Assembly (NCBI GenBank): GCA_003153375.1 | Contig: PLYM01000261.1 | Coordinates: 4,832-59,825 of the forward strand | Origin: Planctomycetaceae bacterium | GTDB taxonomy: Bacteria; Planctomycetota; Planctomycetia; Pirellulales; PALSA-1355 | Length of the DNA: 54,994 nt | Direction of reading: 5' to 3' | Shown: in pieces, positions 1-54,994 of the stretch | How positions within the stretch are numbered: the first letter of the stretch is position 1 | How the letters are laid out: each line of letters begins with the position of its first letter | Notes under the pieces: model-generated | Databases searched by the model: none | Told to the model about the DNA's origin: nothing | What the model saw: only the letters and a program-made list of their open reading frames with translations | Made by a program: the position numbers and the translations under genes

Positions 1-2
1 AG

Positions 3-1118
3 ATCGACGCCGACAAGCACGGCGACCTGCACTATGTGCGCGTCTATTCGGGCGAGTTGAAAGCCAACTCGCGGGTGCTCAATCCGGGCAAGGACAAAAA
101 GGAAAACGTGCCGCAACTCTGGCACATTCAGGCCGATCGCCGCGAGCAGGTGCCCCTGGTCACGGCCGGCGATATCGTGGGTATCATCGGCCTGCGGCAT
201 TCGATCACCGGCGACACCTTATGCGACACGCAGGAGCCCATCCTGCTCGAGACGATTCAGTTCCCCGACACCGTGATCTCGATGGCCATCGAGCCCGAGA
301 CGTCGACCGAGCGGAAGAAACTGGCCGAAGTGCTGGAGATGATGAAGCGGCAGGATCCGACGTTCCGTGCCCTGGAAAACGAAGAGACCGGCCAGACGCT
401 GATCAGCGGCATGGGCGAATTGCACCTGGAAGTGATCAAGCACCGCCTACTGCGAGATTTCAATCTCGACGTTCGCGTACACAAGCCGCGGGTCAGCTAT
501 CGTGAAACGGTCGATCACGCGGCCGAGGTGGTGGGCGCCTGCCATCGCCAGCAAGGCGGCCAGACACTGTTTGCCGAAGTGAAGATTCGCATCGAGCCGT
601 ATCCCGCCGGCGGGCCGGGTGTGGTCGTCGTGCCGGGCGGGCCCAATGTGCTGCCCGAGCCGTATCTTTCGACCGTGATCGACGGGCTCACCGAGCAGGG
701 CCACGGCGGCGGGTTGCTGGGCAGCCCGTTGATGAAGGCCAAGATCACGGTTCTATCGGGCCAGGTACACGAGTTGGAATCGAATGAGATCGCGTTCCGT
801 TTCGCGGCGGCCGATGCGTTCAACAAGGGGCTGCAAGCCGCCGGCACCGTGCTGCTGGAGCCGATCATGAAGCTGCAAATCACCACGCCCGAGGAAAACC
901 TGGGCGATTTCATCAGCGATTTACAACAGCGGCGGGCCGTGATCACGCACACGGGCCACCGGGGCCGCAATGTCGTGGTGGAAGCCGAGGCGCCGTTGGC
1001 CAACTTATTCGGCTATTCCAGTGCCATGCGGGGTCTGAGCCAGGGTCGGGCCACGGCCACGATGGAACCAGCCGCCTATGGCCCGGCCCCGCCCGATGTG
1101 ACGCAATCGTTCATGTGA
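3..1118 (+). CDS. fusA: Elongation factor G, C-terminal part (5' end outside window)
   Basis: Translational GTPase that drives ribosomal translocation in the cytoplasm. The reading frame is open from base 3, so the GTPase domain lies upstream of the window; 371 residues of domains II-V are visible. Domain II reads DKHGDLHYVRVYSGEL, domain III has the family motif GMGELHLEVIKHRL, and domain V has VPLA-type APLANLFGYSSAMR followed by QGRATATMEP. Its place before rpsJ is the usual str/S10 arrangement, but no tuf gene follows. The domain IV tip, normally a Gly/Arg-rich SGGRGQYG-type loop, reads RQQGGQTLFAEV and is divergent. It could therefore be one of the paralogous EF-G classes that planctomycetes carry rather than the main one. 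The EF-G family call is secure; the subclass is not. Confidence 0.93.
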   Translation: MDADKHGDLHYVRVYSGELKANSRVLNPGKDKKENVPQLWHIQADRREQVPLVTAGDIVGIIGLRHSITGDTLCDTQEPILLETIQFPDTVISMAIEPETSTERKKLAEVLEMMKRQDPTFRALENEETGQTLISGMGELHLEVIKHRLLRDFNLDVRVHKPRVSYRETVDHAAEVVGACHRQQGGQTLFAEVKIRIEPYPAGGPGVVVVPGGPNVLPEPYLSTVIDGLTEQGHGGGLLGSPLMKAKITVLSGQVHELESNEIAFRFAAADAFNKGLQAAGTVLLEPIMKLQITTPEENLGDFISDLQQRRAVITHTGHRGRNVVVEAEAPLANLFGYSSAMRGLSQGRATATMEPAAYGPAPPDVTQSFM

Positions 1119-1442
1119 CGGTCGCGGGCCGATACGCGGTCTTTTGGGGCGTCGTGGTTCTTTTGAGCTGTAAAACTGGCCGGCCTGGTCAAGTTGTGCA
1201 GTTTCGGGTCGGTTCCCTTGCGGTCCGTCTGGCTGCGGCGGTTGGCAATGGGCAAGCAGTGCGGCCTGACCGGGGTGCATTCCCTTATTGGTCTTTGTTG
1301 ATCCATAATTTCACGATCGCGGCCGTTGACACTCCCAGAGAAAAGATTTAACATCCGTGGTTTGCCAATTAACCGAAACGGCGAGTTCACGCATTCCACG
1401 GGCCTCCCGCTAGGGGGGTTCGTTTAGCGACGGGAGTAGTTT
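1119..1442 (+). other. Intergenic region fusA-rpsJ, S10 operon leader
   Basis: No convincing gene is seen here; the small open frames have no recognisable product and poor codon bias. The region holds a good promoter (1326-1354). It then has a leader of about 80 bases before the GTG of rpsJ, with a small GC hairpin near 1405-1420 (CCTCCC, loop GCTA, GGGGGG including one G-T pair). S10 operon leaders in other bacteria are targets of L4 autoregulation; whether this one is cannot be told from sequence alone. Confidence 0.6.
1326..1354 (+). promoter_or_regulatory. Sigma70-type promoter for the S10 operon
   Basis: A perfect -35 box TTGACA (1326-1331), a 17-base spacer and a -10 box TAACAT (1349-1354, 4 of 6 consensus bases including the key T1, A2 and T6). 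It lies about 90 bases before the rpsJ start and is the best promoter match in the 324-base gap after fusA, so it probably drives the whole ribosomal cluster. Confidence 0.75.
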
Positions 1443-1772
1443 GTGGCGGGTCATTCGCAAGAGATTATTCGCATCCGGATGGAAGCTTACGACCACTCGG
1501 TGTTGGATCAAAGCGCGGCCGAAATTGTCGATACGGCCAAGCGGACCAACTCCGAGGTGCATGGCCCCATTCCGCTGCCCACGCGGATCGAGCGGTACAC
1601 CGTGTTGTCGAGTCCGCACGTCGACAAGAAGGCTCGCCAGCAATTCGAAATTCGCACGCACAAGCGTTTGATTGATATCGTTCAGGCCACGGCCAAGACG
1701 ATCGAAGCGTTGAACAAGTTGAGCCTGCCGGCTGGCGTTGATATCAAGATCAAGGCCTCGAGTCGGCACTAG
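1443..1772 (+). CDS. rpsJ: 30S ribosomal protein S10
   Basis: Small-subunit head protein and, in other bacteria, the NusB partner in antitermination. The 109-residue product shows the S10 core [14 protein letters not shown], then [23 protein letters not shown] and [13 protein letters not shown]. The chosen start is GTG at 1443, preceded by GGGAG at 1432-1436; no ATG is available at the right place. First gene after the promoter at 1326, followed at 148 bases by rplC. Length is slightly above the usual 102-105 because of a short N-terminal extension. Confidence 0.97.
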
Positions 1773-1781
1773 TTGAGCACA

Positions 1782-1812
1782 TTGGCCGGCGGCCGATCGG
1801 GCGGCTGGCCAA
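1782..1812 (+). other. Stem-loop between rpsJ and rplC
   Basis: TTGGCCGGC (1782-1790) pairs with GCTGGCCAA (1804-1812) over nine positions with one G-T pair, closing a 13-base loop that itself contains the palindrome CCGATCGG. There is no T-run after it, so it is not a typical terminator. It may be an mRNA processing or regulatory structure. Confidence 0.45.
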
Positions 1813-1920
1813 GGCAATTTCAGCACATTTGGATTCTCCTATGCACTGGAAGCTCTGCGGGTAAAGCGAAGCCAGGTGCTTCGTCCTCCCGAGGGGCAAC
1901 CGACCACAGGAAAGATTGCG

Positions 1921-2607
1921 ATGGCTATCGGATTACTCGGCCGCAAGGTCGGGATGACGCAAATTTTTGATGAGAGCGGCAACGTGGTGCCGGTGACGGT
2001 GATTGAAGCCGGCCCCTGTCACGTGCTCCAGTTGCGCACGAAAGAGCGTGACGGATACGAAGCAGCCCAGTTGGGCTTTCGCGACAAGCCGCGTCGCCTT
2101 GCCAGTCGCAGTCAGCGTGGTCATGTTGCCAAGCTCGACAGCAAGCGTTCGAAGGCCCGCGCCAAAGCGGGTGTCGAGCCTCTCTCCAAGGCCGGTTGCG
2201 AGCCCCAGCGGTTCATCCGCGAATTCCGCGGCTCCATTGAAGGTCTGTCGGTCGGGCAAAAGCTCGACGTGACGCAATTCGCCGAAGTGAAGCGGGTTGA
2301 CATCGTGGGTGTCACCAAGGGTCGCGGCACCGCGGGCGTTATGGTGCGGCACAACTTCCAGGGCCAGCGTGCCTCGCACGGCGTCAAGAAGGTGCATCGT
2401 CATGCCGGCTCGATCGGTCAGAGCCAGTTTCCTGGCCACGTGCCCAAGGGCCGCCGCATGGCCGGTCAGTATGGCAATCAACGCAGCACGATGCGCAACC
2501 TGAAGCTGACGCGCGTCGACGCCGAGAACAACCTCCTGTTGGTCTACGGAGCCGTGCCTGGTCCAAACGGCGGCTACGTGATGATCAAAGTCGCCAATAA
2601 ATTGTAA
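1921..2607 (+). CDS. rplC: 50S ribosomal protein L3
   Basis: Early-assembly large-subunit protein whose loop reaches the peptidyl transferase centre. The product is 228 residues and begins MAIGLLGRKVGMTQIF, the family's standard N-terminus. The ATG at 1921 has a Shine-Dalgarno-like AGGAAAG about 7 bases upstream; the frame is open further upstream, but that part has no L3 similarity. The conserved SIGQ-Q-PG stretch, where PrmB methylates a glutamine in Proteobacteria, is present as SIGQSQFPG, followed by MAGQYGNQRST. Confidence 0.97.
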   Translation: MAIGLLGRKVGMTQIFDESGNVVPVTVIEAGPCHVLQLRTKERDGYEAAQLGFRDKPRRLASRSQRGHVAKLDSKRSKARAKAGVEPLSKAGCEPQRFIREFRGSIEGLSVGQKLDVTQFAEVKRVDIVGVTKGRGTAGVMVRHNFQGQRASHGVKKVHRHAGSIGQSQFPGHVPKGRRMAGQYGNQRSTMRNLKLTRVDAENNLLLVYGAVPGPNGGYVMIKVANKL

Positions 2608-2625
2608 TCGACGAAAGTAAGATCG

Positions 2626-3264
2626 ATGGCAAGTTTGACTGTTTACAACCGCGCCGGCAAAGAGGTGGGCACCTACGATATCGAGCCCACGGATCTGGCG
2701 CCGCGCATCAACAAGCAGTTGTTGCACGACGTGGTCGTGATGTATCAGTCGAACCTGCGGCTCGGCACGGCCAAGACCAAAAGCCGCGGCGAGGTGGCCG
2801 GTTCGACCAAGAAGATGTATCGCCAGAAGGGTACCGGCAACGCCCGGGCCGGCTCGCGGCGCAGTGGTATTCGTCGGGGCGGCGGACACATCTTCGCCAA
2901 GCGGCCTCGCGACTGGACCTATCGTCTGCCGCGCAAGGCCGTGCAATTGGCCACGCGCATGGCCCTGGCTTCGAAATTGAAGGACGGTCAGATAACCTTG
3001 ATCGACGACCTGGCCTTCGATGCTCCGAAAACCAAGGATATGGCTGTCATCCTCAAGGCGCTGAAGCTGTACGGGGGAAGCCTGTTGGTGGCCACGGCCG
3101 AGCATGACGTGAATGTTTACAAGAGTGCCCGCAATATCGATCGTGTGACGGTCTCGCCAGTTGCCGGGTTGACGGCCCTGGCTGTGTTGCAGCCAACGCG
3201 GTTGTTGTTGACCAAGGCAGCGCTCGATGCCCTGAAGACCCGAGCGAAGAAAAAGGCCGACTGA
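2626..3264 (+). CDS. rplD: 50S ribosomal protein L4
   Basis: Exit-tunnel protein and, in some bacteria, the autoregulator of the S10 operon. The 212-residue product has the tunnel loop KMYRQKGTGNARAGSRRSG followed by GGGHIFAKRPRDW, and the C-terminal part with LLVATAEHDVNVYKSARNI. The ATG start lies 18 bases after rplC, within the operon. Length is normal for L4 (about 200-210). Confidence 0.97.
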   Translation: MASLTVYNRAGKEVGTYDIEPTDLAPRINKQLLHDVVVMYQSNLRLGTAKTKSRGEVAGSTKKMYRQKGTGNARAGSRRSGIRRGGGHIFAKRPRDWTYRLPRKAVQLATRMALASKLKDGQITLIDDLAFDAPKTKDMAVILKALKLYGGSLLVATAEHDVNVYKSARNIDRVTVSPVAGLTALAVLQPTRLLLTKAALDALKTRAKKKAD

Positions 3265-3345
3265 GTGGCCGCAATGGTGGGTCCGGTTAGGACCGTCAGG
3301 GCAAGGGTGTCACGCGGTTTGGGAAATTCATAGGAAAGACAGTCG

Positions 3346-3660
3346 ATGGCCAGCGAAGCAACCGAAAGCACGACTCACAGGCTTGCGCCGCACCAGATCA
3401 TTTTGCGTCCCCTGGTCACGGAAAAGGGGATGCACCGCTCGACGCGCTACAACGCCTATGCGTTCGAGATCAATCGTCAGGCGAACAAGGATGACGTCCG
3501 CCGGGCCGTCGAGGAGTTGTTCAACGTCAAAGTGTTGCGGGTCCACACGCAGAATCGCAAGGGCAAGCCGCGTCGCTCCCGCTTCAGCAGCGGCCACACG
3601 AAAGATTGGAAGAAGGCGATCGTCACCCTCCACTCGGAGAATCGGATCGACTTCTTCTAG
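3346..3660 (+). CDS. rplW: 50S ribosomal protein L23
   Basis: L23 sits at the tunnel exit and docks trigger factor and SRP. The 104-residue product shows HQIILRPLVTEKGMH near the N-terminus, YAFEINRQANKDDVRRAVEELFNVKV in the core, and the basic loop RKGKPRRSRF. It lies 81 bases after rplD and 80 bases before rplB, in the canonical L3-L4-L23-L2 order. Confidence 0.97.
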   Translation: MASEATESTTHRLAPHQIILRPLVTEKGMHRSTRYNAYAFEINRQANKDDVRRAVEELFNVKVLRVHTQNRKGKPRRSRFSSGHTKDWKKAIVTLHSENRIDFF

Positions 3661-3740
3661 GAGATGGCTTGCGCTTTGGCCGGCCGCCGGAAGTTCGGTC
3701 GTCACGCTTACTAGTTACCGCGAGTTGAAAGAATCAAGAC

Positions 3741-4598
3741 ATGGGCATTCGACGATATAAACCAGTCACTCCCGGGCGCCGCGGCGCAACGGTCAGTGAT
3801 TTTGCCGAATTGACTCCCTCGGCCAAGGTCGAGAAGAGTTTGGTGGTGCCCAAGCACAAGACCGGCGGTCGCAATAATCAGGGTCGGATCACGTCTCGGC
3901 ATCGCGGCGGTGGTCACAAGCGGATGTACCGGCTGATCGATTTTCGTCGCAACAAAGACGGCGTGCCGGCCCGCGTGCACAGCGTGCAATACGACCCGAA
4001 TCGCAGTGCCCGCATCGCCTTGCTCTATTACGTCGACGGTGAGAAGCGCTACATTCTGGCCCCGCACGGTCTCAAGGCCGGCGACCAGGTGGTCAGCGGC
4101 CCCGAGGCACCCCCGTCGGTGGGTAATTGCCTGCCGCTGAAGAATATTCCGCTGGGTTTGCCGATCCACAACATCGAGTTGCAGCCTGGTCAAGGCGGTC
4201 GCTTGTGCCGTTCGGCCGGAGTGAGCGCCACCTTGGCTGCTCGCGAGGCCGACTGGGCGCAGATCAACTTGCCGAGTGGTGAAATTCGCCGTATTCCGTC
4301 GGCTTGTCGGGCCACGGTGGGTACGATCGGCAATCCGGATCACGACGCGGTGGTGATTGGCAAGGCGGGTCGCAATCGCTGGCTCGGCCATCGGCCCCAC
4401 GTGCGCGGCACGGCCATGAACCCGATCGATCATCCGCACGGCGGTGGCGAAGGCCGCACCAAGGGCGGTCGTCATCCGGTGAGTCCCGAGGGCAAGCCCT
4501 CCAAGGGCGGCGGCACGCGGAAGCGTCGCAAGCCGTCGAACGCCGCGATCATTCGTCGCCGTCGTTCGCGTCGTTATGGACAATTGAAGATTCGATAG
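3741..4598 (+). CDS. rplB: 50S ribosomal protein L2
   Basis: L2 is needed for subunit association and the peptidyl transferase centre. The 285-residue product starts [15 protein letters not shown] and carries the signature [20 protein letters not shown], containing the conserved functional histidine. The central [19 protein letters not shown] and the C-terminal [12 protein letters not shown] are also family-standard. The length is typical (about 275). Confidence 0.98.
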
Positions 4599-4620
4599 GA
4601 AAAAACGCAGACAATTTCGT

Positions 4621-4650
4621 GGCGGCCAGTCAACAGGGTACAGGGCCGCC
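4621..4650 (+). other. Stem-loop upstream of rpsS
   Basis: GGCGGCC (4621-4627) and GGCCGCC (4644-4650) form a perfect seven-base inverted repeat around a 16-base loop. The same arms with the same 16-base spacing recur between adk and map (13784-13813). No T-run follows. Seven GC-only pairs can arise by chance in DNA this GC rich. Confidence 0.4.
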
Positions 4651-4677
4651 GCCAGGCTATAGCGAGCAAGTGAAGCG

Positions 4678-4947
4678 ATGGGACGATCACTCAAAAAGGG
4701 CCCCTTTGTCAATCCAAAGCTGTTCCAGAAAGTGGAGCGGATGGCGAGCCAGGGGATCAAGGAACCGGTCAAGACGTGGGCCCGTGCCTGCACGATCGTT
4801 CCGGAGTTCGTGGGCCACACGTTCATGGTTCACAACGGCAAGCTGCACATCAAGGTGTTCGTGACCGAAGACATGGTCGGCCACAAGTTGGGTGAGTTTT
4901 CGCCGACGCGGACGTTTCGCGGTCACGGCGGCAAAGGTAAGCGGTAG
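4678..4947 (+). CDS. rpsS: 30S ribosomal protein S19
   Basis: Head protein that contacts S13 and the A-site tRNA region. The 89-residue product starts [16 protein letters not shown] and ends with [20 protein letters not shown], both family hallmarks. The gene is followed by a tandem repeat in which the last codons and stop are partly duplicated (4927-4980), then rplV. Confidence 0.98.
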
Positions 4948-4980
4948 TGCGGCAAGAGATAAGGCGGCAAGCGGTAGTAA
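4927..4980 (+). repeat. Imperfect tandem repeat duplicating the rpsS 3' end
   Basis: The last codons of rpsS plus its stop (4927-4948, beginning GGCGGCAA and ending GCGGTAGT) are echoed at 4949-4962 (GCGGCAAGAGATAA) and again at 4963-4980 (GGCGGCAAGCGGTAGTAA). Each copy has an in-frame-looking stop. The repeat fills the gap to the ribosome binding region of rplV. Confidence 0.6.
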
Positions 4981-4992
4981 AGGAAATCGATC

Positions 4993-5325
4993 ATGGCCTA
5001 CGACGCCGTTCATAAATATGCTCGCATCAGCGCCAGTAAGGTGCGGCCGCTGGCCGATTTGATTCGCGGCAAGCACGCCGACGAAGCGCTGGACCTGTTG
5101 CGGTATCAGCCGCAGCGCGGGGCGCGCATGTTGGAGAAGGTGTTGAAAAGCGCCCTCGGCAACGCCGAGGATCGCCGGGCCTCGACGGTCAGTGAGTTGG
5201 TCGTGGTTGACGCTCGAGTGGACGAGGGGCCGATGTTCAAGCGCATTCGTCCTCGGGCCCGCGGCATGGCGTTCATGATCAAGAAGCGGATGTCGCACAT
5301 TCGGGTGTCGGTCGACACGATTTGA
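4993..5325 (+). CDS. rplV: 50S ribosomal protein L22
   Basis: Tunnel-wall protein, a known site of macrolide resistance changes. The 110-residue product shows the core YARISASKVRPLADLIRGK, the alpha-helical region LEKVLKSALGNAED and the C-terminal hairpin RIRPRARGMAFMIKKRMSHIRV. It sits 45 bases after rpsS. AAGGA lies about 7 bases before the ATG (4980-4984). Confidence 0.97.
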   Translation: MAYDAVHKYARISASKVRPLADLIRGKHADEALDLLRYQPQRGARMLEKVLKSALGNAEDRRASTVSELVVVDARVDEGPMFKRIRPRARGMAFMIKKRMSHIRVSVDTI

Positions 5326-5383
5326 CGATTGTTTTCCGTGGACGCGAGACCTGACCAACCGTCAGTTTGAAAGAGCCAAGTAT

Positions 5384-6082
5384 ATGGGTCAAAAAGTCAA
5401 TCCAACCGGGTTTCGCACGGGCATCATGATCGGCTGGAAGAGCCGCTGGTATGCCTCGAAGCAAGAGTTCGCGAACCTGCTCATCGAAGACCATAAGATT
5501 CGCAAGTTCGTCAAGGACAAGTACAAGTTCGCCGGCATTCCCAAGATCGAGATCGAGCGGACCCGCGACGAAGTCAAGGTGATCATGCACACGGCGCGGC
5601 CGGGCATTATCATCGGCCGCAAGGGCCAGGAAGTGGAACGCTTGCAGGGCGAGCTGCAGGACCTGGTCGGGCGGCGGATCAATATCAAGATCGAGGAAAT
5701 CGCCCGGCCCGAGATCATGGCCCAGTTGGTGGCCGAGGATATCGCCGAGCAGTTGGCCAAGCGGGCCAGTTTCCGTCGCTGCATGAAGCGGGCCATGGAA
5801 ACCACGATGGAAGCCGGCGCGAAAGGGATCAAGATTCAACTGGCCGGGCGCTTGGGCGGTTCGGAAATGGCACGCCGCGAGAAGGCGATCGCCGGTTCGA
5901 TTCCGCTGTCGACGCTCAGGGCCAAGATCGATTACGGATTTACCGAAGCAATGACGGCCCAGGGACACATCGGTGTCCAGGTGTGGGTCAACCAAGGCAT
6001 GTATCACGAGGACCAGACCGATGGCGTTGATGCCCAAGCGGGTGAAGCACCGAAAAAGCCAAAGAGGACGTATAAAAGGTAA
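5384..6082 (+). CDS. rpsC: 30S ribosomal protein S3
   Basis: S3 forms part of the mRNA entry tunnel. The 232-residue product starts MGQKVNPTGFRTGI, has the KH-domain motif GIIIGRKGQEVERL and the C-terminal domain GRLGGSEMARREKAIAGSIPLSTLRAKIDYG. The basic tail ending PKKPKRTYKR is read over the first 62 bases of rplP in another frame, which is an unusually large overlap for this operon. Confidence 0.97.
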   Translation: MGQKVNPTGFRTGIMIGWKSRWYASKQEFANLLIEDHKIRKFVKDKYKFAGIPKIEIERTRDEVKVIMHTARPGIIIGRKGQEVERLQGELQDLVGRRINIKIEEIARPEIMAQLVAEDIAEQLAKRASFRRCMKRAMETTMEAGAKGIKIQLAGRLGGSEMARREKAIAGSIPLSTLRAKIDYGFTEAMTAQGHIGVQVWVNQGMYHEDQTDGVDAQAGEAPKKPKRTYKR

Positions 6083-6437
6083 CGCCACGCGGGGCAACCG
6101 TGTCGTCTTCGGTGATTTCGGCTTGCAGTCCACGCAAGGTGGCTGGGTGAGCGCCGCGACCATCGAAGCTGGCCGCGTGGCGGCGTCGCAGTACATGCGG
6201 AACGAAGGCCGCCTGTACATCCGCGTTTTTCCGCACAAGTCCGTGACATCCATCCCGCTCGAAACCCGCATGGGTAAGGGTAAGGGCGAGCCGGAGTTTT
6301 GGGCGGCCGTGGTGCGGCCCGGCACGATGTTGTATGAGATTTCGGGCGTGACCGAAGAGGCCGCGCGGATGTGTTTCGCGCGGTTGGCGCACAAGATGCC
6401 CGTTCGCGTGCGATTCGTTCGCCGCCGATCGGCCTAG
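6021..6437 (+). CDS. rplP: 50S ribosomal protein L16
   Basis: L16 organises the A-site side of the peptidyl transferase centre. The 138-residue product begins MALMPKRVKHRKSQRGRIKG, matching the family N-terminus (MLMPKR-type), so the ATG at 6021 is preferred; an ATG at 6030 (MPKRVKH) is the alternative. The frame extends upstream without L16 similarity. The start lies inside the 3' end of rpsC (62-base overlap), so translation of the two may be coupled. The C-terminal half has the family's HKSVTSIPLETRMGKGKGEPEFW. Confidence 0.96.
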   Translation: MALMPKRVKHRKSQRGRIKGNATRGNRVVFGDFGLQSTQGGWVSAATIEAGRVAASQYMRNEGRLYIRVFPHKSVTSIPLETRMGKGKGEPEFWAAVVRPGTMLYEISGVTEEAARMCFARLAHKMPVRVRFVRRRSA

Positions 6438-6470
6438 TGATTTTGTGGTGTCCGTGATTTTCGTGTGAGC
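6437..6470 (+). repeat. Two-copy tandem repeat after the rplP stop
   Basis: Two adjacent 17-base units, 6437-6453 and 6454-6470, both begin GTGATTTT and share further GTG motifs (GTGGTGTCC against CGTGTGAGC). The first unit starts on the last base of the rplP stop codon. It resembles the other stop-adjacent repeats in this cluster. Confidence 0.4.
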
Positions 6471-6504
6471 CGCGTTCTTGACCTGTTCGAGCGAGTGACG
6501 AGCT

Positions 6505-6705
6505 ATGACCAAAGCCAGTGAACTCCGAGAAATGAGCGACGAGCAGTTGTTGCTCACGGAGAAGGAGGCCGCCGAAGGCCTGTTCAAGATGCGCATCCAA
6601 GCCCAGACCGAGCGGCTCAGTTCTCAGAGCGACGTGCGCAAGGCACGCCGCCTGATCGCTCGCGTCAAGACGATTCAGACCGAACGCGCGGCCCAATCCA
6701 AGTAA
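6505..6705 (+). CDS. rpmC: 50S ribosomal protein L29
   Basis: Small two-helix protein near the tunnel exit. The 66-residue product reads [32 protein letters not shown] at its N-terminal half (in parts), with the family-typical R-QTERL-S and [15 protein letters not shown]. Position between rplP and rpsQ is canonical. Confidence 0.96.
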
Positions 6706-6731
6706 ACGTCCGGCCAATTAAAGTAACTTCC

Positions 6732-7028
6732 ATGCCCAAGAATATTTCCATTGGTGTCGTCACGAGTGACAAGATGGCCAAGACCCGCCGGGTCGAGATT
6801 CCGCGTTTGGTGCGGCATCCGAAGTACGGCAAGATCTTGCGTCGCAAGACCGTGTGCCACGTTCACGATGAGTCGGAAGAGGCCCATATCGGCGACACGG
6901 TCGAGATTCGCGAATCGCGTCCGCGCAGCAAGACCAAGCGGTGGGAGTTGGTGCGCGTGATCTCGAAGAGTCGCCTGGTCGACATCGCGGCCATGCGATC
7001 CGCAGCCCGCGACGAGAGCGAAGTTTAA
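6732..7028 (+). CDS. rpsQ: 30S ribosomal protein S17
   Basis: OB-fold protein of the small-subunit body. The 98-residue product shows [16 protein letters not shown], the conserved [19 protein letters not shown] and [23 protein letters not shown]. It is slightly longer than usual (about 85) through a C-terminal tail. It lies 26 bases after rpmC. Confidence 0.97.
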
Positions 7029-7106
7029 GACGCCGCGCGAGCGCGAGAACCACGGAACGATTTAGCGGCCCCGGCGCTTTTGAGATAGTCCTTGCAGGTG
7101 TGATTC

Positions 7107-7475
7107 ATGATTCAGATGCAAACCAGGTTGAATGTCGCCGACAACACGGGCGCCAAAGAGGTCATGTGCATCAAGGTGCTTGGCGGCACCCACCGACGCA
7201 CGGCCGGGCTGGGTGATATCGTGGTGTGCAGCGTCAAGAGCGTGATTCCCGGCAGCGAAGTGAAGAAGAAGAGCGTCGTGCGCGGGGTGATCGTGCGTTG
7301 CCGGAAGCCGACTCGCCGCGTGGACGGTAGCTATGTCCGCTTCGACACCAACGCGATCGTGATTATCGACAACGACAAGAATCCCCGCGGCACGCGTATT
7401 TTCGGCGCGGTGGCCCGTGAGCTGCGAGACCGGAATTTCATGAAAATCGTGAGCCTCGCGAGCGAGGTGGTGTGA
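7107..7475 (+). CDS. rplN: 50S ribosomal protein L14
   Basis: Subunit-interface protein and the docking site of RsfS. The 122-residue product starts [20 protein letters not shown] and ends [20 protein letters not shown], both diagnostic. Its stop codon overlaps the start of rplX, so the two are translationally coupled. Confidence 0.98.
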
Positions 7476-7819
7476 TGCATATTCGAGTTGACGACATCGT
7501 GGAAGTGATCACGGGCGAAGACCGCGTGCGAGCCAAGGTGCTCAAGGTGCTGCGCGACGTCGACAAGGTCGTGGTCGAGGGCGTGAATCGGGTCTATCGG
7601 CATATCCGCCGCAGCCAGAAGAACACGCAGGGCGGCCGGCTGTCGAAGGAGATGCCGATCTCGATTTCGAACGTGCTGCTGGTGTGTACCGCTTGCGGCA
7701 AGCCGACGCGCACCGGCGCACGGTTTCGCCAGGATGGCACCAAGGAGCGGTTCTGCAAGAAGTGCAGCGCGGCGATCGGCGTGATCGCGCCGCCCCGCAA
7801 ATCGAGAGCCAGCAAGTAA
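7475..7819 (+). CDS. rplX: 50S ribosomal protein L24, zinc-ribbon form
   Basis: Assembly-initiator protein with an N-terminal KOW motif (DIVEVITGEDRVRAKVLKV). The ATG at 7475 shares its A with the TGA of rplN; a GTG at 7472 gives one extra residue and is the alternative. The 114-residue product carries Cys71-x2-Cys74 and Cys94-x2-Cys97 (VCTACGKPTRTG and RFCKKC), an intact C-terminal zinc ribbon that many bacterial L24 proteins have lost. It is followed by a two-copy tandem repeat. Confidence 0.96.
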   Translation: MHIRVDDIVEVITGEDRVRAKVLKVLRDVDKVVVEGVNRVYRHIRRSQKNTQGGRLSKEMPISISNVLLVCTACGKPTRTGARFRQDGTKERFCKKCSAAIGVIAPPRKSRASK

Positions 7820-7829
7820 GGCCGCCCGA

Positions 7830-7871
7830 TGTGGCGAAGCGAGTAGCCAGTGTGGCAAAGCGAGTGGAATC
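7830..7871 (+). repeat. Two-copy 21-base tandem repeat after rplX
   Basis: Units 7830-7850 and 7851-7871 share TGTGGC(G/A)AAGCGAGT at their left ends and then diverge. The unit loosely resembles the rplX tail (CCAGCAAGTAAG). It lies 10 bases after the stop codon in the 117-base gap before rplE. Confidence 0.5.
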
Positions 7872-7936
7872 GTTAAGCGGTGTGAGTGGACGGGTGTTGA
7901 ACTGGACGCGTGAAATTGAACGGCGGCGAATGAACC

Positions 7937-8563
7937 ATGGCTAAGAAAGCAAAACAAGCCGAAGCTCCTAAGGAGCAGGTCGAGGGCGTAGCCCCGCGTT
8001 TGGCGGAGCGCTACGAAAAAGAGATTCGGTCCACCTTGGCCAAAAAGCTAGGTCGCTCGAACCCCCATGCCTTGCCGCGATTGCGGAAAATCGTGGTCAA
8101 TATGGGCGTGGGCAGCGCGATCAGCGAAAAGAAGCACATTGAAGAAGCCACCGCGGCCTTGTCGCAGATCACCGGGCAGAAGCCTTTGGTGACCAAGAGC
8201 CGCGTGGCGATCGCCAACTTCCGCTTGCGTGAAGGACTGGCGATCGGCTGCAAGGTAACGCTTCGCGGGCCGCGGATGTATGAGTTCTTGGATCGCTTGA
8301 TCTCGCTGGCGCTGCCGCGGGTGCGAGACTTTCGCGGGTTGAATCCCAACGCGTTCGACGGGCACGGTAATTACAGCCTGGGCTTGTCCGAGCAGTTGGT
8401 GTTTCCGGAGCTCAATCCCGACAAGTTCCTGCGACCGCAAGGCATGAATGTGACGCTCGTGATCTCGGGCGGCAGTGACGATGAGTCGCGCGAGCTGCTG
8501 CGGGCGTTTGGCATGCCATTCAAGGTGGAGGAAGCCGAGGCGGGCAAGGCGGGAGCGGCCTGA
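7937..8563 (+). CDS. rplE: 50S ribosomal protein L5
   Basis: 5S rRNA-binding protein of the central protuberance. The 208-residue product has the core [49 protein letters not shown], and [26 protein letters not shown]. It is longer than the usual 179 residues, with a Lys/Glu-rich N-terminal extension of about 25 residues. The ATG at 7937 begins [14 protein letters not shown]; a shorter start is not obvious because the extension runs in frame to the L5 core. Confidence 0.96.
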   Translation: [208 protein letters not shown]

Positions 8564-8659
8564 CGACGAGCCCTGGCGAAGGGATCGCAAGACGGAAAAC
8601 ACGTAACGAGTGAAGTGCGGCGCGTGGCCGCGTGAAACGTTTATTGAACAGGAACCTGC

Positions 8660-8845
8660 ATGGCTAGCAAATCAAAAATTGCCGCGGCTCTTCGTGTGCC
8701 GAAGTTCACGAGCCGGCGCGTGCGGCGTTGCAAACTCTGCGGTCGCCCGCGGGCCGTGTATCGTAAGTTCGGCTTGTGCCGGATTTGTTTCCGCGAGTTG
8801 GCCGACGAGGGGCTGATTCCTGGCGTTAAAAAGGCGAGCTGGTAA
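8660..8845 (+). CDS. rpsN: 30S ribosomal protein S14 type Z, zinc form
   Basis: Short (61-residue) S14 of the zinc-binding class. Cys24-x2-Cys27 and Cys40-x2-Cys43 ([10 protein letters not shown] and [11 protein letters not shown]) form the zinc site, and the C-terminus ends [11 protein letters not shown] as in other type Z proteins. The position between rplE and rpsH is canonical. The long non-zinc S14 is not present here. Confidence 0.97.
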
Positions 8846-8862
8846 TAGGGACCCTACCGAAC

Positions 8863-9258
8863 ATGATGACCGATCCCATCGCCGATATGTTAACCCGCAT
8901 TCGAAATGCGGTCCGCGTCGAACGGCCTCACGTGACCATGCCGCTGTCGAAGGTGAAGCGCGGCCTGGCCGAGGTGCTCAAGCGCGAAGGCTACATTTGG
9001 GGCTTCGAGGAAGTCGAAGGCGAGCCGATCCCCGAATTGCGGATTGAATTGAAGTATGGCCCCAACGGTGAGCGGGTGATTCGCCATATCAAGCGCGTCA
9101 GCAAGCCCGGCCGGCGGGTCTATAGCCGCGCCGACGGGTTGCGTCCCGTGCTCAACGGACTGGGCATCTGTATTATCAGCACCAGTCGTGGCGTGATCAG
9201 CGACCGTGAAGCGCGACAGCGGAATCTCGGCGGCGAAGTGTTGTGCGAACTCTGGTAG
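8863..9258 (+). CDS. rpsH: 30S ribosomal protein S8
   Basis: Binds the central domain of 16S rRNA and in E. coli represses the spc operon. The 131-residue product starts MMTDPIADMLTRIRNA (the second ATG at 8866 may be the true start) and ends with GLGICIISTSRGVISDREARQRNLGGEVLCELW, a complete S8 C-terminal domain. It lies 17 bases after rpsN. Confidence 0.97.
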   Translation: MMTDPIADMLTRIRNAVRVERPHVTMPLSKVKRGLAEVLKREGYIWGFEEVEGEPIPELRIELKYGPNGERVIRHIKRVSKPGRRVYSRADGLRPVLNGLGICIISTSRGVISDREARQRNLGGEVLCELW

Positions 9259-9281
9259 CATTGCGGTCGAGGTGACGAGCT

Positions 9282-9827
9282 ATGTCGCGAATTGGAAAAC
9301 AACCCGTGGTCGTGCCCGCCGGCGTGAAAATCGGCGTCGCCGGCCAGACGATTACGGTCGAAGGCCCCCTGGGCAAGCTGTCCTGGGGCCTGCGTCCGGA
9401 GATCAAGGCCGCCTATGACGAAGGCCAGAAGCAAATCACGGTCACGCGCGACTCCGACGAGCGGCAAGCCCGCGCGTTGCACGGACTGAGCCGGGCGGTG
9501 ATTCAGAACATGGTGGTGGGCGTCACCAAGGGCTACGAAAAGAAGCTCGAGATCGTGGGGGTCGGTTATTTGGCGGCCGTGCAGAAGGGCAAGCTGCAAT
9601 TGCGGGTTGGCTTTGCCAACGAAGTTCACTTGCCGATTCCCGCCGGCCTGACGGTCACCTGCCCCGACCAGACGCATATCGTGATTAAGGGAACAGACAA
9701 GCAAATGGTCGGCCAGTTTGCCGCCGAAGCTCGCGCGGTTCGCAAGCCGGAGCCCTACAAGGGCAAGGGCGTGCGGTACGACGGCGAGCAGGTGCGTCGC
9801 AAGGCTGGCAAGGCCATGACCAAGTAA
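9282..9827 (+). CDS. rplF: 50S ribosomal protein L6
   Basis: L6 lies near the GTPase-associated centre. The 181-residue product starts MSRIGKQPVVVPAGV and ends with EPYKGKGVRYDGEQVRRKAGKA, both family signatures. The internal duplication typical of L6 is visible as two beta domains around LEIVGVGYLAAVQKGKL. It lies 23 bases after rpsH. Confidence 0.98.
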   Translation: MSRIGKQPVVVPAGVKIGVAGQTITVEGPLGKLSWGLRPEIKAAYDEGQKQITVTRDSDERQARALHGLSRAVIQNMVVGVTKGYEKKLEIVGVGYLAAVQKGKLQLRVGFANEVHLPIPAGLTVTCPDQTHIVIKGTDKQMVGQFAAEARAVRKPEPYKGKGVRYDGEQVRRKAGKAMTK

Positions 9828-9881
9828 CGCGCGAATGAACGAGCGCAGCATTTTTCACACGCACTACGCGGGATCGAAGCA

Positions 9882-10250
9882 GTGAATCACCAAAAGGCAA
9901 ATTCTCGGCAGCGCGAGCGGCGGCAATTTCGCGTTCGCAAGCGCACGCGCGGCAGCGAAATGCGGCCGCGGTTGACCGTGTTCCGCAGTCACAAGCACGT
10001 CTATGCCCAGGTGATCGACGATGCGGCTGGCCGCACGTTGGCCTCGGCCAGTACGGTCGACAAGGAACTGCGAGCGCAGGTGCAATACGGCGGCAATAAG
10101 ACGGCGGCCCAGGCCATCGGCAAGGCGATCGCTGAGCGGGCGCTGGCGGCTGGTATCAAGCAGGTGGCTTTCGATCGCGGCGGTTGCCAATATCACGGTC
10201 GCGTGGCGGCGTTGGCCGATGCGGCCCGCGAAGCCGGCCTGAGTTTTTAG
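9882..10250 (+). CDS. rplR: 50S ribosomal protein L18
   Basis: 5S rRNA-binding partner of L5. The 122-residue product shows [32 protein letters not shown], and the C-terminal [26 protein letters not shown]. The start is GTG at 9882, which begins the conserved stretch; no ATG is suitably placed. Canonical order L6-L18-S5. Confidence 0.97.
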
Positions 10251-10373
10251 CGAGAGCATGGCGCGAGCCAACAGAGCCCAAGCGAGCAACGCAAGTAACG
10301 TTCGAAGAATTCAGTCAGGGTGGCACGGCCAGTGGCCTTTCCAAGGGCCCGTTAACCGAGCGAGGAGCATTTC

Positions 10374-10862
10374 GTGGCTGCTGAGAAAAATCGAGGAGAA
10401 TTGGTCGACAAGGTGATCAAGATCAAGCGGTGCGCCGCGGTGGTCAAAGGTGGTCGCCGCTTCAGCTTTGCGGCGATGGTCGTCGTCGGCAACGGCAAGG
10501 GCAAGGTCGGCTGGGGCTATGGCAAAGCCAACGAAGTGCCCCCGAGCGTCGAAAAGGCCGTCAAGGACGGCTCGCGCAGCATGATCGAGATCGCGATCGA
10601 CGCGGGCGGCTCGATTCCGCACAAGGTCGAAGGCCGCTATGGCGCGGCTCGCGTGGTGCTCGTTCCGGCCAGCCCGGGCACGGGTGTCATCGCCGGTAGC
10701 GCCGTGCGCGCGGTGTGCGAAGCCGCTGGCATTCACAACATTCTGACCAAGAGCTTCGGCTCGAACAATCCAACGAATCTCGTCAAAGCCGCGATGGCGG
10801 CTCTCACTCAACTGCGCACCCGTCATGAGATCGAGCGGTTGCGGGGAGTAACCCTGACATGA
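10374..10862 (+). CDS. rpsE: 30S ribosomal protein S5
   Basis: S5 is involved in decoding accuracy and mRNA unwinding. The 162-residue product has the dsRBD-like [23 protein letters not shown] and the C-terminal [24 protein letters not shown]. The start is GTG at 10374 with GAGGAG about 7 bases upstream. The stop overlaps the rplO start (ATGA), leaving no room for rpmD (L30), which normally lies between them. Confidence 0.97.
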
Positions 10863-11350
10863 TCCTCTCTGACGTCAACGGCGGAATTCACAAGCATAAG
10901 AAGCGCAAGCGTGTCGGCCGCGGTCCGGGGTCGGGCCACGGCAAAACGAGCGGGCGTGGCCACAAGGGCCAAGGCGCCCTGGCCGGTTGGTCGGCGCCCC
11001 CGATTTTCGAGGGCGGTGCTTCGCCCTTGATTCGCCGCATTCCGAAGCGCGGTTTCAACAACGCCTGGGCCAAGACGGTGGCCGCGATCAACGTCAGCGA
11101 TCTCGAGGCGGTCTTCAAGAGCGGCGACGAAGTGACGATCGAGTCGCTGCAAAAGAAGAACCTGGCCAAGGGCCGGTTCGACGAACTGAAGATCTTGGGC
11201 AACGGCGAACTGACCAAGAAATTGAAGATCTCGGCGAATCGCTTCAGTTCTAGCGCTTTGGCCAAGATCGAGAAGGCGGGCGGCCAGGCCATCGTGTTGC
11301 CGGGAAAGAAGCCGGTCGTCAAAGGCCAGGCCAAAACCGCCACCAAGTAA
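10859..11350 (+). CDS. rplO: 50S ribosomal protein L15
   Basis: Late-assembly large-subunit protein. The 163-residue product shows [27 protein letters not shown] at its N-terminus (in segments), then [19 protein letters not shown], and a C-terminal domain with [18 protein letters not shown]. The ATG overlaps the rpsE stop by four bases (ATGA), so translation is coupled. It is the last gene before a 441-base gap. Confidence 0.97.
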
Positions 11351-11791
11351 GGCCCGGGCATTTACGCTGGCGCGGCTGCCCCTCGGGCGGCGTGGGTCGG
11401 CGTGAGTTACGCACCATTCAACCCGTTTGCCGCGAAAGCCAAGTGGAATGCCAGGGACCGCCCCCAGGGGCTTGACCGCGCCGATGCGGGCCGCATGGCT
11501 GGGTCAGTTTGCTTGTTCCGGCGGCTCGGCCGCGAGACCATTGAGGCGGTCAGAACATGGCGCCAAGCTAAGCGGACCTGGGGCGAAGAAACGTGAGAGG
11601 CGGCTTTTCTCGCCTCCTGACGACAATGGTTGCCCAATTCCAGGGGCAAAGAACTCGAAAGCGAATCCGAAAGACGTTAATCTAAGCGTTCGTTGACTTT
11701 CCCCAGCAACCTCAAGAAACGGTTTCGCCCACGGATCGGGCCAACTCCGATTTCGGGCAACTGACGCCCCAGCAAAAGGACGCACTAAGTC
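11351..11791 (+). other. Long intergenic gap between rplO and secY
   Basis: The gap of 441 bases is the largest within the ribosomal cluster. No gene is supported; open frames on both strands lack bias and recognisable products. A short inverted repeat GAGGCG/CGCCTC lies near 11590-11610 without a following T-run. A TTGACT that could be a -35 box is at 11693-11698, but no fitting -10 box follows. secY may nevertheless have its own transcription start. Confidence 0.5.
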
Positions 11792-13138
11792 ATGTGGGAA
11801 AAAATTCGCGTCGTCTTCACGATTCCGGAACTGCGGAAGAAGATCCTGTTCACGCTCGGCCTGTTGGCCGTCTATCGCGTGGGCTGGCAGATTCCGCTGC
11901 CGATTATCGATCAGAGCCAGATGGCCGATTTCTTCAAGCACAGCACCGGCGTGGGCCAGTTGTTTCAACAGGTGGCCGTATTCAGCGCGGCTCAATTGAA
12001 CCAGATCACGATTTTCGGCCTGGGCATCATGCCCTACATTTCGGCCTCGATCATCTTCCAGCTACTGGGCAGCGTGTGGGGTCCGTTGGAGCGTTTGCAA
12101 AAGGAAGGCGAGAGTGGCCGCAAGAAGATCAACGAATACACCCGTTATGCCACGGTCGTGTTGTGCATCGGCCAAAGCTGGGCCTACCTGGGCTATCTGA
12201 TTCGCAGCAATCTAGTGCTAGATCAGTTCCTGGTCAACGGCACGATGACGTTTGGCTGGCAGTTGGTCACGGTGCTGACGATGACCGCCGGCACGATCTT
12301 TTTGATGTGGCTCGGTGAGCAGATTGACGAGTTCGGCATCGGCAACGGCATCAGCTTGATCATCATGGCCGGCATTCTGGCCGCCCTGCCGGGCGCGATT
12401 CGCGAACTGCTGCAAGATTCGAGCTTCGAGCTGGGCAGCGGATCGGGGAAGTTGGGATTGGAGGTGCTGATCCTGCTGGCCGTGTTGTTCGTGGGTGTCG
12501 TTGCGGGTGTGGTGTTCATTACGCTGGGCCAACGGCGCATTCCCACCCAAAGCGCCAAGCACGTGCGCGGCCGTCGCGTTTATGGTGGAACGCGCCAGTA
12601 TCTGCCGTTGCGGGTGAATCAGGCCGGTGTGATGCCGATTATTTTCGCCAGCAGCTTGTTGATGTTCCCCTCGATTCTGTTCACGCAGTTGGCCAAGGGT
12701 TATCCCAACGGGCTGTGGACGGCGCTGGACGACGTGTTCAGCAACCGCCGCGTTTCGTTCGTCTATAACATCCTGTACATCGCGTTGATCTACTTCTTCT
12801 GCTATTTCTGGACGGCCATCACGTTCAATCCCAAAGACATGGCGGAAAATCTCAAGAGCTTCGGCACTTTCATTCCGGGTTACCGGCCGGGCAAGCGCAC
12901 GGCCGACTATTTGGAAAAGGTCATGGTGCGGATCACCTATGTGGGCGCCGGATTCTTGGGCGTGGTGGCGATTTTGCCGACCGTGATTGCCGGCGTGTTT
13001 TCAGTTCCCTATCAGGTGGCCAACTTTTTTGGCGGCACCGGCTTGCTGATCGCGGTCAGCGTGGCCTTTGACCTGGTGCAGAAGATCGACAGCCACCTGG
13101 TGATGCGGAATTATCGGGGACTGTTGGAAAAGGGCTAG
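11792..13138 (+). CDS. secY: Preprotein translocase subunit SecY
   Basis: Channel subunit of the Sec translocon in the cytoplasmic membrane. The 448-residue product has about ten hydrophobic segments, starting with a helix in ILFTLGLLAVYRVGWQIPLP. The plug region and family motifs such as LGIMPYISASIIFQLL, the cytoplasmic RRIPTQSAKHVRGRRVYGGTRQ-type loop and the C-terminal VMRNYRGLLEKG are present. AAAGGA lies about 11 bases before the ATG. It is followed by adk as in many Gram-negative spc operons. Confidence 0.97.
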   Translation: MWEKIRVVFTIPELRKKILFTLGLLAVYRVGWQIPLPIIDQSQMADFFKHSTGVGQLFQQVAVFSAAQLNQITIFGLGIMPYISASIIFQLLGSVWGPLERLQKEGESGRKKINEYTRYATVVLCIGQSWAYLGYLIRSNLVLDQFLVNGTMTFGWQLVTVLTMTAGTIFLMWLGEQIDEFGIGNGISLIIMAGILAALPGAIRELLQDSSFELGSGSGKLGLEVLILLAVLFVGVVAGVVFITLGQRRIPTQSAKHVRGRRVYGGTRQYLPLRVNQAGVMPIIFASSLLMFPSILFTQLAKGYPNGLWTALDDVFSNRRVSFVYNILYIALIYFFCYFWTAITFNPKDMAENLKSFGTFIPGYRPGKRTADYLEKVMVRITYVGAGFLGVVAILPTVIAGVFSVPYQVANFFGGTGLLIAVSVAFDLVQKIDSHLVMRNYRGLLEKG

Positions 13139-13198
13139 CCTCGCCCTGCGTCGGGGTCGGCCCGATTGCGGCTGCTGTGTTTCCGGGGGGTGACCAAC

Positions 13199-13768
13199 AT
13201 GCGGATAGTTTTCATCGGCCCGCCCGGAGTCGGTAAAGGCACACAGTCCGAGCGACTCAGCGAGTACTTGCGGATTTTGCACCTGTCGACCGGCGAGATG
13301 TTGCGCCAGGCTTATCACGAGCAGTCAGACCTGGGACTGCTGGCGCAGGAGCACATCGCCCAAGGACGCCTGGTTCCCGACGCCGTGATGACGGATCTCG
13401 TGGCGCAGCGGCTCGAGTTGGGTGATTGTCGCCGTGGCTACATTCTCGACGGTTTTCCCCGCACGCTGGGTCAGGCCGAAACACTCGATAATTTATTGCG
13501 CCTTCGCGACACGCCGCTCACGGCCGTGCTGGCATTGGATGCGAACACCGACGAGTTGGTGCGACGCCTGGCCGGCCGCGGACGGGCTGACGACAAGCCC
13601 GAAATCGTGCGCAACCGTCTCGAGGAGTACTCCCGCCAAACGGCCCCACTCGTGGACTACTACCGCGGTCAGGGGCTGTTGCAAATGATCGTCGGCACGG
13701 GCACGCCCGAGGAAGTGTTTGCGCGAATCAAGGACATCGTCGATCAAATAGCCCATACAGATGCCTGA
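13199..13768 (+). CDS. adk: Adenylate kinase, short form
   Basis: Interconverts ATP + AMP and two ADP in the cytoplasm. The ATG at 13199 begins MRIVFIGPPGVGKGTQ and follows a GGGGGGTGA-type binding site; an upstream in-frame ATG (13166) would add an unrelated leader. In the 189-residue product the P-loop GPPGVGKGT is at residues 7-15 and DGFPRT at 84-89. The LID domain is the short form, reduced to RGRADDKPEIV, without zinc cysteines. It is placed between secY and map. Confidence 0.95.
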   Translation: MRIVFIGPPGVGKGTQSERLSEYLRILHLSTGEMLRQAYHEQSDLGLLAQEHIAQGRLVPDAVMTDLVAQRLELGDCRRGYILDGFPRTLGQAETLDNLLRLRDTPLTAVLALDANTDELVRRLAGRGRADDKPEIVRNRLEEYSRQTAPLVDYYRGQGLLQMIVGTGTPEEVFARIKDIVDQIAHTDA

Positions 13769-13783
13769 TAGCTTATAACTAAG

Positions 13784-13813
13784 GGCGGCCGGCGTTCGCC
13801 ACCCAAGGCCGCC
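13784..13813 (+). other. Stem-loop between adk and map
   Basis: GGCGGCC (13784-13790) and GGCCGCC (13807-13813) pair perfectly around a 16-base loop, the same arms and spacing as at 4621-4650. The loop differs. No T-run follows, so it is not a standard terminator. Confidence 0.4.
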
Positions 13814-13859
13814 ACTCAGAAGGACTGCCAGCAATTATTCGTTGAGGAGTTGACCGAGC

Positions 13860-14654
13860 GTGCACATTCTTCGATCACCGCGCGAGATCGCGCAGATGCG
13901 CAAACCGGGGCTGCTGGTTTGGCGCGCTCATCAATTGGCGGCCAAGCTTGTGAAGCCCGGCGTCACGACGGGCGAAATCGACGCGGCCGTGGAAAAGTTC
14001 TTTGTCGAGCACAACGCGATTCCGCTGTTCAAGGGCGTGCCCGGCAAGGTTCCCTTTCCGGCCGTGACGTGCATCTCGGTGAATGACGAGGTCGTACACG
14101 GCATTCCCGGCAAGCGCGTGCTGCACGAGGGCGACATCGTGAGCATTGACACCGGCTGCAAGTTCGACGGTTGGTGCGGCGACTCGGCCATCACGCATCC
14201 GGTGGGCAAGATCGAGGCCGAAACGCAGCGGCTCTTGGATGTCACCAGCGGCGTGCTGGCACTGGCGATCGGCCTGATGGGCAAACGCAGCAAGTGGAGC
14301 GAGGTGGCCAGCGAAATGGGCACCTACGTGCGCGACGCGGGCTTCTCGGTGGTCGAGAGTTTTGTGGGCCACGGCATCGGCCGCGAGATGCACGAAGACC
14401 CCCAGGTGCCCAATTTTGTCAGCAATCAGCTCCGCCGCAGTGGTGACTTTGCCCTCGAGCCGGGCCTGGTGATTGCCGTCGAGCCGATGGTGAACATGGG
14501 CACCAAGCAAGTCAAAGGTCTGCCCGACTTTTGGACCCAGGCCACGCAGGACGGCAAGGCCAGTGCCCATTTCGAGCATACGATCGCCATGACCCCCGAC
14601 GGGCCCTGGGTGCTGACCGGTCCGCCGGTGCCGAATGAGCAGACCCCGTGGTAG
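13860..14654 (+). CDS. map: Type I methionine aminopeptidase
   Basis: Removes the N-terminal methionine from nascent proteins. The 264-residue product has all five metal ligands of the family: Asp97 (SIDTGC), Asp108 (WCGDSA), His171 (GHGIGREMH), Glu208 (VIAVEPM) and Glu239 (HFEHTIA). The start is GTG at 13860 with GAGGAG about 10 bases upstream. It lies in its usual place after adk; infA, which often follows, is absent and rpmJ comes next. Confidence 0.97.
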
Positions 14655-14777
14655 AGCGTGGCTGGTCCGGGTTTTTCGGCAATAAATTCCTGCCGCAGGG
14701 GCCTTGTACCGATTGGCTCCCGCGGTTTATATTCAAGCGCTTTGGACCATAGGCAGATCGCGAGTAGTAGTGTCGCC

Positions 14778-14891
14778 ATGAAAATCCGCGCCAGCATCAA
14801 GAGAATTTGTGAGAATTGCAAGATCGTTCGTCGCCGGGGCGTGGTCTTCGTGGTGTGCAGCAATCCCCGACACAAGCAGCGTCAGGGCTAG
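14778..14891 (+). CDS. rpmJ: 50S ribosomal protein L36, zinc form
   Basis: A 37-residue protein, starting [17 protein letters not shown] and ending NPRHKQRQG. Cys11, Cys14, Cys27 and His32 form the classical zinc ribbon. The start is the ATG at 14778; the frame is open further upstream but that part has no similarity to L36. The 3' end, including the stop codon, is the first unit of a five-copy degenerate tandem repeat. Confidence 0.96.
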
Positions 14892-14963
14892 TACAGCGTC
14901 AGGGGGTTAGTGCATCGACGGGGCTAGTGCATCGCTAGGGCTAGTAAGCAGTTAGGGTTTGGG
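14877..14963 (+). repeat. Five-copy degenerate tandem repeat starting in the rpmJ 3' end
   Basis: Units of 17, 19, 17, 17 and 17 bases follow each other: 14877-14893 (CAGCGTCAGGGCTAGTA, the last rpmJ codons plus stop), 14894-14912, 14913-14929 (CATCGACGGGGCTAGTG), 14930-14946 (CATCGCTAGGGCTAGTA) and a weaker 14947-14963. The second unit repeats CAGCGTCAGGG exactly. Units 1-4 each keep a TAG in the same relative place. Confidence 0.7.
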
Positions 14964-15177
14964 CATCAACGTAATGGCGTCCGAGGTGACGGTGTTGTCT
15001 TGGGCAGCATCGGTCGGATTGTCGGCGCTTGGTGAGGGCTGAGTCGGTTTCGGGTGCCGTCTCGACCGCTGGGCGTCGTGCCTCGCGGTGGTCGCCTCGA
15101 TCGATCGCCGCTCACGGTTACCGTAAGAATCGCGGCCGGGAATTATTCTTTCCGGCGCACATGAGGAGTTGAGTTTT

Positions 15178-15561
15178 ATGCCGCGTTTGTTGGGCGTTGA
15201 TATTCCGAACGATCGAGCGACCGTGGTCTCGTTGCAGTACTTGTACGGCGTCGGGGATCACATTGCTCGCGAATTGTGCCACAAGGCGGGGGTCGATCCG
15301 CACGCCAAGGCTCGTGATTTGCACGAAGACGAGGTGGCCCGCCTGGCCGCGTTGCTCGACAAGGACTACACGGTCGAGGGCCAGTTGCGCCGTCAGGTCG
15401 CGCAGAATATCTCGCGCCTGCGCGACATCAATTGCTATCGAGGCATCCGCCATCGCCGCGGCCTGCCGGTGCGCGGCCAGCGCACCCGCACCAACGCCCG
15501 GACTCGCAAGGGCCCGAAGAAGACCGTTGCCGGCAAGAAGGGCGTGAAAGATCTCCGGTAG
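15178..15561 (+). CDS. rpsM: 30S ribosomal protein S13
   Basis: Head protein bridging to the large subunit and contacting P-site tRNA. The 127-residue product starts MPRLLGVDIPNDRATVVSLQY and has the family C-terminus NCYRGIRHRRGLPVRGQRTRTNARTRKGP (in segments). The ATG at 15178 has GAGGAG about 10 bases upstream and fits the family start; an in-frame ATG at 15169 would add three residues. It follows a gap of 286 bases after rpmJ, mostly repeat and unassigned sequence. Confidence 0.97.
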   Translation: MPRLLGVDIPNDRATVVSLQYLYGVGDHIARELCHKAGVDPHAKARDLHEDEVARLAALLDKDYTVEGQLRRQVAQNISRLRDINCYRGIRHRRGLPVRGQRTRTNARTRKGPKKTVAGKKGVKDLR

Positions 15562-15583
15562 CACGAGCCTCAGGTAGCACGAG
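15553..15583 (+). repeat. Two-copy tandem repeat spanning the rpsM stop
   Basis: CTCCGGTAGCACGAG (15553-15567, containing the rpsM TAG) is followed directly by CCTCAGGTAGCACGAG (15568-15583). Eleven bases, GGTAGCACGAG, are identical, so the stop codon context is duplicated. Confidence 0.65.
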
Positions 15584-15616
15584 AGAATGAAATAAGCGTG
15601 GAGTGATTGTCGGCGA

Positions 15617-15668
15617 CGTTGGGCGGCCGCAATCTTCTGGACGGAAAAAGGATTTCGGACGCCCAACG
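15617..15668 (+). other. Nine-base inverted repeat upstream of rpsK
   Basis: CGTTGGGCG (15617-15625) and CGCCCAACG (15660-15668) are perfect reverse complements around a 34-base loop. The element lies 36 bases before the rpsK start, inside the rpsM-rpsK gap. It could be an mRNA structure controlling rpsK; S4 represses the alpha operon by binding mRNA structure in E. coli, but that precedent is only suggestive. Confidence 0.5.
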
Positions 15669-15704
15669 GTTTCAGCCGCTGAATCATTCGAGGAGTTAGT
15701 CGAC

Positions 15705-16085
15705 GTGGCCAAGAGCAAGCGACGCAAGACCCGCCGCAACGTAACCGTGGGCATTGCCCACATCAAAGCGACGTTCAATAACACGAGCGTGACGATCACC
15801 GACACCAAGGGCGACACGCTGTGCTGGGCCAGCGCCGGCACGAGCGGCTTCAAGGGAAGCCGCAAGAGCACGCCGTTCGCCGGGCAGATGGCGTCTCAGC
15901 AGTGCGCCGAGAAGGCTGCGAAGTTTGGCGTTCGCGAGTTGGACGTCCGCGTGAAGGGGCCGGGTAGCGGCCGGGAAAGCGCGATCACGGCCTTGCAGGC
16001 GGCGGGCATGACGATCAAGTCGATTGAAGACGTGACCCCCCTGCCGCACAATGGTTGCCGTCCTCCGAAGAAGCGCCGCGTGTAA
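15705..16085 (+). CDS. rpsK: 30S ribosomal protein S11
   Basis: Platform protein at the mRNA exit. The 126-residue product starts [20 protein letters not shown] and has the family segments [24 protein letters not shown] and the C-terminal [15 protein letters not shown]. The GTG at 15705 is chosen over the longer frame from 15603 because GAGGAG lies 9 bases upstream (15690-15695) and the upstream residues do not resemble S11. Confidence 0.96.
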
Positions 16086-16111
16086 ATGCGTGTCGGCGCG
16101 CCGCGCTGGTC

Positions 16112-16145
16112 TGCTACACGATGCGACCTGCCGCACGATGCGGCC
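16112..16145 (+). repeat. Two-copy 17-base tandem repeat between rpsK and rpsD
   Basis: TGCTACACGATGCGACC (16112-16128) is followed by TGCCGCACGATGCGGCC (16129-16145), matching at 14 of 17 positions. It lies 27 bases after the rpsK stop. Confidence 0.5.
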
Positions 16146-16180
16146 GAGTAAAATAAACAGTCACTAGCAAATTACCGTTA

Positions 16181-16204
16181 CTAGAGAATCAACCAGAGAA
16201 TCCC
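16181..16204 (+). repeat. Two-copy 12-base repeat just before rpsD
   Basis: CTAGAGAATCAA (16181-16192) and CCAGAGAATCCC (16193-16204) share AGAGAATC and end immediately at the rpsD ATG. The AGAG core may serve as a weak ribosome binding site in duplicate. It is short enough to be chance. Confidence 0.35.
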
Positions 16205-16831
16205 ATGGCTCGTATCACTGGACCCGTCTGTCGACTCTGCCGTCGCGACGGTCTCAAGCTGTTTCTCAAGGGGACGCGTTGCGATACCCCGAAGTGTGCC
16301 ATCGAGCGCCGCGACACCGCGCCGGGCATGCACCAATATCGTCGCGGCAAGCAGACCGATTACGGTCTGCACCTGCGTGAAAAGCAAAAGGTCAAGCATT
16401 ACTACGGCGTGCTGGAGCGTCAGTTCCGCGGATATTTCAGCCGGGCCACGCGCACCAAGGGCAATACCGGCAGCGCGCTGATGAGCCTGTTGGAGCGCCG
16501 CTTGGACAACATCGTGCATCGGCTGGGCTTCGGCTCGAGTCGGGCCCAGGCCCGGCAATTGGTCTCCCACGGCCACATCACGGTCAACGGCCAGCACGTG
16601 AACGTGCCCAGCTATATTGTGCGGGCTGGCGACGTGATTCGCGTGAAGAACCGAACCAAGAGCCTGCAGATGGTGCAAGCCAATCTGTCGGAACATCGCC
16701 GCACGGTGCCTGATTTCCTGACCATGATCGAAGGTGGAATTCCCGAGGGCCGCGTGGTGCGAATGCCCGAGGCCGACGATATTTCGATCCCCGTGCAAGT
16801 ACAACTGATCATCGAGCTCTGCTCGCAGTAA
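16205..16831 (+). CDS. rpsD: 30S ribosomal protein S4, zinc form
   Basis: Primary 16S rRNA-binding protein and, in E. coli, translational repressor of the alpha operon. The 208-residue product has Cys9-x2-Cys12 and Cys26-x4-Cys31 (PVCRLCRR and TRCDTPKCAIE), the zinc-knuckle pattern known from Thermus S4. The S4 domain reads RLDNIVHRLGFGSSRAQARQLVSHGHI. The 3' end is the first unit of a three-copy repeat that continues past the stop. Confidence 0.97.
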   Translation: MARITGPVCRLCRRDGLKLFLKGTRCDTPKCAIERRDTAPGMHQYRRGKQTDYGLHLREKQKVKHYYGVLERQFRGYFSRATRTKGNTGSALMSLLERRLDNIVHRLGFGSSRAQARQLVSHGHITVNGQHVNVPSYIVRAGDVIRVKNRTKSLQMVQANLSEHRRTVPDFLTMIEGGIPEGRVVRMPEADDISIPVQVQLIIELCSQ

Positions 16832-16880
16832 TTTGGAGCTTTGCTGGCAGTTATTATCGAGCTTTGCTCGCAGTAGTTTG
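16811..16880 (+). repeat. Three-copy tandem repeat of the rpsD 3' end
   Basis: The last rpsD codons and stop (16811-16835, ATCGAGCTCTGCTCGCAGTA plus ATTTG) are repeated as a shorter copy at 16836-16855 (GAGCTTTGCTGGCAGTTATT) and a nearly full copy at 16856-16880 (ATCGAGCTTTGCTCGCAGTA plus GTTTG). Copies 1 and 3 match at 23 of 25 positions. The period is 22-23 bases measured at GAGCT. Confidence 0.75.
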
Positions 16881-16995
16881 GCATCGCAACCCTTGCTCGT
16901 GCCCCGTTACGCGTCCAATCTACCCCTGAAACCGAAACCACCCGTTGGCCCCCCACCCGCATTCCCGGGGCCGCTGCTTGTTACGGAGGCTTGTT

Positions 16996-17988
16996 ATGCA
17001 TATTCGATGGCGTGGGCTTGAACTGCCCAGTTTGGTTAACAGCGACCCCAAGACCCTCTCGCCCACCTACGGTAAGTTCGTGGCCGAGCCGTTTGAACGC
17101 GGCTTCGGCGTCACGATCGGCAACGGGCTGCGGCGCATCCTGCTGTCGAGCCTCGAGGGCAGCTCGATCACGCAGATCAAGGTGCAGGGCGCCCAGCACG
17201 AGTTCACCACGCTGCCCGGCGTCGTGGAAGATATGACGGACATCGTGCTCAACATCAAGTCGCTGGTGGTGAAGAACTACACCGACTCGACCAAGGTGGT
17301 GCGCATCGAGAAACACACGCGTGGCGTGGTCACCGGCGCCGACGTGCAAACCGACGACTCGGTCGAAGTGATCAACAAGCACCACGTCATTGCCACGTTG
17401 ACCGACGATGTGCCGTTCGTGATCGAGATGGTGATCGAGAATGGCCGCGGTTATGTGCCGGCCACCGAGCACAGCCCGAACGTGCAGGAGATCGGCATCA
17501 TTCCGATCGACGCCGTCTACAGTCCCGTGGTTCGCGTGCGTTATGAGATCGAGGAGACGCGCGTCGGCCAGAAGACGAACTACGACAAGCTGACCTTGGA
17601 AATCTGGACCAACGGCTCGATTCACCCCGAAATGGCGCTGGTCGAATCGGCCAAGATTCTGCGCAAGCATCTCAACCCGTTCGTGCAGTACAACGAATTG
17701 GGCTCGCGTGTCCACGCGGCCTCGCGCAGCGGATCGGGCATGGGCGGCGATGGCGCCGTCGAGTCGAAACTCAACATGAGCCTGGCCGAGTTGAAGCTGT
17801 CGGTGCGGGCGACCAACTGCCTGGAGTCGGAGAACATCCATACGGTTCGCGACTTGGTGCGGCGCAACGAGGATCAACTTCTCGAAGTCCGCAACTTCGG
17901 CGAAACCACGCTCAACGAAGTGCAGGAAAAGCTCTCCGAGTTGGGCTTGCGACTGGGCATGCGGGTGCCAGCCGCGGCCGGCGTCTGA
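16996..17988 (+). CDS. rpoA: DNA-directed RNA polymerase subunit alpha
   Basis: Scaffold of RNA polymerase assembly and contact point for UP elements and activators. The 330-residue product has the N-terminal dimerisation domain with [22 protein letters not shown] and, after a linker rich in Gly/Ser, the C-terminal domain [21 protein letters not shown]. The start is ATG 16996 with GGAGG 6 bases upstream; the frame is open further upstream without similarity. It lies between rpsD and rplQ as usual. Confidence 0.97.
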
Positions 17989-18054
17989 GCAAACCATTCA
18001 TCAAGAGACTCGGGGCCGCCGTCGCGGTCCTCCTGAAAAGAAACACGATCCATC

Positions 18055-18633
18055 ATGCGACATCGACGAAAAGGCCGCACGCTCGGCCGTTCACCGTCCC
18101 ACCAGCGAGCATTGCTCAAGAATCTGGCCAGTAGCCTGTTCCTCACCGAACGGGATGCCGACGACGATGACAACAAGCCCAAGGTCAAGGGGCGGATCGT
18201 CACCACCGTGCAGAAGGCCAAGGAGGTGCGGCCGCTGGTCGAACGCTGCATCACGCTCGCTCGCAAAACCCTGCCGGCTCAGCAGGAAGCCCAGAAGCAT
18301 GGCACCACCGCCGCGCGCAATACCGAAACTTGGAAGACCTGGCGAAAGAGCGAGGCTTACCAGAAGTGGAACCAAGCCATCGCGCCGGTGGTCAATGCGC
18401 GGCGCCGCGCGTTGCAACTGTTGGGCGACAAGCAGGCGGTGAGAATCTTGTTCGCCGAGGTGGCGCCTCGCTTCACCGACCGTCCGGGCGGTTACACCCG
18501 CGTATTGCGGCTCGCCAAGCCACGCTTGGGCGATGCCGGCACCCGCGCGATCCTCGAGTTCGTCGGTGTTCGCGATCGCGTTTCGCAACGCGCCGTGCGT
18601 CCGACGTTCGAAGCGGCCGAGGCCGGAAAATAG
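18055..18633 (+). CDS. rplQ: 50S ribosomal protein L17, long form with insertions
   Basis: L17 lies near the tunnel exit. The product begins MRHRRKGRTLGRSPSHQRALLKNLA and has the family segments GRIVTTVQKAKEVRPLVERCITLAR and FADRPGGYTR-type RFTDRPGGYTRVLRL. At 192 residues it is well above the usual 115-130. There is an acidic insertion around residues 32-45 (DADDDDNKPKVK) and an insertion of about 40 residues (72-112, Trp/Lys rich, KTWRKSEAYQKWNQAI) before VNARRRAL. It ends the ribosomal cluster. Confidence 0.94.
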   Translation: MRHRRKGRTLGRSPSHQRALLKNLASSLFLTERDADDDDNKPKVKGRIVTTVQKAKEVRPLVERCITLARKTLPAQQEAQKHGTTAARNTETWKTWRKSEAYQKWNQAIAPVVNARRRALQLLGDKQAVRILFAEVAPRFTDRPGGYTRVLRLAKPRLGDAGTRAILEFVGVRDRVSQRAVRPTFEAAEAGK

Positions 18634-18685
18634 TCTTCGGCTGCTCGCTCCAGAGTGTATTGCCCTCGTTCATGGAGGACGTGGC

Positions 18686-19294
18686 ATGGCTGGCGGCTCG
18701 CAGGCACAACGCCCGCGCGATGGTCGTGGCTTCGACTTCACGTTGCACATGCGGCGTTTGTGCGCCGATCTGACACGCCGCCTCGACGAGTTGGCCCACA
18801 TCGACATCGACCGCGTGGCGATCCGCTTTTGCCAGGCCCGCAAGGCCGTCCGCCATGGCATTCACGCCAGTCTCACCCCGTTGCGGTTTGAGCGCGGCGA
18901 ATTGTTCCTCAGGCAGCGTGGGCGCATCATGACGGTTGAGCGGCTCTATGACGTCACGGGCCGTGAGATGCTCTACCTGCTCAGTTTCTACCTGCCGCGT
19001 TTTCTGGAGCGGCCCTTCGAGGACAAGCTAACCACGGTCGTTCACGAGTTGTGGCACATCGGCCCAGCATTCGACGGCGACCTGCGCCGGCATCCCGGGC
19101 GCTGTTACGCTCACAGCCATTCGCAGAAGCAATACGACGCCCTGATGCGCGAGCTGTCGTTGAAGTGGCTGTCGCTCGCTCCGCCGCCCGAGACGCATGA
19201 CTTTTTGCGATTCAACTTCGCGGAGTTGGAACGAACTCGTGGACCGATTTTCGGACAGAAGATTCCCACGCCCAAGTTGCTGCGCGCCAGCTAA
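18686..19294 (+). CDS. Putative HExxH zinc metallopeptidase
   Basis: A 202-residue protein with the zinc-protease motif HELWH at residues 120-124, followed by IGPAFDGDLRRHPGRCYAHSHSQKQYDALM, which supplies further His residues as possible third ligands. No signal peptide or membrane segment is seen, so it is probably cytoplasmic. The ATG at 18686 has GGAGGAC 5-6 bases upstream and is preferred over the longer open frame. It resembles the small 'putative metallopeptidase' families found near housekeeping genes, but the substrate is unknown. It lies 52 bases after rplQ and may be cotranscribed with it. Confidence 0.65.
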   Translation: MAGGSQAQRPRDGRGFDFTLHMRRLCADLTRRLDELAHIDIDRVAIRFCQARKAVRHGIHASLTPLRFERGELFLRQRGRIMTVERLYDVTGREMLYLLSFYLPRFLERPFEDKLTTVVHELWHIGPAFDGDLRRHPGRCYAHSHSQKQYDALMRELSLKWLSLAPPPETHDFLRFNFAELERTRGPIFGQKIPTPKLLRAS

Positions 19295-19330
19295 GCTAGC
19301 ACTGCTCACGACCGGGCGCGACTTCTTTTG

Positions 19331-19365
19331 GGGTGCCACTGCTGGCTCGTCCAGCAGTGGCACCC
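19331..19365. repeat. Perfect 35-base palindromic hairpin, REP-like
   Basis: Arms GGGTGCCACTGCTGG (19331-19345) and CCAGCAGTGGCACCC (19351-19365) are exact reverse complements over 15 bases with a five-base loop CTCGT. It lies 36 bases after the metallopeptidase stop. There is no T-run on either strand, so it is not a standard intrinsic terminator. The shape fits a dispersed extragenic palindrome. Confidence 0.75.
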
Positions 19366-19433
19366 AGGCAGGAGCCGGGCGTGCGGCAACGTGTTGCCCT
19401 GGGATCATTCGCACCGGCGGCGTCACTCTTCGG

Positions 19434-19463
19434 TTGACATGCTTGGGCGATCGCCGTTAACCT
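19434..19463 (+). promoter_or_regulatory. Promoter for the lipoprotein gene
   Basis: A perfect -35 box TTGACA (19434-19439), an 18-base spacer and a -10 box TAACCT (19458-19463, with T1, A2 and T6 conserved). It lies 65 bases before the ATG at 19529 and after the palindrome, so the lipoprotein gene probably has its own transcript. Confidence 0.6.
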
Positions 19464-19528
19464 ACGCCCCTCACGTCGTTAGCGGAATTTCACTTCGCTG
19501 TTTCGCGGTTCTCCGCTGGATACCTGGC

Positions 19529-20404
19529 ATGTCGTTGTCCCTGCGCGCGCTGATGCTGTTTGTGCTCGTGCTCGGCACGACGGGCTGCCGGCTCGTCGAT
19601 GCGCCCAAGGGCCGTTCGCCGCTGCTGCCCGTCACGGCTTCGGCTGACGCGGTCACGCTGGAAATCTTTTCGGCTCCCACGGCGCTTGGCAATCCTCAGC
19701 TGACGGCCATGTGGGCTCAGGTCGACGAGCAGCCGCTGCCGGCCGAGCTGCGCCGCAAGCTGGCGCAAAACGGGCTGCGCGCCGGCGTGGTGGGCCCCGG
19801 CTTGCCCGACGCGCTGGTCGACTTACTCAAAGTCACCGACGAGCGCGTCGCCAGCGAAAAGCGAGATACCGTTCCCTTGGAGACCGAGGCGGGGGTCGTG
19901 CTGCGCGTCATGCAGCCGCGACTTGGCAAGCGGCACGAACAGGTCGTGTCGCAAACGTACGACGAGCTCTCGCTGTTGCGCAGCGTCGACGGCCATGTCG
20001 AGGGGCGCACATACTACAAGGCCGATGCGCGCTTCGAGATGCGCGTGTTTGTCGAGGACGACAGCCGCGTACGGCTCGAGTTGATGCCCGAGCTACACCA
20101 CGGCGAGTTCAAGAACCGCTTCGCTTCGAGCGAGGCGATGTTGATCATGAAACAGGAGCGGCAGCGGCAGATCTTCGAGGACCTGAAACTGACTGCCACG
20201 CTGGCGCCGGGCCAGATGTTCGTCATCACCTGCCTGCCGAACATGCCCGGTAGCATTGGCCATTACTTCTTCACGCAGCTCAATGGCGACAAGCCGGTGC
20301 AGAAGCTGTATGTGATTCGCGTGGCGCAGGCGAGCCCGGACCGCGCGTTTTGGGAGGTTCCCAAGCAGGCGGGCGGCGAACTTTCGAGTGATCTGGCCGA
20401 GTGA
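19529..20404 (+). CDS. Hypothetical lipoprotein
   Basis: A 291-residue product of unknown function. The N-terminus MSLSLRALMLFVLVLGTTGC is a lipoprotein signal with lipobox LGTTGC, so it is probably exported and lipid-anchored. The rest is soluble; LETEAGVVLRVMQPRLGKRHEQV and FEMRVFVEDDSRVRLELMPELHHGEFKNRF suggest a beta-rich domain. The ATG at 19529 is chosen because it begins the signal peptide. It is convergent with the aldolase gene, with seven bases between stops. No family was recognised. Confidence 0.75.
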   Translation: MSLSLRALMLFVLVLGTTGCRLVDAPKGRSPLLPVTASADAVTLEIFSAPTALGNPQLTAMWAQVDEQPLPAELRRKLAQNGLRAGVVGPGLPDALVDLLKVTDERVASEKRDTVPLETEAGVVLRVMQPRLGKRHEQVVSQTYDELSLLRSVDGHVEGRTYYKADARFEMRVFVEDDSRVRLELMPELHHGEFKNRFASSEAMLIMKQERQRQIFEDLKLTATLAPGQMFVITCLPNMPGSIGHYFFTQLNGDKPVQKLYVIRVAQASPDRAFWEVPKQAGGELSSDLAE

Positions 20405-20411
20405 TCGGCGA

Positions 20412-21407
20412 TCAGACGGGCTGACCGGTCAATGCGGCGCGGACGTTCTCCAGTTGGCCGGCCGAGCCGAGCTTCTGGTTCTTGTGCGCGATGTAGTCGG
20501 CGTAGGCGGCCATGAACGGCTTGCCCGGCGTGCGGGGATCGAAATCCTCGGGCTTGTCGCGAAACGTCTCGCGATAGACGGCACACCACACCAGGCGTCC
20601 ATCGGTATCGATGTTTACCTTGGTCACGCCCAGTCGGGCGGCCGGCAGATACTGGTCTTCGGGCACGCCGCTGGCCGAACCGAGCTTGCCACCCGACTTG
20701 TTGATGCGATCGACCCATTCCTTCGGAACGCTGCTCGATCCGTGCATCACCAACGGAAAGCCGGGGAGGCGATGTTGAATCTCGGTGATGCGGTCGAAGT
20801 GGAGCCCCTGGCTGCCGGTGAACTTGTAGGCGCCATGCGAGGTGCCAATGGCCACGGCCAACGAATCGCACTGCGAGCGTTCGACGAATTCGACGGCCTG
20901 GTCGGGATCAGTCAGGCAGGCGTTGGCGGCATCGACGGCGATGTCCTCTTCGACGCCGCCCAGCATGCCCAACTCCGCTTCGACCGAGATGCCCTTATCG
21001 TGAGCGCGCTCGGCCACGCGGCGCGTGATCTCGATGTTCTTGTCAAACGGGTCGTGCGAGGCGTCGATCATGACCGACGAATAGAACCCGCTGTCGATGC
21101 AGTCATAGGCGGCCTCTTCGGTGCCGTGATCCAAATGGACGGCAAAGATGGCCTGCGGAAAAATCTCTTCCGCGGCGCGGATCATGGCTTCCAGGAATCG
21201 CTTGTCGGTATAGCCCCGCGCCCCGCGCGAAAGCTGGATGATGAACGGCGCGCTGCGGCGGGCGTCGATCGGGTCGTCGTTCGAGTTTTTTTGACCCAGG
21301 TTGCCGCGAAACAGACCCACGGTTTGTTCCAGATTATTGATGTTGTAGGCGCCCACTGCGTACTTGCCGTAGGCCTGCTGGAACAACTCTTTGGTAGTCA
21401 CGATCAT
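20412..21407 (-). CDS. fba: Class II fructose-1,6-bisphosphate aldolase
   Basis: Zinc-dependent aldolase of glycolysis and gluconeogenesis, interconverting fructose 1,6-bisphosphate with DHAP and glyceraldehyde 3-phosphate. The 331-residue product begins MIVTTKELFQQAYGKYAVGAYNINN and has the zinc/catalytic segments FAVHLDHGTEE, GISVEAELGMLGG, AIGTSHGAYKF, VMHGSSSVP and KVNIDTDGRLVW. The ATG at 21407 has GGGGAG about 9 bases upstream. It resembles the longer class II subtype also found in autotrophs. Divergent from kdsD. Confidence 0.95.
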   Translation of the reverse strand: MIVTTKELFQQAYGKYAVGAYNINNLEQTVGLFRGNLGQKNSNDDPIDARRSAPFIIQLSRGARGYTDKRFLEAMIRAAEEIFPQAIFAVHLDHGTEEAAYDCIDSGFYSSVMIDASHDPFDKNIEITRRVAERAHDKGISVEAELGMLGGVEEDIAVDAANACLTDPDQAVEFVERSQCDSLAVAIGTSHGAYKFTGSQGLHFDRITEIQHRLPGFPLVMHGSSSVPKEWVDRINKSGGKLGSASGVPEDQYLPAARLGVTKVNIDTDGRLVWCAVYRETFRDKPEDFDPRTPGKPFMAAYADYIAHKNQKLGSAGQLENVRAALTGQPV

Positions 21408-21639
21408 CGTTTGAATCTCCCCGTTTTGCCGCTGCGCCGGCGCGGTTGACCTTTGCTGGCAACATCCCTGCGTGAAAAGCACGTCCCCGCCTGTGGGGGC
21501 ATTCTAATCGATTGTGCGTAACCCGACCAGGAGCGGCGGTTTAGGGCCGGCGTCGTTCTACATTGCCCCTATCCGCAGCGGCGGCTACAATCCCCCGCCT
21601 CATTTTCTTGGCCCGCCACGTCTTCGAGGACGATTTCCG

Positions 21640-22758
21640 ATGAGCATGCCCGCGCGTGCTAGCACGCCGTCGCTGACCGCGCACGAGCAGCTTCGTTATG
21701 CGCGCGAGATCATCGCGCTCGAAGAGCACGCACTGGCCAGCGTTGCCGGCCGGCTCGATGGCGAGTTCTGCCGCGCGGTCGACATCCTGTTCGCTTGCCG
21801 TGGCAGCGCCATCACCAGCGGCATCGGCAAGGCCGGGCTGATTGCGCAGAAGGTGGCCGCCACGTTGGCCTCGACCGGCACGCGCAGCCACTACCTGCAC
21901 CCTGGCGAGGCCGTGCACGGCGACCTGGGCCGCGTGCGACATGACGACGTCGTGGTCATTCTTTCGCAAAGCGGCGAAACCGAGGAAGTGGTGCGGCTGC
22001 TGCCGTCGCTGGCCGACTTTGGCGTGCGTATGATCGCGATCACGGCGCGGCGCTCGAGCGCCTTGGGACGCTCGGCCGACGTGACGATCGAGCTGGGGCC
22101 GTTGCAAGAAGCCTGCTCGTTGGGACTCGCCCCGAGCACCAGCACGACGGCGATGTTGGCCGTGGGCGACGCGCTGGCGCTGGTGACCAGCCGGATGCGC
22201 GATTTTTCGCGCGAGGATTTTGCCCGCTTTCATCCCGGCGGAAACCTGGGGCGGCAATTGAGCAAGGTGGACGACTTCATGCGGCCGCTGGCCGATTGTC
22301 GCGTGGCGCTCGAATCGCAGAACGTGCGCCAGGTGTTCGTCGAGCGCAGCCGCGCCGGGCGACGGACTGGAGCGATGATGCTGACCGACGCCCGCGGGCG
22401 GCTCTCGGGGCTTTTTACCGACAGCGATCTGGCCCGGCTGTTCGAAGGTCATCGCGACGCGGCGCTCGACCGGCCGATTCGCGAGGTGATGACGGCGCGG
22501 CCGCGGACGGTTCCGCAAGGCTCGATGATGGTTGACGCGGTGGCTATCATGGCGGAACGGAAAATCAGCGAGCTACCGGTAATCGATTCGGTCGGTCGGC
22601 CTCAGGGTCTGCTCGACATCACGGACGTCGTGGGGCTGTTTCCCGAAGCACCGCCGACGGCTGCTGGTGACGGCGCCGCGGTCGTGCCGATGTATCCGGC
22701 CAGCTCGCCAGCCACGAAGTCTTCCTTGCCGGGAGCCCCGCCGCGGGATCGCGCATGA
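21640..22758 (+). CDS. kdsD: Arabinose-5-phosphate isomerase (KpsF/GutQ family)
   Basis: Converts ribulose 5-phosphate to arabinose 5-phosphate, the first step to Kdo. In the 372-residue product a SIS domain covers about residues 45-180 (SGIGKAGLIAQKVAATLASTGT, LSQSGETEEVVRLLP), followed by two CBS domains (about 225-355, ending KISELPVIDSVGRPQGLLDITDVV). The C-terminal 20 or so residues are a low-complexity tail. The ATG at 21640 has CGAGGA about 9 bases upstream. Its stop overlaps the kdsC start (ATGA), so the two are coupled. Confidence 0.93.
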   Translation: MSMPARASTPSLTAHEQLRYAREIIALEEHALASVAGRLDGEFCRAVDILFACRGSAITSGIGKAGLIAQKVAATLASTGTRSHYLHPGEAVHGDLGRVRHDDVVVILSQSGETEEVVRLLPSLADFGVRMIAITARRSSALGRSADVTIELGPLQEACSLGLAPSTSTTAMLAVGDALALVTSRMRDFSREDFARFHPGGNLGRQLSKVDDFMRPLADCRVALESQNVRQVFVERSRAGRRTGAMMLTDARGRLSGLFTDSDLARLFEGHRDAALDRPIREVMTARPRTVPQGSMMVDAVAIMAERKISELPVIDSVGRPQGLLDITDVVGLFPEAPPTAAGDGAAVVPMYPASSPATKSSLPGAPPRDRA

Positions 22759-23276
22759 AACTCGAACAGCGCTGCCAAGAAATCGAGCTGGTTCTGGCCG
22801 ACGTCGACGGCGTCCTGACCGGCGGACACATCATCTTCAACAACCAGGGAATCGAAACCAAGCAGTTTCACATTCGCGACGGCATGGGCATCCGGCTCTG
22901 GCAGCGGGCGGGCTACACGTTTGGGCTAATCACCGGTCGCAGCTCGCACATTGTGAAAATTCGTGCCGCTGAATTGAACGTCGAGATCGTGCGGCAGACG
23001 GCCGAAGATAAATTACCGGTCGCGCAGGAGATCCTGGCCAGCCTGGGGCTCGAACCGCGCCAGGCTTGTTACATCGGCGACGACCTGCCCGATCTGCCCG
23101 TGATGCGGGCCGTGGGTTTGGGCGTGGCGGTGGGCGACGCTTGTCCGGAGGTGCGGCAGGCCGCCCACTATGTGACCGAGCTGGCCGGTGGCCACGGCGC
23201 CGTGCGCGAGACCATCGAGGTCATTCTCAAGGCGCAGCGCCGCTGGAACGACCTCATTCAAAAATACACCAGTTGA
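22755..23276 (+). CDS. kdsC: Kdo-8-phosphate phosphatase
   Basis: HAD-family phosphatase that makes Kdo from Kdo-8-P. The 173-residue product has motif I LADVDGVLTGG (nucleophile Asp16 and Asp18), motif II region ITGRSS, and the C-terminal GDDLPDLPVMRAVGLGVAVGDA. The length and lack of a large cap match the tetrameric KdsC type. It overlaps kdsD by four bases and precedes the OstA/LptC-like gene by eight bases, the order seen in the E. coli kdsD-kdsC-lptC locus. Confidence 0.93.
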   Translation: MKLEQRCQEIELVLADVDGVLTGGHIIFNNQGIETKQFHIRDGMGIRLWQRAGYTFGLITGRSSHIVKIRAAELNVEIVRQTAEDKLPVAQEILASLGLEPRQACYIGDDLPDLPVMRAVGLGVAVGDACPEVRQAAHYVTELAGGHGAVRETIEVILKAQRRWNDLIQKYTS

Positions 23277-23284
23277 GCCCCGCG

Positions 23285-26200
23285 ATGTCTCAAGCCGTAG
23301 CAGTGCCCCGCACGGTCGCCGACATGCGAGTCCGATTCTCGGGCATGGCGCGCGCGTGGCAGGTCGTGGCCAGCTTCTGCGTGGTGTTCGCGGCCTACTG
23401 GATTTACTGGCTGATTGCCGTACCACTCATCGAACCGAACATCGATGCCGACGTTGTCACGCATCCCACCGAACAGCAGATCGAAGACGCTCGCAACACC
23501 GTCAACAACCGTCAGCAGAATGTGGCTCAGTTTTTTGCCGAGGGTGCCTGGGAACTCGATAAGCCGTCGGTGTGGCAAAACGATCAGACGCGGCTGTTAT
23601 TCAAGACGCTGACCCCTCGACCCGACGGCACGGTCGAGCTGCGGCCCTGCACCGTGCTGCTGTTTCCCAAGGGCGCGCCGACCGAAGGTCCGTCGGTTCC
23701 CCAGCCGATCATCTTGCGGGCTCCCGCCGGGGCCAACGTGCGGTTCGATCAGCCCATCGAGTTCAAGAACGTGGATCTGACCAAGCGCAAACTGCTGGGC
23801 GGCAATTTGATTGGCCAGATCACGATCTATCGCAAGCCTCGCGAGGGCGCCGACGACGAGTTGGAAATCTTGACGCGCGACGTCGAAATGCAAGGCGATC
23901 GGATCTTCACGCCCCACCCGGTGCAGTTTCGCCTGGGCCGCAATCACGGCAGTGGGCGCGACATGGAAATTCTGATGAACGCGGCCGAGGGCGCGCCGAC
24001 CGGCGGTTTCAAGACCGGCACGATTCGCTCGCTGGAATTGAAGCGCGACGTGCACATGCAGCTCCATACGTCGGGCGGTCCGCTGGCTGGCGGCGCGGCG
24101 GGCGGTCGACGTGGCGAGCCCGAACTGCCGATGGAAATCACTTGCCAGGGTTCGTTCCTATACGAGATCGCCCGCAATGCGGCGTCTTTCCACGACGCCG
24201 TGAACGTCTTTCGTCCCAACCCGATCGGCGAGAGCGATCAATTGAATTGCGAAGTGCTCACGACTTTTTTCGAGTCCGGCGGCGCTCCACCGCCGGAAGC
24301 CCCCAATGCTGCCGCACCCGCGTCGCCGGTCCAGCCGTCCGGCTTTCGCATGCGGAGAATCGAAGCCCGTGGCGATCCGGTCGTGGTCCGCTCGCCGAGC
24401 CGGGGCATCTACGTGCATTGCCGAGGCATCGACTATTCTCCGGGCGTCGACGGCGCGATGGGCAGCCTGGTGGCCCTCGGACCGGGCGTGTTGCAAGGCA
24501 CCCTGCCCAAGGAGAACCCAGGAAGTTACGACGCCAAATGGTCGCGAGAGTTCCGCTTCGAGCCTGCTGAAGGCAATCAGCATCGCGCGTCGATGATCGG
24601 CAGCGCGGTGGTTCGTTTTCCGCAGCTGGGCACGATTCAAGCCGATGAGATCTTTGCCTGGCTGACGCAAAAACTACCCCCGCCCGGCGCTCTGCCCCCC
24701 CCTGCCCCGCCGCCGGCCGCCGAGGGTGCGCCCCCGGTGCCTCAGGCGCCGGGAGACGCGGCGCCCAGCGGCTGGCAACTCGAGCGGCTTTTGGCACGCG
24801 TGCACCAGGATCCGAAGGCCAAAACCCAGGCCCGCGTGATCGTCGATTCGCCGCAGTTGCACGCCGTGACGGGACAACTCGAAGCCTGGGTCGACCGGCC
24901 GCCGGCGACTGCCGCGCCTGTGGGAGCCACGCCGCCTGCAGGCACTGGTCCCGCCTCGGCTGTGGCGCAGCCTGCCGCGCAACAACCGGCGGTTGGCGGC
25001 AAGAAGCGTTCTCAGCAGAACGCAACCCAGAAATTCGATCTGAGCGGCGGGAGAATTCGCTTGCAACTTGTGCCCGAGGGGGAGCAAATGGCCCTCTCGA
25101 TGGTCACGGTAGAAGATCGGGCGCGGCTGCACGAGATATCGCCAGCCCGCGCGGGCGAAAAGCCGCTGGTCGTCGAAGGCGATCGGATTCACGTCGCACA
25201 GGCCAACACGCCGGCCACCCGGGTGACGGTCAACGGCCGTCCCGGTCGACTCGAAGCTGGCGGCATGACCTTGCGTGGCGCCGCGATTGAAATGGACAAG
25301 GCCGCGAATCGGTTGTGGATCGACGGCAAGGGCACCATGACGATGCCGATCGATCAAGATCTCGATGGCAAAGCAATCGCGAGTCCGACCTTGATGGAAA
25401 TTGCCTGGCAAGGTCGGATGGTCTTTCAAGGCAACTCCGCAGTCTTCGAACGCAATGTGGTCGTGAGCTCGGCGTCGCAGGTTTTGCGAACCGAAAAGAT
25501 GGAGGTCGTGCTCGATCGGCCTATCGACTTTGCCAATCCTAACGCAAATCGAGCCGCCGGCGGCAAAGCCGAGGACAAGCCGCAGATTGCCTTCGTGCGC
25601 TGCTTTGGCCATGCGCTGCTCACGAGTCGGCAAGTCGACGAGCGCGGCAAGCAAACGTCCGTCGACGAACTGAGCGTGTTCGAGTTGACGCTGAATAAAG
25701 CCACGGGCGACGTCACTGGGCTAGGCCCGGGTTCGCTCACGCACGTCGGCTTGGGCTCGGATGCCTCGCCGCGGGGCGCCGCCGCCGCCGGCGCGCCCGA
25801 TCGCCAACGCCCGCCGAAGGCCGATGGCGCCGACGACGAGCTGCGCTATCTCAACGTGCAATTTCGTAGTTTCCTCGATGGCAATTTGAATCAGCGCGTG
25901 AGTCGCTTTGGCGAGCCGACGAAAGCAGTCTATGGCCCAGTGAGTGATTGGAAGGCCAAACTCAATCCGGACGAGCCGGCCAGTCTCGGCCCCCAGGGCC
26001 TGGTGCTCGACTCGCAGGAGTTGGTGGTGCGCGAAATGCCATCGCGCGAGCGACGCGACCGCGGCTGGGTGGAGTTGACGGCCAAGGGCAACGTGGTCGG
26101 CGAGGGAGCACAGTTTACCGCGCGCGGCGCAATCCTGACCTACAGCGAGGAGAAAGATCAACTCGTGCTGCACGGCGATGGGTTCAGCCCGGCCGAGTTC

Positions 26201-26368
26201 TTTCAAGACAATCCGGCCGACGGTACGCGCCGAGCTTCAAAGGCCGACGTATTGACCTATTGGTTCACCTTGCAGCGCGTGGAAGTCTCAGGCGTGCAGT
26301 CGTTCGATATGCAGGTGCCCACCAAAACCAAGCCGAGCACCAAGCCTAAGAAGAAGTTGCCGTTCTAG
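23285..26368 (+). CDS. Large membrane-anchored OstA/LptC-like protein
   Basis: A 1027-residue protein with a single N-terminal membrane helix at about residues 24-46 (VVASFCVVFAAYWIYWLIAV) and a long, presumably periplasmic, beta-rich part. Segments such as DVEMQGDRIFTPHPVQFRLGR, KGTMTMPIDQDLDG and VFERNVVV look like the repeated strands of the LptA/LptC/OstA fold. Two Pro/Ala-rich linkers interrupt it near residues 340-360 and 465-590. E. coli LptC is 191 residues and LptA 185, so this could combine several OstA modules into one bridge. The family assignment leans on context (directly after kdsC) as well as on the fold-like repeats. It ends the Kdo group. Confidence 0.6.
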   Translation: MSQAVAVPRTVADMRVRFSGMARAWQVVASFCVVFAAYWIYWLIAVPLIEPNIDADVVTHPTEQQIEDARNTVNNRQQNVAQFFAEGAWELDKPSVWQNDQTRLLFKTLTPRPDGTVELRPCTVLLFPKGAPTEGPSVPQPIILRAPAGANVRFDQPIEFKNVDLTKRKLLGGNLIGQITIYRKPREGADDELEILTRDVEMQGDRIFTPHPVQFRLGRNHGSGRDMEILMNAAEGAPTGGFKTGTIRSLELKRDVHMQLHTSGGPLAGGAAGGRRGEPELPMEITCQGSFLYEIARNAASFHDAVNVFRPNPIGESDQLNCEVLTTFFESGGAPPPEAPNAAAPASPVQPSGFRMRRIEARGDPVVVRSPSRGIYVHCRGIDYSPGVDGAMGSLVALGPGVLQGTLPKENPGSYDAKWSREFRFEPAEGNQHRASMIGSAVVRFPQLGTIQADEIFAWLTQKLPPPGALPPPAPPPAAEGAPPVPQAPGDAAPSGWQLERLLARVHQDPKAKTQARVIVDSPQLHAVTGQLEAWVDRPPATAAPVGATPPAGTGPASAVAQPAAQQPAVGGKKRSQQNATQKFDLSGGRIRLQLVPEGEQMALSMVTVEDRARLHEISPARAGEKPLVVEGDRIHVAQANTPATRVTVNGRPGRLEAGGMTLRGAAIEMDKAANRLWIDGKGTMTMPIDQDLDGKAIASPTLMEIAWQGRMVFQGNSAVFERNVVVSSASQVLRTEKMEVVLDRPIDFANPNANRAAGGKAEDKPQIAFVRCFGHALLTSRQVDERGKQTSVDELSVFELTLNKATGDVTGLGPGSLTHVGLGSDASPRGAAAAGAPDRQRPPKADGADDELRYLNVQFRSFLDGNLNQRVSRFGEPTKAVYGPVSDWKAKLNPDEPASLGPQGLVLDSQELVVREMPSRERRDRGWVELTAKGNVVGEGAQFTARGAILTYSEEKDQLVLHGDGFSPAEFFQDNPADGTRRASKADVLTYWFTLQRVEVSGVQSFDMQVPTKTKPSTKPKKKLPF

Positions 26369-26410
26369 CGCCGGCTTGATGGAGCGGTTGCCGGCTTGCG
26401 TCACACGGGG

Positions 26411-26737
26411 CTACTTGGCCGCCAGCATTTTTTCGACGGCCTCGCGGCCGGTCATGCCGGGCACGACCCCCAACTTCTCGGCCGCCTGGCTCACTTCCAG
26501 GATCTTGGCGTTGAACAAGTCCTCGGGCACGCGCAACGGCTTGGCCGGAGTGCCGCGGGCGATGGCCACGACCAGGCTGAATTCGTTGGCGGCGCGAATG
26601 TCGTAGATGCCGCAGCCGACCAACCCCTTGGCCGTGTGAATGGCGCAATACTGTCCGCCCGACCATTGATAGCTGGTGCCGATGGCCTGACCGCCATCGA
26701 AGTCCAGGGTGCGATTTTCAGCAAAGGGCAGCGTCAT
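26411..26737 (-). CDS. DUF1805 family protein
   Basis: A 108-residue cytoplasmic protein of the DUF1805 (YunC-like) family, function unknown. The diagnostic part reads GLVGCGIYDIRAANEFSLVVAIARG and then VPEDLFNAKILEVSQAAEKLGVVPGMTGREAVEKML. The cysteine of the family's MCGY-type motif is kept as VGCG. The ATG at 26737 has GGAGG about 10 bases upstream (complement 26748-26752), and the longer open frame is rejected. It converges with the OstA/LptC-like gene and diverges from the glycosyltransferase at 27139. Confidence 0.8.
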   Translation of the reverse strand: MTLPFAENRTLDFDGGQAIGTSYQWSGGQYCAIHTAKGLVGCGIYDIRAANEFSLVVAIARGTPAKPLRVPEDLFNAKILEVSQAAEKLGVVPGMTGREAVEKMLAAK

Positions 26738-27138
26738 GTTTTGGGATCCTCCACCACAAATGGCCAGGCGAGACGCTTTTAATCTACTCTCTCGAAGGCG
26801 TCTTTCGCCACTCAAGCGAGTGCTTTTTATCGCTCGAAAGCAGCCCGTGAGGCCGCGTTTTCTCGGCCGGCCGCGAGCGGTGGGAATCGCGGAGAGAATC
26901 ACTGGCTTTTCTGGCCGATTGGAGTCGATGGCGAGCGAAACTCTTAAGCGTGTCGGATCGACATTGACACCGGCGCGCGGGGCGATTTACCATCTGCCAC
27001 TCGCTCGATTTTTCTTCAGGGATTGGGCGATCCCAGAACCATGCTGTGGCGTTCCGCTGGCAGGCCCCACCGGAACTTGTTGGGTCGTTTTCCGTGTCGC
27101 GGTCCACCGCTCCCCGGGGCCTTCTTTCGGAGTTGTTC
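26738..27138. other. Divergent intergenic region, DUF1805 and glycosyltransferase
   Basis: The 401 bases hold no supported gene. A clear promoter for the rightward glycosyltransferase gene is at 26964-26993. On the other strand a TAGATT near 26785 could be a -10 box for the DUF1805 gene, without a convincing -35 box. Confidence 0.5.
26964..26993 (+). promoter_or_regulatory. Promoter for the glycosyltransferase group
   Basis: TTGACA (26964-26969), an 18-base spacer and TACCAT (26988-26993, 4 of 6 consensus bases). It lies 145 bases before the ATG at 27139 and is the best match in the gap. It probably drives the three surface-polysaccharide genes that follow. Confidence 0.6.
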
Positions 27139-28038
27139 ATGACGAATCGCGCAACCACGGGGTCGCAGGAAGCGCTCGGTCAGATGCTTCCGGGACAGGC
27201 CGCCGCGGCTCGAGCCGTGATGGGCGTGATGACCCACGGCCGCCGCGATTCTCAGCTGCCGCAGTGGGCGCGTTCGCTGGAAATCGCCGCCGCGCCACTC
27301 GCTGAGCTCAACCTGCGTCTGGCAATTCTCACCGCCGGCGATGTGAACGATACCCCTTGGCCCACGATGAGTGTTCCGCTGGAAACCTTGCCGTCGCAGG
27401 GCGACCTGGGCTTCTCACAGAGTATGAACCGGCTGATGGCCCGCGCCTTCGCCAACTCGCAGACAACGTGGTTTCTGTGCGTCGACGCGAGCGGGGTGTT
27501 TCATCGCGAGACGCTGGTGAGGCTGGTCGCGGCCGCCCGCGCGCATCCGCAGTCGCTGATCGAAGCCCGCCAGTTTCCGCGAGAGCACACGAAGCAATAT
27601 GACCCGGTGACCGGCGAGACGCCCTGGGCCTGCGGTGCTTGCCTGCTGATTCCTCGCACGGTGTACGAGACGATCGGCGGATTCGATCCCGTGTTCGTCG
27701 AGCAGTTGGCCGATGTCGATTTTTCCTGGCGAGCGCGGCGCGCCGGTTTCACGGTGCGTGTGTGCGGTGGTGCCTTGTTCGGCCATGGGGCCGCGCAAGA
27801 AGAGCCGGCCGACCTGGCTGGCCAGCGGCAGTTGTTGCTGTCGGCGCGCTACCTGGCGTTCAAGTGGGGACATGAGCCGACGTGGCGCATGGCCGAGGAA
27901 CGGTTGCTAGCCGGCGGCCATTTTGTCGATCGCGAGGCGCTGCCGACGCTGCCCAACCTAGGACCTTGGGAAGATCGCGACCGGGCAGGCATCGCCGATT
28001 TTTCTCAGTTCTTCTGGTTCGCCCCGACGCGGTGGTAG
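27139..28038 (+). CDS. GT2-like glycosyltransferase
   Basis: A 299-residue protein of GT-A type. Recognisable parts are the donor-binding region TTWFLCVDASGVFHRETLVRLV, the acceptor-side PWACGACLLIPRTVYETIGGFDPVF and the GT2-typical ADVDFSWRARRAGFTVRVCGGALFGHG. No membrane segment is seen. The ATG at 27139 is taken over the upstream frame because the upstream part overlaps the promoter region. The sugar and acceptor are unknown; the neighbours suggest a surface polysaccharide. Confidence 0.75.
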   Translation: MTNRATTGSQEALGQMLPGQAAAARAVMGVMTHGRRDSQLPQWARSLEIAAAPLAELNLRLAILTAGDVNDTPWPTMSVPLETLPSQGDLGFSQSMNRLMARAFANSQTTWFLCVDASGVFHRETLVRLVAAARAHPQSLIEARQFPREHTKQYDPVTGETPWACGACLLIPRTVYETIGGFDPVFVEQLADVDFSWRARRAGFTVRVCGGALFGHGAAQEEPADLAGQRQLLLSARYLAFKWGHEPTWRMAEERLLAGGHFVDREALPTLPNLGPWEDRDRAGIADFSQFFWFAPTRW

Positions 28039-28058
28039 AGAGCACACGGAGGACGCGC

Positions 28059-29258
28059 ATGGTGACCAGCGAATTAGCCCCGCCGATCGAAGCGACCGAG
28101 GCCGTCGACGACTGGGGTTCGAACTCCACGCTATCGGTCATCATTCGCTTTCATCAAGGCGGCAACACGCAGTTTCTGGACGAGGCCCTGTTCTCGCTCG
28201 CGCTGCAAGATTGGGATGAACTCGAATTGCTGTTGATGGTGCAAAACGCGACCAGCGAACTGGAGGCCGAAGTCGAGGAGTTGGCTCACCGCCAGCCGTG
28301 GCGCGTGCCTCCTCGGGTGCGCGTCTTGAGCGTGACCATGCCGGCTGGGGCCGATGGTCGCTCGCGGCTTTTGAATCGCGGCATTGCCACCGCCCGCGGG
28401 CGATACCTGGCCTACTTGGACTACGACGATCTGGTCTATCCGCATGGCTATCGCACCTTGATCTCTCGGCTGCGCTCGCATGGCTACACCTGGGCGGTGG
28501 GCGGCTGCCTGAAAGCGCGCTCGCTGTCGGCTCCCGGTCACTGGTATGTGGTGGAAAAAACCCGGCTCTCCAAGGGCCGTTCGGCCATCAAGAATCTCTG
28601 CGCGGGCAATTCGATCGCCATTCACTCCTATGTCATCGATCGAGCGCGGCTCGGCGATTTCGACATCGGTTTTGACGAGGAGTTGACCCGGGGCGAAGAC
28701 TACGACTTTCTGCTGCGGCTGGCCACGCGACATCGGCCAGACTTGGGCGTGATCGAGGACGTGGTCTGCGAATATCGCATGCGGATGGACGGTTCGAACA
28801 CGGTGCTCGATTGCCAGGCCACGGCCTCGCACGAGGCGCAGCGCGAATGGTCCCATTGCCTGGCGATCGTCGACCGCCGCCGGCATCTGTTGCGCTGGTC
28901 GGTCACGATCGCCGAATTGGCTGCGTTGGATAGTGCCTGCGACGCCCTCGACGCGCAGCTTCAACAACACCGCGCCGTGATTGCGGAACTTTCGGCCACG
29001 ACCACCCAACATTCGGACCTGATCATCGCGCAACAGGCCCACATCGAAAAACTCGAAGCCACGATCGCCCACGAGCAGGCCGTGGTTGCCAGGCAGGCCG
29101 CCACGATCGAGGGGTATGAGCGGGTTAGGCTCACCAGCAGCTATCAGGCCTTTGAACAGGTTTGCGGAATGCTGAACTATGTGCCGCGGCCGGTGCGTCG
29201 CGCGGTTTATTACCTGCTGCAGGTGAGTTTGCGTGTTTTCAAGGCACCCCTGCGATGA
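28059..29258 (+). CDS. GT2 glycosyltransferase with coiled-coil tail
   Basis: A 399-residue protein. The GT-A domain starts LSVIIRFHQGGNTQFLDEALFSLALQDWDELELL and has the metal-binding YLDYDDLVYPHGYR and the catalytic-site region ELTRGEDYDFLLRLA. Residues from about 300 form a heptad-like helix (LDAQLQQHRAVIAELSATTTQ, IEKLEATIAHEQAVVARQAATIE) followed by a hydrophobic, basic end that could sit on the membrane. The ATG at 28059 has CGGAGGA about 6 bases upstream. It lies 20 bases after the first glycosyltransferase. Confidence 0.85.
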   Translation: MVTSELAPPIEATEAVDDWGSNSTLSVIIRFHQGGNTQFLDEALFSLALQDWDELELLLMVQNATSELEAEVEELAHRQPWRVPPRVRVLSVTMPAGADGRSRLLNRGIATARGRYLAYLDYDDLVYPHGYRTLISRLRSHGYTWAVGGCLKARSLSAPGHWYVVEKTRLSKGRSAIKNLCAGNSIAIHSYVIDRARLGDFDIGFDEELTRGEDYDFLLRLATRHRPDLGVIEDVVCEYRMRMDGSNTVLDCQATASHEAQREWSHCLAIVDRRRHLLRWSVTIAELAALDSACDALDAQLQQHRAVIAELSATTTQHSDLIIAQQAHIEKLEATIAHEQAVVARQAATIEGYERVRLTSSYQAFEQVCGMLNYVPRPVRRAVYYLLQVSLRVFKAPLR

Positions 29259-29291
29259 TGACGGAAGCTTGGGATCAGTTCATTTAGGTCG

Positions 29292-30149
29292 ATGCCCCTT
29301 TTCGGGAATTGCCCGGACATGCCACGTGCATTGAATACTTACTGGTGCGATATGCCAAACTTCGGCGATCGCCTGACGCGCGCATTGCTCGGATACTTCG
29401 GCATCGAAACGCGGCTCGCAACGCCCTGGAACGCACAACTCGTGGGAGTTGGCAGCATCTTAGAGCACATGGATGACCAATTCGCGGGCGTGGTCCTTGG
29501 CACCGGATTCATGTGGGCGCCGAGCCGCCGTCGTTTTTCGCGAGCTAACCTGCTGGCTTTGCGCGGGGCTTTAACGCAAGCGAGGGTTGAAGGCTCGCGG
29601 CCCGAGGTGTTGGGGGATCCGGGCCTGTTGGCCCCTTACTTGCTCGCGGGCGCGCAAGAATCGCGTTATCGCCTGGGTCTCATACCCCATTACGTCGAGC
29701 GGCAGACGCCCGACGTATTGCGGATCGCGCGGCAGTATCCCGACGACGTGCTGTTGATCGACGTCGAACGTCGTCCGGCCGACGTGATCGCCGATGTTGC
29801 TCGCTGCGACGCGATTGTCTCCTCGTCACTGCACGGTTTGATTGTGGCCGATGCGCTGGGCATTCCCAACCGCTGGATCCATGCCGACGCGGTGCTGGGC
29901 GGGGGCTTCAAGTTTCGCGACTATTATTCGGCGTTCGGCGAACAGCGTTCGCCCATTCCGCTCGATGGCCGGCAAACGCTGCGCACCCTGCTGGTGGCTG
30001 TCGAGGCGCCGCCGGCCGCGGTCGGGGTCGTGCAGTCGCGGCTCTATGACCTGTTCGCCGATTTGGAGCGACATCTCGTGAATGATCCGCAACTCGGCGA
30101 TCCGCAGCTCGGCTCACTCGCCGCCGAAACCACCGGGGCGATTCATTAG
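29292..30149 (+). CDS. Polysaccharide pyruvyl transferase family protein
   Basis: Family members move pyruvate from PEP onto sugars of exopolysaccharides or cell-wall polymers. The 285-residue product has NFGDRLTRALLGYFG near the N-terminus, the central LGDPGLLAPYLL and the conserved SSSLHGLIVADALGIPNRW. The start is ATG 29292; an internal ATG at 29319 (MPRALNTYW) is a credible alternative closer to the family start. The last codons contain a 15-base direct repeat encoding DPQLG twice. The 3' end overlaps the LarA-like gene on the other strand by 36 bases. Confidence 0.82.
   Translation: MPLFGNCPDMPRALNTYWCDMPNFGDRLTRALLGYFGIETRLATPWNAQLVGVGSILEHMDDQFAGVVLGTGFMWAPSRRRFSRANLLALRGALTQARVEGSRPEVLGDPGLLAPYLLAGAQESRYRLGLIPHYVERQTPDVLRIARQYPDDVLLIDVERRPADVIADVARCDAIVSSSLHGLIVADALGIPNRWIHADAVLGGGFKFRDYYSAFGEQRSPIPLDGRQTLRTLLVAVEAPPAAVGVVQSRLYDLFADLERHLVNDPQLGDPQLGSLAAETTGAIH
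30084..30113 (+). repeat. Two-copy 15-base tandem repeat at a gene end
   Basis: GATCCGCAACTCGGC (30084-30098) and GATCCGCAGCTCGGC (30099-30113) differ at one base and encode DPQLG twice near the C-terminus of the pyruvyl transferase. The second copy abuts the stop codon of the LarA-like gene on the other strand (30114-30116). Confidence 0.8.
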
Positions 30150-31424
30150 CTTGTCGCGAGTCGCCCACAGTCCGGCGGAAGGCGTCGGAATGAAATAGAA
30201 GCGTTCGCCGTCGTCCGTCGCGTTCCAGCCCTGCTTGAGCTCGTCGGGTCGATAACGGGCCAGCGTTTCCGCCAGGTCGGCGTATCCGAAGTTCACCCCT
30301 TCGACCTCGTCGCGCGTCAGAAAGCCGGGCGCGTAAGTGATCTTGAAGCGCCCCTCGGACGAACCGTGGATCAGGTGCGCGGTGGCGTGGCCCAGATCCT
30401 GCATGTCGGCGTTGGTGCGATAACCGGCCGTAACCCGAGGCGTGCCGCAATAGCCGTACTTGCGAATGAAGAGGTCGACGTCGGGTTGCTCGCCAAATCG
30501 TTTAAGTCCTGGCGCGATGATCAGCAGCTCGCCACCATCGGCGATGGCCATTCGCGTGCGATAAATCGCCTTGTTGGCCACCCAGGTGCTCACGAATTCG
30601 TCGGCTTGCATCACGCAGACGATTTTTCGCACCGGCTCTTCGAACAGCGTGATGTTCTGCTCGCGCGACTGCCGGGCCGCTTGCAGGTAGGTTTCCAGGT
30701 CGTCGCCCACGAAGACGCCAGTGTGTACCAACTCGTCGCGCTCGTTTCGCGCCAGCACGACTTGCACGTACAGGTCGGGCAATCGACCGAGAAACTGGTC
30801 TTCGGCCTGATTGAAACAGGCTCGCGTGGGCGTGATCAGCGTGCCCAGGTTGTTTTCGATGCCACAGGTGGCAGCCAACATGTGCGAGGCGCAAATCGTT
30901 TCCTTGCCGCCCAGACCGATCCAATAGTTCTTGTTGTGATTCGCAAAGCCCAGCACCTCGTGCGGCACGACATGGCCCACGTTAATGATCAAATCCCAAG
31001 GCTCTTCCATCAGCATGCGATTCAGATAGAGCGGGATCGGCCAATCGGCCACGCCACCACAAGCTTTGGAAACGGCCGCTCCCGAGAGTTCTCCCACGTG
31101 GACGCAGCCGTCGCGCCAGTCGTGCGCGTGAATGCCCTCGTTGGGAAGGGCCCCGAACATGCGCCGGTTTTCGGCCGGCGTGTGGGCCACGTGCTGCCCG
31201 AGCGTGGGGATCACGTGTACGTCGGCCTCGGCCGAAAGCTCGTCATAGAGCATTTCGGTCAGGCGGCCGACTCCCGAGTGCGCGCGGGTGATGTCCGGCG
31301 GCAACAACAGCACACGCTTCGGCCGCGCGCAAACTCGGCGACGCGCTTCGGCCACGGTCTGCCGCATCAGTTCGGCCAGGCGTGGCCAGAGAATCTCGGG
31401 GGCCGACTCGGAAATCCAGGGCAT
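30114..31424 (-). CDS. LarA-like nickel-pincer hydroxyacid racemase family protein
   Basis: LarA enzymes racemise lactate or other 2-hydroxyacids with a nickel-pincer nucleotide bound to a lysine. The 436-residue product shows the N-terminal LLLPPDITRAHSGVGRLT (the DxTR motif), LIINVGHVVPHEVLGFANHNKNYWIGLGG with conserved His and Lys residues, and a C-terminal half with LIIAPGLKRFGEQPDVDLFIRKYGY. The start ATG 31424 begins MPWISESAPEILWPRL. No larB, larC or larE genes are nearby, so the cofactor supply is not explained. It lies 31 bases downstream of pepA and is probably in its operon. The substrate is unknown. Confidence 0.8.
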   Translation of the reverse strand: MPWISESAPEILWPRLAELMRQTVAEARRRVCARPKRVLLLPPDITRAHSGVGRLTEMLYDELSAEADVHVIPTLGQHVAHTPAENRRMFGALPNEGIHAHDWRDGCVHVGELSGAAVSKACGGVADWPIPLYLNRMLMEEPWDLIINVGHVVPHEVLGFANHNKNYWIGLGGKETICASHMLAATCGIENNLGTLITPTRACFNQAEDQFLGRLPDLYVQVVLARNERDELVHTGVFVGDDLETYLQAARQSREQNITLFEEPVRKIVCVMQADEFVSTWVANKAIYRTRMAIADGGELLIIAPGLKRFGEQPDVDLFIRKYGYCGTPRVTAGYRTNADMQDLGHATAHLIHGSSEGRFKITYAPGFLTRDEVEGVNFGYADLAETLARYRPDELKQGWNATDDGERFYFIPTPSAGLWATRDKLMNRPGGFGGE

Positions 31425-31455
31425 GAGATACCTATTTCTTACGCCCGAGGGCGCG

Positions 31456-32934
31456 CTACGGCTGCCAATCGCGGGCCAATTGCACCAGCGTGCGGACAAA
31501 CTGCCCACTAGCGCCGGCGTCGCTCCAGGGTTTGGGCTTGTCGCGAAACGCCGGGCCGGCAATGTCGATGTGGGCCCAGGGTGTGTTGCCGACGAACTGC
31601 TCCAGCAACTTCGCGGCCGTGATGGCGCCGCCCCAGCGGCCGTCGCCCACGTTCTTCATGTCGGCCACTTCGCTCTTGATCAACTCGTCGTAAATCTCCG
31701 GATACATCGGCAACTGCCAGATGGGCTCGCCTTGTCGCCGGGCGGCAGCCGTGACCGCATCGCACCAGGGCTGATTGTTCGTCATCACACCGGCCACTTC
31801 GGTGCCCAATGCCACGACGCAGGCGCCGGTGAGCGTGGCCAGATCGACGATCTTGGCCACCTTCCACTCGACGACCAGCGAGAGCAGGTCGGCCAGCACC
31901 AGCCGGCCCTCGGCATCGGTGTTGTGTACTTCGATGGTCTTGCCATTGCGGGCCCGCAACACGTCGCCCAACTTCATCGCGGCAGGGCCCGTCATGTTTT
32001 CCACCAGCCCGGCAATGCCGAGCACGTTGATCGGCAGCTTCAACTGGGCGATGGCTTGCATGGCGCCGACCATGGTCGACGCTCCGGCTTTGTCGCACTT
32101 CATCGTGAACATGCCCTCGGGCGTTTTCAGCGACAATCCGCCCGAGTCGAACGTCACGCCCTTGCCGACGATCGCCAGCGTCGGCGCGCCCTTCGCGGCA
32201 CCGTGGTAACGCAATACGACGATTCGCGGCGGCCGGCTCGATCCCTTGGCCACGGCCAATAGCGCGCCGCAGCGCTCGGCTTCGAGCCGCGGTTGATCCC
32301 AGATGTCGACTTCGATGCCATTGCGGCCGGCCATCTCGGCAGCCCGCTCGGCTAAGGTCTCGGGATAGATCTCGTCCGCGGGCTCGTTCACCAGTCGGCG
32401 CGTGAGGTTCATGGCGTCGCCCAGGATGCGCCCCTTGGCGATCGCCTCCCCCTTGACGATCGTCTCGTTGTCGCCGCTGCTCCAAGCCAGCGTGCCGAAG
32501 GGGTGGCGGCTCTTTTCGGCCCGATAGAGATCCTGTCCTTCACAGCCGGTGATCGCGCCGCACACGCCGTTTTCGGTCCACTCGGCGGGCCAGCCCTCGT
32601 CGAGAAACAGGGCCACGGCTGCGCGCGGTTTGCCGGCCAGATGTCGCGCGGCAGCCGAAGCAGTGCGAAACGCCGATCCCGCGTCGAATTTGTCACGCTT
32701 CCCCAGTCCCACGAGCAGCACTTGCCGGGCTCGGCCAACGCTCACCAGCAGCGGCGCCATTTCGTAACAGCGCCCCGTGAATTCCTTGCGCTCCTGAAGA
32801 TTGCGAATCGCGCCGCCAAGCGCGCCGTCGACCGCCGCGGCGGCTTCGCCCAGAGGCCCGTCCTCGAATACGCCGACGGCAATCGCATCGGCCTCGGTCT
32901 CAGTGACGCGCGAATGGATGTGATGAATTTGCAC
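31456..32934 (-). CDS. pepA: Leucyl aminopeptidase, family M17
   Basis: Cytosolic two-metal aminopeptidase that recycles peptides; some homologues also bind DNA. In the 492-residue product the metal and active-site residues align with E. coli PepA: Lys258, Asp263, Lys270, Asp281, Asp340, Glu342 and Arg344 (VGKGVTFDSGGLSLK and the signature NTDAEGRL). The N-terminal third is the usual non-catalytic domain. The ATG at 32934 is preceded, about 45 bases upstream, by TAAAAT (complement 32979-32984), a possible -10 box without a clear -35 box. It diverges from the UbiD gene. Confidence 0.95.
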   Translation of the reverse strand: MQIHHIHSRVTETEADAIAVGVFEDGPLGEAAAAVDGALGGAIRNLQERKEFTGRCYEMAPLLVSVGRARQVLLVGLGKRDKFDAGSAFRTASAAARHLAGKPRAAVALFLDEGWPAEWTENGVCGAITGCEGQDLYRAEKSRHPFGTLAWSSGDNETIVKGEAIAKGRILGDAMNLTRRLVNEPADEIYPETLAERAAEMAGRNGIEVDIWDQPRLEAERCGALLAVAKGSSRPPRIVVLRYHGAAKGAPTLAIVGKGVTFDSGGLSLKTPEGMFTMKCDKAGASTMVGAMQAIAQLKLPINVLGIAGLVENMTGPAAMKLGDVLRARNGKTIEVHNTDAEGRLVLADLLSLVVEWKVAKIVDLATLTGACVVALGTEVAGVMTNNQPWCDAVTAAARRQGEPIWQLPMYPEIYDELIKSEVADMKNVGDGRWGGAITAAKLLEQFVGNTPWAHIDIAGPAFRDKPKPWSDAGASGQFVRTLVQLARDWQP

Positions 32935-33137
32935 GGCATTGCCTGGGGTTGGAGCCGAAAAGCGGATTTCGCCCTGGCATTTTAGCGATCGTCCGCCGTT
33001 TGGCCCAGGGAGTGGCCGGCTCGCGCGAGCAGGTCGAAAATTCGCCGATTCCGCCCTTCCAACTCCCGCGCCGCGTGCCGTAAGCTACCCATCAGAGAGA
33101 GCTGCGGCATCGAAATTCACTCGCGCGCCAGGCCGAC

Positions 33138-34976
33138 ATGGGCTATCGCAACCTACAAGACTGCCTGCGCGATCTCGAAGCGACCGGGCAGTTGGTGCGC
33201 ATCGAGCATGAAGTCGACCCGCATCTTGAAGCCGCCGAGATTCATCGTCGCGTGTTTCAGGCAGGCGGACCCGCGCTCTACTACGCCCGCGTTAAGGGCT
33301 GCCGCTTTCCGATGGCCAGCAACCTGTTTGGCACGATGGCGCGCGTGCGCTATATCTTTCGCGACACGCTCGAAGCCGTCAGCCGCCTGGTGGAATTGAA
33401 GGCCGACCCGGCCGGTTTGGCCCGGCGCCCGTGGCAGGCGGCGCGATCGTTGCCGACGTTGATGCACATGATGCCCCGTCGGGTGCGCACGGGTTCCGTG
33501 CTGGCGCACAGCTCGACGATCGATGCGCTGCCGCGCTTGCAATCGTGGCCCGACGATGGCGGGCCGTTCATCACGTTGCCGCAGGTTTATACCGAGGACC
33601 CCGACCAGCCTGGCTTACGGCACTCGAACTTGGGAATGTATCGCGTGCAACTGTCCGGAGGACAGTATCGGACGAACGCCGAGGTGGGCCTGCACTATCA
33701 GATCCATCGCGGAATTGGTGTACACCATGCCGCCGCGATTCGCCGCGGCGAACCGTTGCGAGCGAACATCTTTGTCGGCGGCGCGCCGGCGATGAGCGTG
33801 GCCGCCGTGATGCCGCTGCCCGAGGGGCTCTCGGAATTGTCGTTTGCCGGCGCCCTGGCTGGACATCGCATTCCGATGATTGCCGAGGGCCAGAATCTGC
33901 CCATCTATGCCGAGGCCGATTTTTGCATCACCGGAACTGTCGATCCCCTGCGGAAACTGCCCGAGGGTCCGTTTGGCGATCATCTGGGCTATTACAGCCT
34001 GGCGCACGACTATCCGGTGTTACGGGTCGAACGCGTGTGGCATCGCGACGGCGCGGTATGGCCGTTTACGGTCGTCGGCCGCCCGCCGCAGGAAGACACG
34101 ATGTTTGGCGAGTTGATCCATGAGATCACAGGCCCTTTGATTCCCACGGTCATTCCCGGTTTGCACGCCGTCCACGCGGTGGATGCCGCCGGGGTGCATC
34201 CGCTGCTGCTGGCGATCGGCAGCGAGCGCTACACTCCCTATGCCCAGCGGCAAAGACCACAGGAACTGCTCACCACGGCCAATGCCATCTTGGGTCAGGG
34301 TCAGCTCTCGCTGGCCAAGTATTTGTGGATCGTGGCCCGCGAGGACGACCCGCGACTCGACGTACACGACGTCGCCGCGGTGCTGCGGCATGTCCTCATG
34401 CGGGCTGATTGGACGCGCGACTTGCACTTTCAAACCTGTACCACGATCGACACGCTCGATTATTCAGGCAGCGCGATCAACGAAGGCTCGAAGCTGGTGA
34501 TCGCCGCTGTCGGTCCGCCCATCCGGCAATTGCCGACGGAGATAGGGACGTTGCGGTTACCAGCGGGGTTCGGTCCGGCTCGGATGTGCCTGCCCGGGGT
34601 GTTGGCGGTGCAAGCCCCGGCCTACAAAAGTGGCCCTGACGGAGATGATCCCGTGATCGAAACATTTTGCACGGCTGCCGCTGGCGACGAGTCGTGGACC
34701 CGGTTTCCGCTCGTGATGCTCGTCGACGATGCCGAGTTCACGAGCCGGACGTTGCAAAACTTCCTTTGGGTCACCTTTACGCGCAGCAATCCGGCGGCTG
34801 ATGTGTATGGCGTGGACGCGTTTACGCGTCAGAAGCATTGGGGATGCCGGGGGACTCTCGTAATCGACGCGCGGAAAAAGCCGCATCACGCGCCACCGTT
34901 GGTCGAGGATCCAGAGATCGTGCGCCGCGTTGACGCCCTGGGCGCCGCCGGCGGGCCGTTGGCGGGAATTATCTGA
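33138..34976 (+). CDS. UbiD family decarboxylase
   Basis: Prenylated-FMN-dependent decarboxylase family, acting on aromatic or unsaturated acids. The 612-residue product reads MGYRNLQDCLRDLEATGQLVRI at the start; the catalytic region includes KLPEGPFGDHLGYYSLAHDYPVLRVERV, with the Glu of the family's E-R-E site in EGPFG. It is longer than UbiD proper (about 490), resembling the larger versions seen in several phyla. No ubiX-like flavin prenyltransferase is in the window. The substrate cannot be told; a quinone pathway or aromatic degradation are both possible. Confidence 0.88.
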   Translation: MGYRNLQDCLRDLEATGQLVRIEHEVDPHLEAAEIHRRVFQAGGPALYYARVKGCRFPMASNLFGTMARVRYIFRDTLEAVSRLVELKADPAGLARRPWQAARSLPTLMHMMPRRVRTGSVLAHSSTIDALPRLQSWPDDGGPFITLPQVYTEDPDQPGLRHSNLGMYRVQLSGGQYRTNAEVGLHYQIHRGIGVHHAAAIRRGEPLRANIFVGGAPAMSVAAVMPLPEGLSELSFAGALAGHRIPMIAEGQNLPIYAEADFCITGTVDPLRKLPEGPFGDHLGYYSLAHDYPVLRVERVWHRDGAVWPFTVVGRPPQEDTMFGELIHEITGPLIPTVIPGLHAVHAVDAAGVHPLLLAIGSERYTPYAQRQRPQELLTTANAILGQGQLSLAKYLWIVAREDDPRLDVHDVAAVLRHVLMRADWTRDLHFQTCTTIDTLDYSGSAINEGSKLVIAAVGPPIRQLPTEIGTLRLPAGFGPARMCLPGVLAVQAPAYKSGPDGDDPVIETFCTAAAGDESWTRFPLVMLVDDAEFTSRTLQNFLWVTFTRSNPAADVYGVDAFTRQKHWGCRGTLVIDARKKPHHAPPLVEDPEIVRRVDALGAAGGPLAGII

Positions 34977-35003
34977 AAATGCGTTGGGGAGTATGATTTG
35001 CCG

Positions 35004-36023
35004 ATGCTGCCTTTGTTGAGTGATATCCTCAGTTACGAGATCGAGATCTCGGCCACCGATCGATGGGTGCTGATCGCGGCCGTCGCGGTCGTCGGCGCGA
35101 CGTTGGGCAGCTTCATGAACGTGGTCGTCTATCGATCGCCACGGCGGATGAGTCTGAGCCGGCCGGCCTCGCGTTGTCCGAAGTGCGAGCACCCGATTCG
35201 CTGGCACGACAACGTGCCGGTGTTCGGATGGTTAATGCTCCGGGGCCGCTGTCGCGATTGCGGTAATCCGATCGCGGCTCGGTATCCGTTGGTGGAAGGG
35301 TTGGTTGCCCTGGTGGCCGGGGCTATCGCCTGGCGGGCACCTTATATGGTCATGATCGCGCCGACCGCCGAAGAGGATGGCGTCTATGTGCTCGACGGGT
35401 CCTGGATCGTGTTCTATTTGCTGCTCTCCTGCGTGCTCATTTGCTCGGCGCTGATCGCGCTGGATGGGCTGGCTCCGCCGCGGCGGCTCATTCTGCGGCC
35501 GTTGGCCGCTGGTTTCCTGCTGCTGCTCATTTGGGCGCATTTGCTGACGAGCCCCCTGACCGGCTCGCTCAGCGCGAATGCCGGCGGCGTCGCGGCCGGA
35601 TTTCTGGGACTGCTCGTTGCACTGTTACTGAGCGTTGGGCCTTGCGTGGCGGTGCTGGCGACGACCGAACGGGCGCGATTTGCGTGGGCGGCGGCCGCGC
35701 TCGGCGAACTGATGCTGGTGGGCGTGTTTGTCGGCGAGCAGCGAATCGTTTGGATCGCCCCCGAGGCCATGCTGCTCTACGTGGCGACGGCGTGTCTGGC
35801 GCAAAAATGGACCGCCGCCGGCCGATTCGGCTGGGCGGGCTCGTTGACGGTCGTTACGCTGATCTGGTTGCTCGGCGGAGATCACGTCGCCGTGGTTTCG
35901 CCCTCGTCGTTCCAAGCCTATGTCGGCCGTGTGGCGATCGCGTTCTCCTTGATGCTGCTGTTGGCGATCGTGCCCGTCGTGTTGCCGCGCAAGACGCCTG
36001 CTATTCAACCACCGCAAGGATAA
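35004..36023 (+). CDS. Prepilin peptidase (A24-like) with altered catalytic motif
   Basis: Type IV prepilin peptidases cleave and methylate pilins and type II secretion pseudopilins at the membrane. The 339-residue product has about seven membrane helices and an N-terminal domain with [16 protein letters not shown] and zinc cysteines Cys58, Cys61, Cys83 and Cys86. The first catalytic region is present as [12 protein letters not shown] with Asp154. Where the second GxGD motif is expected, the sequence reads [12 protein letters not shown], so Glu235 replaces the catalytic Asp. The start is ATG 35004; TTG 34998 is closer to the GGGGAG site and is an alternative. Confidence 0.82.
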
Positions 36024-36027
36024 CACG

Positions 36028-37419
36028 ATGGCCCGTCTGACCTTTCACGGGGCGGCCGAAACCGTCACCGGCTCGAAGTATCTGCTCGAAGCCGACGGGC
36101 GCCGGGTGCTGATCGACTGCGGGTTGTTCCAGGGCTTGAAAGAGCTGCGCCAGCGCAACTGGCAGCGATTGCCGTTCGATCCGGCCGGTCTCGATGCCGT
36201 GGTACTGACGCACGCGCACATCGACCACGTTGGTTATCTGCCCAAGCTGGTGAAGGATGGCTTTCGTGGACCGGTCTACAGCACGCCGGCCACCGAGTCG
36301 CTGGCCGGGCTGCTGCTGTTGGATGCGGCCCACAATCAGGAGGACGACGCCGACTATGCGAATCGGAAAGGATTCAGCAAACACAAGCCGGCATTGCCGC
36401 TGTTCGAGGCCACGGACGTGAAGCAGGCCATGACGATGTTTCGCGGCGTGCATCGCGATAAGTGGTTTTCGCCCGCCGAACCGATCTGGGCGCGCTATCA
36501 CGACACCGGCCACCTGCTGGGCTCGTGCATGATCGAAGTCGAGATTCGCGGGGGAGCCAAACCATTGCGATTGCTGTTTTCGGGCGACGTGGGACGCTAT
36601 GACGCACCCCTGTATTTCGATCCTGAGAAGCCGCCGACCTGTGACTATCTGATTTGCGAGAGCACCTACGGCAACCGAGAACATCCGCCGATCGACGTGC
36701 TCGATCAACTATCCGACGTGGTCAACACCGCCGTCACCCGCGGCGGCATGATCCTGGTGGCCTCGTTTGCCGTCGGGCGGGCGCAGCAGGTGATCTACCT
36801 GTTGCAGGTGCTGATGAAGCGCAAACGCATTCCACCCATTCCGGTTTATTTGGATAGTCCCATGGCTGTCAGCGGCATGAACATCTATCGCTACTACGCC
36901 TCGGAGCACGATCTGAGCGAAGGCTTGGCCACGAGTCCCGACTTCGAATTGGGTCTCGAGCACGTGCAGCTCGTGCAGTCGGTTGGCGAATCGAAGAAAC
37001 TCAACGGGCTGAAAGGCCCGGGCCTGATCATTTCGTCCTCGGGCATGATGACCGGCGGGCGCATCCTGCATCACCTGCGACAGCGCCTGCCCGAACCGAA
37101 GAACACGGTCGTCCTAGGAGGCTTCATGGCCCAAGGAACGCGTGGCCGGGCATTGCAGGAAGGCGCTAAGACGTTGCGGATTTTTGGCGGTGACGTGCCG
37201 GTGCGGGCGGCCGTGGTCGAGATGTCGGGCCTGAGCGGACATGCGGGGCACTCGGAGCTGAGACGTTGGCTCGAGCCCTTGGCCGCGCCGCGACAAGTGT
37301 TTCTCACGCACGGCGAGTTGCCGAGTGCCACTTCGCTCGCGGACGAATTGCACCGCGACCGCGGCTGGAACACGCTGGTGCCGAAGATGGGGCAAAGCCT
37401 TGAGCTGGTCCTGGACTGA
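36028..37419 (+). CDS. Beta-CASP metallo-beta-lactamase-fold RNA exonuclease
   Basis: Family members are RNA-specific exo/endonucleases related to CPSF73. The 463-residue product has motif 2 LTHAHIDHVGYLPKLV, later ligands in GHLLGSCMIEVE and LFSGDVGRYD, and the beta-CASP part with SSSGMMTGGRILHHL, followed by SGLSGHAGHSEL and the C-terminal FLTHGE. The ATG lies five bases after the prepilin peptidase stop, so the genes are probably cotranscribed, though no functional link is evident. Confidence 0.92.
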   Translation: MARLTFHGAAETVTGSKYLLEADGRRVLIDCGLFQGLKELRQRNWQRLPFDPAGLDAVVLTHAHIDHVGYLPKLVKDGFRGPVYSTPATESLAGLLLLDAAHNQEDDADYANRKGFSKHKPALPLFEATDVKQAMTMFRGVHRDKWFSPAEPIWARYHDTGHLLGSCMIEVEIRGGAKPLRLLFSGDVGRYDAPLYFDPEKPPTCDYLICESTYGNREHPPIDVLDQLSDVVNTAVTRGGMILVASFAVGRAQQVIYLLQVLMKRKRIPPIPVYLDSPMAVSGMNIYRYYASEHDLSEGLATSPDFELGLEHVQLVQSVGESKKLNGLKGPGLIISSSGMMTGGRILHHLRQRLPEPKNTVVLGGFMAQGTRGRALQEGAKTLRIFGGDVPVRAAVVEMSGLSGHAGHSELRRWLEPLAAPRQVFLTHGELPSATSLADELHRDRGWNTLVPKMGQSLELVLD

Positions 37420-37422
37420 GGG

Positions 37423-38268
37423 ATGGATGCGCGCATGAACGAAGCCGAAGCAAATCGGGAGGCCATTCTGCACTCGCCCAGCTATGTGCTGGCCGAGCAA
37501 GATCTGGCGCTGTTGGCACGTAGCGAATTGCGGCCCGTGAGGTTGCAGCTCGAGCTGCTCAAGCCAGAGATGGCGTTTCACGAGCACAACATTTCCTCGA
37601 CGATCGTCGTCTTCGGCAGCACGCGTATCGCCGAGCGTGCCACGCTCGAAGCCCGGCTCGAGGCGGCCAGGCTTGCCGCCGCGGGCGGCGAGCCGCGTGC
37701 GGTGCGTGCCGTGGCGAAGGCCGAGCGGCTGCTGGCCAAGGCGGACAATTATGACCTTGCCCGAGAATTTGGCCGCCTGGTCTCCAGCCGCTCGCAATCG
37801 AGCGACAGCCGCGAGTATGTCATCGTCACCGGTGGCGGGCCGGGCATCATGGAGGCGGCCAATCGCGGCGCTTACGACGTCCAGGCCGAATCGATCGGCT
37901 TGAACATCACGCTGCCGACCGAGCAGATTCCCAATCCGTACATCACGCCCGACTTGTGCTTTCAGTTTCACTACTTCGCTCTGCGCAAGCTCCACTTTCT
38001 GATGCGGGCCCAGGCGCTGGTCGTGTTTCCCGGTGGCTTCGGCACGCTCGACGAATTTTTCGAAACCCTGACGCTGCGCCAGATGCGGCGAATGCAGGAA
38101 ATTCCCGTCATCATGGTCAACCGCAAGTATTGGGAGCAGGTGGTCGATCTTCAGTTCCTGGCAGACGAGGGTATGATCGAGGATGAGCACTTGAACCTGG
38201 TCAGCTACGCCGAGACGGCGGACGAAATCTGGTCCACGATCGTCAACTTTCATCACCCGCAGCCATGA
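37423..38268 (+). CDS. LOG family (TIGR00730-like) protein
   Basis: LOG-type proteins are cytokinin-riboside-monophosphate phosphoribohydrolases or related nucleotide hydrolases. The 281-residue product has the fold's SSTIVVFGSTRI, VIVTGGGPGIMEAANRGAY and the signature FPGGFGTLDEFFETLTLRQ (PGGxGTxxE). The first 50 or so residues are an extra N-terminal segment. The start at 37423 is three bases after the preceding stop; ATG 37435 (MNEAEANRE) is an alternative. Its stop overlaps the next start (ATGA). Confidence 0.9.
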   Translation: MDARMNEAEANREAILHSPSYVLAEQDLALLARSELRPVRLQLELLKPEMAFHEHNISSTIVVFGSTRIAERATLEARLEAARLAAAGGEPRAVRAVAKAERLLAKADNYDLAREFGRLVSSRSQSSDSREYVIVTGGGPGIMEAANRGAYDVQAESIGLNITLPTEQIPNPYITPDLCFQFHYFALRKLHFLMRAQALVVFPGGFGTLDEFFETLTLRQMRRMQEIPVIMVNRKYWEQVVDLQFLADEGMIEDEHLNLVSYAETADEIWSTIVNFHHPQP

Positions 38269-39050
38269 GCCAACCGTCCCGATCGCATGTCTCCGTCGAA
38301 GGGCCGGTGGCACTTGTCACCGGCGCGGGGCGCCGCCTGGGCAATGGCATCGCTCGCGATCTGGCGGCGCGAGGTTATCGCGTCGCGGCGCATGCCAACG
38401 AGTCGCGGCAAGAGACCGAGCAGACAGTCCGAGACTTGACGGCCTCGGGCGCCGAGGCGATCGCCGTGGTCGCCGACCTGCGCGACGAGGCGGCCGTGCG
38501 GGCGATGGTCGCCGAAGTCGTGGATCAGTTTGGCCGTGTCGACGCGCTGGTGAACAACGCCGCGATTTGGATTTCCAAGCCCCTGCCCTTCGTTACGGCC
38601 GACGACGTGCGACAGCATTTTGAGGTCAATACGCTGGGCACGTTCCTCTGCTGCCAGGAGGTTGGCTTGCGGATGGCCGCACAGGAGGGCGGCGGCGCGA
38701 TCGTTAACATCGGCGATTGGGCGATCGCCCGGCCCTACTTGGACTACGCGGCCTATTTTCCGTCGAAAGGGAGCATCCCCGCGCTCACCCGGATGTTTGC
38801 CGTCGAACTCGGCACGCGCAATCCCCGCGTGCGGGTCAACGCGGTGCTGCCGGGCCCCGTGCTGCTGCCGGCCGAGATGTCGGCCGAAGAACGACACAAG
38901 ATCATCGACGCCACGTTGGTCAAGCGCGAGGGCAGCATCGCCGACGTCGCCCAGGCCGTCGCGTTCTTGCTTTCCAGCACCTTCATTACGGGCGTTTGCC
39001 TGCCGGTGGACGGCGGCCGCACCGTCTACGCTCCGCCCCCGGCCGACTAG
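38265..39050 (+). CDS. SDR oxidoreductase, pteridine-reductase-like
   Basis: Short-chain dehydrogenase of 261 residues. The nucleotide-binding motif is TGAGRRLGNGIA, followed by VNNAA. The usual catalytic Ser is replaced by Asp in VNIGDWAIARPYLDYAAYFPSKG, with Tyr and Lys of the YxxxK motif; the Asp-Tyr-Lys arrangement is that of pteridine reductases (PTR1, FolM). The C-terminus has RVNAVLPGPVLLP. A role in pterin or folate reduction is inferred from this. Translationally coupled to the LOG gene by a four-base overlap. Confidence 0.85.
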   Translation: MSQPSRSHVSVEGPVALVTGAGRRLGNGIARDLAARGYRVAAHANESRQETEQTVRDLTASGAEAIAVVADLRDEAAVRAMVAEVVDQFGRVDALVNNAAIWISKPLPFVTADDVRQHFEVNTLGTFLCCQEVGLRMAAQEGGGAIVNIGDWAIARPYLDYAAYFPSKGSIPALTRMFAVELGTRNPRVRVNAVLPGPVLLPAEMSAEERHKIIDATLVKREGSIADVAQAVAFLLSSTFITGVCLPVDGGRTVYAPPPAD

Positions 39051-39536
39051 AACGGGCTCGACCAGCGTGTTTGCCAGGGGCGTGGCGCTGTTGATCCGGA
39101 ATTGGCATGCCGGAAACGCGTCCGACGAAGGCGGTTGTGGCCAGAACGCCCTCACCGCGCGAAGTTCCCCCTAAAATGGTGGAATCGCCAGTTGCCTCTG
39201 AATCGGCCGGCTGTTAGCTTGAGTCGCGTAACGGGCTCGATTTTCAGCTCCCGCGGCCTCGGACCCACGCGATGCGTGGCCCCCACCCGAGTCGCAAGAA
39301 AGCCGATTGGATTGCGGCCAGACTGAGAACTCGAGCGGGTCGCGCCTTAAAGGAGGCGACGGCCCGGGCAGCATTTCCCGACGCGGCGCCCAGCAGCATT
39401 CGGTCGGGTCTTTTGGCAATCCTTCAATGTTTAGCAGCGCCCTTAAGGCGCGCTACCGCGTGGCCTCGACGCAGTCTATCGGCGTCGCGCGCCCGCGATC
39501 ACGAGCTGGGATCTCTCGAAACGGACAGGACGCGGC
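39051..39536. other. Intergenic region before the CHAD gene
   Basis: Of the 486 bases none supports a gene; small open frames on both strands lack recognisable products. A small hairpin CCACGC-GAT-GCGTGG lies at 39265-39279. No promoter with both boxes was found, although the CHAD gene would need one. Confidence 0.5.
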
Positions 39537-40502
39537 ATGGGACGCAACAGTAAATGGATCGAGGGAGAACCGGAGGATTCGACCCAGCGCGTCGCACGGC
39601 GCGCTTTGGAGGCGCGAATCGAGCGGATGTGCCACTATCTGGAACGCGCCGTCGAGGAACCCAAGAGTGAAACCGAGAATGTTCACCAGTTGCGCGTCTT
39701 TGCTCGCCGCACGGCTGCGGCTCTCGAGATCTTTGACGCCTGGTTGCCCCAGCGGCGCGGCAAGTGGGTAAGCAAGCAGGTCAAGCGCGTCCGCCGGGCG
39801 GCCGGAGCGGCACGCGACCTGGACGTGCTGCGAATCCGTTGGTCGGCGTGGAGCGAGCGAATGTTCTCCAGACCGGCGCAGTTGCTGTTGGATCACGTAC
39901 ACGTTTGCCGCCGCGAGGCGCAGCAGCCGATCGAGGAAGTGTACGACAAACTCGCCGCTAAACGTTTCGGCCGCCGGACGTCGCGCTTCTTGCGTCGCGT
40001 GCGCACGCGCGACGAAGAGACCGCCAGGTGCGAGCCCTTCGGCCGCATGGCCCGCGCGTCATTGGGTCGGCTCGTCGGGCCCTTTCTGACGGCGGCACGG
40101 GCTGAAATGGTTGCTGCCGAAGCCTTGCACGCATTTCGCATTCAGGGCAAGCAAGTTCGCTATGCCATGGAGATTTTCGGCGGGGCGTTCGACGCGGAAT
40201 TTCGCGATGAACTGTATCCGCTGGTGGCCACGCTGCAAGAGCGGCTGGGGGCCATCAACGATCACGTCACCGCCCAAGCCTACCTGGCACGCTGGAACGA
40301 GGAGATCGAATCCGATCCGCTGCGCCAGGCGATCGAGCTGGGCATCCAGCATGAGCGGCACCACTTCGAATCGTGCCGGCAGGAATTCCTGGCCTGGTGG
40401 ACTGCCGAGCGCCGCGATGACCTGGCCCGTCGGTTTGCCGACTACGTGCAGTTCGACACGGTGACCAACCAGCCGCCGCGGTGGGAAGAGCGCGCCGGCT
40501 AG
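39537..40502 (+). CDS. CHAD domain protein
   Basis: CHAD domains are helical, histidine-containing and bind polyphosphate, often near polyphosphate-related enzymes. The 321-residue product has the helical CHAD pattern: VHQLRVFARRTAAALEIFD, VKRVRRAAGAARDLDVLRIR, LHAFRIQGKQVRYAMEIFGG, LQERLGAINDHVTAQAYL. It is very basic. No CYTH domain or polyphosphate kinase is nearby. It converges with the next gene, 13 bases between stops. Confidence 0.85.
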   Translation: MGRNSKWIEGEPEDSTQRVARRALEARIERMCHYLERAVEEPKSETENVHQLRVFARRTAAALEIFDAWLPQRRGKWVSKQVKRVRRAAGAARDLDVLRIRWSAWSERMFSRPAQLLLDHVHVCRREAQQPIEEVYDKLAAKRFGRRTSRFLRRVRTRDEETARCEPFGRMARASLGRLVGPFLTAARAEMVAAEALHAFRIQGKQVRYAMEIFGGAFDAEFRDELYPLVATLQERLGAINDHVTAQAYLARWNEEIESDPLRQAIELGIQHERHHFESCRQEFLAWWTAERRDDLARRFADYVQFDTVTNQPPRWEERAG

Positions 40503-40515
40503 CGCGGTAACTGGC

Positions 40516-40956
40516 TCAGGCCGCTTGCAACAACCTGGGCACTTCGACGGCCTGCAGAAACCGTCCGCCGCTTTCGTACCAGCCGTGCTGCGTGAAGCGA
40601 TACCAGACGATCTCCATCAGGAACGACGTCCACCGCGAATCCTTGGTCTCGAGCGAGGCGATCATGCGCCGGTGCGGCAACGGCGCTGATTGATAGTAAA
40701 AACCCAGTCCGCGCTCCGAGAGGTGCTTTCCCACCACGGCCACGGACTGATTGCCGGGCGAGACGCCGTCCTCCGCCACGGACGTCAGATACAATAAGTG
40801 CGGAAAGGGAAATCGCTGCGCCAAGCGCCGATCGGTCGTGTGACCCGGAGGATACAAGGAGCTCAGAATCTCCCACACTTGCCGACGCACTTGCTCATCG
40901 TTGGCCGAACCGACTTCGACGGGCTCTAACTGCGAGTAACCGAGAACCATACTCAC
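40516..40956 (-). CDS. Hypothetical protein, possibly PilZ-like
   Basis: A 146-residue product. The core reads RRLAQRFPFPHLLYLTSVAEDG, VVGKHLSERGLGFYYQSAPLPHRRMIASLE and WTSFLMEIVWYRFTQHGWYESGGRFLQAVE. The RRxxR-like start and the G-x-G strand pattern with a following beta barrel are compatible with PilZ, the c-di-GMP-binding fold, but the match is not certain. The start chosen is GTG 40956, nine bases after GGAGG (complement 40966-40970); ATG 40950 is an alternative. Confidence 0.6.
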   Translation of the reverse strand: MSMVLGYSQLEPVEVGSANDEQVRRQVWEILSSLYPPGHTTDRRLAQRFPFPHLLYLTSVAEDGVSPGNQSVAVVGKHLSERGLGFYYQSAPLPHRRMIASLETKDSRWTSFLMEIVWYRFTQHGWYESGGRFLQAVEVPRLLQAA

Positions 40957-41319
40957 GGACAACGTCCTCCGGGTTAACGAGATCGCGCGACGAACGGGCC
41001 CGGCCACGTTTCGAACGCGCAGCCACGCAAAAGGCAATTCCAGGGCATCGCCCTCTGGCGGTGCGAGACGTATGACTTGGCCCGAACGACCGATTCTTGA
41101 CGGGTGATTCTCGGAACAAAGCCGGGCCAGCGGCGCGATGCGTCGGCCCGAGGGCGCTTTGGCGGGTGGCCACCCAACCGGCGCGCGTCGGTGGCCTCGC
41201 ATTGAAATACTTAGGTTAGGAAAGCCCGGTTGTCAAAAACGGCGGCCCGTCAGCAGGCGATCGGTCGCGAAAAACCGTTGATTGCTCGGCAAAGCTCAAC
41301 GTCTGGTTGCGGTTCGAGC
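40957..41319. other. Intergenic region upstream of the PilZ-like gene
   Basis: The 363 bases hold no supported gene. A possible - strand promoter lies at 41208-41236. A perfect 12-base palindrome GGGTGGCCACCC is at 41164-41175, downstream of that promoter and in the leader of the PilZ-like gene, where it might be an operator or RNA structure. Confidence 0.45.
41208..41236 (-). promoter_or_regulatory. Possible promoter for the PilZ-like gene
   Basis: On the - strand TTGACA (complement 41231-41236) is followed by a 17-base spacer and TAAGTA (complement 41208-41213), a weak -10 box with T1 and A2 only. It would give a leader of more than 200 bases. Confidence 0.4.
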
Positions 41320-42087
41320 CTATTTCGGGCTCAGGCGCAGGGCCCCATCAAGGCGGATCGTGGTGCCGTTGAGCATTTGGTTCTCGACGATTTGCTGCGC
41401 CAGAAACGCGAATTCGCTAGCTCGCCCGAGCCGCGCCGGAAACGGCACTTGCGCGCCGAGGGCAAGTTGCTGATCAGGCGGCATTCCGGCCATCATGGCG
41501 GTCTCGAACACGCCCGGCGCGATCGTTACGACACGAACTCCGAACCGGGCCAGCTCGCGGGCGATTGGCAGGGTCATGGAAACGACGCCCCCTTTCGAGG
41601 CCGAATAGGCGGCCTGCCCGATTTGACCCTCGAATGCCGCCACCGAAGCGGTGTTGATGATGACGCCCCGCTCTTTTTCGCTGTCGGCATCGCTTTTCGA
41701 CATTTCGGCAGCGGCCAGGCGGATGACGTTGAAGGTGCCGATCAGATTTACGTGGATCGTGCGCGAGAACGAGGCCAGGTCATAAGGGCCTTCCTTGCCG
41801 ACGACGCGGCCTGCGCCGATGATGCCGGCACAGTTGATTGCCACGCGCACCGGGCCGAACTCCTTCTTGGCCGTGTCGAGGGCACTTTGCACGCTGGCCG
41901 CGTCCGTAACGTCAGTGCGCACGAAGCGGGCATTTTTGCCCAGTTCATTGGCCACCGCGCGGCTGGCTTCTTCCTGCACGTCAGCGATCAGCACTTTGCC
42001 ACCCAGGCCCACGAAATGCCGCGCGCAGGCCGCTCCTAGACCCGAGCCGCCACCGGTAACGAACAACGTGCTGCCGTCGATTTTCAT
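41320..42087 (-). CDS. SDR dehydrogenase, type 2 3-hydroxyacyl-CoA dehydrogenase-like (HSD10)
   Basis: A 255-residue NAD-dependent dehydrogenase of fatty-acid or branched-chain amino-acid breakdown. The nucleotide motif is [16 protein letters not shown], the active site is [23 protein letters not shown] with Ser, Tyr and Lys, followed by [19 protein letters not shown]. These segments closely resemble the HSD17B10 group. The start ATG 42087 begins [13 protein letters not shown]. It stands alone, divergent from the next gene. Confidence 0.9.
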
Positions 42088-42364
42088 GGTGCTTGTGAAT
42101 CCCTCGAAAAGCGGAGTGAATAACGAAATTGCAGGGCGGCGCGGGAAGCGGCCGGACGATCACGTCCACAAATTAAGCCGTTCCCAGGCTGCCGTCAACT
42201 CGCCCAATTGACCGGTGGATCGTGCAGTCGACCGGATAACCGGCCGCCGACCGAAACCGCGAGACGACGATGGGGATAGAATAGAGTAGCGGTCCTCACC
42301 AGGAATGGTGAATTGTCGGTCGCCCGACTGTGCCTTCCCGAAATGCCAACCAAGGAGCAGAATC

Positions 42365-43495
42365 GTGAAAACCAGCTTTTGGCTGCGGGCATGGATTGTC
42401 TCGGGATGTGTCGCCGCGGTGGCCTCGACTGTGGTCCGCGCGGCGGACGATCCGGCCACCCCCTCGCCCCGGGGCACTTACGAACAGGAAGTGCGGAAAG
42501 GAATCGACTTTCTCACCCAGGCGCAGTCGGCCGAAGGCTCGTTCAGCAAATCGGCCGGACCGGGCGTGACCGCCATCGTGGCGACGGCCGTGATGCGCAA
42601 CGGTCGCGGGGTCGACGACCCGCTGGCGGCCAAGAGCCTTAAGTATCTTGCCGGCTTCGTGCAAGAGAACGGCGGCATCTACGATCCCAAGTCGCGCTTG
42701 CGAAATTATGAAACCTGCCTGGCAATGCTCTGCTTCAGAGAAGCCAACCGCGATGGCCGTTATGACAAGTTGTTGGCCAATGCCGACAAGTTCTTGAAGA
42801 GCCTGCAATTCAACGAAGCCGATGGGCGGCAGCCCTCCGATATTTCCTACGGCGGCGTCGGCTACAGCGGAGCCGAGCGCCCCGATCTGTCGAACACGCA
42901 CTTTCTCATGGATGCCCTCGAGGCGGCCGGCGAGGGGCCCGACGACGCCGCGGTGAAGCGGGCGCTGGTGTTTGTCTCTCGCTGTCAGAACCTGGAGACC
43001 GAGCACAACACCACGCCGTTTGCAGCCAAGAACCCCGACGGCGGTTTTTACTACACGCCCGCCGGCAAAGGCGGCAGTCCCGCGGGCGAGACCGCCAACG
43101 GCGGACTGCGCAGCTATGGCTCGATGTCCTATGCCGCGTTGAAGAGCATGATCTTCGCCGGATTGAAACCGGATGATCCGCGTGTCAAAGCGGCCGTCGA
43201 CTGGGCTCGTCAGCATTACACCGTGAACGAAAACCCGGGCCTTGGCGATGGCGGCCTGTTTTACTATCTGCACCTGTTCGGCAAAGCGCTCGACGCTCTC
43301 GGCCAGCCACAGTTCGTCGACGCCCAGGGCAAGAGCCACGACTGGCGCCGCGAACTGATCGACGAACTGGCCAAACTGCAGCAACCCAACGGTTCGTGGG
43401 TCAACAAGAACAGCCGCTGGCTCGAAGGCGATCCAAACCTGGTCACCGGCTACGCCCTGCTGACCTTGTCCTACTGCCGTCCCGCCGCCAAGTAG
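42365..43495 (+). CDS. Secreted prenyltransferase/squalene-oxidase-repeat protein
   Basis: A 376-residue protein with a signal peptide (VKTSFWLRAWIVSGCVAAVA up to about VVRA) and an alpha/alpha-barrel of repeated helices: GIDFLTQAQSAEGSFSKSAGPGVTAIVATA, GGIYDPKSRLRNYETCLAML, GGLRSYGSMSYAALKSMIFAG, GDGGLFYYLHLFGKAL. The repeats resemble squalene-hopene cyclases, but no DxDD catalytic motif is visible and the protein is about half the length, so it is probably not a cyclase. The start is GTG 42365 with AGGAG about 7 bases upstream. Function unknown; a second such domain is in the gene at 51873. Confidence 0.8.
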   Translation: MKTSFWLRAWIVSGCVAAVASTVVRAADDPATPSPRGTYEQEVRKGIDFLTQAQSAEGSFSKSAGPGVTAIVATAVMRNGRGVDDPLAAKSLKYLAGFVQENGGIYDPKSRLRNYETCLAMLCFREANRDGRYDKLLANADKFLKSLQFNEADGRQPSDISYGGVGYSGAERPDLSNTHFLMDALEAAGEGPDDAAVKRALVFVSRCQNLETEHNTTPFAAKNPDGGFYYTPAGKGGSPAGETANGGLRSYGSMSYAALKSMIFAGLKPDDPRVKAAVDWARQHYTVNENPGLGDGGLFYYLHLFGKALDALGQPQFVDAQGKSHDWRRELIDELAKLQQPNGSWVNKNSRWLEGDPNLVTGYALLTLSYCRPAAK

Positions 43496-43599
43496 GCTCG
43501 GAATTGCCCTCGGCACACCGACTCGCCGGCCTGGCCCGTCAACCAGTCCGGCGGCCAACCCTGCTCGGGGTGTGATCGGCTAGCTTTCCGTCGAGCAAT

Positions 43600-43627
43600 T
43601 TGTTGACCGAAAGAAATCGTTTATGAT
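43600..43627 (+). promoter_or_regulatory. Possible promoter before the three-helix membrane protein gene
   Basis: TTGTTG (43600-43605), a 16-base spacer and TATGAT (43622-43627, 5 of 6 consensus bases). An overlapping TTGACC (43603-43608) is a better -35 box but is only 13 bases from the TATGAT. It lies 60 bases before the ATG at 43687. Confidence 0.4.
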
Positions 43628-43686
43628 TGATTGCAGATTCGTACCCGCCCAACACTCACGCAGGTAGACCGCTAGCTGAGTTTTTC

Positions 43687-45615
43687 ATGAGAATTGTCGC
43701 GGGAATCTCGGCTGCCGTCCACTTGCTGTTGGCCGTCGTGAGCACGGGTACTCTCTTATATACCCTTGCCACGAGCAATCTTCTGGAGCCCGGGCCTCAT
43801 CGCGGCCTGGTCATTGGCTTAATCGTAGGCAGAGTCATCGGCATCGTGGTGCTCTTTGGCGTCGCGACCGCGCTGTACTCGGCGGCGGACTCGGATTCGG
43901 GTCACAAAGGCCCCCCTTCGCTTGTGGCGAGCTTTTTCATCGGTCTGGCCGCTTTCATTGCCGTGCCGCTTGGGCTGCTTCTCGTGGCTAGCGTGGCCCT
44001 TCGGTTTTTGGCTCCTGCCCAGGAGCCCGGAAAGCCCGATTCGATCGCTGGTGGCAAGCAGCCGCCCGCCGTCGCCGCGCCGGATCGAGCGGCCAATGCA
44101 ACCGCACGCAACAACCAGCCTCAGGAAGCGAATCAAACCAGCAAACAGGCAATGCCCGAGAACGCGGCCGAGAAAGTCGCCAGGCTCGATCCTCAAGCGG
44201 CGGCCCAGATCGATGCGAAGGTTGAAGCCGCGCCAATCCCAGATCGATTCGGCGATTGGATCGCCTCGGCGGGGAGCCTTGCGAAGGAGCTTGCCCAGGT
44301 CACTGCCGAGTCGGCGCGCAACCGCGCGGCACTCCACCGCGTGGAGATCACGGCGCGAATGCTGAAAGCCAAGCGGGAGTTAGTTCTGCCCACGGGGTCA
44401 GGCTCGCCGGGAGACTCCCTCAAACAGGTTTCCATGCTGCCCGATCCGGTGCGACAACAACTCCTCGCCGCTAACGAAGAGCTAATCCGAGAGCAAAAGC
44501 GCCTCAGCGCGCTTGCCTCGCCGGAGATCAAAAACAGCAGGCTCCTCGCCAGTCTCGATAGCGCTGTTTTGCCCGCGTGGTTGGTCGAAGGACGCTCCCC
44601 CTCGGCCGAGGAGATCAGCGCTATCGCCACAGTGGCCACGAAGAGCGAACTTGCTCGCTCCATCGAAAAGAAGCGTCGCAACTATCGCGAGGACGCGAGT
44701 TGGGCGATGACGTTCTCTCGATCGCAGGATGCGGTGGCGATGTTGCGGGCCGATCTACTGACCCACGACGATCGTGCGATCCTGGATGGCGTGAAATGGT
44801 CGCCGGCCTTGAAGCGTCCGCTGATGCTTGTGCAATGGGCCTACGGCGCGGAAATGAACGGGCAAGGGGATTCGGGCCCTGCGAACCTCCACCCCAAGGG
44901 AGCTGCACCGCCGCGGCAAGACCGCAACAAGGCCAATGACCACCGGCTCGCCCAGCAACTCAAGACTCTCACCGGCGACATCGGCAATTGGCTGACCCTT
45001 GGATTGCAAACACGCGTCGAGGCCGGCAGCTTCGGCGACTGGGGGCCGGATTCCCGCCGCACCCCGTTTGAGCATCGGGGAGTCACGCTGCTGGAGGTCG
45101 CGCCGGTCGAGATTCTGATCGAGTCGGCCCGAGCCGAGCGTGCCGACGCTCTGATGTGCTTTTCGCTGACTTCGAACCGCATTAGCAATGGCAAAGCCAC
45201 GACCACCGCCATCGTGCAGTTGTACGACGTCACCACCGGCGAAAAGCTGTGGGAATCCAAGCCGATATCGAATGCCAAGCTCCTGTCGGCGCGTCGTCAA
45301 GGAAAGGACTTGGCCGCCGGATTCGCCGAAACGGTGCTGGAGTTCATCGATGACGAAATCGTGCTGCGCGAAGTTCCCGAGCTGACGAGCGTTCAGGCGA
45401 AACAGCGATTGAAAGCAATCGCTGCCGGCCTGGAAAAGGATCCCTTGGCCTCCCTGGTCGAGCTGCGCTATCTGGAGCTGAGCGGACTGGTGGCGAAGAC
45501 CACGGCCCGTAAAGGCATGGCCAAGATTCTGGGAGCCGAAGACGCCGAGCGCCTGGTATCCGAGGATGAGCAACTCCGGCGGCAGTCCATCGAAAAGCTG
45601 GTCCCGAACCGCTAG
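43687..45615 (+). CDS. Hypothetical membrane protein with three N-terminal helices
   Basis: A 642-residue product not recognised as any family. Three hydrophobic segments lie at about residues 5-28, 40-65 and 78-105. A polar linker follows with Pro/Ala/Asn/Gln-rich sequence and then a long helical, charged domain. The C-terminal part (ADALMCFSLTSNRISNGKA, VQLYDVTTGEKLWESKPIS) resembles the beta-rich part of periplasmic or lipoprotein assembly factors only in a general way. The ATG at 43687 begins MRIVAGISAAVHLLL; the upstream frame is not preferred because it would bury the first helix. Gene stands alone. Confidence 0.65.
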   Translation: MRIVAGISAAVHLLLAVVSTGTLLYTLATSNLLEPGPHRGLVIGLIVGRVIGIVVLFGVATALYSAADSDSGHKGPPSLVASFFIGLAAFIAVPLGLLLVASVALRFLAPAQEPGKPDSIAGGKQPPAVAAPDRAANATARNNQPQEANQTSKQAMPENAAEKVARLDPQAAAQIDAKVEAAPIPDRFGDWIASAGSLAKELAQVTAESARNRAALHRVEITARMLKAKRELVLPTGSGSPGDSLKQVSMLPDPVRQQLLAANEELIREQKRLSALASPEIKNSRLLASLDSAVLPAWLVEGRSPSAEEISAIATVATKSELARSIEKKRRNYREDASWAMTFSRSQDAVAMLRADLLTHDDRAILDGVKWSPALKRPLMLVQWAYGAEMNGQGDSGPANLHPKGAAPPRQDRNKANDHRLAQQLKTLTGDIGNWLTLGLQTRVEAGSFGDWGPDSRRTPFEHRGVTLLEVAPVEILIESARAERADALMCFSLTSNRISNGKATTTAIVQLYDVTTGEKLWESKPISNAKLLSARRQGKDLAAGFAETVLEFIDDEIVLREVPELTSVQAKQRLKAIAAGLEKDPLASLVELRYLELSGLVAKTTARKGMAKILGAEDAERLVSEDEQLRRQSIEKLVPNR

Positions 45616-45632
45616 GCAGCTCCCAAAAACTC

Positions 45633-45661
45633 TTGAACATATCGAGGAAAGTTGATACGAT
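45633..45661 (+). promoter_or_regulatory. Promoter for the DUF1501 gene
   Basis: TTGAAC (45633-45638), a 17-base spacer and TACGAT (45656-45661, 4 of 6 consensus bases). It lies 65 bases before the ATG at 45727, directly after the preceding gene. Confidence 0.55.
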
Positions 45662-45726
45662 CTGGGTGCGTCGTCGTGCGCGCATGCAGCCGGTAGACGG
45701 ACTGCTCGAACGAGGGAGGACCTGCC

Positions 45727-47067
45727 ATGTTGACGATTCTTGGTCAGCGACAAAATGGTTACTGCGACGGAATCTCGCGGCGATCGTTTTTGAAGATCGG
45801 CGGACTGGCGCTGGGCGGACTCTCGTTGCCGCAAATCTTGCGAGCTGAGGCCAACTCGGGCGTTCGTAAATCGCACAAGGCGATCATCATGATCTTTCTG
45901 CCTGGTGGCCCGCCGCACCAGGACTTTTTCGATCTCAAGATGGACGCCCCGGCCGAAGTCCGCGGCGAATTCCGCCCCATTCGCACCAACGTGCCGGGCA
46001 TCGAGATCTGCGAGCATCTGCCGCTGCTGGCCAAGATGATGGACCGTTGCGTGCCCATCCGTTCGATTGTCGGTGCCAGCGGCGCTCACGACGCCTTCGA
46101 ATGCGTGACCGGACATCGCCGCAATCGTCAACAGCCTCCGGGCGGCTGGCCGGCGCTGGGCTCGGTGCTATCCAAACTCCATGGCGCGGCCCATCCGGCG
46201 ATGCCGCCATTTGTTGGCCTTTCGCCAAAGATGGGACACATGCCCTGGGCCGAGAGCGGTCCTCCGGGCTTCTTGGGCGTGGCCCATGCGCCGTTCAAGC
46301 CCGACGGTGAAGGCAAAGCCGACATGGTGCTCAACGGCGTGACGCTCGATCGATTGGGCGATCGCCGGGCGTTACTCACCGGCTTCGATCACTTCCGCCG
46401 CGAGGCCGACGCCAGCGGCATGATGGACGGAGTCGACCGGTTCAATGACCAGGCCTTCGGGGTGCTGACCTCAAGCCGGCTGATGGAAGCCTTGGACATC
46501 AGCAAGGAAGACCCGAAGGTGCGCGAGCGCTATGGTAAAGGCGATCCGAAGAATCGCAACGACGGTGGCCCGAAATTGATGGAACACTTTCTGATCGCGC
46601 GTCGGCTGGTCGAGGCCGGCTCGCGCTGCGTGACGCTGGCCTTCAGCCGCTGGGACCATCATGGCGGCAATTTTGACGCCTGCCGGCAGGATATGCCGAT
46701 GCTCGACCAGGGACTGACGGCGCTGCTCGACGATCTCTATCACCGGGGTCTCGAGAAGGACGTCTCGGTCGTGGTGTGGGGCGAGTTTGGCCGCACGCCG
46801 AAGATCAACAAGGACGCGGGCCGCGACCACTGGCCCAATGTTTCGTGTGCCTTGCTAGCCGGTGGCGGAATGCGCACCGGTCAGATCATCGGTTCGACCG
46901 ATCGGTTGGGGGCCGAGGCCAAGGACCGTCCGGTTCACTTCCAGGAAGTATTCGCCACGCTCTACAACCGGCTGGGAATCGACGTCAGCCAAACGACGCT
47001 GCCCGACTTGAGCGGCCGGCCGCAATACCTGGTCGACCACTATTCGCCGATGAGCGAATTGATCTAG
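45727..47067 (+). CDS. DUF1501 family protein with Tat signal
   Basis: DUF1501 proteins belong to the alkaline-phosphatase/sulfatase superfamily and are expanded in planctomycetes. The 446-residue product has a Tat-type signal SRRSFLK at residues 17-23 followed by [12 protein letters not shown], so it is probably exported folded. Family segments include [67 protein letters not shown] (in segments) and a C-terminal [13 protein letters not shown]. Many DUF1501 genes pair with a DUF1549/DUF1553 cytochrome-like gene; here no such partner is adjacent. Convergent with the LptD-like gene. Confidence 0.9.
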
Positions 47068-47119
47068 CCGCGGACCGCCACCCGCCTCTTTCGCCCACAA
47101 TTCCACGACGACTTGCGCG

Positions 47120-50100
47120 CTATTCGAGCCCGTAGGCGCCAGCCACGGGCACGGCCATGCCGACCGGGTTGGCCCCGCCCAGGCGGCCTTGCATGAATCG
47201 CGGCGTAATGGCGATCGTCGCGCCCACGTTGCCTTTGCTCGTATCGACGTTGACGTTGAACGTCATCAGGAACGATTCGCCGATGCGCGTCATCGTGAAG
47301 TTCTGGCCGATGTTGCGGGCATTGGCGACGTCGAACGTGGTGCCGAAGGTCGAGATCCACTTCGGGCTCATGCGGTAGCTGTACGACGTGGCGACGACGT
47401 TGCTCTCGATCGGTCCCTCCAGCGAACGGAAGCCCAGGTACAGTGCCCCGCGCGGCGGCCGGTTCAAGAAGGCGCCGACGTTGTAATACTTGGGCGCGTT
47501 CTCGAAGAAATCGAAGTAGCCATCGGAGACCACGGTCGTGCGGTCGCCAACGTGCCAGAGGAAGTTGTAGTCGACCAGACCGATCGGCGTGCCGAAGTTG
47601 TCGCGATTCGCGTCGGGGAAGACCGTGAAGTCGGTGTTGAAGACGATCCAGTCGACGATTCGCTGATTGCCAACCGGGCCGCGCTTGGTTTGCCAACGCT
47701 GACGCAGGCCGAACCGCGCGGCGAACAGGTCGCCGGCGATTTCCGTCGAGGGAGACGCCACCCAGTTGCCTAGCCCGCGGCGCAAGCCATAGAACCGCGG
47801 GTCGTACTGCGCGGGGTACATCGCGGGCGGTCCGCCGAAGTCGGTAAAGGCGTACCAACGTCGATAGGCTTCAATATTGTTGTCATCGATCGCGTCGTAC
47901 AGCGGCAGGTTCGACAGATTGTCGGTCGCCTGGGCATACGATACGTCGGCGTCGAACACCATCTTGTGCGCGATGCCGTTGACGTTGAACAGCGAGCTTT
48001 GAATCGTCGGGTCGACGGTCCACACCGGCATGCTGGCTCGTAGTCCGAAGGCGCCATAGGCCCGATTCTGGTCCGTAAAGTTCAGGTTCTGGTCCCAGTG
48101 GGCCAACTCGCCGACGACATACGGATCGAACTTCACCACGCCCAGCGCGAACGGCGCGTCGAGTTCCTGCCGCGTCGCCAGCCGGCTTCCCGAGCGGGTG
48201 TTGCCCGGCGGGCCTTCCCACGGCAGCGGGGCCCAATTGAGTTGGTCGGTCGGCAGCGTGGGTTGCGTGGCCGATTTGTACTGTGCATAGCCGACGTTGC
48301 TATGCTCGTACCAGGTCAGGCGGTCGCCCAACAGCGGCTGGCCCAGCCAGAAGTGATCGGCCCGCGGCAGCCAGTTGGTTTCGGTGAAGAACGGATCGAG
48401 CCGCGCCGCGCCCAGGACGCTCCACGAGCTGTTGTCGACGTAGCGCTTCAGTTCCAGGTCGGTCGATTGATCCTTCAACTGGTCCCATTCGCGCTCGTAG
48501 TACTGCTCGAGGAAGTTGTTGTCGCTGATGTAGCCCAATTCGCCGGTCAACTGATAGCCCTCGGGCAGCAGCGTACGGTGTTGGGCCAGGATGCGGCCGC
48601 GGAGGTTCTGCCGCTCGGGACTGAAGGTGTTTTCGGGAATGAAACTGCGGCGCAACAAGCCGAGGTTATCGAGACCGTGGTCGTCGATGCCCCAGAGGTC
48701 GATGAAACCGGTGGTGCCGCCCTGCACATTGAACAGAGTTTGCCGTTGATAGGTGAACGTCGTGCCGGCCGCCGGGCCGCGCGCGCTGAAATAATCGGCG
48801 CTGAGTTCCCACTTGGTGCCCGGGGGCGGCTTGCGAATGCCGAACAACTGATAGGCGTTGATGTTGGTCAGGATGCGCGTGCCGAAGATGCGGTCGCTGG
48901 TCACGCGGACCGAGTCGACGTAGTAGTTCGGCTGCTCAAGATCGGTGGCCATCGTCGGCCAGTAGAAGACCGGGAATTGCTCGACGTAGACGACGTTGTT
49001 GCGGCTGGTCACGGTCTTGTCGTGGTCGATGATCGGCGCACCGCTCGGATCGACCTCCGGCGCGCCGGTGAACATATTGATTCGCGGATGTTGCACGTCC
49101 TCATAGGTCATCGAGTTCGAGCGCAGCTCATAGCCCGGAATGCCCATGCGGCTCGAAGTCAACGAGGCGTTTTGAGCGATGAAGCGGTCGGGGCCGATTT
49201 GCTGCACGACTTCGGCTCGCAGCTTCATCAGGCCCTCGAACTTGGGCACCACGGTGAGGATTTCGGCCCCCAGCACGATGCCGGTCTGGCGGCGGACGTC
49301 GTAATACATCCGCTGGGCATAGATCGTGCGCTCGCCCTGACGGAAGACGACGTTGCCCTCCATGTATATTTCCAGAGGCGCATCCTTGGGCTGCGTCGAC
49401 TCTCCCTCTCCCACCGGCTTCAGCCCGCCTTGGCTCCAGACGACCAGGTTGTCGGTGTCGACGTCGATCGAGCCGAACTGGTCGACGCCGTCGACCACGA
49501 TGTTCACGCCCGACTTGATCAGGGCCACCTGCTCGTTGCTGTTGGGATCCGAAAAAGCATCGGCTTCGGGCCGCACGGCGCTGCGGCCTTGGATGCGAAT
49601 GCGGACGCTGCCCAGCGGCGGAGCGATGGTCGGGGCCGGCGTCTGAATCGGTTCGGCGAATTGGGCTGGTTGCACGTTGGCGGCCGGCGGATTGAACGTG
49701 GCGACCGCATGCTGATAGACCGCGGGCTTGGCCGTCGGCGCCGGCTCGTCCTTCATCGGCCGCACGTCGACTGGCAGCACGGAGTAAAAGCGGCCGAACC
49801 AGGTCTTGTCCTTGAGCGTGGCGCCGCCCGCGGCTTTGCCATTGGCGTCGGACTGTTGATAGTTGATCTGCACGTCGCCTTCGAGATGCGCGATCACCTT
49901 GTGCGGCGGCTCGCCACCGACACCACCCTTTTCGATCCAGATCACGGCGTCGGCACTGCGCGCGTAGGTCAAACCCTGGTTGATGTAGCAGTTGCCGTGC
50001 AGCAGGTAGACGTCGTACACCCCCTCGACCCAATGGCTGCCGCTGTCGGCGGCCACGGTAATGCGATCGGACATGCTGCCGGTGGGCAATTCAATCTGGG

Positions 50101-50161
50101 CTTGCGCGGTGCCGACGAAGCAGAACGTGGCGGCCAGCGTGACGACCTGCACGGCGCGCAT
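47120..50161 (-). CDS. LptD/OstA-like outer membrane protein
   Basis: LptD inserts LPS in the outer membrane. The product, 1013 residues from ATG 50161, has a good signal peptide (MRAVQVVTLAATFCFVGTAQ, cleavage after AQA). The N-terminal periplasmic part includes the OstA-like strand PLEIYMEGNVVFRQGERTIYA followed by RMYYDVRRQTGIVLGAEI. The C-terminal 550 residues look like an outer membrane beta-barrel (alternating aromatic strands, DFFENAPKYYNVGAFL). A TTG at 50263 would add 34 residues but gives a poorer signal. It has its own strong promoter. E. coli LptD is 784 residues; the extra length is in the periplasmic part. Function in this phylum is inferred. Confidence 0.78.
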   Translation of the reverse strand: MRAVQVVTLAATFCFVGTAQAQIELPTGSMSDRITVAADSGSHWVEGVYDVYLLHGNCYINQGLTYARSADAVIWIEKGGVGGEPPHKVIAHLEGDVQINYQQSDANGKAAGGATLKDKTWFGRFYSVLPVDVRPMKDEPAPTAKPAVYQHAVATFNPPAANVQPAQFAEPIQTPAPTIAPPLGSVRIRIQGRSAVRPEADAFSDPNSNEQVALIKSGVNIVVDGVDQFGSIDVDTDNLVVWSQGGLKPVGEGESTQPKDAPLEIYMEGNVVFRQGERTIYAQRMYYDVRRQTGIVLGAEILTVVPKFEGLMKLRAEVVQQIGPDRFIAQNASLTSSRMGIPGYELRSNSMTYEDVQHPRINMFTGAPEVDPSGAPIIDHDKTVTSRNNVVYVEQFPVFYWPTMATDLEQPNYYVDSVRVTSDRIFGTRILTNINAYQLFGIRKPPPGTKWELSADYFSARGPAAGTTFTYQRQTLFNVQGGTTGFIDLWGIDDHGLDNLGLLRRSFIPENTFSPERQNLRGRILAQHRTLLPEGYQLTGELGYISDNNFLEQYYEREWDQLKDQSTDLELKRYVDNSSWSVLGAARLDPFFTETNWLPRADHFWLGQPLLGDRLTWYEHSNVGYAQYKSATQPTLPTDQLNWAPLPWEGPPGNTRSGSRLATRQELDAPFALGVVKFDPYVVGELAHWDQNLNFTDQNRAYGAFGLRASMPVWTVDPTIQSSLFNVNGIAHKMVFDADVSYAQATDNLSNLPLYDAIDDNNIEAYRRWYAFTDFGGPPAMYPAQYDPRFYGLRRGLGNWVASPSTEIAGDLFAARFGLRQRWQTKRGPVGNQRIVDWIVFNTDFTVFPDANRDNFGTPIGLVDYNFLWHVGDRTTVVSDGYFDFFENAPKYYNVGAFLNRPPRGALYLGFRSLEGPIESNVVATSYSYRMSPKWISTFGTTFDVANARNIGQNFTMTRIGESFLMTFNVNVDTSKGNVGATIAITPRFMQGRLGGANPVGMAVPVAGAYGLE

Positions 50162-50396
50162 GCTGCGCGAAAGAAAAATCACGGCGCAACATAAGCTCAG
50201 CGCCGCGCGCGCGGCACGTCGGCCGGCGCGCAGGATTTGCTGCGCGCGCGTTCGAGCGGGCAAGTGATGAGCCGAGCCGGGGTTCAGCAGAGTCGCATTC
50301 CTGATTAGGCATTCGGCGGAGATCCCAGAACAGGACCCGCCGACAACAGCGCAAAACGAAGTGACGAAAGTTTTTAAGGCTCTCGAAGCGGGCGGG

Positions 50397-50426
50397 ATTA
50401 TAAGAGCGAGTCGTTGCCAAGGTCAA
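50397..50426 (-). promoter_or_regulatory. Near-consensus promoter for the LptD-like gene
   Basis: On the - strand TTGACC (complement 50421-50426) is followed by an 18-base spacer and a perfect TATAAT (complement 50397-50402). This is the closest match to a sigma70 promoter in the window. It gives a leader of roughly 230 bases to ATG 50161, or about 130 to TTG 50263. Confidence 0.8.
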
Positions 50427-50453
50427 GGTAAGTTCGCCGCCTGCGGAGCGACT

Positions 50454-51812
50454 TTAAATTGCCGTTGCCATTGGCTTTGCGTCATGTCGTCGCGACGCTA
50501 GCACCAGCACTCCCTGGGCCGCGAGCAAGACCACGACACCCACGAGCGGCGCCCGCATCCGCATGTCGGTCCAATACAGGGCATGCACCGCGGTGAATGA
50601 CAGCAGCAACAGCGTGCCCCAAATCCAGGGCGAGCGGAGCAGCCGGCGACCGAGCGTCCACGCGCCGACCGCTGCTAGCGCCAGCTCCAACGCATAGAAG
50701 ATTGCCACGGCGTAACGCAGGCCACGGCGCGAAGCCGATTCCTCGCGGCTGACTTGGTGGGGAAAGACGGCCCACAGTCGGCCGACTCGCACCAGGCAGG
50801 AATAGGCAAACATCGTGGGCTCGTCGCGAATATGCTCCCAAGCTTCGGCGTAGGCCCGCTGGTCGGCGTCCAACTCGTCACAAGCCAGCCCTCCCGGCGT
50901 GTCGATCAATCGCTGTGACGTTTCCCACCAGCGATACATTGGCTCGCCATCCCACACGCTGCCCCACGGCGCACTGCGCAAGTAATCATAGAATTGCGGA
51001 TTGTTGGCCAACAGCAGCGTGAAGCCGCCATGCGTGGTCGTGATCACCGGCCGGCCAAAGAGCCATTGATTGCGCAGCCCCCAAGGCGCCAAGACGACCG
51101 CGGCCGCAGCCACGAGCGCTGCCAGCCGCACGAAACGGTGCGTGCCGCTAGTGCGGAATGGAAACTGAGCCAGCGCCACCAACGCCAGCCAGAACAAGAA
51201 CGTTGGACGGCAGAGCACGCCCAGGCCGATCAGGGCGCCGGCCGCCGCCTGCCAGCGGAGCGAGCTCTGTTGCGCGCCATGCGTGAGCGCCAACAGCGCC
51301 AGCAGCGCCAACAGCGTGGCCAAGGTCTCGGTCATCACCTGCGCCGACTGATTGATCAGGATTGGATCGACGGTGAAAAGCGACGCCGCCAGGACCGCGC
51401 CGGCCGGGGGCAGACCCCACAGCAGTCCCAACCGCCATACAACCCAGACGCTCGCGGTGCCGAGCACGACGTGCAGCAGTCCGTAGAGCGCGGCGTCGGC
51501 GTCCCAGGATGGCAACTCCAAGTAATTGAACGCCGAGAGTACCAGCGGGTATAGCGGCGGCCGTGTGGCCGTCGGCGTCATCATGTTGAATTCCTGCCGC
51601 CACAGGCCGATCGTGTGGTCCTGATAAATGTGCCTGGCGACGCCGCGATAGGCATCGGGGTCGGCCCGCAGCGAAGGGGACATGGTCAGCATCGCGCGGC
51701 CGCGCAGAATCAGCGCGGCGCACAGCAGAATCAGCAACATCACGCGCGACGGCTGCCAATCGAACAGCGCAGGCCGAGGGGATGGGGCCGGGTGATCCGT
51801 CGAGGTGTCCAT
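50454..51812 (-). CDS. GT39-type membrane glycosyltransferase (ArnT-like)
   Basis: Polytopic GT-C fold enzymes of this group use polyprenyl-phosphate sugars to modify lipid A, proteins or polysaccharides. The 452-residue product has about ten membrane helices. The first periplasmic loop has the acidic pair DPDAYRGVARHIYQD typical of the catalytic loop, followed by PTATRPPLYPLVLSAFNYL. The C-terminal helices include VVVLLAAQGVLVLA. Sits between the LptD-like and DUF4159 genes on the same strand, which suggests an envelope role. Donor and acceptor are unknown. Confidence 0.8.
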   Translation of the reverse strand: MDTSTDHPAPSPRPALFDWQPSRVMLLILLCAALILRGRAMLTMSPSLRADPDAYRGVARHIYQDHTIGLWRQEFNMMTPTATRPPLYPLVLSAFNYLELPSWDADAALYGLLHVVLGTASVWVVWRLGLLWGLPPAGAVLAASLFTVDPILINQSAQVMTETLATLLALLALLALTHGAQQSSLRWQAAAGALIGLGVLCRPTFLFWLALVALAQFPFRTSGTHRFVRLAALVAAAAVVLAPWGLRNQWLFGRPVITTTHGGFTLLLANNPQFYDYLRSAPWGSVWDGEPMYRWWETSQRLIDTPGGLACDELDADQRAYAEAWEHIRDEPTMFAYSCLVRVGRLWAVFPHQVSREESASRRGLRYAVAIFYALELALAAVGAWTLGRRLLRSPWIWGTLLLLSFTAVHALYWTDMRMRAPLVGVVVLLAAQGVLVLASRRHDAKPMATAI

Positions 51813-51872
51813 GCTGCGGTGGTTCCGGGGCGGCGAGTGCCTGGCGAAGAGGCGACCGGCGCGCGAGTTCGG

Positions 51873-54227
51873 CTAATGGTGAAAGGAATAGAGCAGCACA
51901 TTGAGCGCGATCCGCGCGGCATCCTTTCGCGTGTAGCCTTCGCACTCCAGCGACTCGTGGTTCTCGAGCGCGCAGCTAATGTCGTAGGGCGAAAAGATCA
52001 CGGCGTAGCGATCGCCCAGTTTGACGCCTTCGAGGTAAGGCTCGCCCTCGCGAATTTGCGACTTCAGCGGACCCTCCGAGTCGCCACGTTGTGGCTCCCG
52101 ACGCGCGACGCTCGACAGATCGTCGCCGCCAAAATGGTTGGTGAAGATCGGATCGCCCGGCGGAATGCGTTGCAGTCGATGATCGGGAAACAAGGCTTGC
52201 ATCTCGCTGGCAAAGGCCTCGTTGAATTCGCGACTGGAGCAAATCGCGTCGGCCATCAGCATGCCACCGCGCTCCAAATAGAGCTTCAGTTGCTTTCGCT
52301 CGGCCGGCGTGAGGCGAAACGTGTGCCGCCCGTGCATGTAAACCAGATGATAGTGAAACAGCTTGGGGTCGGTCATCGTCAATTCGCGCGGCTCGGGGCT
52401 GACCCGCAGTTGCAGCTTCTCGCCGGCCAATCGCAGCAGGTTCGGCAGCGCGCCGGGCGCCGCGTTGCAGCCGCCGGGATGCAGCAGTCGGGCCGCATAG
52501 AGCTTGCCGCGCTCGAAATCGTCCTGCGGTGAGGCGGCGTCGGCCGTGGTGAAGTGCTCGAACTTGTACTTCAGTTCCCGATTCGTGGCATAGGCCAGGA
52601 CGTTGGCGCCAATCGCCTCGGCCGCCGCCACCTCGGCCGCGACTTTTTCCGGCAGCGGCTGCGTGCGCCCCGGCCGGGCCAGCTCCCAATAGCAGGAAAG
52701 GTTGTCGGGACAGAAGACGACGCTCGTGCGGCAACCGATGTCGATGCCCCACAGCGGCCGGACGTATTGCGGATCGACCGGCTCTTCAGCGTGCCAGATC
52801 GGATGTTCCGGCGGCAACAACCGCAAGCGATATTCCTCCTCGGGGAAGACGTCGCGCATCAACTTGCGGAAGCCGGCCTCGAACTCGGTGCCCCCGCAAC
52901 AGGACTCGGCAAACAGGAACCCGCCCCGATCCACGTAGTCGCGCAGGCGTTTCTTGGCTTCGTCCGAAAACTCCGGCGCTTCGCGCCCACTGATGAACAG
53001 CACGGGCGCTTGCAGCATGTCTTCGACTGTGGCCTCGGCGGGGTCGATGACTTGCCAGGTCAGGTCGCGCTCCCATTTCTTCTCGATGTAACTGGTCAGG
53101 TTGGCCAGGTCGCTGCGATGATGGTTCCAATCCTGTCCCGGGCCGTGCTTGAGCTTTGCGATCAGCACGGGCCGGCGCCCCTTGGCCATGAACAGCAGCG
53201 CCAGGCTGGTGCCAATGTGCGGATTGGACGCTTCGACGTGGCTGGTGCCCAGCCAGAAGCCCGAGAGACCATCCTGCCGCCGCACCAGCACGTCGGCCCC
53301 CTCGCGGTACCAGTCGTGGTTGCCGATAAAGCGGCGCGCGGTCATGCGGCCAGTGCGTTCGAGACCGTACAAGTAATACAGCAGATTGCCCGAGCCTTCG
53401 CGACCGCCGCCGGTGCTGGGATTGGAGTGCACCGAGAAGTTGCGCTCCAGCCAGTGCAAGCCGTTTTCGATGGCGTCGTTGTTCGTCTGATTGCCGCAGC
53501 AGTTGACCTGATCGCCCGTGATCGTGGCGTCGCCGTGGTGCAACTCACCCGAGGCGATCACGAGCGATGTGATGCCGGCGCAGGTCATACTGCCGCTGCC
53601 GGGCCGGCCGAGATAGCCCCACGAACCGTCGGCGTTTTGCCGGCTCTGCCAATATTGCGAGGCCTGCCGCCAGGTGCGCTCGTTGACTTTGATGCCCACG
53701 CGCTCGGCTTCGAAAAGGGCGAGCAGGGCGAATTGACTGTTCGATTCATCGCCGCTGGCGGCCGCGGCCGCCGGATAGGACCAGCCGCCTTTGCCTTCGC
53801 CCGAGGTGATCTGCGTATCCTCGAGCCACTTGGCAAGTCGCCGAATCAGCAGCAGGTCCTTCTTTGGCTCCGAGGTGCAGAACACCATGATCTGCAACGA
53901 GACGACATAGGTCTGGGCGTTGCCGCGACCGCTTGATGCGGTGGTGGCCGCGGCCATGCCGCGCAGAAACGAGAGCGCCTTCTGGATGGTCGGCTCATGC
54001 GAGTCGACCCCGGCATTCAGCAGCGCCAACGTGCACAGCGCGGTCACGCCGCCGGGAAAGGCGGTGTGATCCAGCCAGGTGCCGTTGTCCTTCTGCTCAC
54101 GCTTTAGATAGGAGACGGCCCGCTCGATCGAAGTGCGAACTTGCTCGGGCGAAATGTCAGCTCGGGCCTGTGTGCCGGCGGCACACACCGCTAGCGCCAG
54201 GCTGAGCGTAACGCAACTTCGCCACAT
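51873..54227 (-). CDS. Prenyltransferase-repeat / tandem DUF4159 protein
   Basis: A 784-residue secreted protein. The signal is MWRSCVTLSLALAVCAAGTQ up to ARA. Residues about 25-340 are helical prenyltransferase/squalene-oxidase repeats (NGTWLDHTAFPGGVTALCTLAL, GGWSYPAAAAASGDESNSQ, DGSWGYLGRPGSGSMTCAGIT). The rest holds two DUF4159-like units: YVDRGGFLFAESCCGGTEF with FPEEEYRLRLLPPEHPIW, and YLERGGMLMADAICSSREF with FPDHRLQRIPPGDPIF. ATG 54227 is chosen because AAGGA lies 9 bases upstream; ATG 54236 is adjacent to it. It diverges from a MoxR gene, a neighbourhood seen in other planctomycetes. Biochemical function unknown. Confidence 0.85.
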   Translation of the reverse strand: MWRSCVTLSLALAVCAAGTQARADISPEQVRTSIERAVSYLKREQKDNGTWLDHTAFPGGVTALCTLALLNAGVDSHEPTIQKALSFLRGMAAATTASSGRGNAQTYVVSLQIMVFCTSEPKKDLLLIRRLAKWLEDTQITSGEGKGGWSYPAAAAASGDESNSQFALLALFEAERVGIKVNERTWRQASQYWQSRQNADGSWGYLGRPGSGSMTCAGITSLVIASGELHHGDATITGDQVNCCGNQTNNDAIENGLHWLERNFSVHSNPSTGGGREGSGNLLYYLYGLERTGRMTARRFIGNHDWYREGADVLVRRQDGLSGFWLGTSHVEASNPHIGTSLALLFMAKGRRPVLIAKLKHGPGQDWNHHRSDLANLTSYIEKKWERDLTWQVIDPAEATVEDMLQAPVLFISGREAPEFSDEAKKRLRDYVDRGGFLFAESCCGGTEFEAGFRKLMRDVFPEEEYRLRLLPPEHPIWHAEEPVDPQYVRPLWGIDIGCRTSVVFCPDNLSCYWELARPGRTQPLPEKVAAEVAAAEAIGANVLAYATNRELKYKFEHFTTADAASPQDDFERGKLYAARLLHPGGCNAAPGALPNLLRLAGEKLQLRVSPEPRELTMTDPKLFHYHLVYMHGRHTFRLTPAERKQLKLYLERGGMLMADAICSSREFNEAFASEMQALFPDHRLQRIPPGDPIFTNHFGGDDLSSVARREPQRGDSEGPLKSQIREGEPYLEGVKLGDRYAVIFSPYDISCALENHESLECEGYTRKDAARIALNVLLYSFHH

Positions 54228-54271
54228 GGGGCTCATTCCTTTTGCTTGCACCGCGCGGGCTCGACACAACT

Positions 54272-54300
54272 ATCTTAGGCTACTTGGGTTAAGCCGGCAA
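54272..54300 (-). promoter_or_regulatory. Promoter for the DUF4159-GT39 genes
   Basis: On the - strand TTGCCG (complement 54295-54300), a 17-base spacer and TAAGAT (complement 54272-54277, 4 of 6). It lies 45 bases before ATG 54227. Confidence 0.5.
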
Positions 54301-54499
54301 CGCGGCGGCCGCGACGTTGCCCGCCGGCGCGGCTAGCTATAGAATGCAGGAATGCAGTTAGGTCGCGCAGGAAGCCGGGCATGAGCCGTGGCAGCGGCCG
54401 CCTGGAATGGGTTAACACTGCAGTGCTGCGCGCCACGAGACCGGCCAGGAGCGGGTTTCACGCGAACAGTGACGAGCGAACGCTCAGAAGGATTTCGCG

Positions 54500-54994
54500 T
54501 TGGCCACCAAGCCCCGTAGTCTCGGCGACATTCTGCAAGAGTTCAGCCAGCACAGGCAACTCATGCAGGAGGAACTGCAAAAGGTCATCGTCGGTCAAAA
54601 CGACGTGATCGAACAAATCTTTGCCGCGATTTTCACGCGCGGACATTGTCTGTTGGTCGGCGTGCCGGGGCTGGCCAAGACGTTGATGGTCAGCACGCTG
54701 TCGCGCATTCTCGACATCGGCTTCAAACGCATTCAGTTCACCCCCGACCTGATGCCCTCGGACATCACGGGCACCAACGTGCTCGAAGAAGACGACCAGG
54801 GCAAGCGGAATTTCCGTTTCGTCGAGGGCCCGATCTTTACCAACATTCTGCTGGCCGACGAGATCAACCGGACGCCTCCCAAAACCCAGGCGGCGCTGTT
54901 GCAGGCCATGCAAGAGCGCGAGGTGACGGTCGGGCAGACGACCTATAACCTGCCCGATCCGTTCTTCACCATCGCCACGCAGAACCCGATCGAG
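54500..54994 (+). CDS. MoxR-family AAA ATPase, N-terminal part (cut by window end)
   Basis: MoxR ATPases act as chaperones that mature or insert metal in partner proteins, often with DUF58 and VWA proteins. The visible 165 residues include the Walker [11 protein letters not shown], the Walker [24 protein letters not shown] and sensor 1 start [10 protein letters not shown]. The start is TTG 54500 with AGAAGGA 8 bases upstream (54485-54491); there is no in-frame ATG before residue 22. The downstream partners lie outside the window. Divergent from the DUF4159 gene. Confidence 0.92.

Follow-up and report, generated by a model that had tools for sequence, protein, structure and literature searches.

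The window, by which we mean the whole stretch of 54,994 nucleotides analyzed here from a Planctomycetaceae bacterium (genome G000), holds a palindrome at 19331-19365. As the first-pass annotation had described, its sequence, GGGTGCCACTGCTGG-CTCGT-CCAGCAGTGGCACCC, forms 15 perfect pairs around a 5-base loop. By parts, it reads GGGTGC-CACTGCTGG-CTCGT-CCAGCAGTG-GCACCC. The features at the locus are as follows.

18533..19294, + strand: upstream gene with no Pfam or NCBIfam match and a true start probably further downstream; its stop lies 36 bp before the element
19331..19365, no strand assigned: whole element, a perfect palindrome (arms of 15 bases, loop of 5), read as a REP doublet that has collapsed to the 'double foot' form
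19331..19336, + strand: tag GGGTGC in the + strand reading, conserved 5' of the hairpin in 55 units of the same genome selected for ≤2 tag mismatches
19337..19345, + strand: left arm of the REP hairpin, CACTGCTGG
19346..19350, + strand: loop CTCGT (the commonest loop of the family is CTTGT)
19351..19359, + strand: right arm of the REP hairpin, CCAGCAGTG
19360..19365, - strand: second tag, GGGTGC on the - strand and GCACCC on the + strand; by comparison with doublets, probably the other outer end of a former doublet
19529..20404, + strand: downstream gene with no Pfam or NCBIfam match, its start chosen against the orthologue in genome G001

The palindrome is the longest perfect hairpin of the window at loop sizes of 3-8 bases, and the runner-up has 9 pairs. 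In 60 windows simulated with a first-order model, arms reached at most 13 bases, compared with 15 in the palindrome. When folded as single-stranded DNA, the element reached -21.1 kcal/mol (z -6.6), a value equaled by none of 200 shuffles. These results bear out the earlier statement that the arms go far beyond chance. An Rfam search returned a single chance match, far under its cut-off.

Both flanking genes are on the + strand. The upstream gene ends at 19294 and the downstream gene starts at about 19529, ~160 bp past the palindrome, which agrees with the gap between same-strand genes annotated at first. The order of rpoA, rplQ, gene A, gene B, and an fba-like gene (names that we take from our own reading of the ORFs) is identical in G001, a congener, and in G003, from the same family. 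The closest relative belongs to another species, its RpoA being 94% identical. The element is absent at the corresponding place in G001 and G003, the two nearest relatives with the same gene order: no REP trace was found in their orthologous gaps, where 166 of 300 and 121 of 300 simulated sequences, respectively, scored equally high. Old REP remnants had been suspected by eye in these gaps (GGACGAGCC in G001 and GCTGGCGCGTCC in G003), and neither exceeds simulated sequence. Elsewhere in the window, at the end of the gene preceding rpoA, a 29-base direct repeat (16808-16836 and 16853-16881, 90% alike and 45 bp apart) is a local duplication of the gene end.

The first-pass annotation had named uniqueness in the genome as the outcome that would speak against a dispersed element. 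The hairpin CACTGCTGG-N5-CCAGCAGTG proved to be far from unique: with ≤1 mismatch, 49 copies were detected in the genome of the window, 42 of them exact, compared with 0 in the backwards control. With ≤3 mismatches, the numbers were 61 and 16, respectively. The 13-base arm GTGCCACTGCTGG occurs exactly 50 times in the 6.7-Mb genome; when one mismatch was allowed, the arm was much less informative (82 occurrences versus 53 in the backwards control).

The majority of copies are inverted pairs ~67-75 bp long with GGGTGC at both outer ends, and 18 strict doublets were counted, their spacers measuring 21-30 bp. The second unit of a doublet is the reverse complement of the first, including the loop, and the doublet is therefore able to fold into one long hairpin. 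Two doublets that were folded gave z values of about -10 and -11. In addition, 6 of 153 spacer pairs scored higher than the best of 20 shuffled sets. Because spacers are common to different sites, whole doublets, beyond single REPs, appear to have been copied. Conservation begins sharply at -6, the first tag base, and ends at +22, the last hairpin base. The tag logo was built from the 55 of 108 strand-readings with ≤2 tag mismatches, and the tag conservation thus comes partly from this choice of units; among these selected units, the last tag base was C in 52 of 55, G in 2, and T in 1, and the preceding base was G in 55 of 55. The anatomy, dispersal, doublet structure, and shared spacers of the copies are those of a REP doublet (REPIN) family. 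What spreads is most likely the inverted doublet, which refines the earlier reading of a single palindrome.

The positions of the copies relative to genes were also examined. None of 32 sites lay within a predicted gene, compared with 71% of random positions, and 25 of the 32 were ≤150 bp 3' of a stop codon, compared with 40% of random intergenic positions. These statistics rest on crude hexamer-score gene calls trained on ORFs of the window (29 in the first version), with no gene finder. A first version without start trimming gave 20 of 32 sites intergenic, 9 overlapping, and 3 inside predicted ORFs; the count of 0 of 32 was obtained after start trimming, which favors the extragenic reading, and with 2 mismatches allowed in place of the former 4. 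Together, the 49 units and the 0 of 32 sites within predicted genes support the annotated dispersed, extragenic, REP-like element.

Similar palindromes were also suspected at first to recur in planctomycete genomes, and they do. The hairpin was detected in 27 of 57 genomes searched, including that of the window, at up to 237 copies. When the GGTGC tag was required and no mismatch was allowed, the hairpin was found in 12 of 392 genomes sampled across the entire phylum: the genome of the window, others of its order and of its class, and one that falls outside this class. Another REP family, which shares the GGTGC tag and has a CATGC[CT]CACG hairpin, was observed in 13 of the 57 genomes. It has 15 exact matches in the genome of the window (for example, at G000:C29:15159, C38:12481, and C130:7202), and no cognate RAYT of this family was detected there.

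We then turned to the enzymes. Y1 transposases were found by PF01797 search in 12 of 12 relatives searched. At one locus (L078, G012:C178), a RAYT gene is surrounded by four window-type hairpins. Its protein scored 99.9 bits against the model of REP-associated tyrosine transposases (NF047646, cut-off 80), and its only relative of solved structure in the PDB at E ≤ 1 was E. coli TnpA_REP (4er8, E 6.7e-7). Matches to this RAYT were found in 39 of 57 genomes. Both histidines of the HUH motif are invariant in 9 aligned RAYTs, and a tyrosine aligns to Y115 of E. coli in 114 of 117 sequences, an alignment that excludes eight rows and the named proteins shorter than 170 aa. Within the 50 RAYT-matching loci fetched, intact RAYT genes flanked by the window-type hairpin were present in G012, G017, G038, G023 (three genes), and G048, the last from a mismatch-tolerant scan. 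Thus, among the loci fetched, only 5 of the 27 hairpin-positive genomes contain an intact RAYT flanked by the window-type hairpin, and the hairpin is linked to RAYT genes in relatives.

Three further loci were observed in this survey. In G034, which has 19 units, a short RAYT fragment lies between two inverted window-type hairpins (L164, G034:C353:23499-27600) and is a decaying REPtron. G011 has 124 units, yet the lineage RAYT locus fetched from it (L102) is flanked by CACTGGTGG hairpins. In G003, tandem 15-base units (GGGTGCCACTGCGCA) consisting of tag and half-stem stand just before a RAYT gene (L105, 1241-1300).

By contrast with these relatives, no cognate RAYT match at E ≤ 1e-3 was obtained in the genome of the window, which is 96% complete; the best match of a RAYT profile search was an IS200-type gene (E 0.062). 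Most of its copies are exact, although no RAYT of the lineage was found there by sequence. The gene may lie in sequence that the assembly lacks, it may have been lost recently, or an unrecognized enzyme may act in trans. Spread by a RAYT-type transposase, which the first-pass annotation had suggested, is backed by the hairpin-flanked RAYT genes of relatives.

The stability of the hairpin and the location of 25 of 32 sites ≤150 bp 3' of a stop codon would also suit an intrinsic or bidirectional terminator, or a stabilizer of mRNA 3' ends, that is selected at gene ends and spread by recombination only. An intrinsic terminator consists of a G+C-rich stem followed by a T-run, and the window copy has no T-run on either strand. 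A terminator scan of 19200-19700 found no terminator at the palindrome; its one hit was a weak site elsewhere, and shuffles gave hits about as often, in agreement with the earlier statement that the palindrome is not a terminator on either strand. Moreover, spacers are common to sites at different genes, and the identical hairpin flanks transposase genes in relatives. We consider this explanation very improbable, and a secondary role of the hairpin in RNA stability is possible.

A second explanation, to which we give slightly less weight still, is that the palindrome is the end or solo remnant of an IS200/IS605 element, with one of the two Y1 transposases in the same genome as its TnpA.

G000:C185:851-1189 (L031) and C137:366-698 (L032), no strand assigned: IS200-like Y1 transposases in the genome of the window, with no hairpin of the window family nearby

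The C185 protein passes the NCBIfam cut-off for IS200 (60.2 versus 55). However, the C137 protein is under that cut-off, both are far under the RAYT cut-off, and neither locus has the hairpin even at 4 substitutions. The left and right ends of IS605 elements differ, unlike the symmetric inverted doublets formed by the copies. Also, there is no gene inside the palindrome, and the candidate was rejected.

From its layout, the window copy is read as a collapsed doublet, with one hairpin and a tag on each side. Loss of the DNA between the CCAGCAGTG (or CACTGCTGG) repeats of a doublet would leave exactly this layout, a hairpin preceded by the left tag and followed by the right tag's complement. The same form occurs elsewhere in the genome, exactly at G000:C261:27409, with one mismatch at C273:23951, and with a one-base deletion on C88. 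It was also found exactly in one case in G020, and in G207 the pattern matches both strands at a single place, which is the collapsed form. Among the 57 genomes, the exact collapsed copies amount to 2 in G000 and 1 in G020. The converse history, in which the single double-tagged hairpin came first and gave rise to doublets through duplication, could draw on the presence of the single form in more than one species but is highly unlikely, since doublets dominate the genome of the window (18 strict) and have spacers in common, and the exact collapsed copies are few and scattered, as repeated independent deletions would give.

The palindrome is thus very probably a decayed, non-autonomous, collapsed REPIN associated with RAYT-type enzymes. 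The intact unit is an inverted pair of 29-base REPs (GGGTGC followed by CACTGCTGG-CTTGT-CCAGCAGTG), about 22 bp apart with the tags outward. We infer the following history from sequence comparison. RAYTs are HUH single-strand endonucleases of the Y1/IS200 superfamily, and such an enzyme most likely recognizes the tag and hairpin on single-stranded DNA and would copy or move the doublet to new places between genes, for the most part immediately 3' of a gene. The middle of the window copy would then have been lost, most simply when the 9-base repeats CCAGCAGTG (or CACTGCTGG) of the two units recombined or mispaired by slippage. Because its tags can pair with each other, the resulting copy is probably immobile.

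The tags and hairpins of related RAYT loci were compared next. A total of 124 loci were scanned for recurrent perfect hairpins, comprising 43 from genome searches, 80 named relatives, and an E. coli control, and including some genes present in two collections. Recurrent perfect hairpins were found at 72 of the 124, and 61 of these 72 have GTGC or GTGG tags. The E. coli rayT positive control gave no recurrent hairpin in this perfect-stem scan, presumably because E. coli REP stems are bulged and the scan demands perfect stems. At one locus of a different RAYT lineage with a WQA-KYYGFN motif (L165, G023:C162), the recurrent hairpins that the scan reported had GTAG tags, and this genome also contains GTGC-tagged types. 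The hosts of the 80 named relatives include Pirellulales, Phycisphaerae, Paludisphaera soli, and a Brocadiia MAG, as well as a few Zixiibacteriota and Electryonea MAGs.

RAYTs that are related to each other have hairpins that are likewise related (CACTGCCGG, CACTGGTGG, CACTGGCGG, CACTGGCG, CACTGGC, CATGCCCACG, CATGCTCACG, and CATGGCCACG). Hairpin types cluster on the tree built from 45 RAYTs: they require 20 changes, compared with a mean of 29.2 for shuffled types, and none of 200 shuffles was as low; here, 14 rows without a hairpin type were counted as their own group, and the short or distant L120-L122, L126, and L164 were left out. The window hairpin type does not form one clade on this tree (3 changes).

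The tag of the window family ends in GTGC, which is neither GTAG or GT[AG]G nor CGTC, and thus differs from the GTAG that known TnpA_REP enzymes need. We tentatively propose, with rather less than even confidence, that Planctomycetota and some neighboring phyla hold a separate RAYT lineage with the motif WQxG-[GP]-G-[YF]-DRN, in which the guide GTGC replaces GTAG, the cleavage dinucleotide shifts from CT/CA to GC/GA by an IS608-type guide rule, and the tag stays fixed while hairpins diversify with the RAYTs. In the guide test reported for Marinomonas TnpA_REP, GTAC gave GA and GT cleavage (PMC8266576); by analogy with this rule, GC or GA cleavage is predicted for a GTGC guide. The bases preceding the tag (-10 to -7) are pyrimidine-rich, with at most 0.4 bits, and do not obviously show such a GC/GA cleavage site. 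As for the residues that contact the guide in E. coli, alignments to the lineage disagree around WQ, and the R104 position is variable (T in 33, R in 12, and F in 12 of 117).

How a RAYT recognizes and spreads its own hairpin is an open question for REPs. If the proposal is true, a fixed tag with diversifying hairpins would provide a natural series for reading the enzyme-hairpin recognition code. In the loci compared, a single enzyme lineage whose tag is nearly fixed has diverged into many enzyme-hairpin pairs (CACTGCTGG, CACTGCCGG, CACTGGCGG, CACTGGC, CATGCCCACG, and more). Some of these pairs stand side by side within one genome, and specificity swaps are thereby directly testable. The change of tag from GTAG to GTGC likewise offers a test of the guide-sequence model.

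Listings of the literature on REP, RAYT, and REPIN in Planctomycetes, Rhodopirellula, and Pirellula contained no paper that we recognized as dealing with the element, and the listing for the string CACTGCTGGCTTG contained unrelated papers only. The REP tags given in the published texts are GTAG or GT[AG]G and CGTC (PMC3733652, PMC6006769), together with CnGA for class 3. The GTAG and CGTC superfamilies of Di Nocera et al. 2013 (PMC3733652) share with the window family a stem-loop of similar size and a conserved unpaired tag at one end, and their dimers are described as mostly 20-100 bp apart, like the doublets of the window family. Rhodopirellula baltica REP families are mentioned there under GTAG. 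In that text, the degenerate tags of the GTAG superfamily all end in G, whereas the window tag ends in GTGC, and this description sets the two apart. TnpA_Y1 subclass 2.6 and class 3 (PMC6006769) resemble the present loci in that hairpins lacking GT[AG]G flank their RAYT-like genes, and class 3 is reported mainly from Planctomycetes. By its main-text description, however, class 3 has a CnGA foot and weaker structures, in contrast to the GGGTGC tag and strong stems of the window family. As far as checked, the planctomycete RAYT/REP lineage described here, whose tag is its own and whose hairpins co-vary with the enzymes, is new, being set apart from the published families by their texts, figures and supplements aside; GTGC-tagged planctomycete repeats may already be listed in the figures or supplements of PMC3733652 or PMC6006769.

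The closest system in organization is the REPIN/BIME with its RAYT (TnpA_REP), as described by Bertels and Rainey 2011 (PMC3116915). Both consist of short tagged palindromes in spaced inverted doublets with intergenic dispersal; in both, RAYT genes (for the window family, those of relatives) are flanked by their own hairpin type, and single hairpins are attributed to internal deletion. The window family differs in its tag and stem and in the lack of a detectable RAYT of its type in the genome of the window. The same authors mention, as unpublished observations in Pseudomonas fluorescens SBW25, long palindromes that a REPIN gives rise to when a deletion occurs between its two REPs (PMC3116915). 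Similarly, Quentin et al. 2018 describe 'double foot' REPs of TnpA_Y1 subclass 2.4, possibly derived from central deletion of an inverted dimer (PMC6006769). These have the layout of the window copy, a hairpin that stands between a tag and the complement of that tag, although their tag is GT[AG]G rather than GTGC, and in the window family the doublet is common and the double-tagged form, derived from it, is rare. The window copy itself is likeliest an ordinary relic of a form already described in published REP work.

Follow-up and report, generated by a model that had tools for sequence, protein, structure and literature searches.

The 1027-residue protein encoded directly behind kdsD and kdsC in the planctomycete DNA analyzed here is, with high confidence, an LptC fused to several LptA units and would act as a one-piece LPS bridge. 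An earlier note, made from the sequence alone, had suggested that one long protein might replace both LptC and LptA as a bridge, and the predicted fold, profile searches, gene order, and conservation support this reading. What emerges is the familiar Lpt system in a new architecture.

Locus and gene order

The window is a 54,994-nt stretch of contig PLYM01000261.1 of Planctomycetaceae bacterium (GCA_003153375.1), with position 1 as its first letter. It sits on contig 10 of a genome of 6.7 Mb. The three genes of the locus are the following:

21640..22758, + strand: kdsD, arabinose-5-phosphate isomerase (SIS + CBS); TIGR00393 (kpsF/gutQ family), E 5.3e-76, over the cut-off; Pfam SIS and CBS
22755..23276, + strand: kdsC, Kdo-8-phosphate phosphatase; TIGR01670, E 2.8e-46, over the cut-off
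23285..26368, + strand: LptC-(LptA)n fusion of 1027 aa, taken as a one-piece LPS bridge (proposed); AlphaFold2, PDB fold matches, profile search, and conservation

The stop of kdsD and the start of kdsC share the sequence ATGA, an overlap of four bases. The ATG of the bridge gene lies at 23285, eight bases past the kdsC stop, and its 1027 codons end at 26368 on the + strand. Coordinates and curated-model scores confirm that kdsD and kdsC are coupled and followed at eight bases by the long ORF, as had been claimed. This ORF does not occur by chance, since matches are found in 114 of the 118 genomes of the order and the homologues are nearly all alike in length—the 60 full-length ones measure, with few exceptions, approximately 960 to 1170 aa.

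The order kdsD–kdsC–bridge on one strand is found in 22 of the 24 loci of the order that have enough flanking DNA to be counted; the two exceptions carry kdsD only (L071) or neither gene (L048). At the four loci of the sister order (L130–L133), kdsD directly precedes the bridge gene with no kdsC between them. In other classes, kdsC lies just upstream on the same strand in 10 of the 16 loci examined. At one locus (L139:4688-4939), an 84-aa ORF that by eye resembles a HicB-type antitoxin is located between kdsC and the fusion gene. The likeness to the LPS transport locus of Proteobacteria seen earlier is borne out: kdsD–kdsC–bridge follows the Escherichia coli order kdsD–kdsC–lptC–lptA–lptB, with the difference that lptC and lptA are one gene in the planctomycete and lptB lies elsewhere (contig C91). 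Because it is made beside kdsD and kdsC, the bridge is assigned to a Kdo/LPS export locus.

Predicted fold and domain map

The full-length protein was modeled with AlphaFold2 from a 57-row alignment of homologues at a mean pLDDT of 84 and a pTM of 0.70, the latter giving only moderate confidence in how the domains sit relative to each other. The model features a helix at residues 20–49 and a second helix at residues 63–81, followed almost exclusively by strands up to residue 1008. The N-half, residues 82–540, was modeled apart and reached a pLDDT of 88 and a pTM of 0.87. The predicted parts are the following:

23342..23431, + strand: N-terminal membrane helix, residues 20–49, with a conserved VPLIEP at its end; model, hydropathy peak, and Y41/P47 invariant in 57 homologues
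23558..24076, + strand: LptC-like β-taco, residues 92–264; fold matches of the N-half model to LptC
24101..24892, + strand: LptA-like region or regions, residues 273–536; fold match to LptA and internal repeat
25034..25753, + strand: middle LptA/LptD_N-like region, residues 584–823; match to the LptD N-terminal domain and internal repeat
25838..26320, + strand: C-terminal LptA-like β-taco, residues 852–1012, presumed LptD dock; LptA fold match and Pfam LptD_N

In the N-half model, residues 101–261 match LptC (4b54_B) with a Z of 13.3 and an rmsd of 2.4 over 122 aligned residues, and residues 92–264 (11–183 in the numbering of this model) match the LptC of the LptBFGC complex (6mit_C) with a Z of 13.1. 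Residues 315–523 of the same model match LptA (2r1a_G; Z 13.3, rmsd 3.9). Further along the chain, residues 729–1000 match the N-terminal domain of LptD with a Z of 12.9–13.1, and the best match to LptA is that of the C-terminal unit, in which residues 852–1012 match 2r19_A with a Z of 14.6 and an rmsd of 2.1 over 123 aligned residues. Overall, the Lpt matches reach a Z of 13–15, and unrelated folds begin at a Z of approximately 7.7. Long Foldseek alignments of the bridge to whole LptD had an rmsd near 40 and were discarded as evidence.

The protein features a single hydrophobic helix near residues 26–51, as judged by hydropathy, in line with the membrane anchor proposed earlier, and the Pro/Ala-rich linkers noted then correspond to residues 331–354, 463–496, and 537–583, with 43–65% Pro plus Ala. 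The mention of several OstA-like strands was too modest, as β structure is predicted over nearly the whole periplasmic part. The structure prediction suggested at that time as a check yields Lpt β-taco domains, with the LptC-like one first and the LptA-like ones after it.

By a rough count, the 54 predicted strands amount to approximately 40 layers and, at 4.8 Å each, to approximately 19 nm. Linkers of approximately 20–50 residues (264–283, 331–354, 463–496, 537–583, and 823–852) may break this stack, and the Pro/Ala-rich ones, if disordered, could interrupt the groove. Judged from the model, it is plausible that a monomer of the bridge could span a periplasm.

Sequence relationship to LptC and LptA

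The bridge protein itself stays under every curated cut-off of Pfam and NCBIfam. Pfam LptD_N (PF03968) matches residues 908–966 at E 0.0021 and 18.7 bits, below the cut-off of 20.4, and NCBIfam LptC (TIGR04409) matches residues 28–77 at E 0.28 and 10.7 bits, below the cut-off of 38. A single-sequence phmmer search of the bridge against the PDB gave no match. The family profile, searched against all PDB sequences, retrieves LptA in its top eight positions, with a best E of 4.9e-4. When 44 members of the family were scanned singly with Pfam, 32 matched LptD_N with an E of 0.01 or less, the best being 8.3e-10, one matched LptC, and none matched any other family. Within the bridge, residues 273–407 resemble residues 694–822 (hhalign E 7e-11) and residues 283–406 resemble residues 856–971 (E 1e-5), each in a single pairwise comparison. 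Aligned by hhalign with the Pfam-positive LptC plus LptA fusions of other classes, the window family matches over 691 columns with a probability of 99.8 and an E of 1.2e-28.

Distribution and size of the fusion

Homologues of the bridge are carried by named relatives from Pirellulales and other Planctomycetota. Ten columns are invariant in an alignment of 57 homologues, and two of these hold Y41 and P47, where the membrane helix ends. A search of the phylum with the family profile gave matches in 41 of 149 genomes; these include full-length matches from a second order of the class as well as partial ones from other classes. Several homologues of these other classes carry clear LptC and LptA domains within one chain; the 660-aa protein L138 exceeds both curated equivalog cut-offs, with 80.9 bits for LptA (cut-off 71.7) and 72.8 bits for LptC (cut-off 38). 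The fused architecture is widespread in the phylum, beyond the genome of the window.

The fusions come in sizes of 343 aa (L134), 655–793 aa, and more than 1000 aa, with two fused Lpt units in the 343-residue form and perhaps six in the forms of more than 1000 residues. A tentative reading, which we hold to be somewhat doubtful, is that of a single-molecule LPS bridge of genetically fixed length whose unit number varies by lineage and serves as a ruler for the width of the periplasm. The smallest fusion seen (L134:4933-5961) follows kdsC and features a signal peptide–like start, one LptC-like unit, and one LptA-like unit.

Separate LptA and LptC

An unlikely but not negligible explanation is that the protein is an elongated LptC only and that a free small LptA, too divergent to detect, completes the bridge. 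Genome-wide searches with PF03968 for a separate lptA and with PF06835, at E up to 1, for a separate lptC found neither, which agrees with the earlier remark that the small LptC and LptA are not seen. The sensitivity of these searches is limited, as both models are weak here and miss even the bridge; because PF03968 does so genome-wide, the absence of a separate LptA is weakly tested by it, which leaves this explanation some room. A stronger test uses a profile of the planctomycete LptC–LptA fusions: in nine related genomes and at E up to 1, it retrieves only orthologues of the bridge, and this speaks against a free LptA. The profile of the bridge family likewise retrieves the bridge as its sole match in the genome of the window, and the best LptA match is the bridge's own C-terminal unit.

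Partner genes and cargo

The bridge might, with a low probability, serve another envelope lipid or glycolipid by reuse of the Lpt fold, a reading for which Borrelia is the precedent, since it has Lpt proteins without LPS (PMC10353723). Against this stand the direct coupling of the bridge gene to kdsD and kdsC and the presence of LpxC and WaaA, which occur in one copy each in 19 of 19 relatives and also in the genome of the window. As judged by these two markers, the lipid A and Kdo pathway is present. In addition, Tn-seq has identified lpxABCDKL as essential in Planctopirus limnophila, in a report whose main text does not mention Lpt (PMC10632474). LPS in planctomycetes had been called debated in the earlier note; with these essential genes it is by now largely accepted. 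The notion of an unrelated long all-β periplasmic or surface protein that resembles Lpt by chance is highly improbable, for although its identity to solved LptA and LptC proteins is low (8–17%), the Lpt fold matches stand well above those of unrelated folds, the sequence profile independently puts LptA first in the PDB, and homology to the LptC plus LptA fusions is obtained transitively.

Of the partner genes named in the earlier check, the searches covered lptB, lptF/G, lpxC, and waaA, and these are all present. LptB of the genome exceeds its cut-off of 240 bits with a score of 334.5 and is encoded on contig C91. In this region (L075:9218-14966, G000 contig C91), lptB lies approximately 8 bases 3′ of three large signal peptidase I–like genes of 448–596 aa each, which were called by eye from a VIPTGSMA-type motif. 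All 19 relatives searched have genes of the LptF/G family, mostly two per genome; the genome of the window has two, and its LptB2FG genes are spread over contigs C91, C242, and C187. In most relatives, the second paralogue (G000:C187:65626-66729) is matched by PF03739 in two end pieces only, which suggests a divergent periplasmic middle.

The window itself contains a candidate for the outer membrane partner, which had escaped the earlier note:

47120..50263, − strand: divergent LptD candidate, 1047 aa, with an OstA-like N-terminus and a presumed barrel; conservation and weak Pfam matches

This gene was traced through the weak match of a relative. A PF04453 search of the genome gave no LptD match, with the candidate falling below the cut-off, and its profile retrieved no LptD from the PDB sequences. 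Pfam gives its family weak matches to two models alone, LptD_N at best with 1.3e-4 and LptD at best with 9e-4, and homologues occur in 58 of 58 genomes. LptD has been reported in all planctomycetes then sequenced (PMC3422733). On the basis of Pfam, gene conservation, and this literature, 47120–50263 is taken as a candidate LptD.

Proposed working of the bridge

For the LptC–LptA fusion, the following arrangement is proposed. The N-terminal helix would anchor the protein in the inner membrane at LptB2FG in an LptC-like manner, and the first β-taco would receive LPS from LptF/G. The LptA-like β-tacos that follow would line up into a single covalent groove through the periplasm. The unit at the C-terminus would dock on LptD by way of the N-terminal domain of the latter, with the divergent candidate of the window as this LptD. 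We infer the contacts with LptF/G and LptD, LPS as the cargo, and the spanning by a monomer.

Relation to known systems

Like LptC of Proteobacteria (YrbK, TIGR04409/PF06835), the bridge has a single membrane helix at its N-terminus, an LptC-like β-taco behind it, and a gene placed directly after kdsC. It differs in being approximately five times longer, in running on into LptA-like units, and in staying below the LptC cut-offs. With LptA (YhbN/LptH, TIGR03002/PF03968) it shares the β-tacos, as judged by the matches to LptA crystal structures, and the internal repeats. LptA is a separate, secreted, and self-assembling protein of less than 200 aa, whereas the bridge holds several units in one anchored chain. 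The E. coli bridge is built up from individual LptA molecules, and no gene fixes how many; the separate proteins are stacked there as LptC and then LptA. The order of helix, LptC-like domain, and LptA-like units within the planctomycete chain is therefore the same as this stacking order. A natural one-piece bridge would, in contrast to that of E. coli, have its unit number fixed in the sequence and would be open to deletion tests. Borrelia burgdorferi likewise features a divergent Lpt bridge outside Proteobacteria, and a bridge of monomeric LptA has been regarded as a possibility there, but its LptC, LptA, and LptB are encoded by separate genes of a single locus, and it has no LPS (PMC10353723).

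In a survey that covered 903 genomes, the Lpt system of planctomycetes was rated as "largely reduced" (PMC8871954). Such planctomycetes probably have a complete system with a one-piece bridge. A fused bridge would explain why they seemed to be without LptC and LptA, and it would close the gap between a reduced Lpt system (PMC8871954) on the one side and essential lipid A genes (PMC10632474) together with LptD in every planctomycete examined (PMC3422733) on the other. No description of an LptC–LptA fusion or a one-piece bridge in planctomycetes was found in the open-licence papers searched. NCBIfam models already suffice to name the more obvious relatives LptC or LptA, and the proteins are therefore not invisible to databases; it is the one-piece bridge, and not the proteins as such, that seems undescribed.

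Neighboring genes

The divergent neighbor of kdsD (20412–21482, − strand) recurs close to kdsD in 11 loci of the order; its relatives at L037 and L040 resemble, by eye, class II fructose-bisphosphate aldolase. On the 3′ side of the bridge gene, 27882–30149 (+ strand) holds glycosyltransferase family 2 and polysaccharide pyruvyl transferase genes. The gene at 30114–31562 (− strand) encodes a putative nickel-pincer-nucleotide (LarA-like) hexonate epimerase with an NF052594 score over the cut-off.
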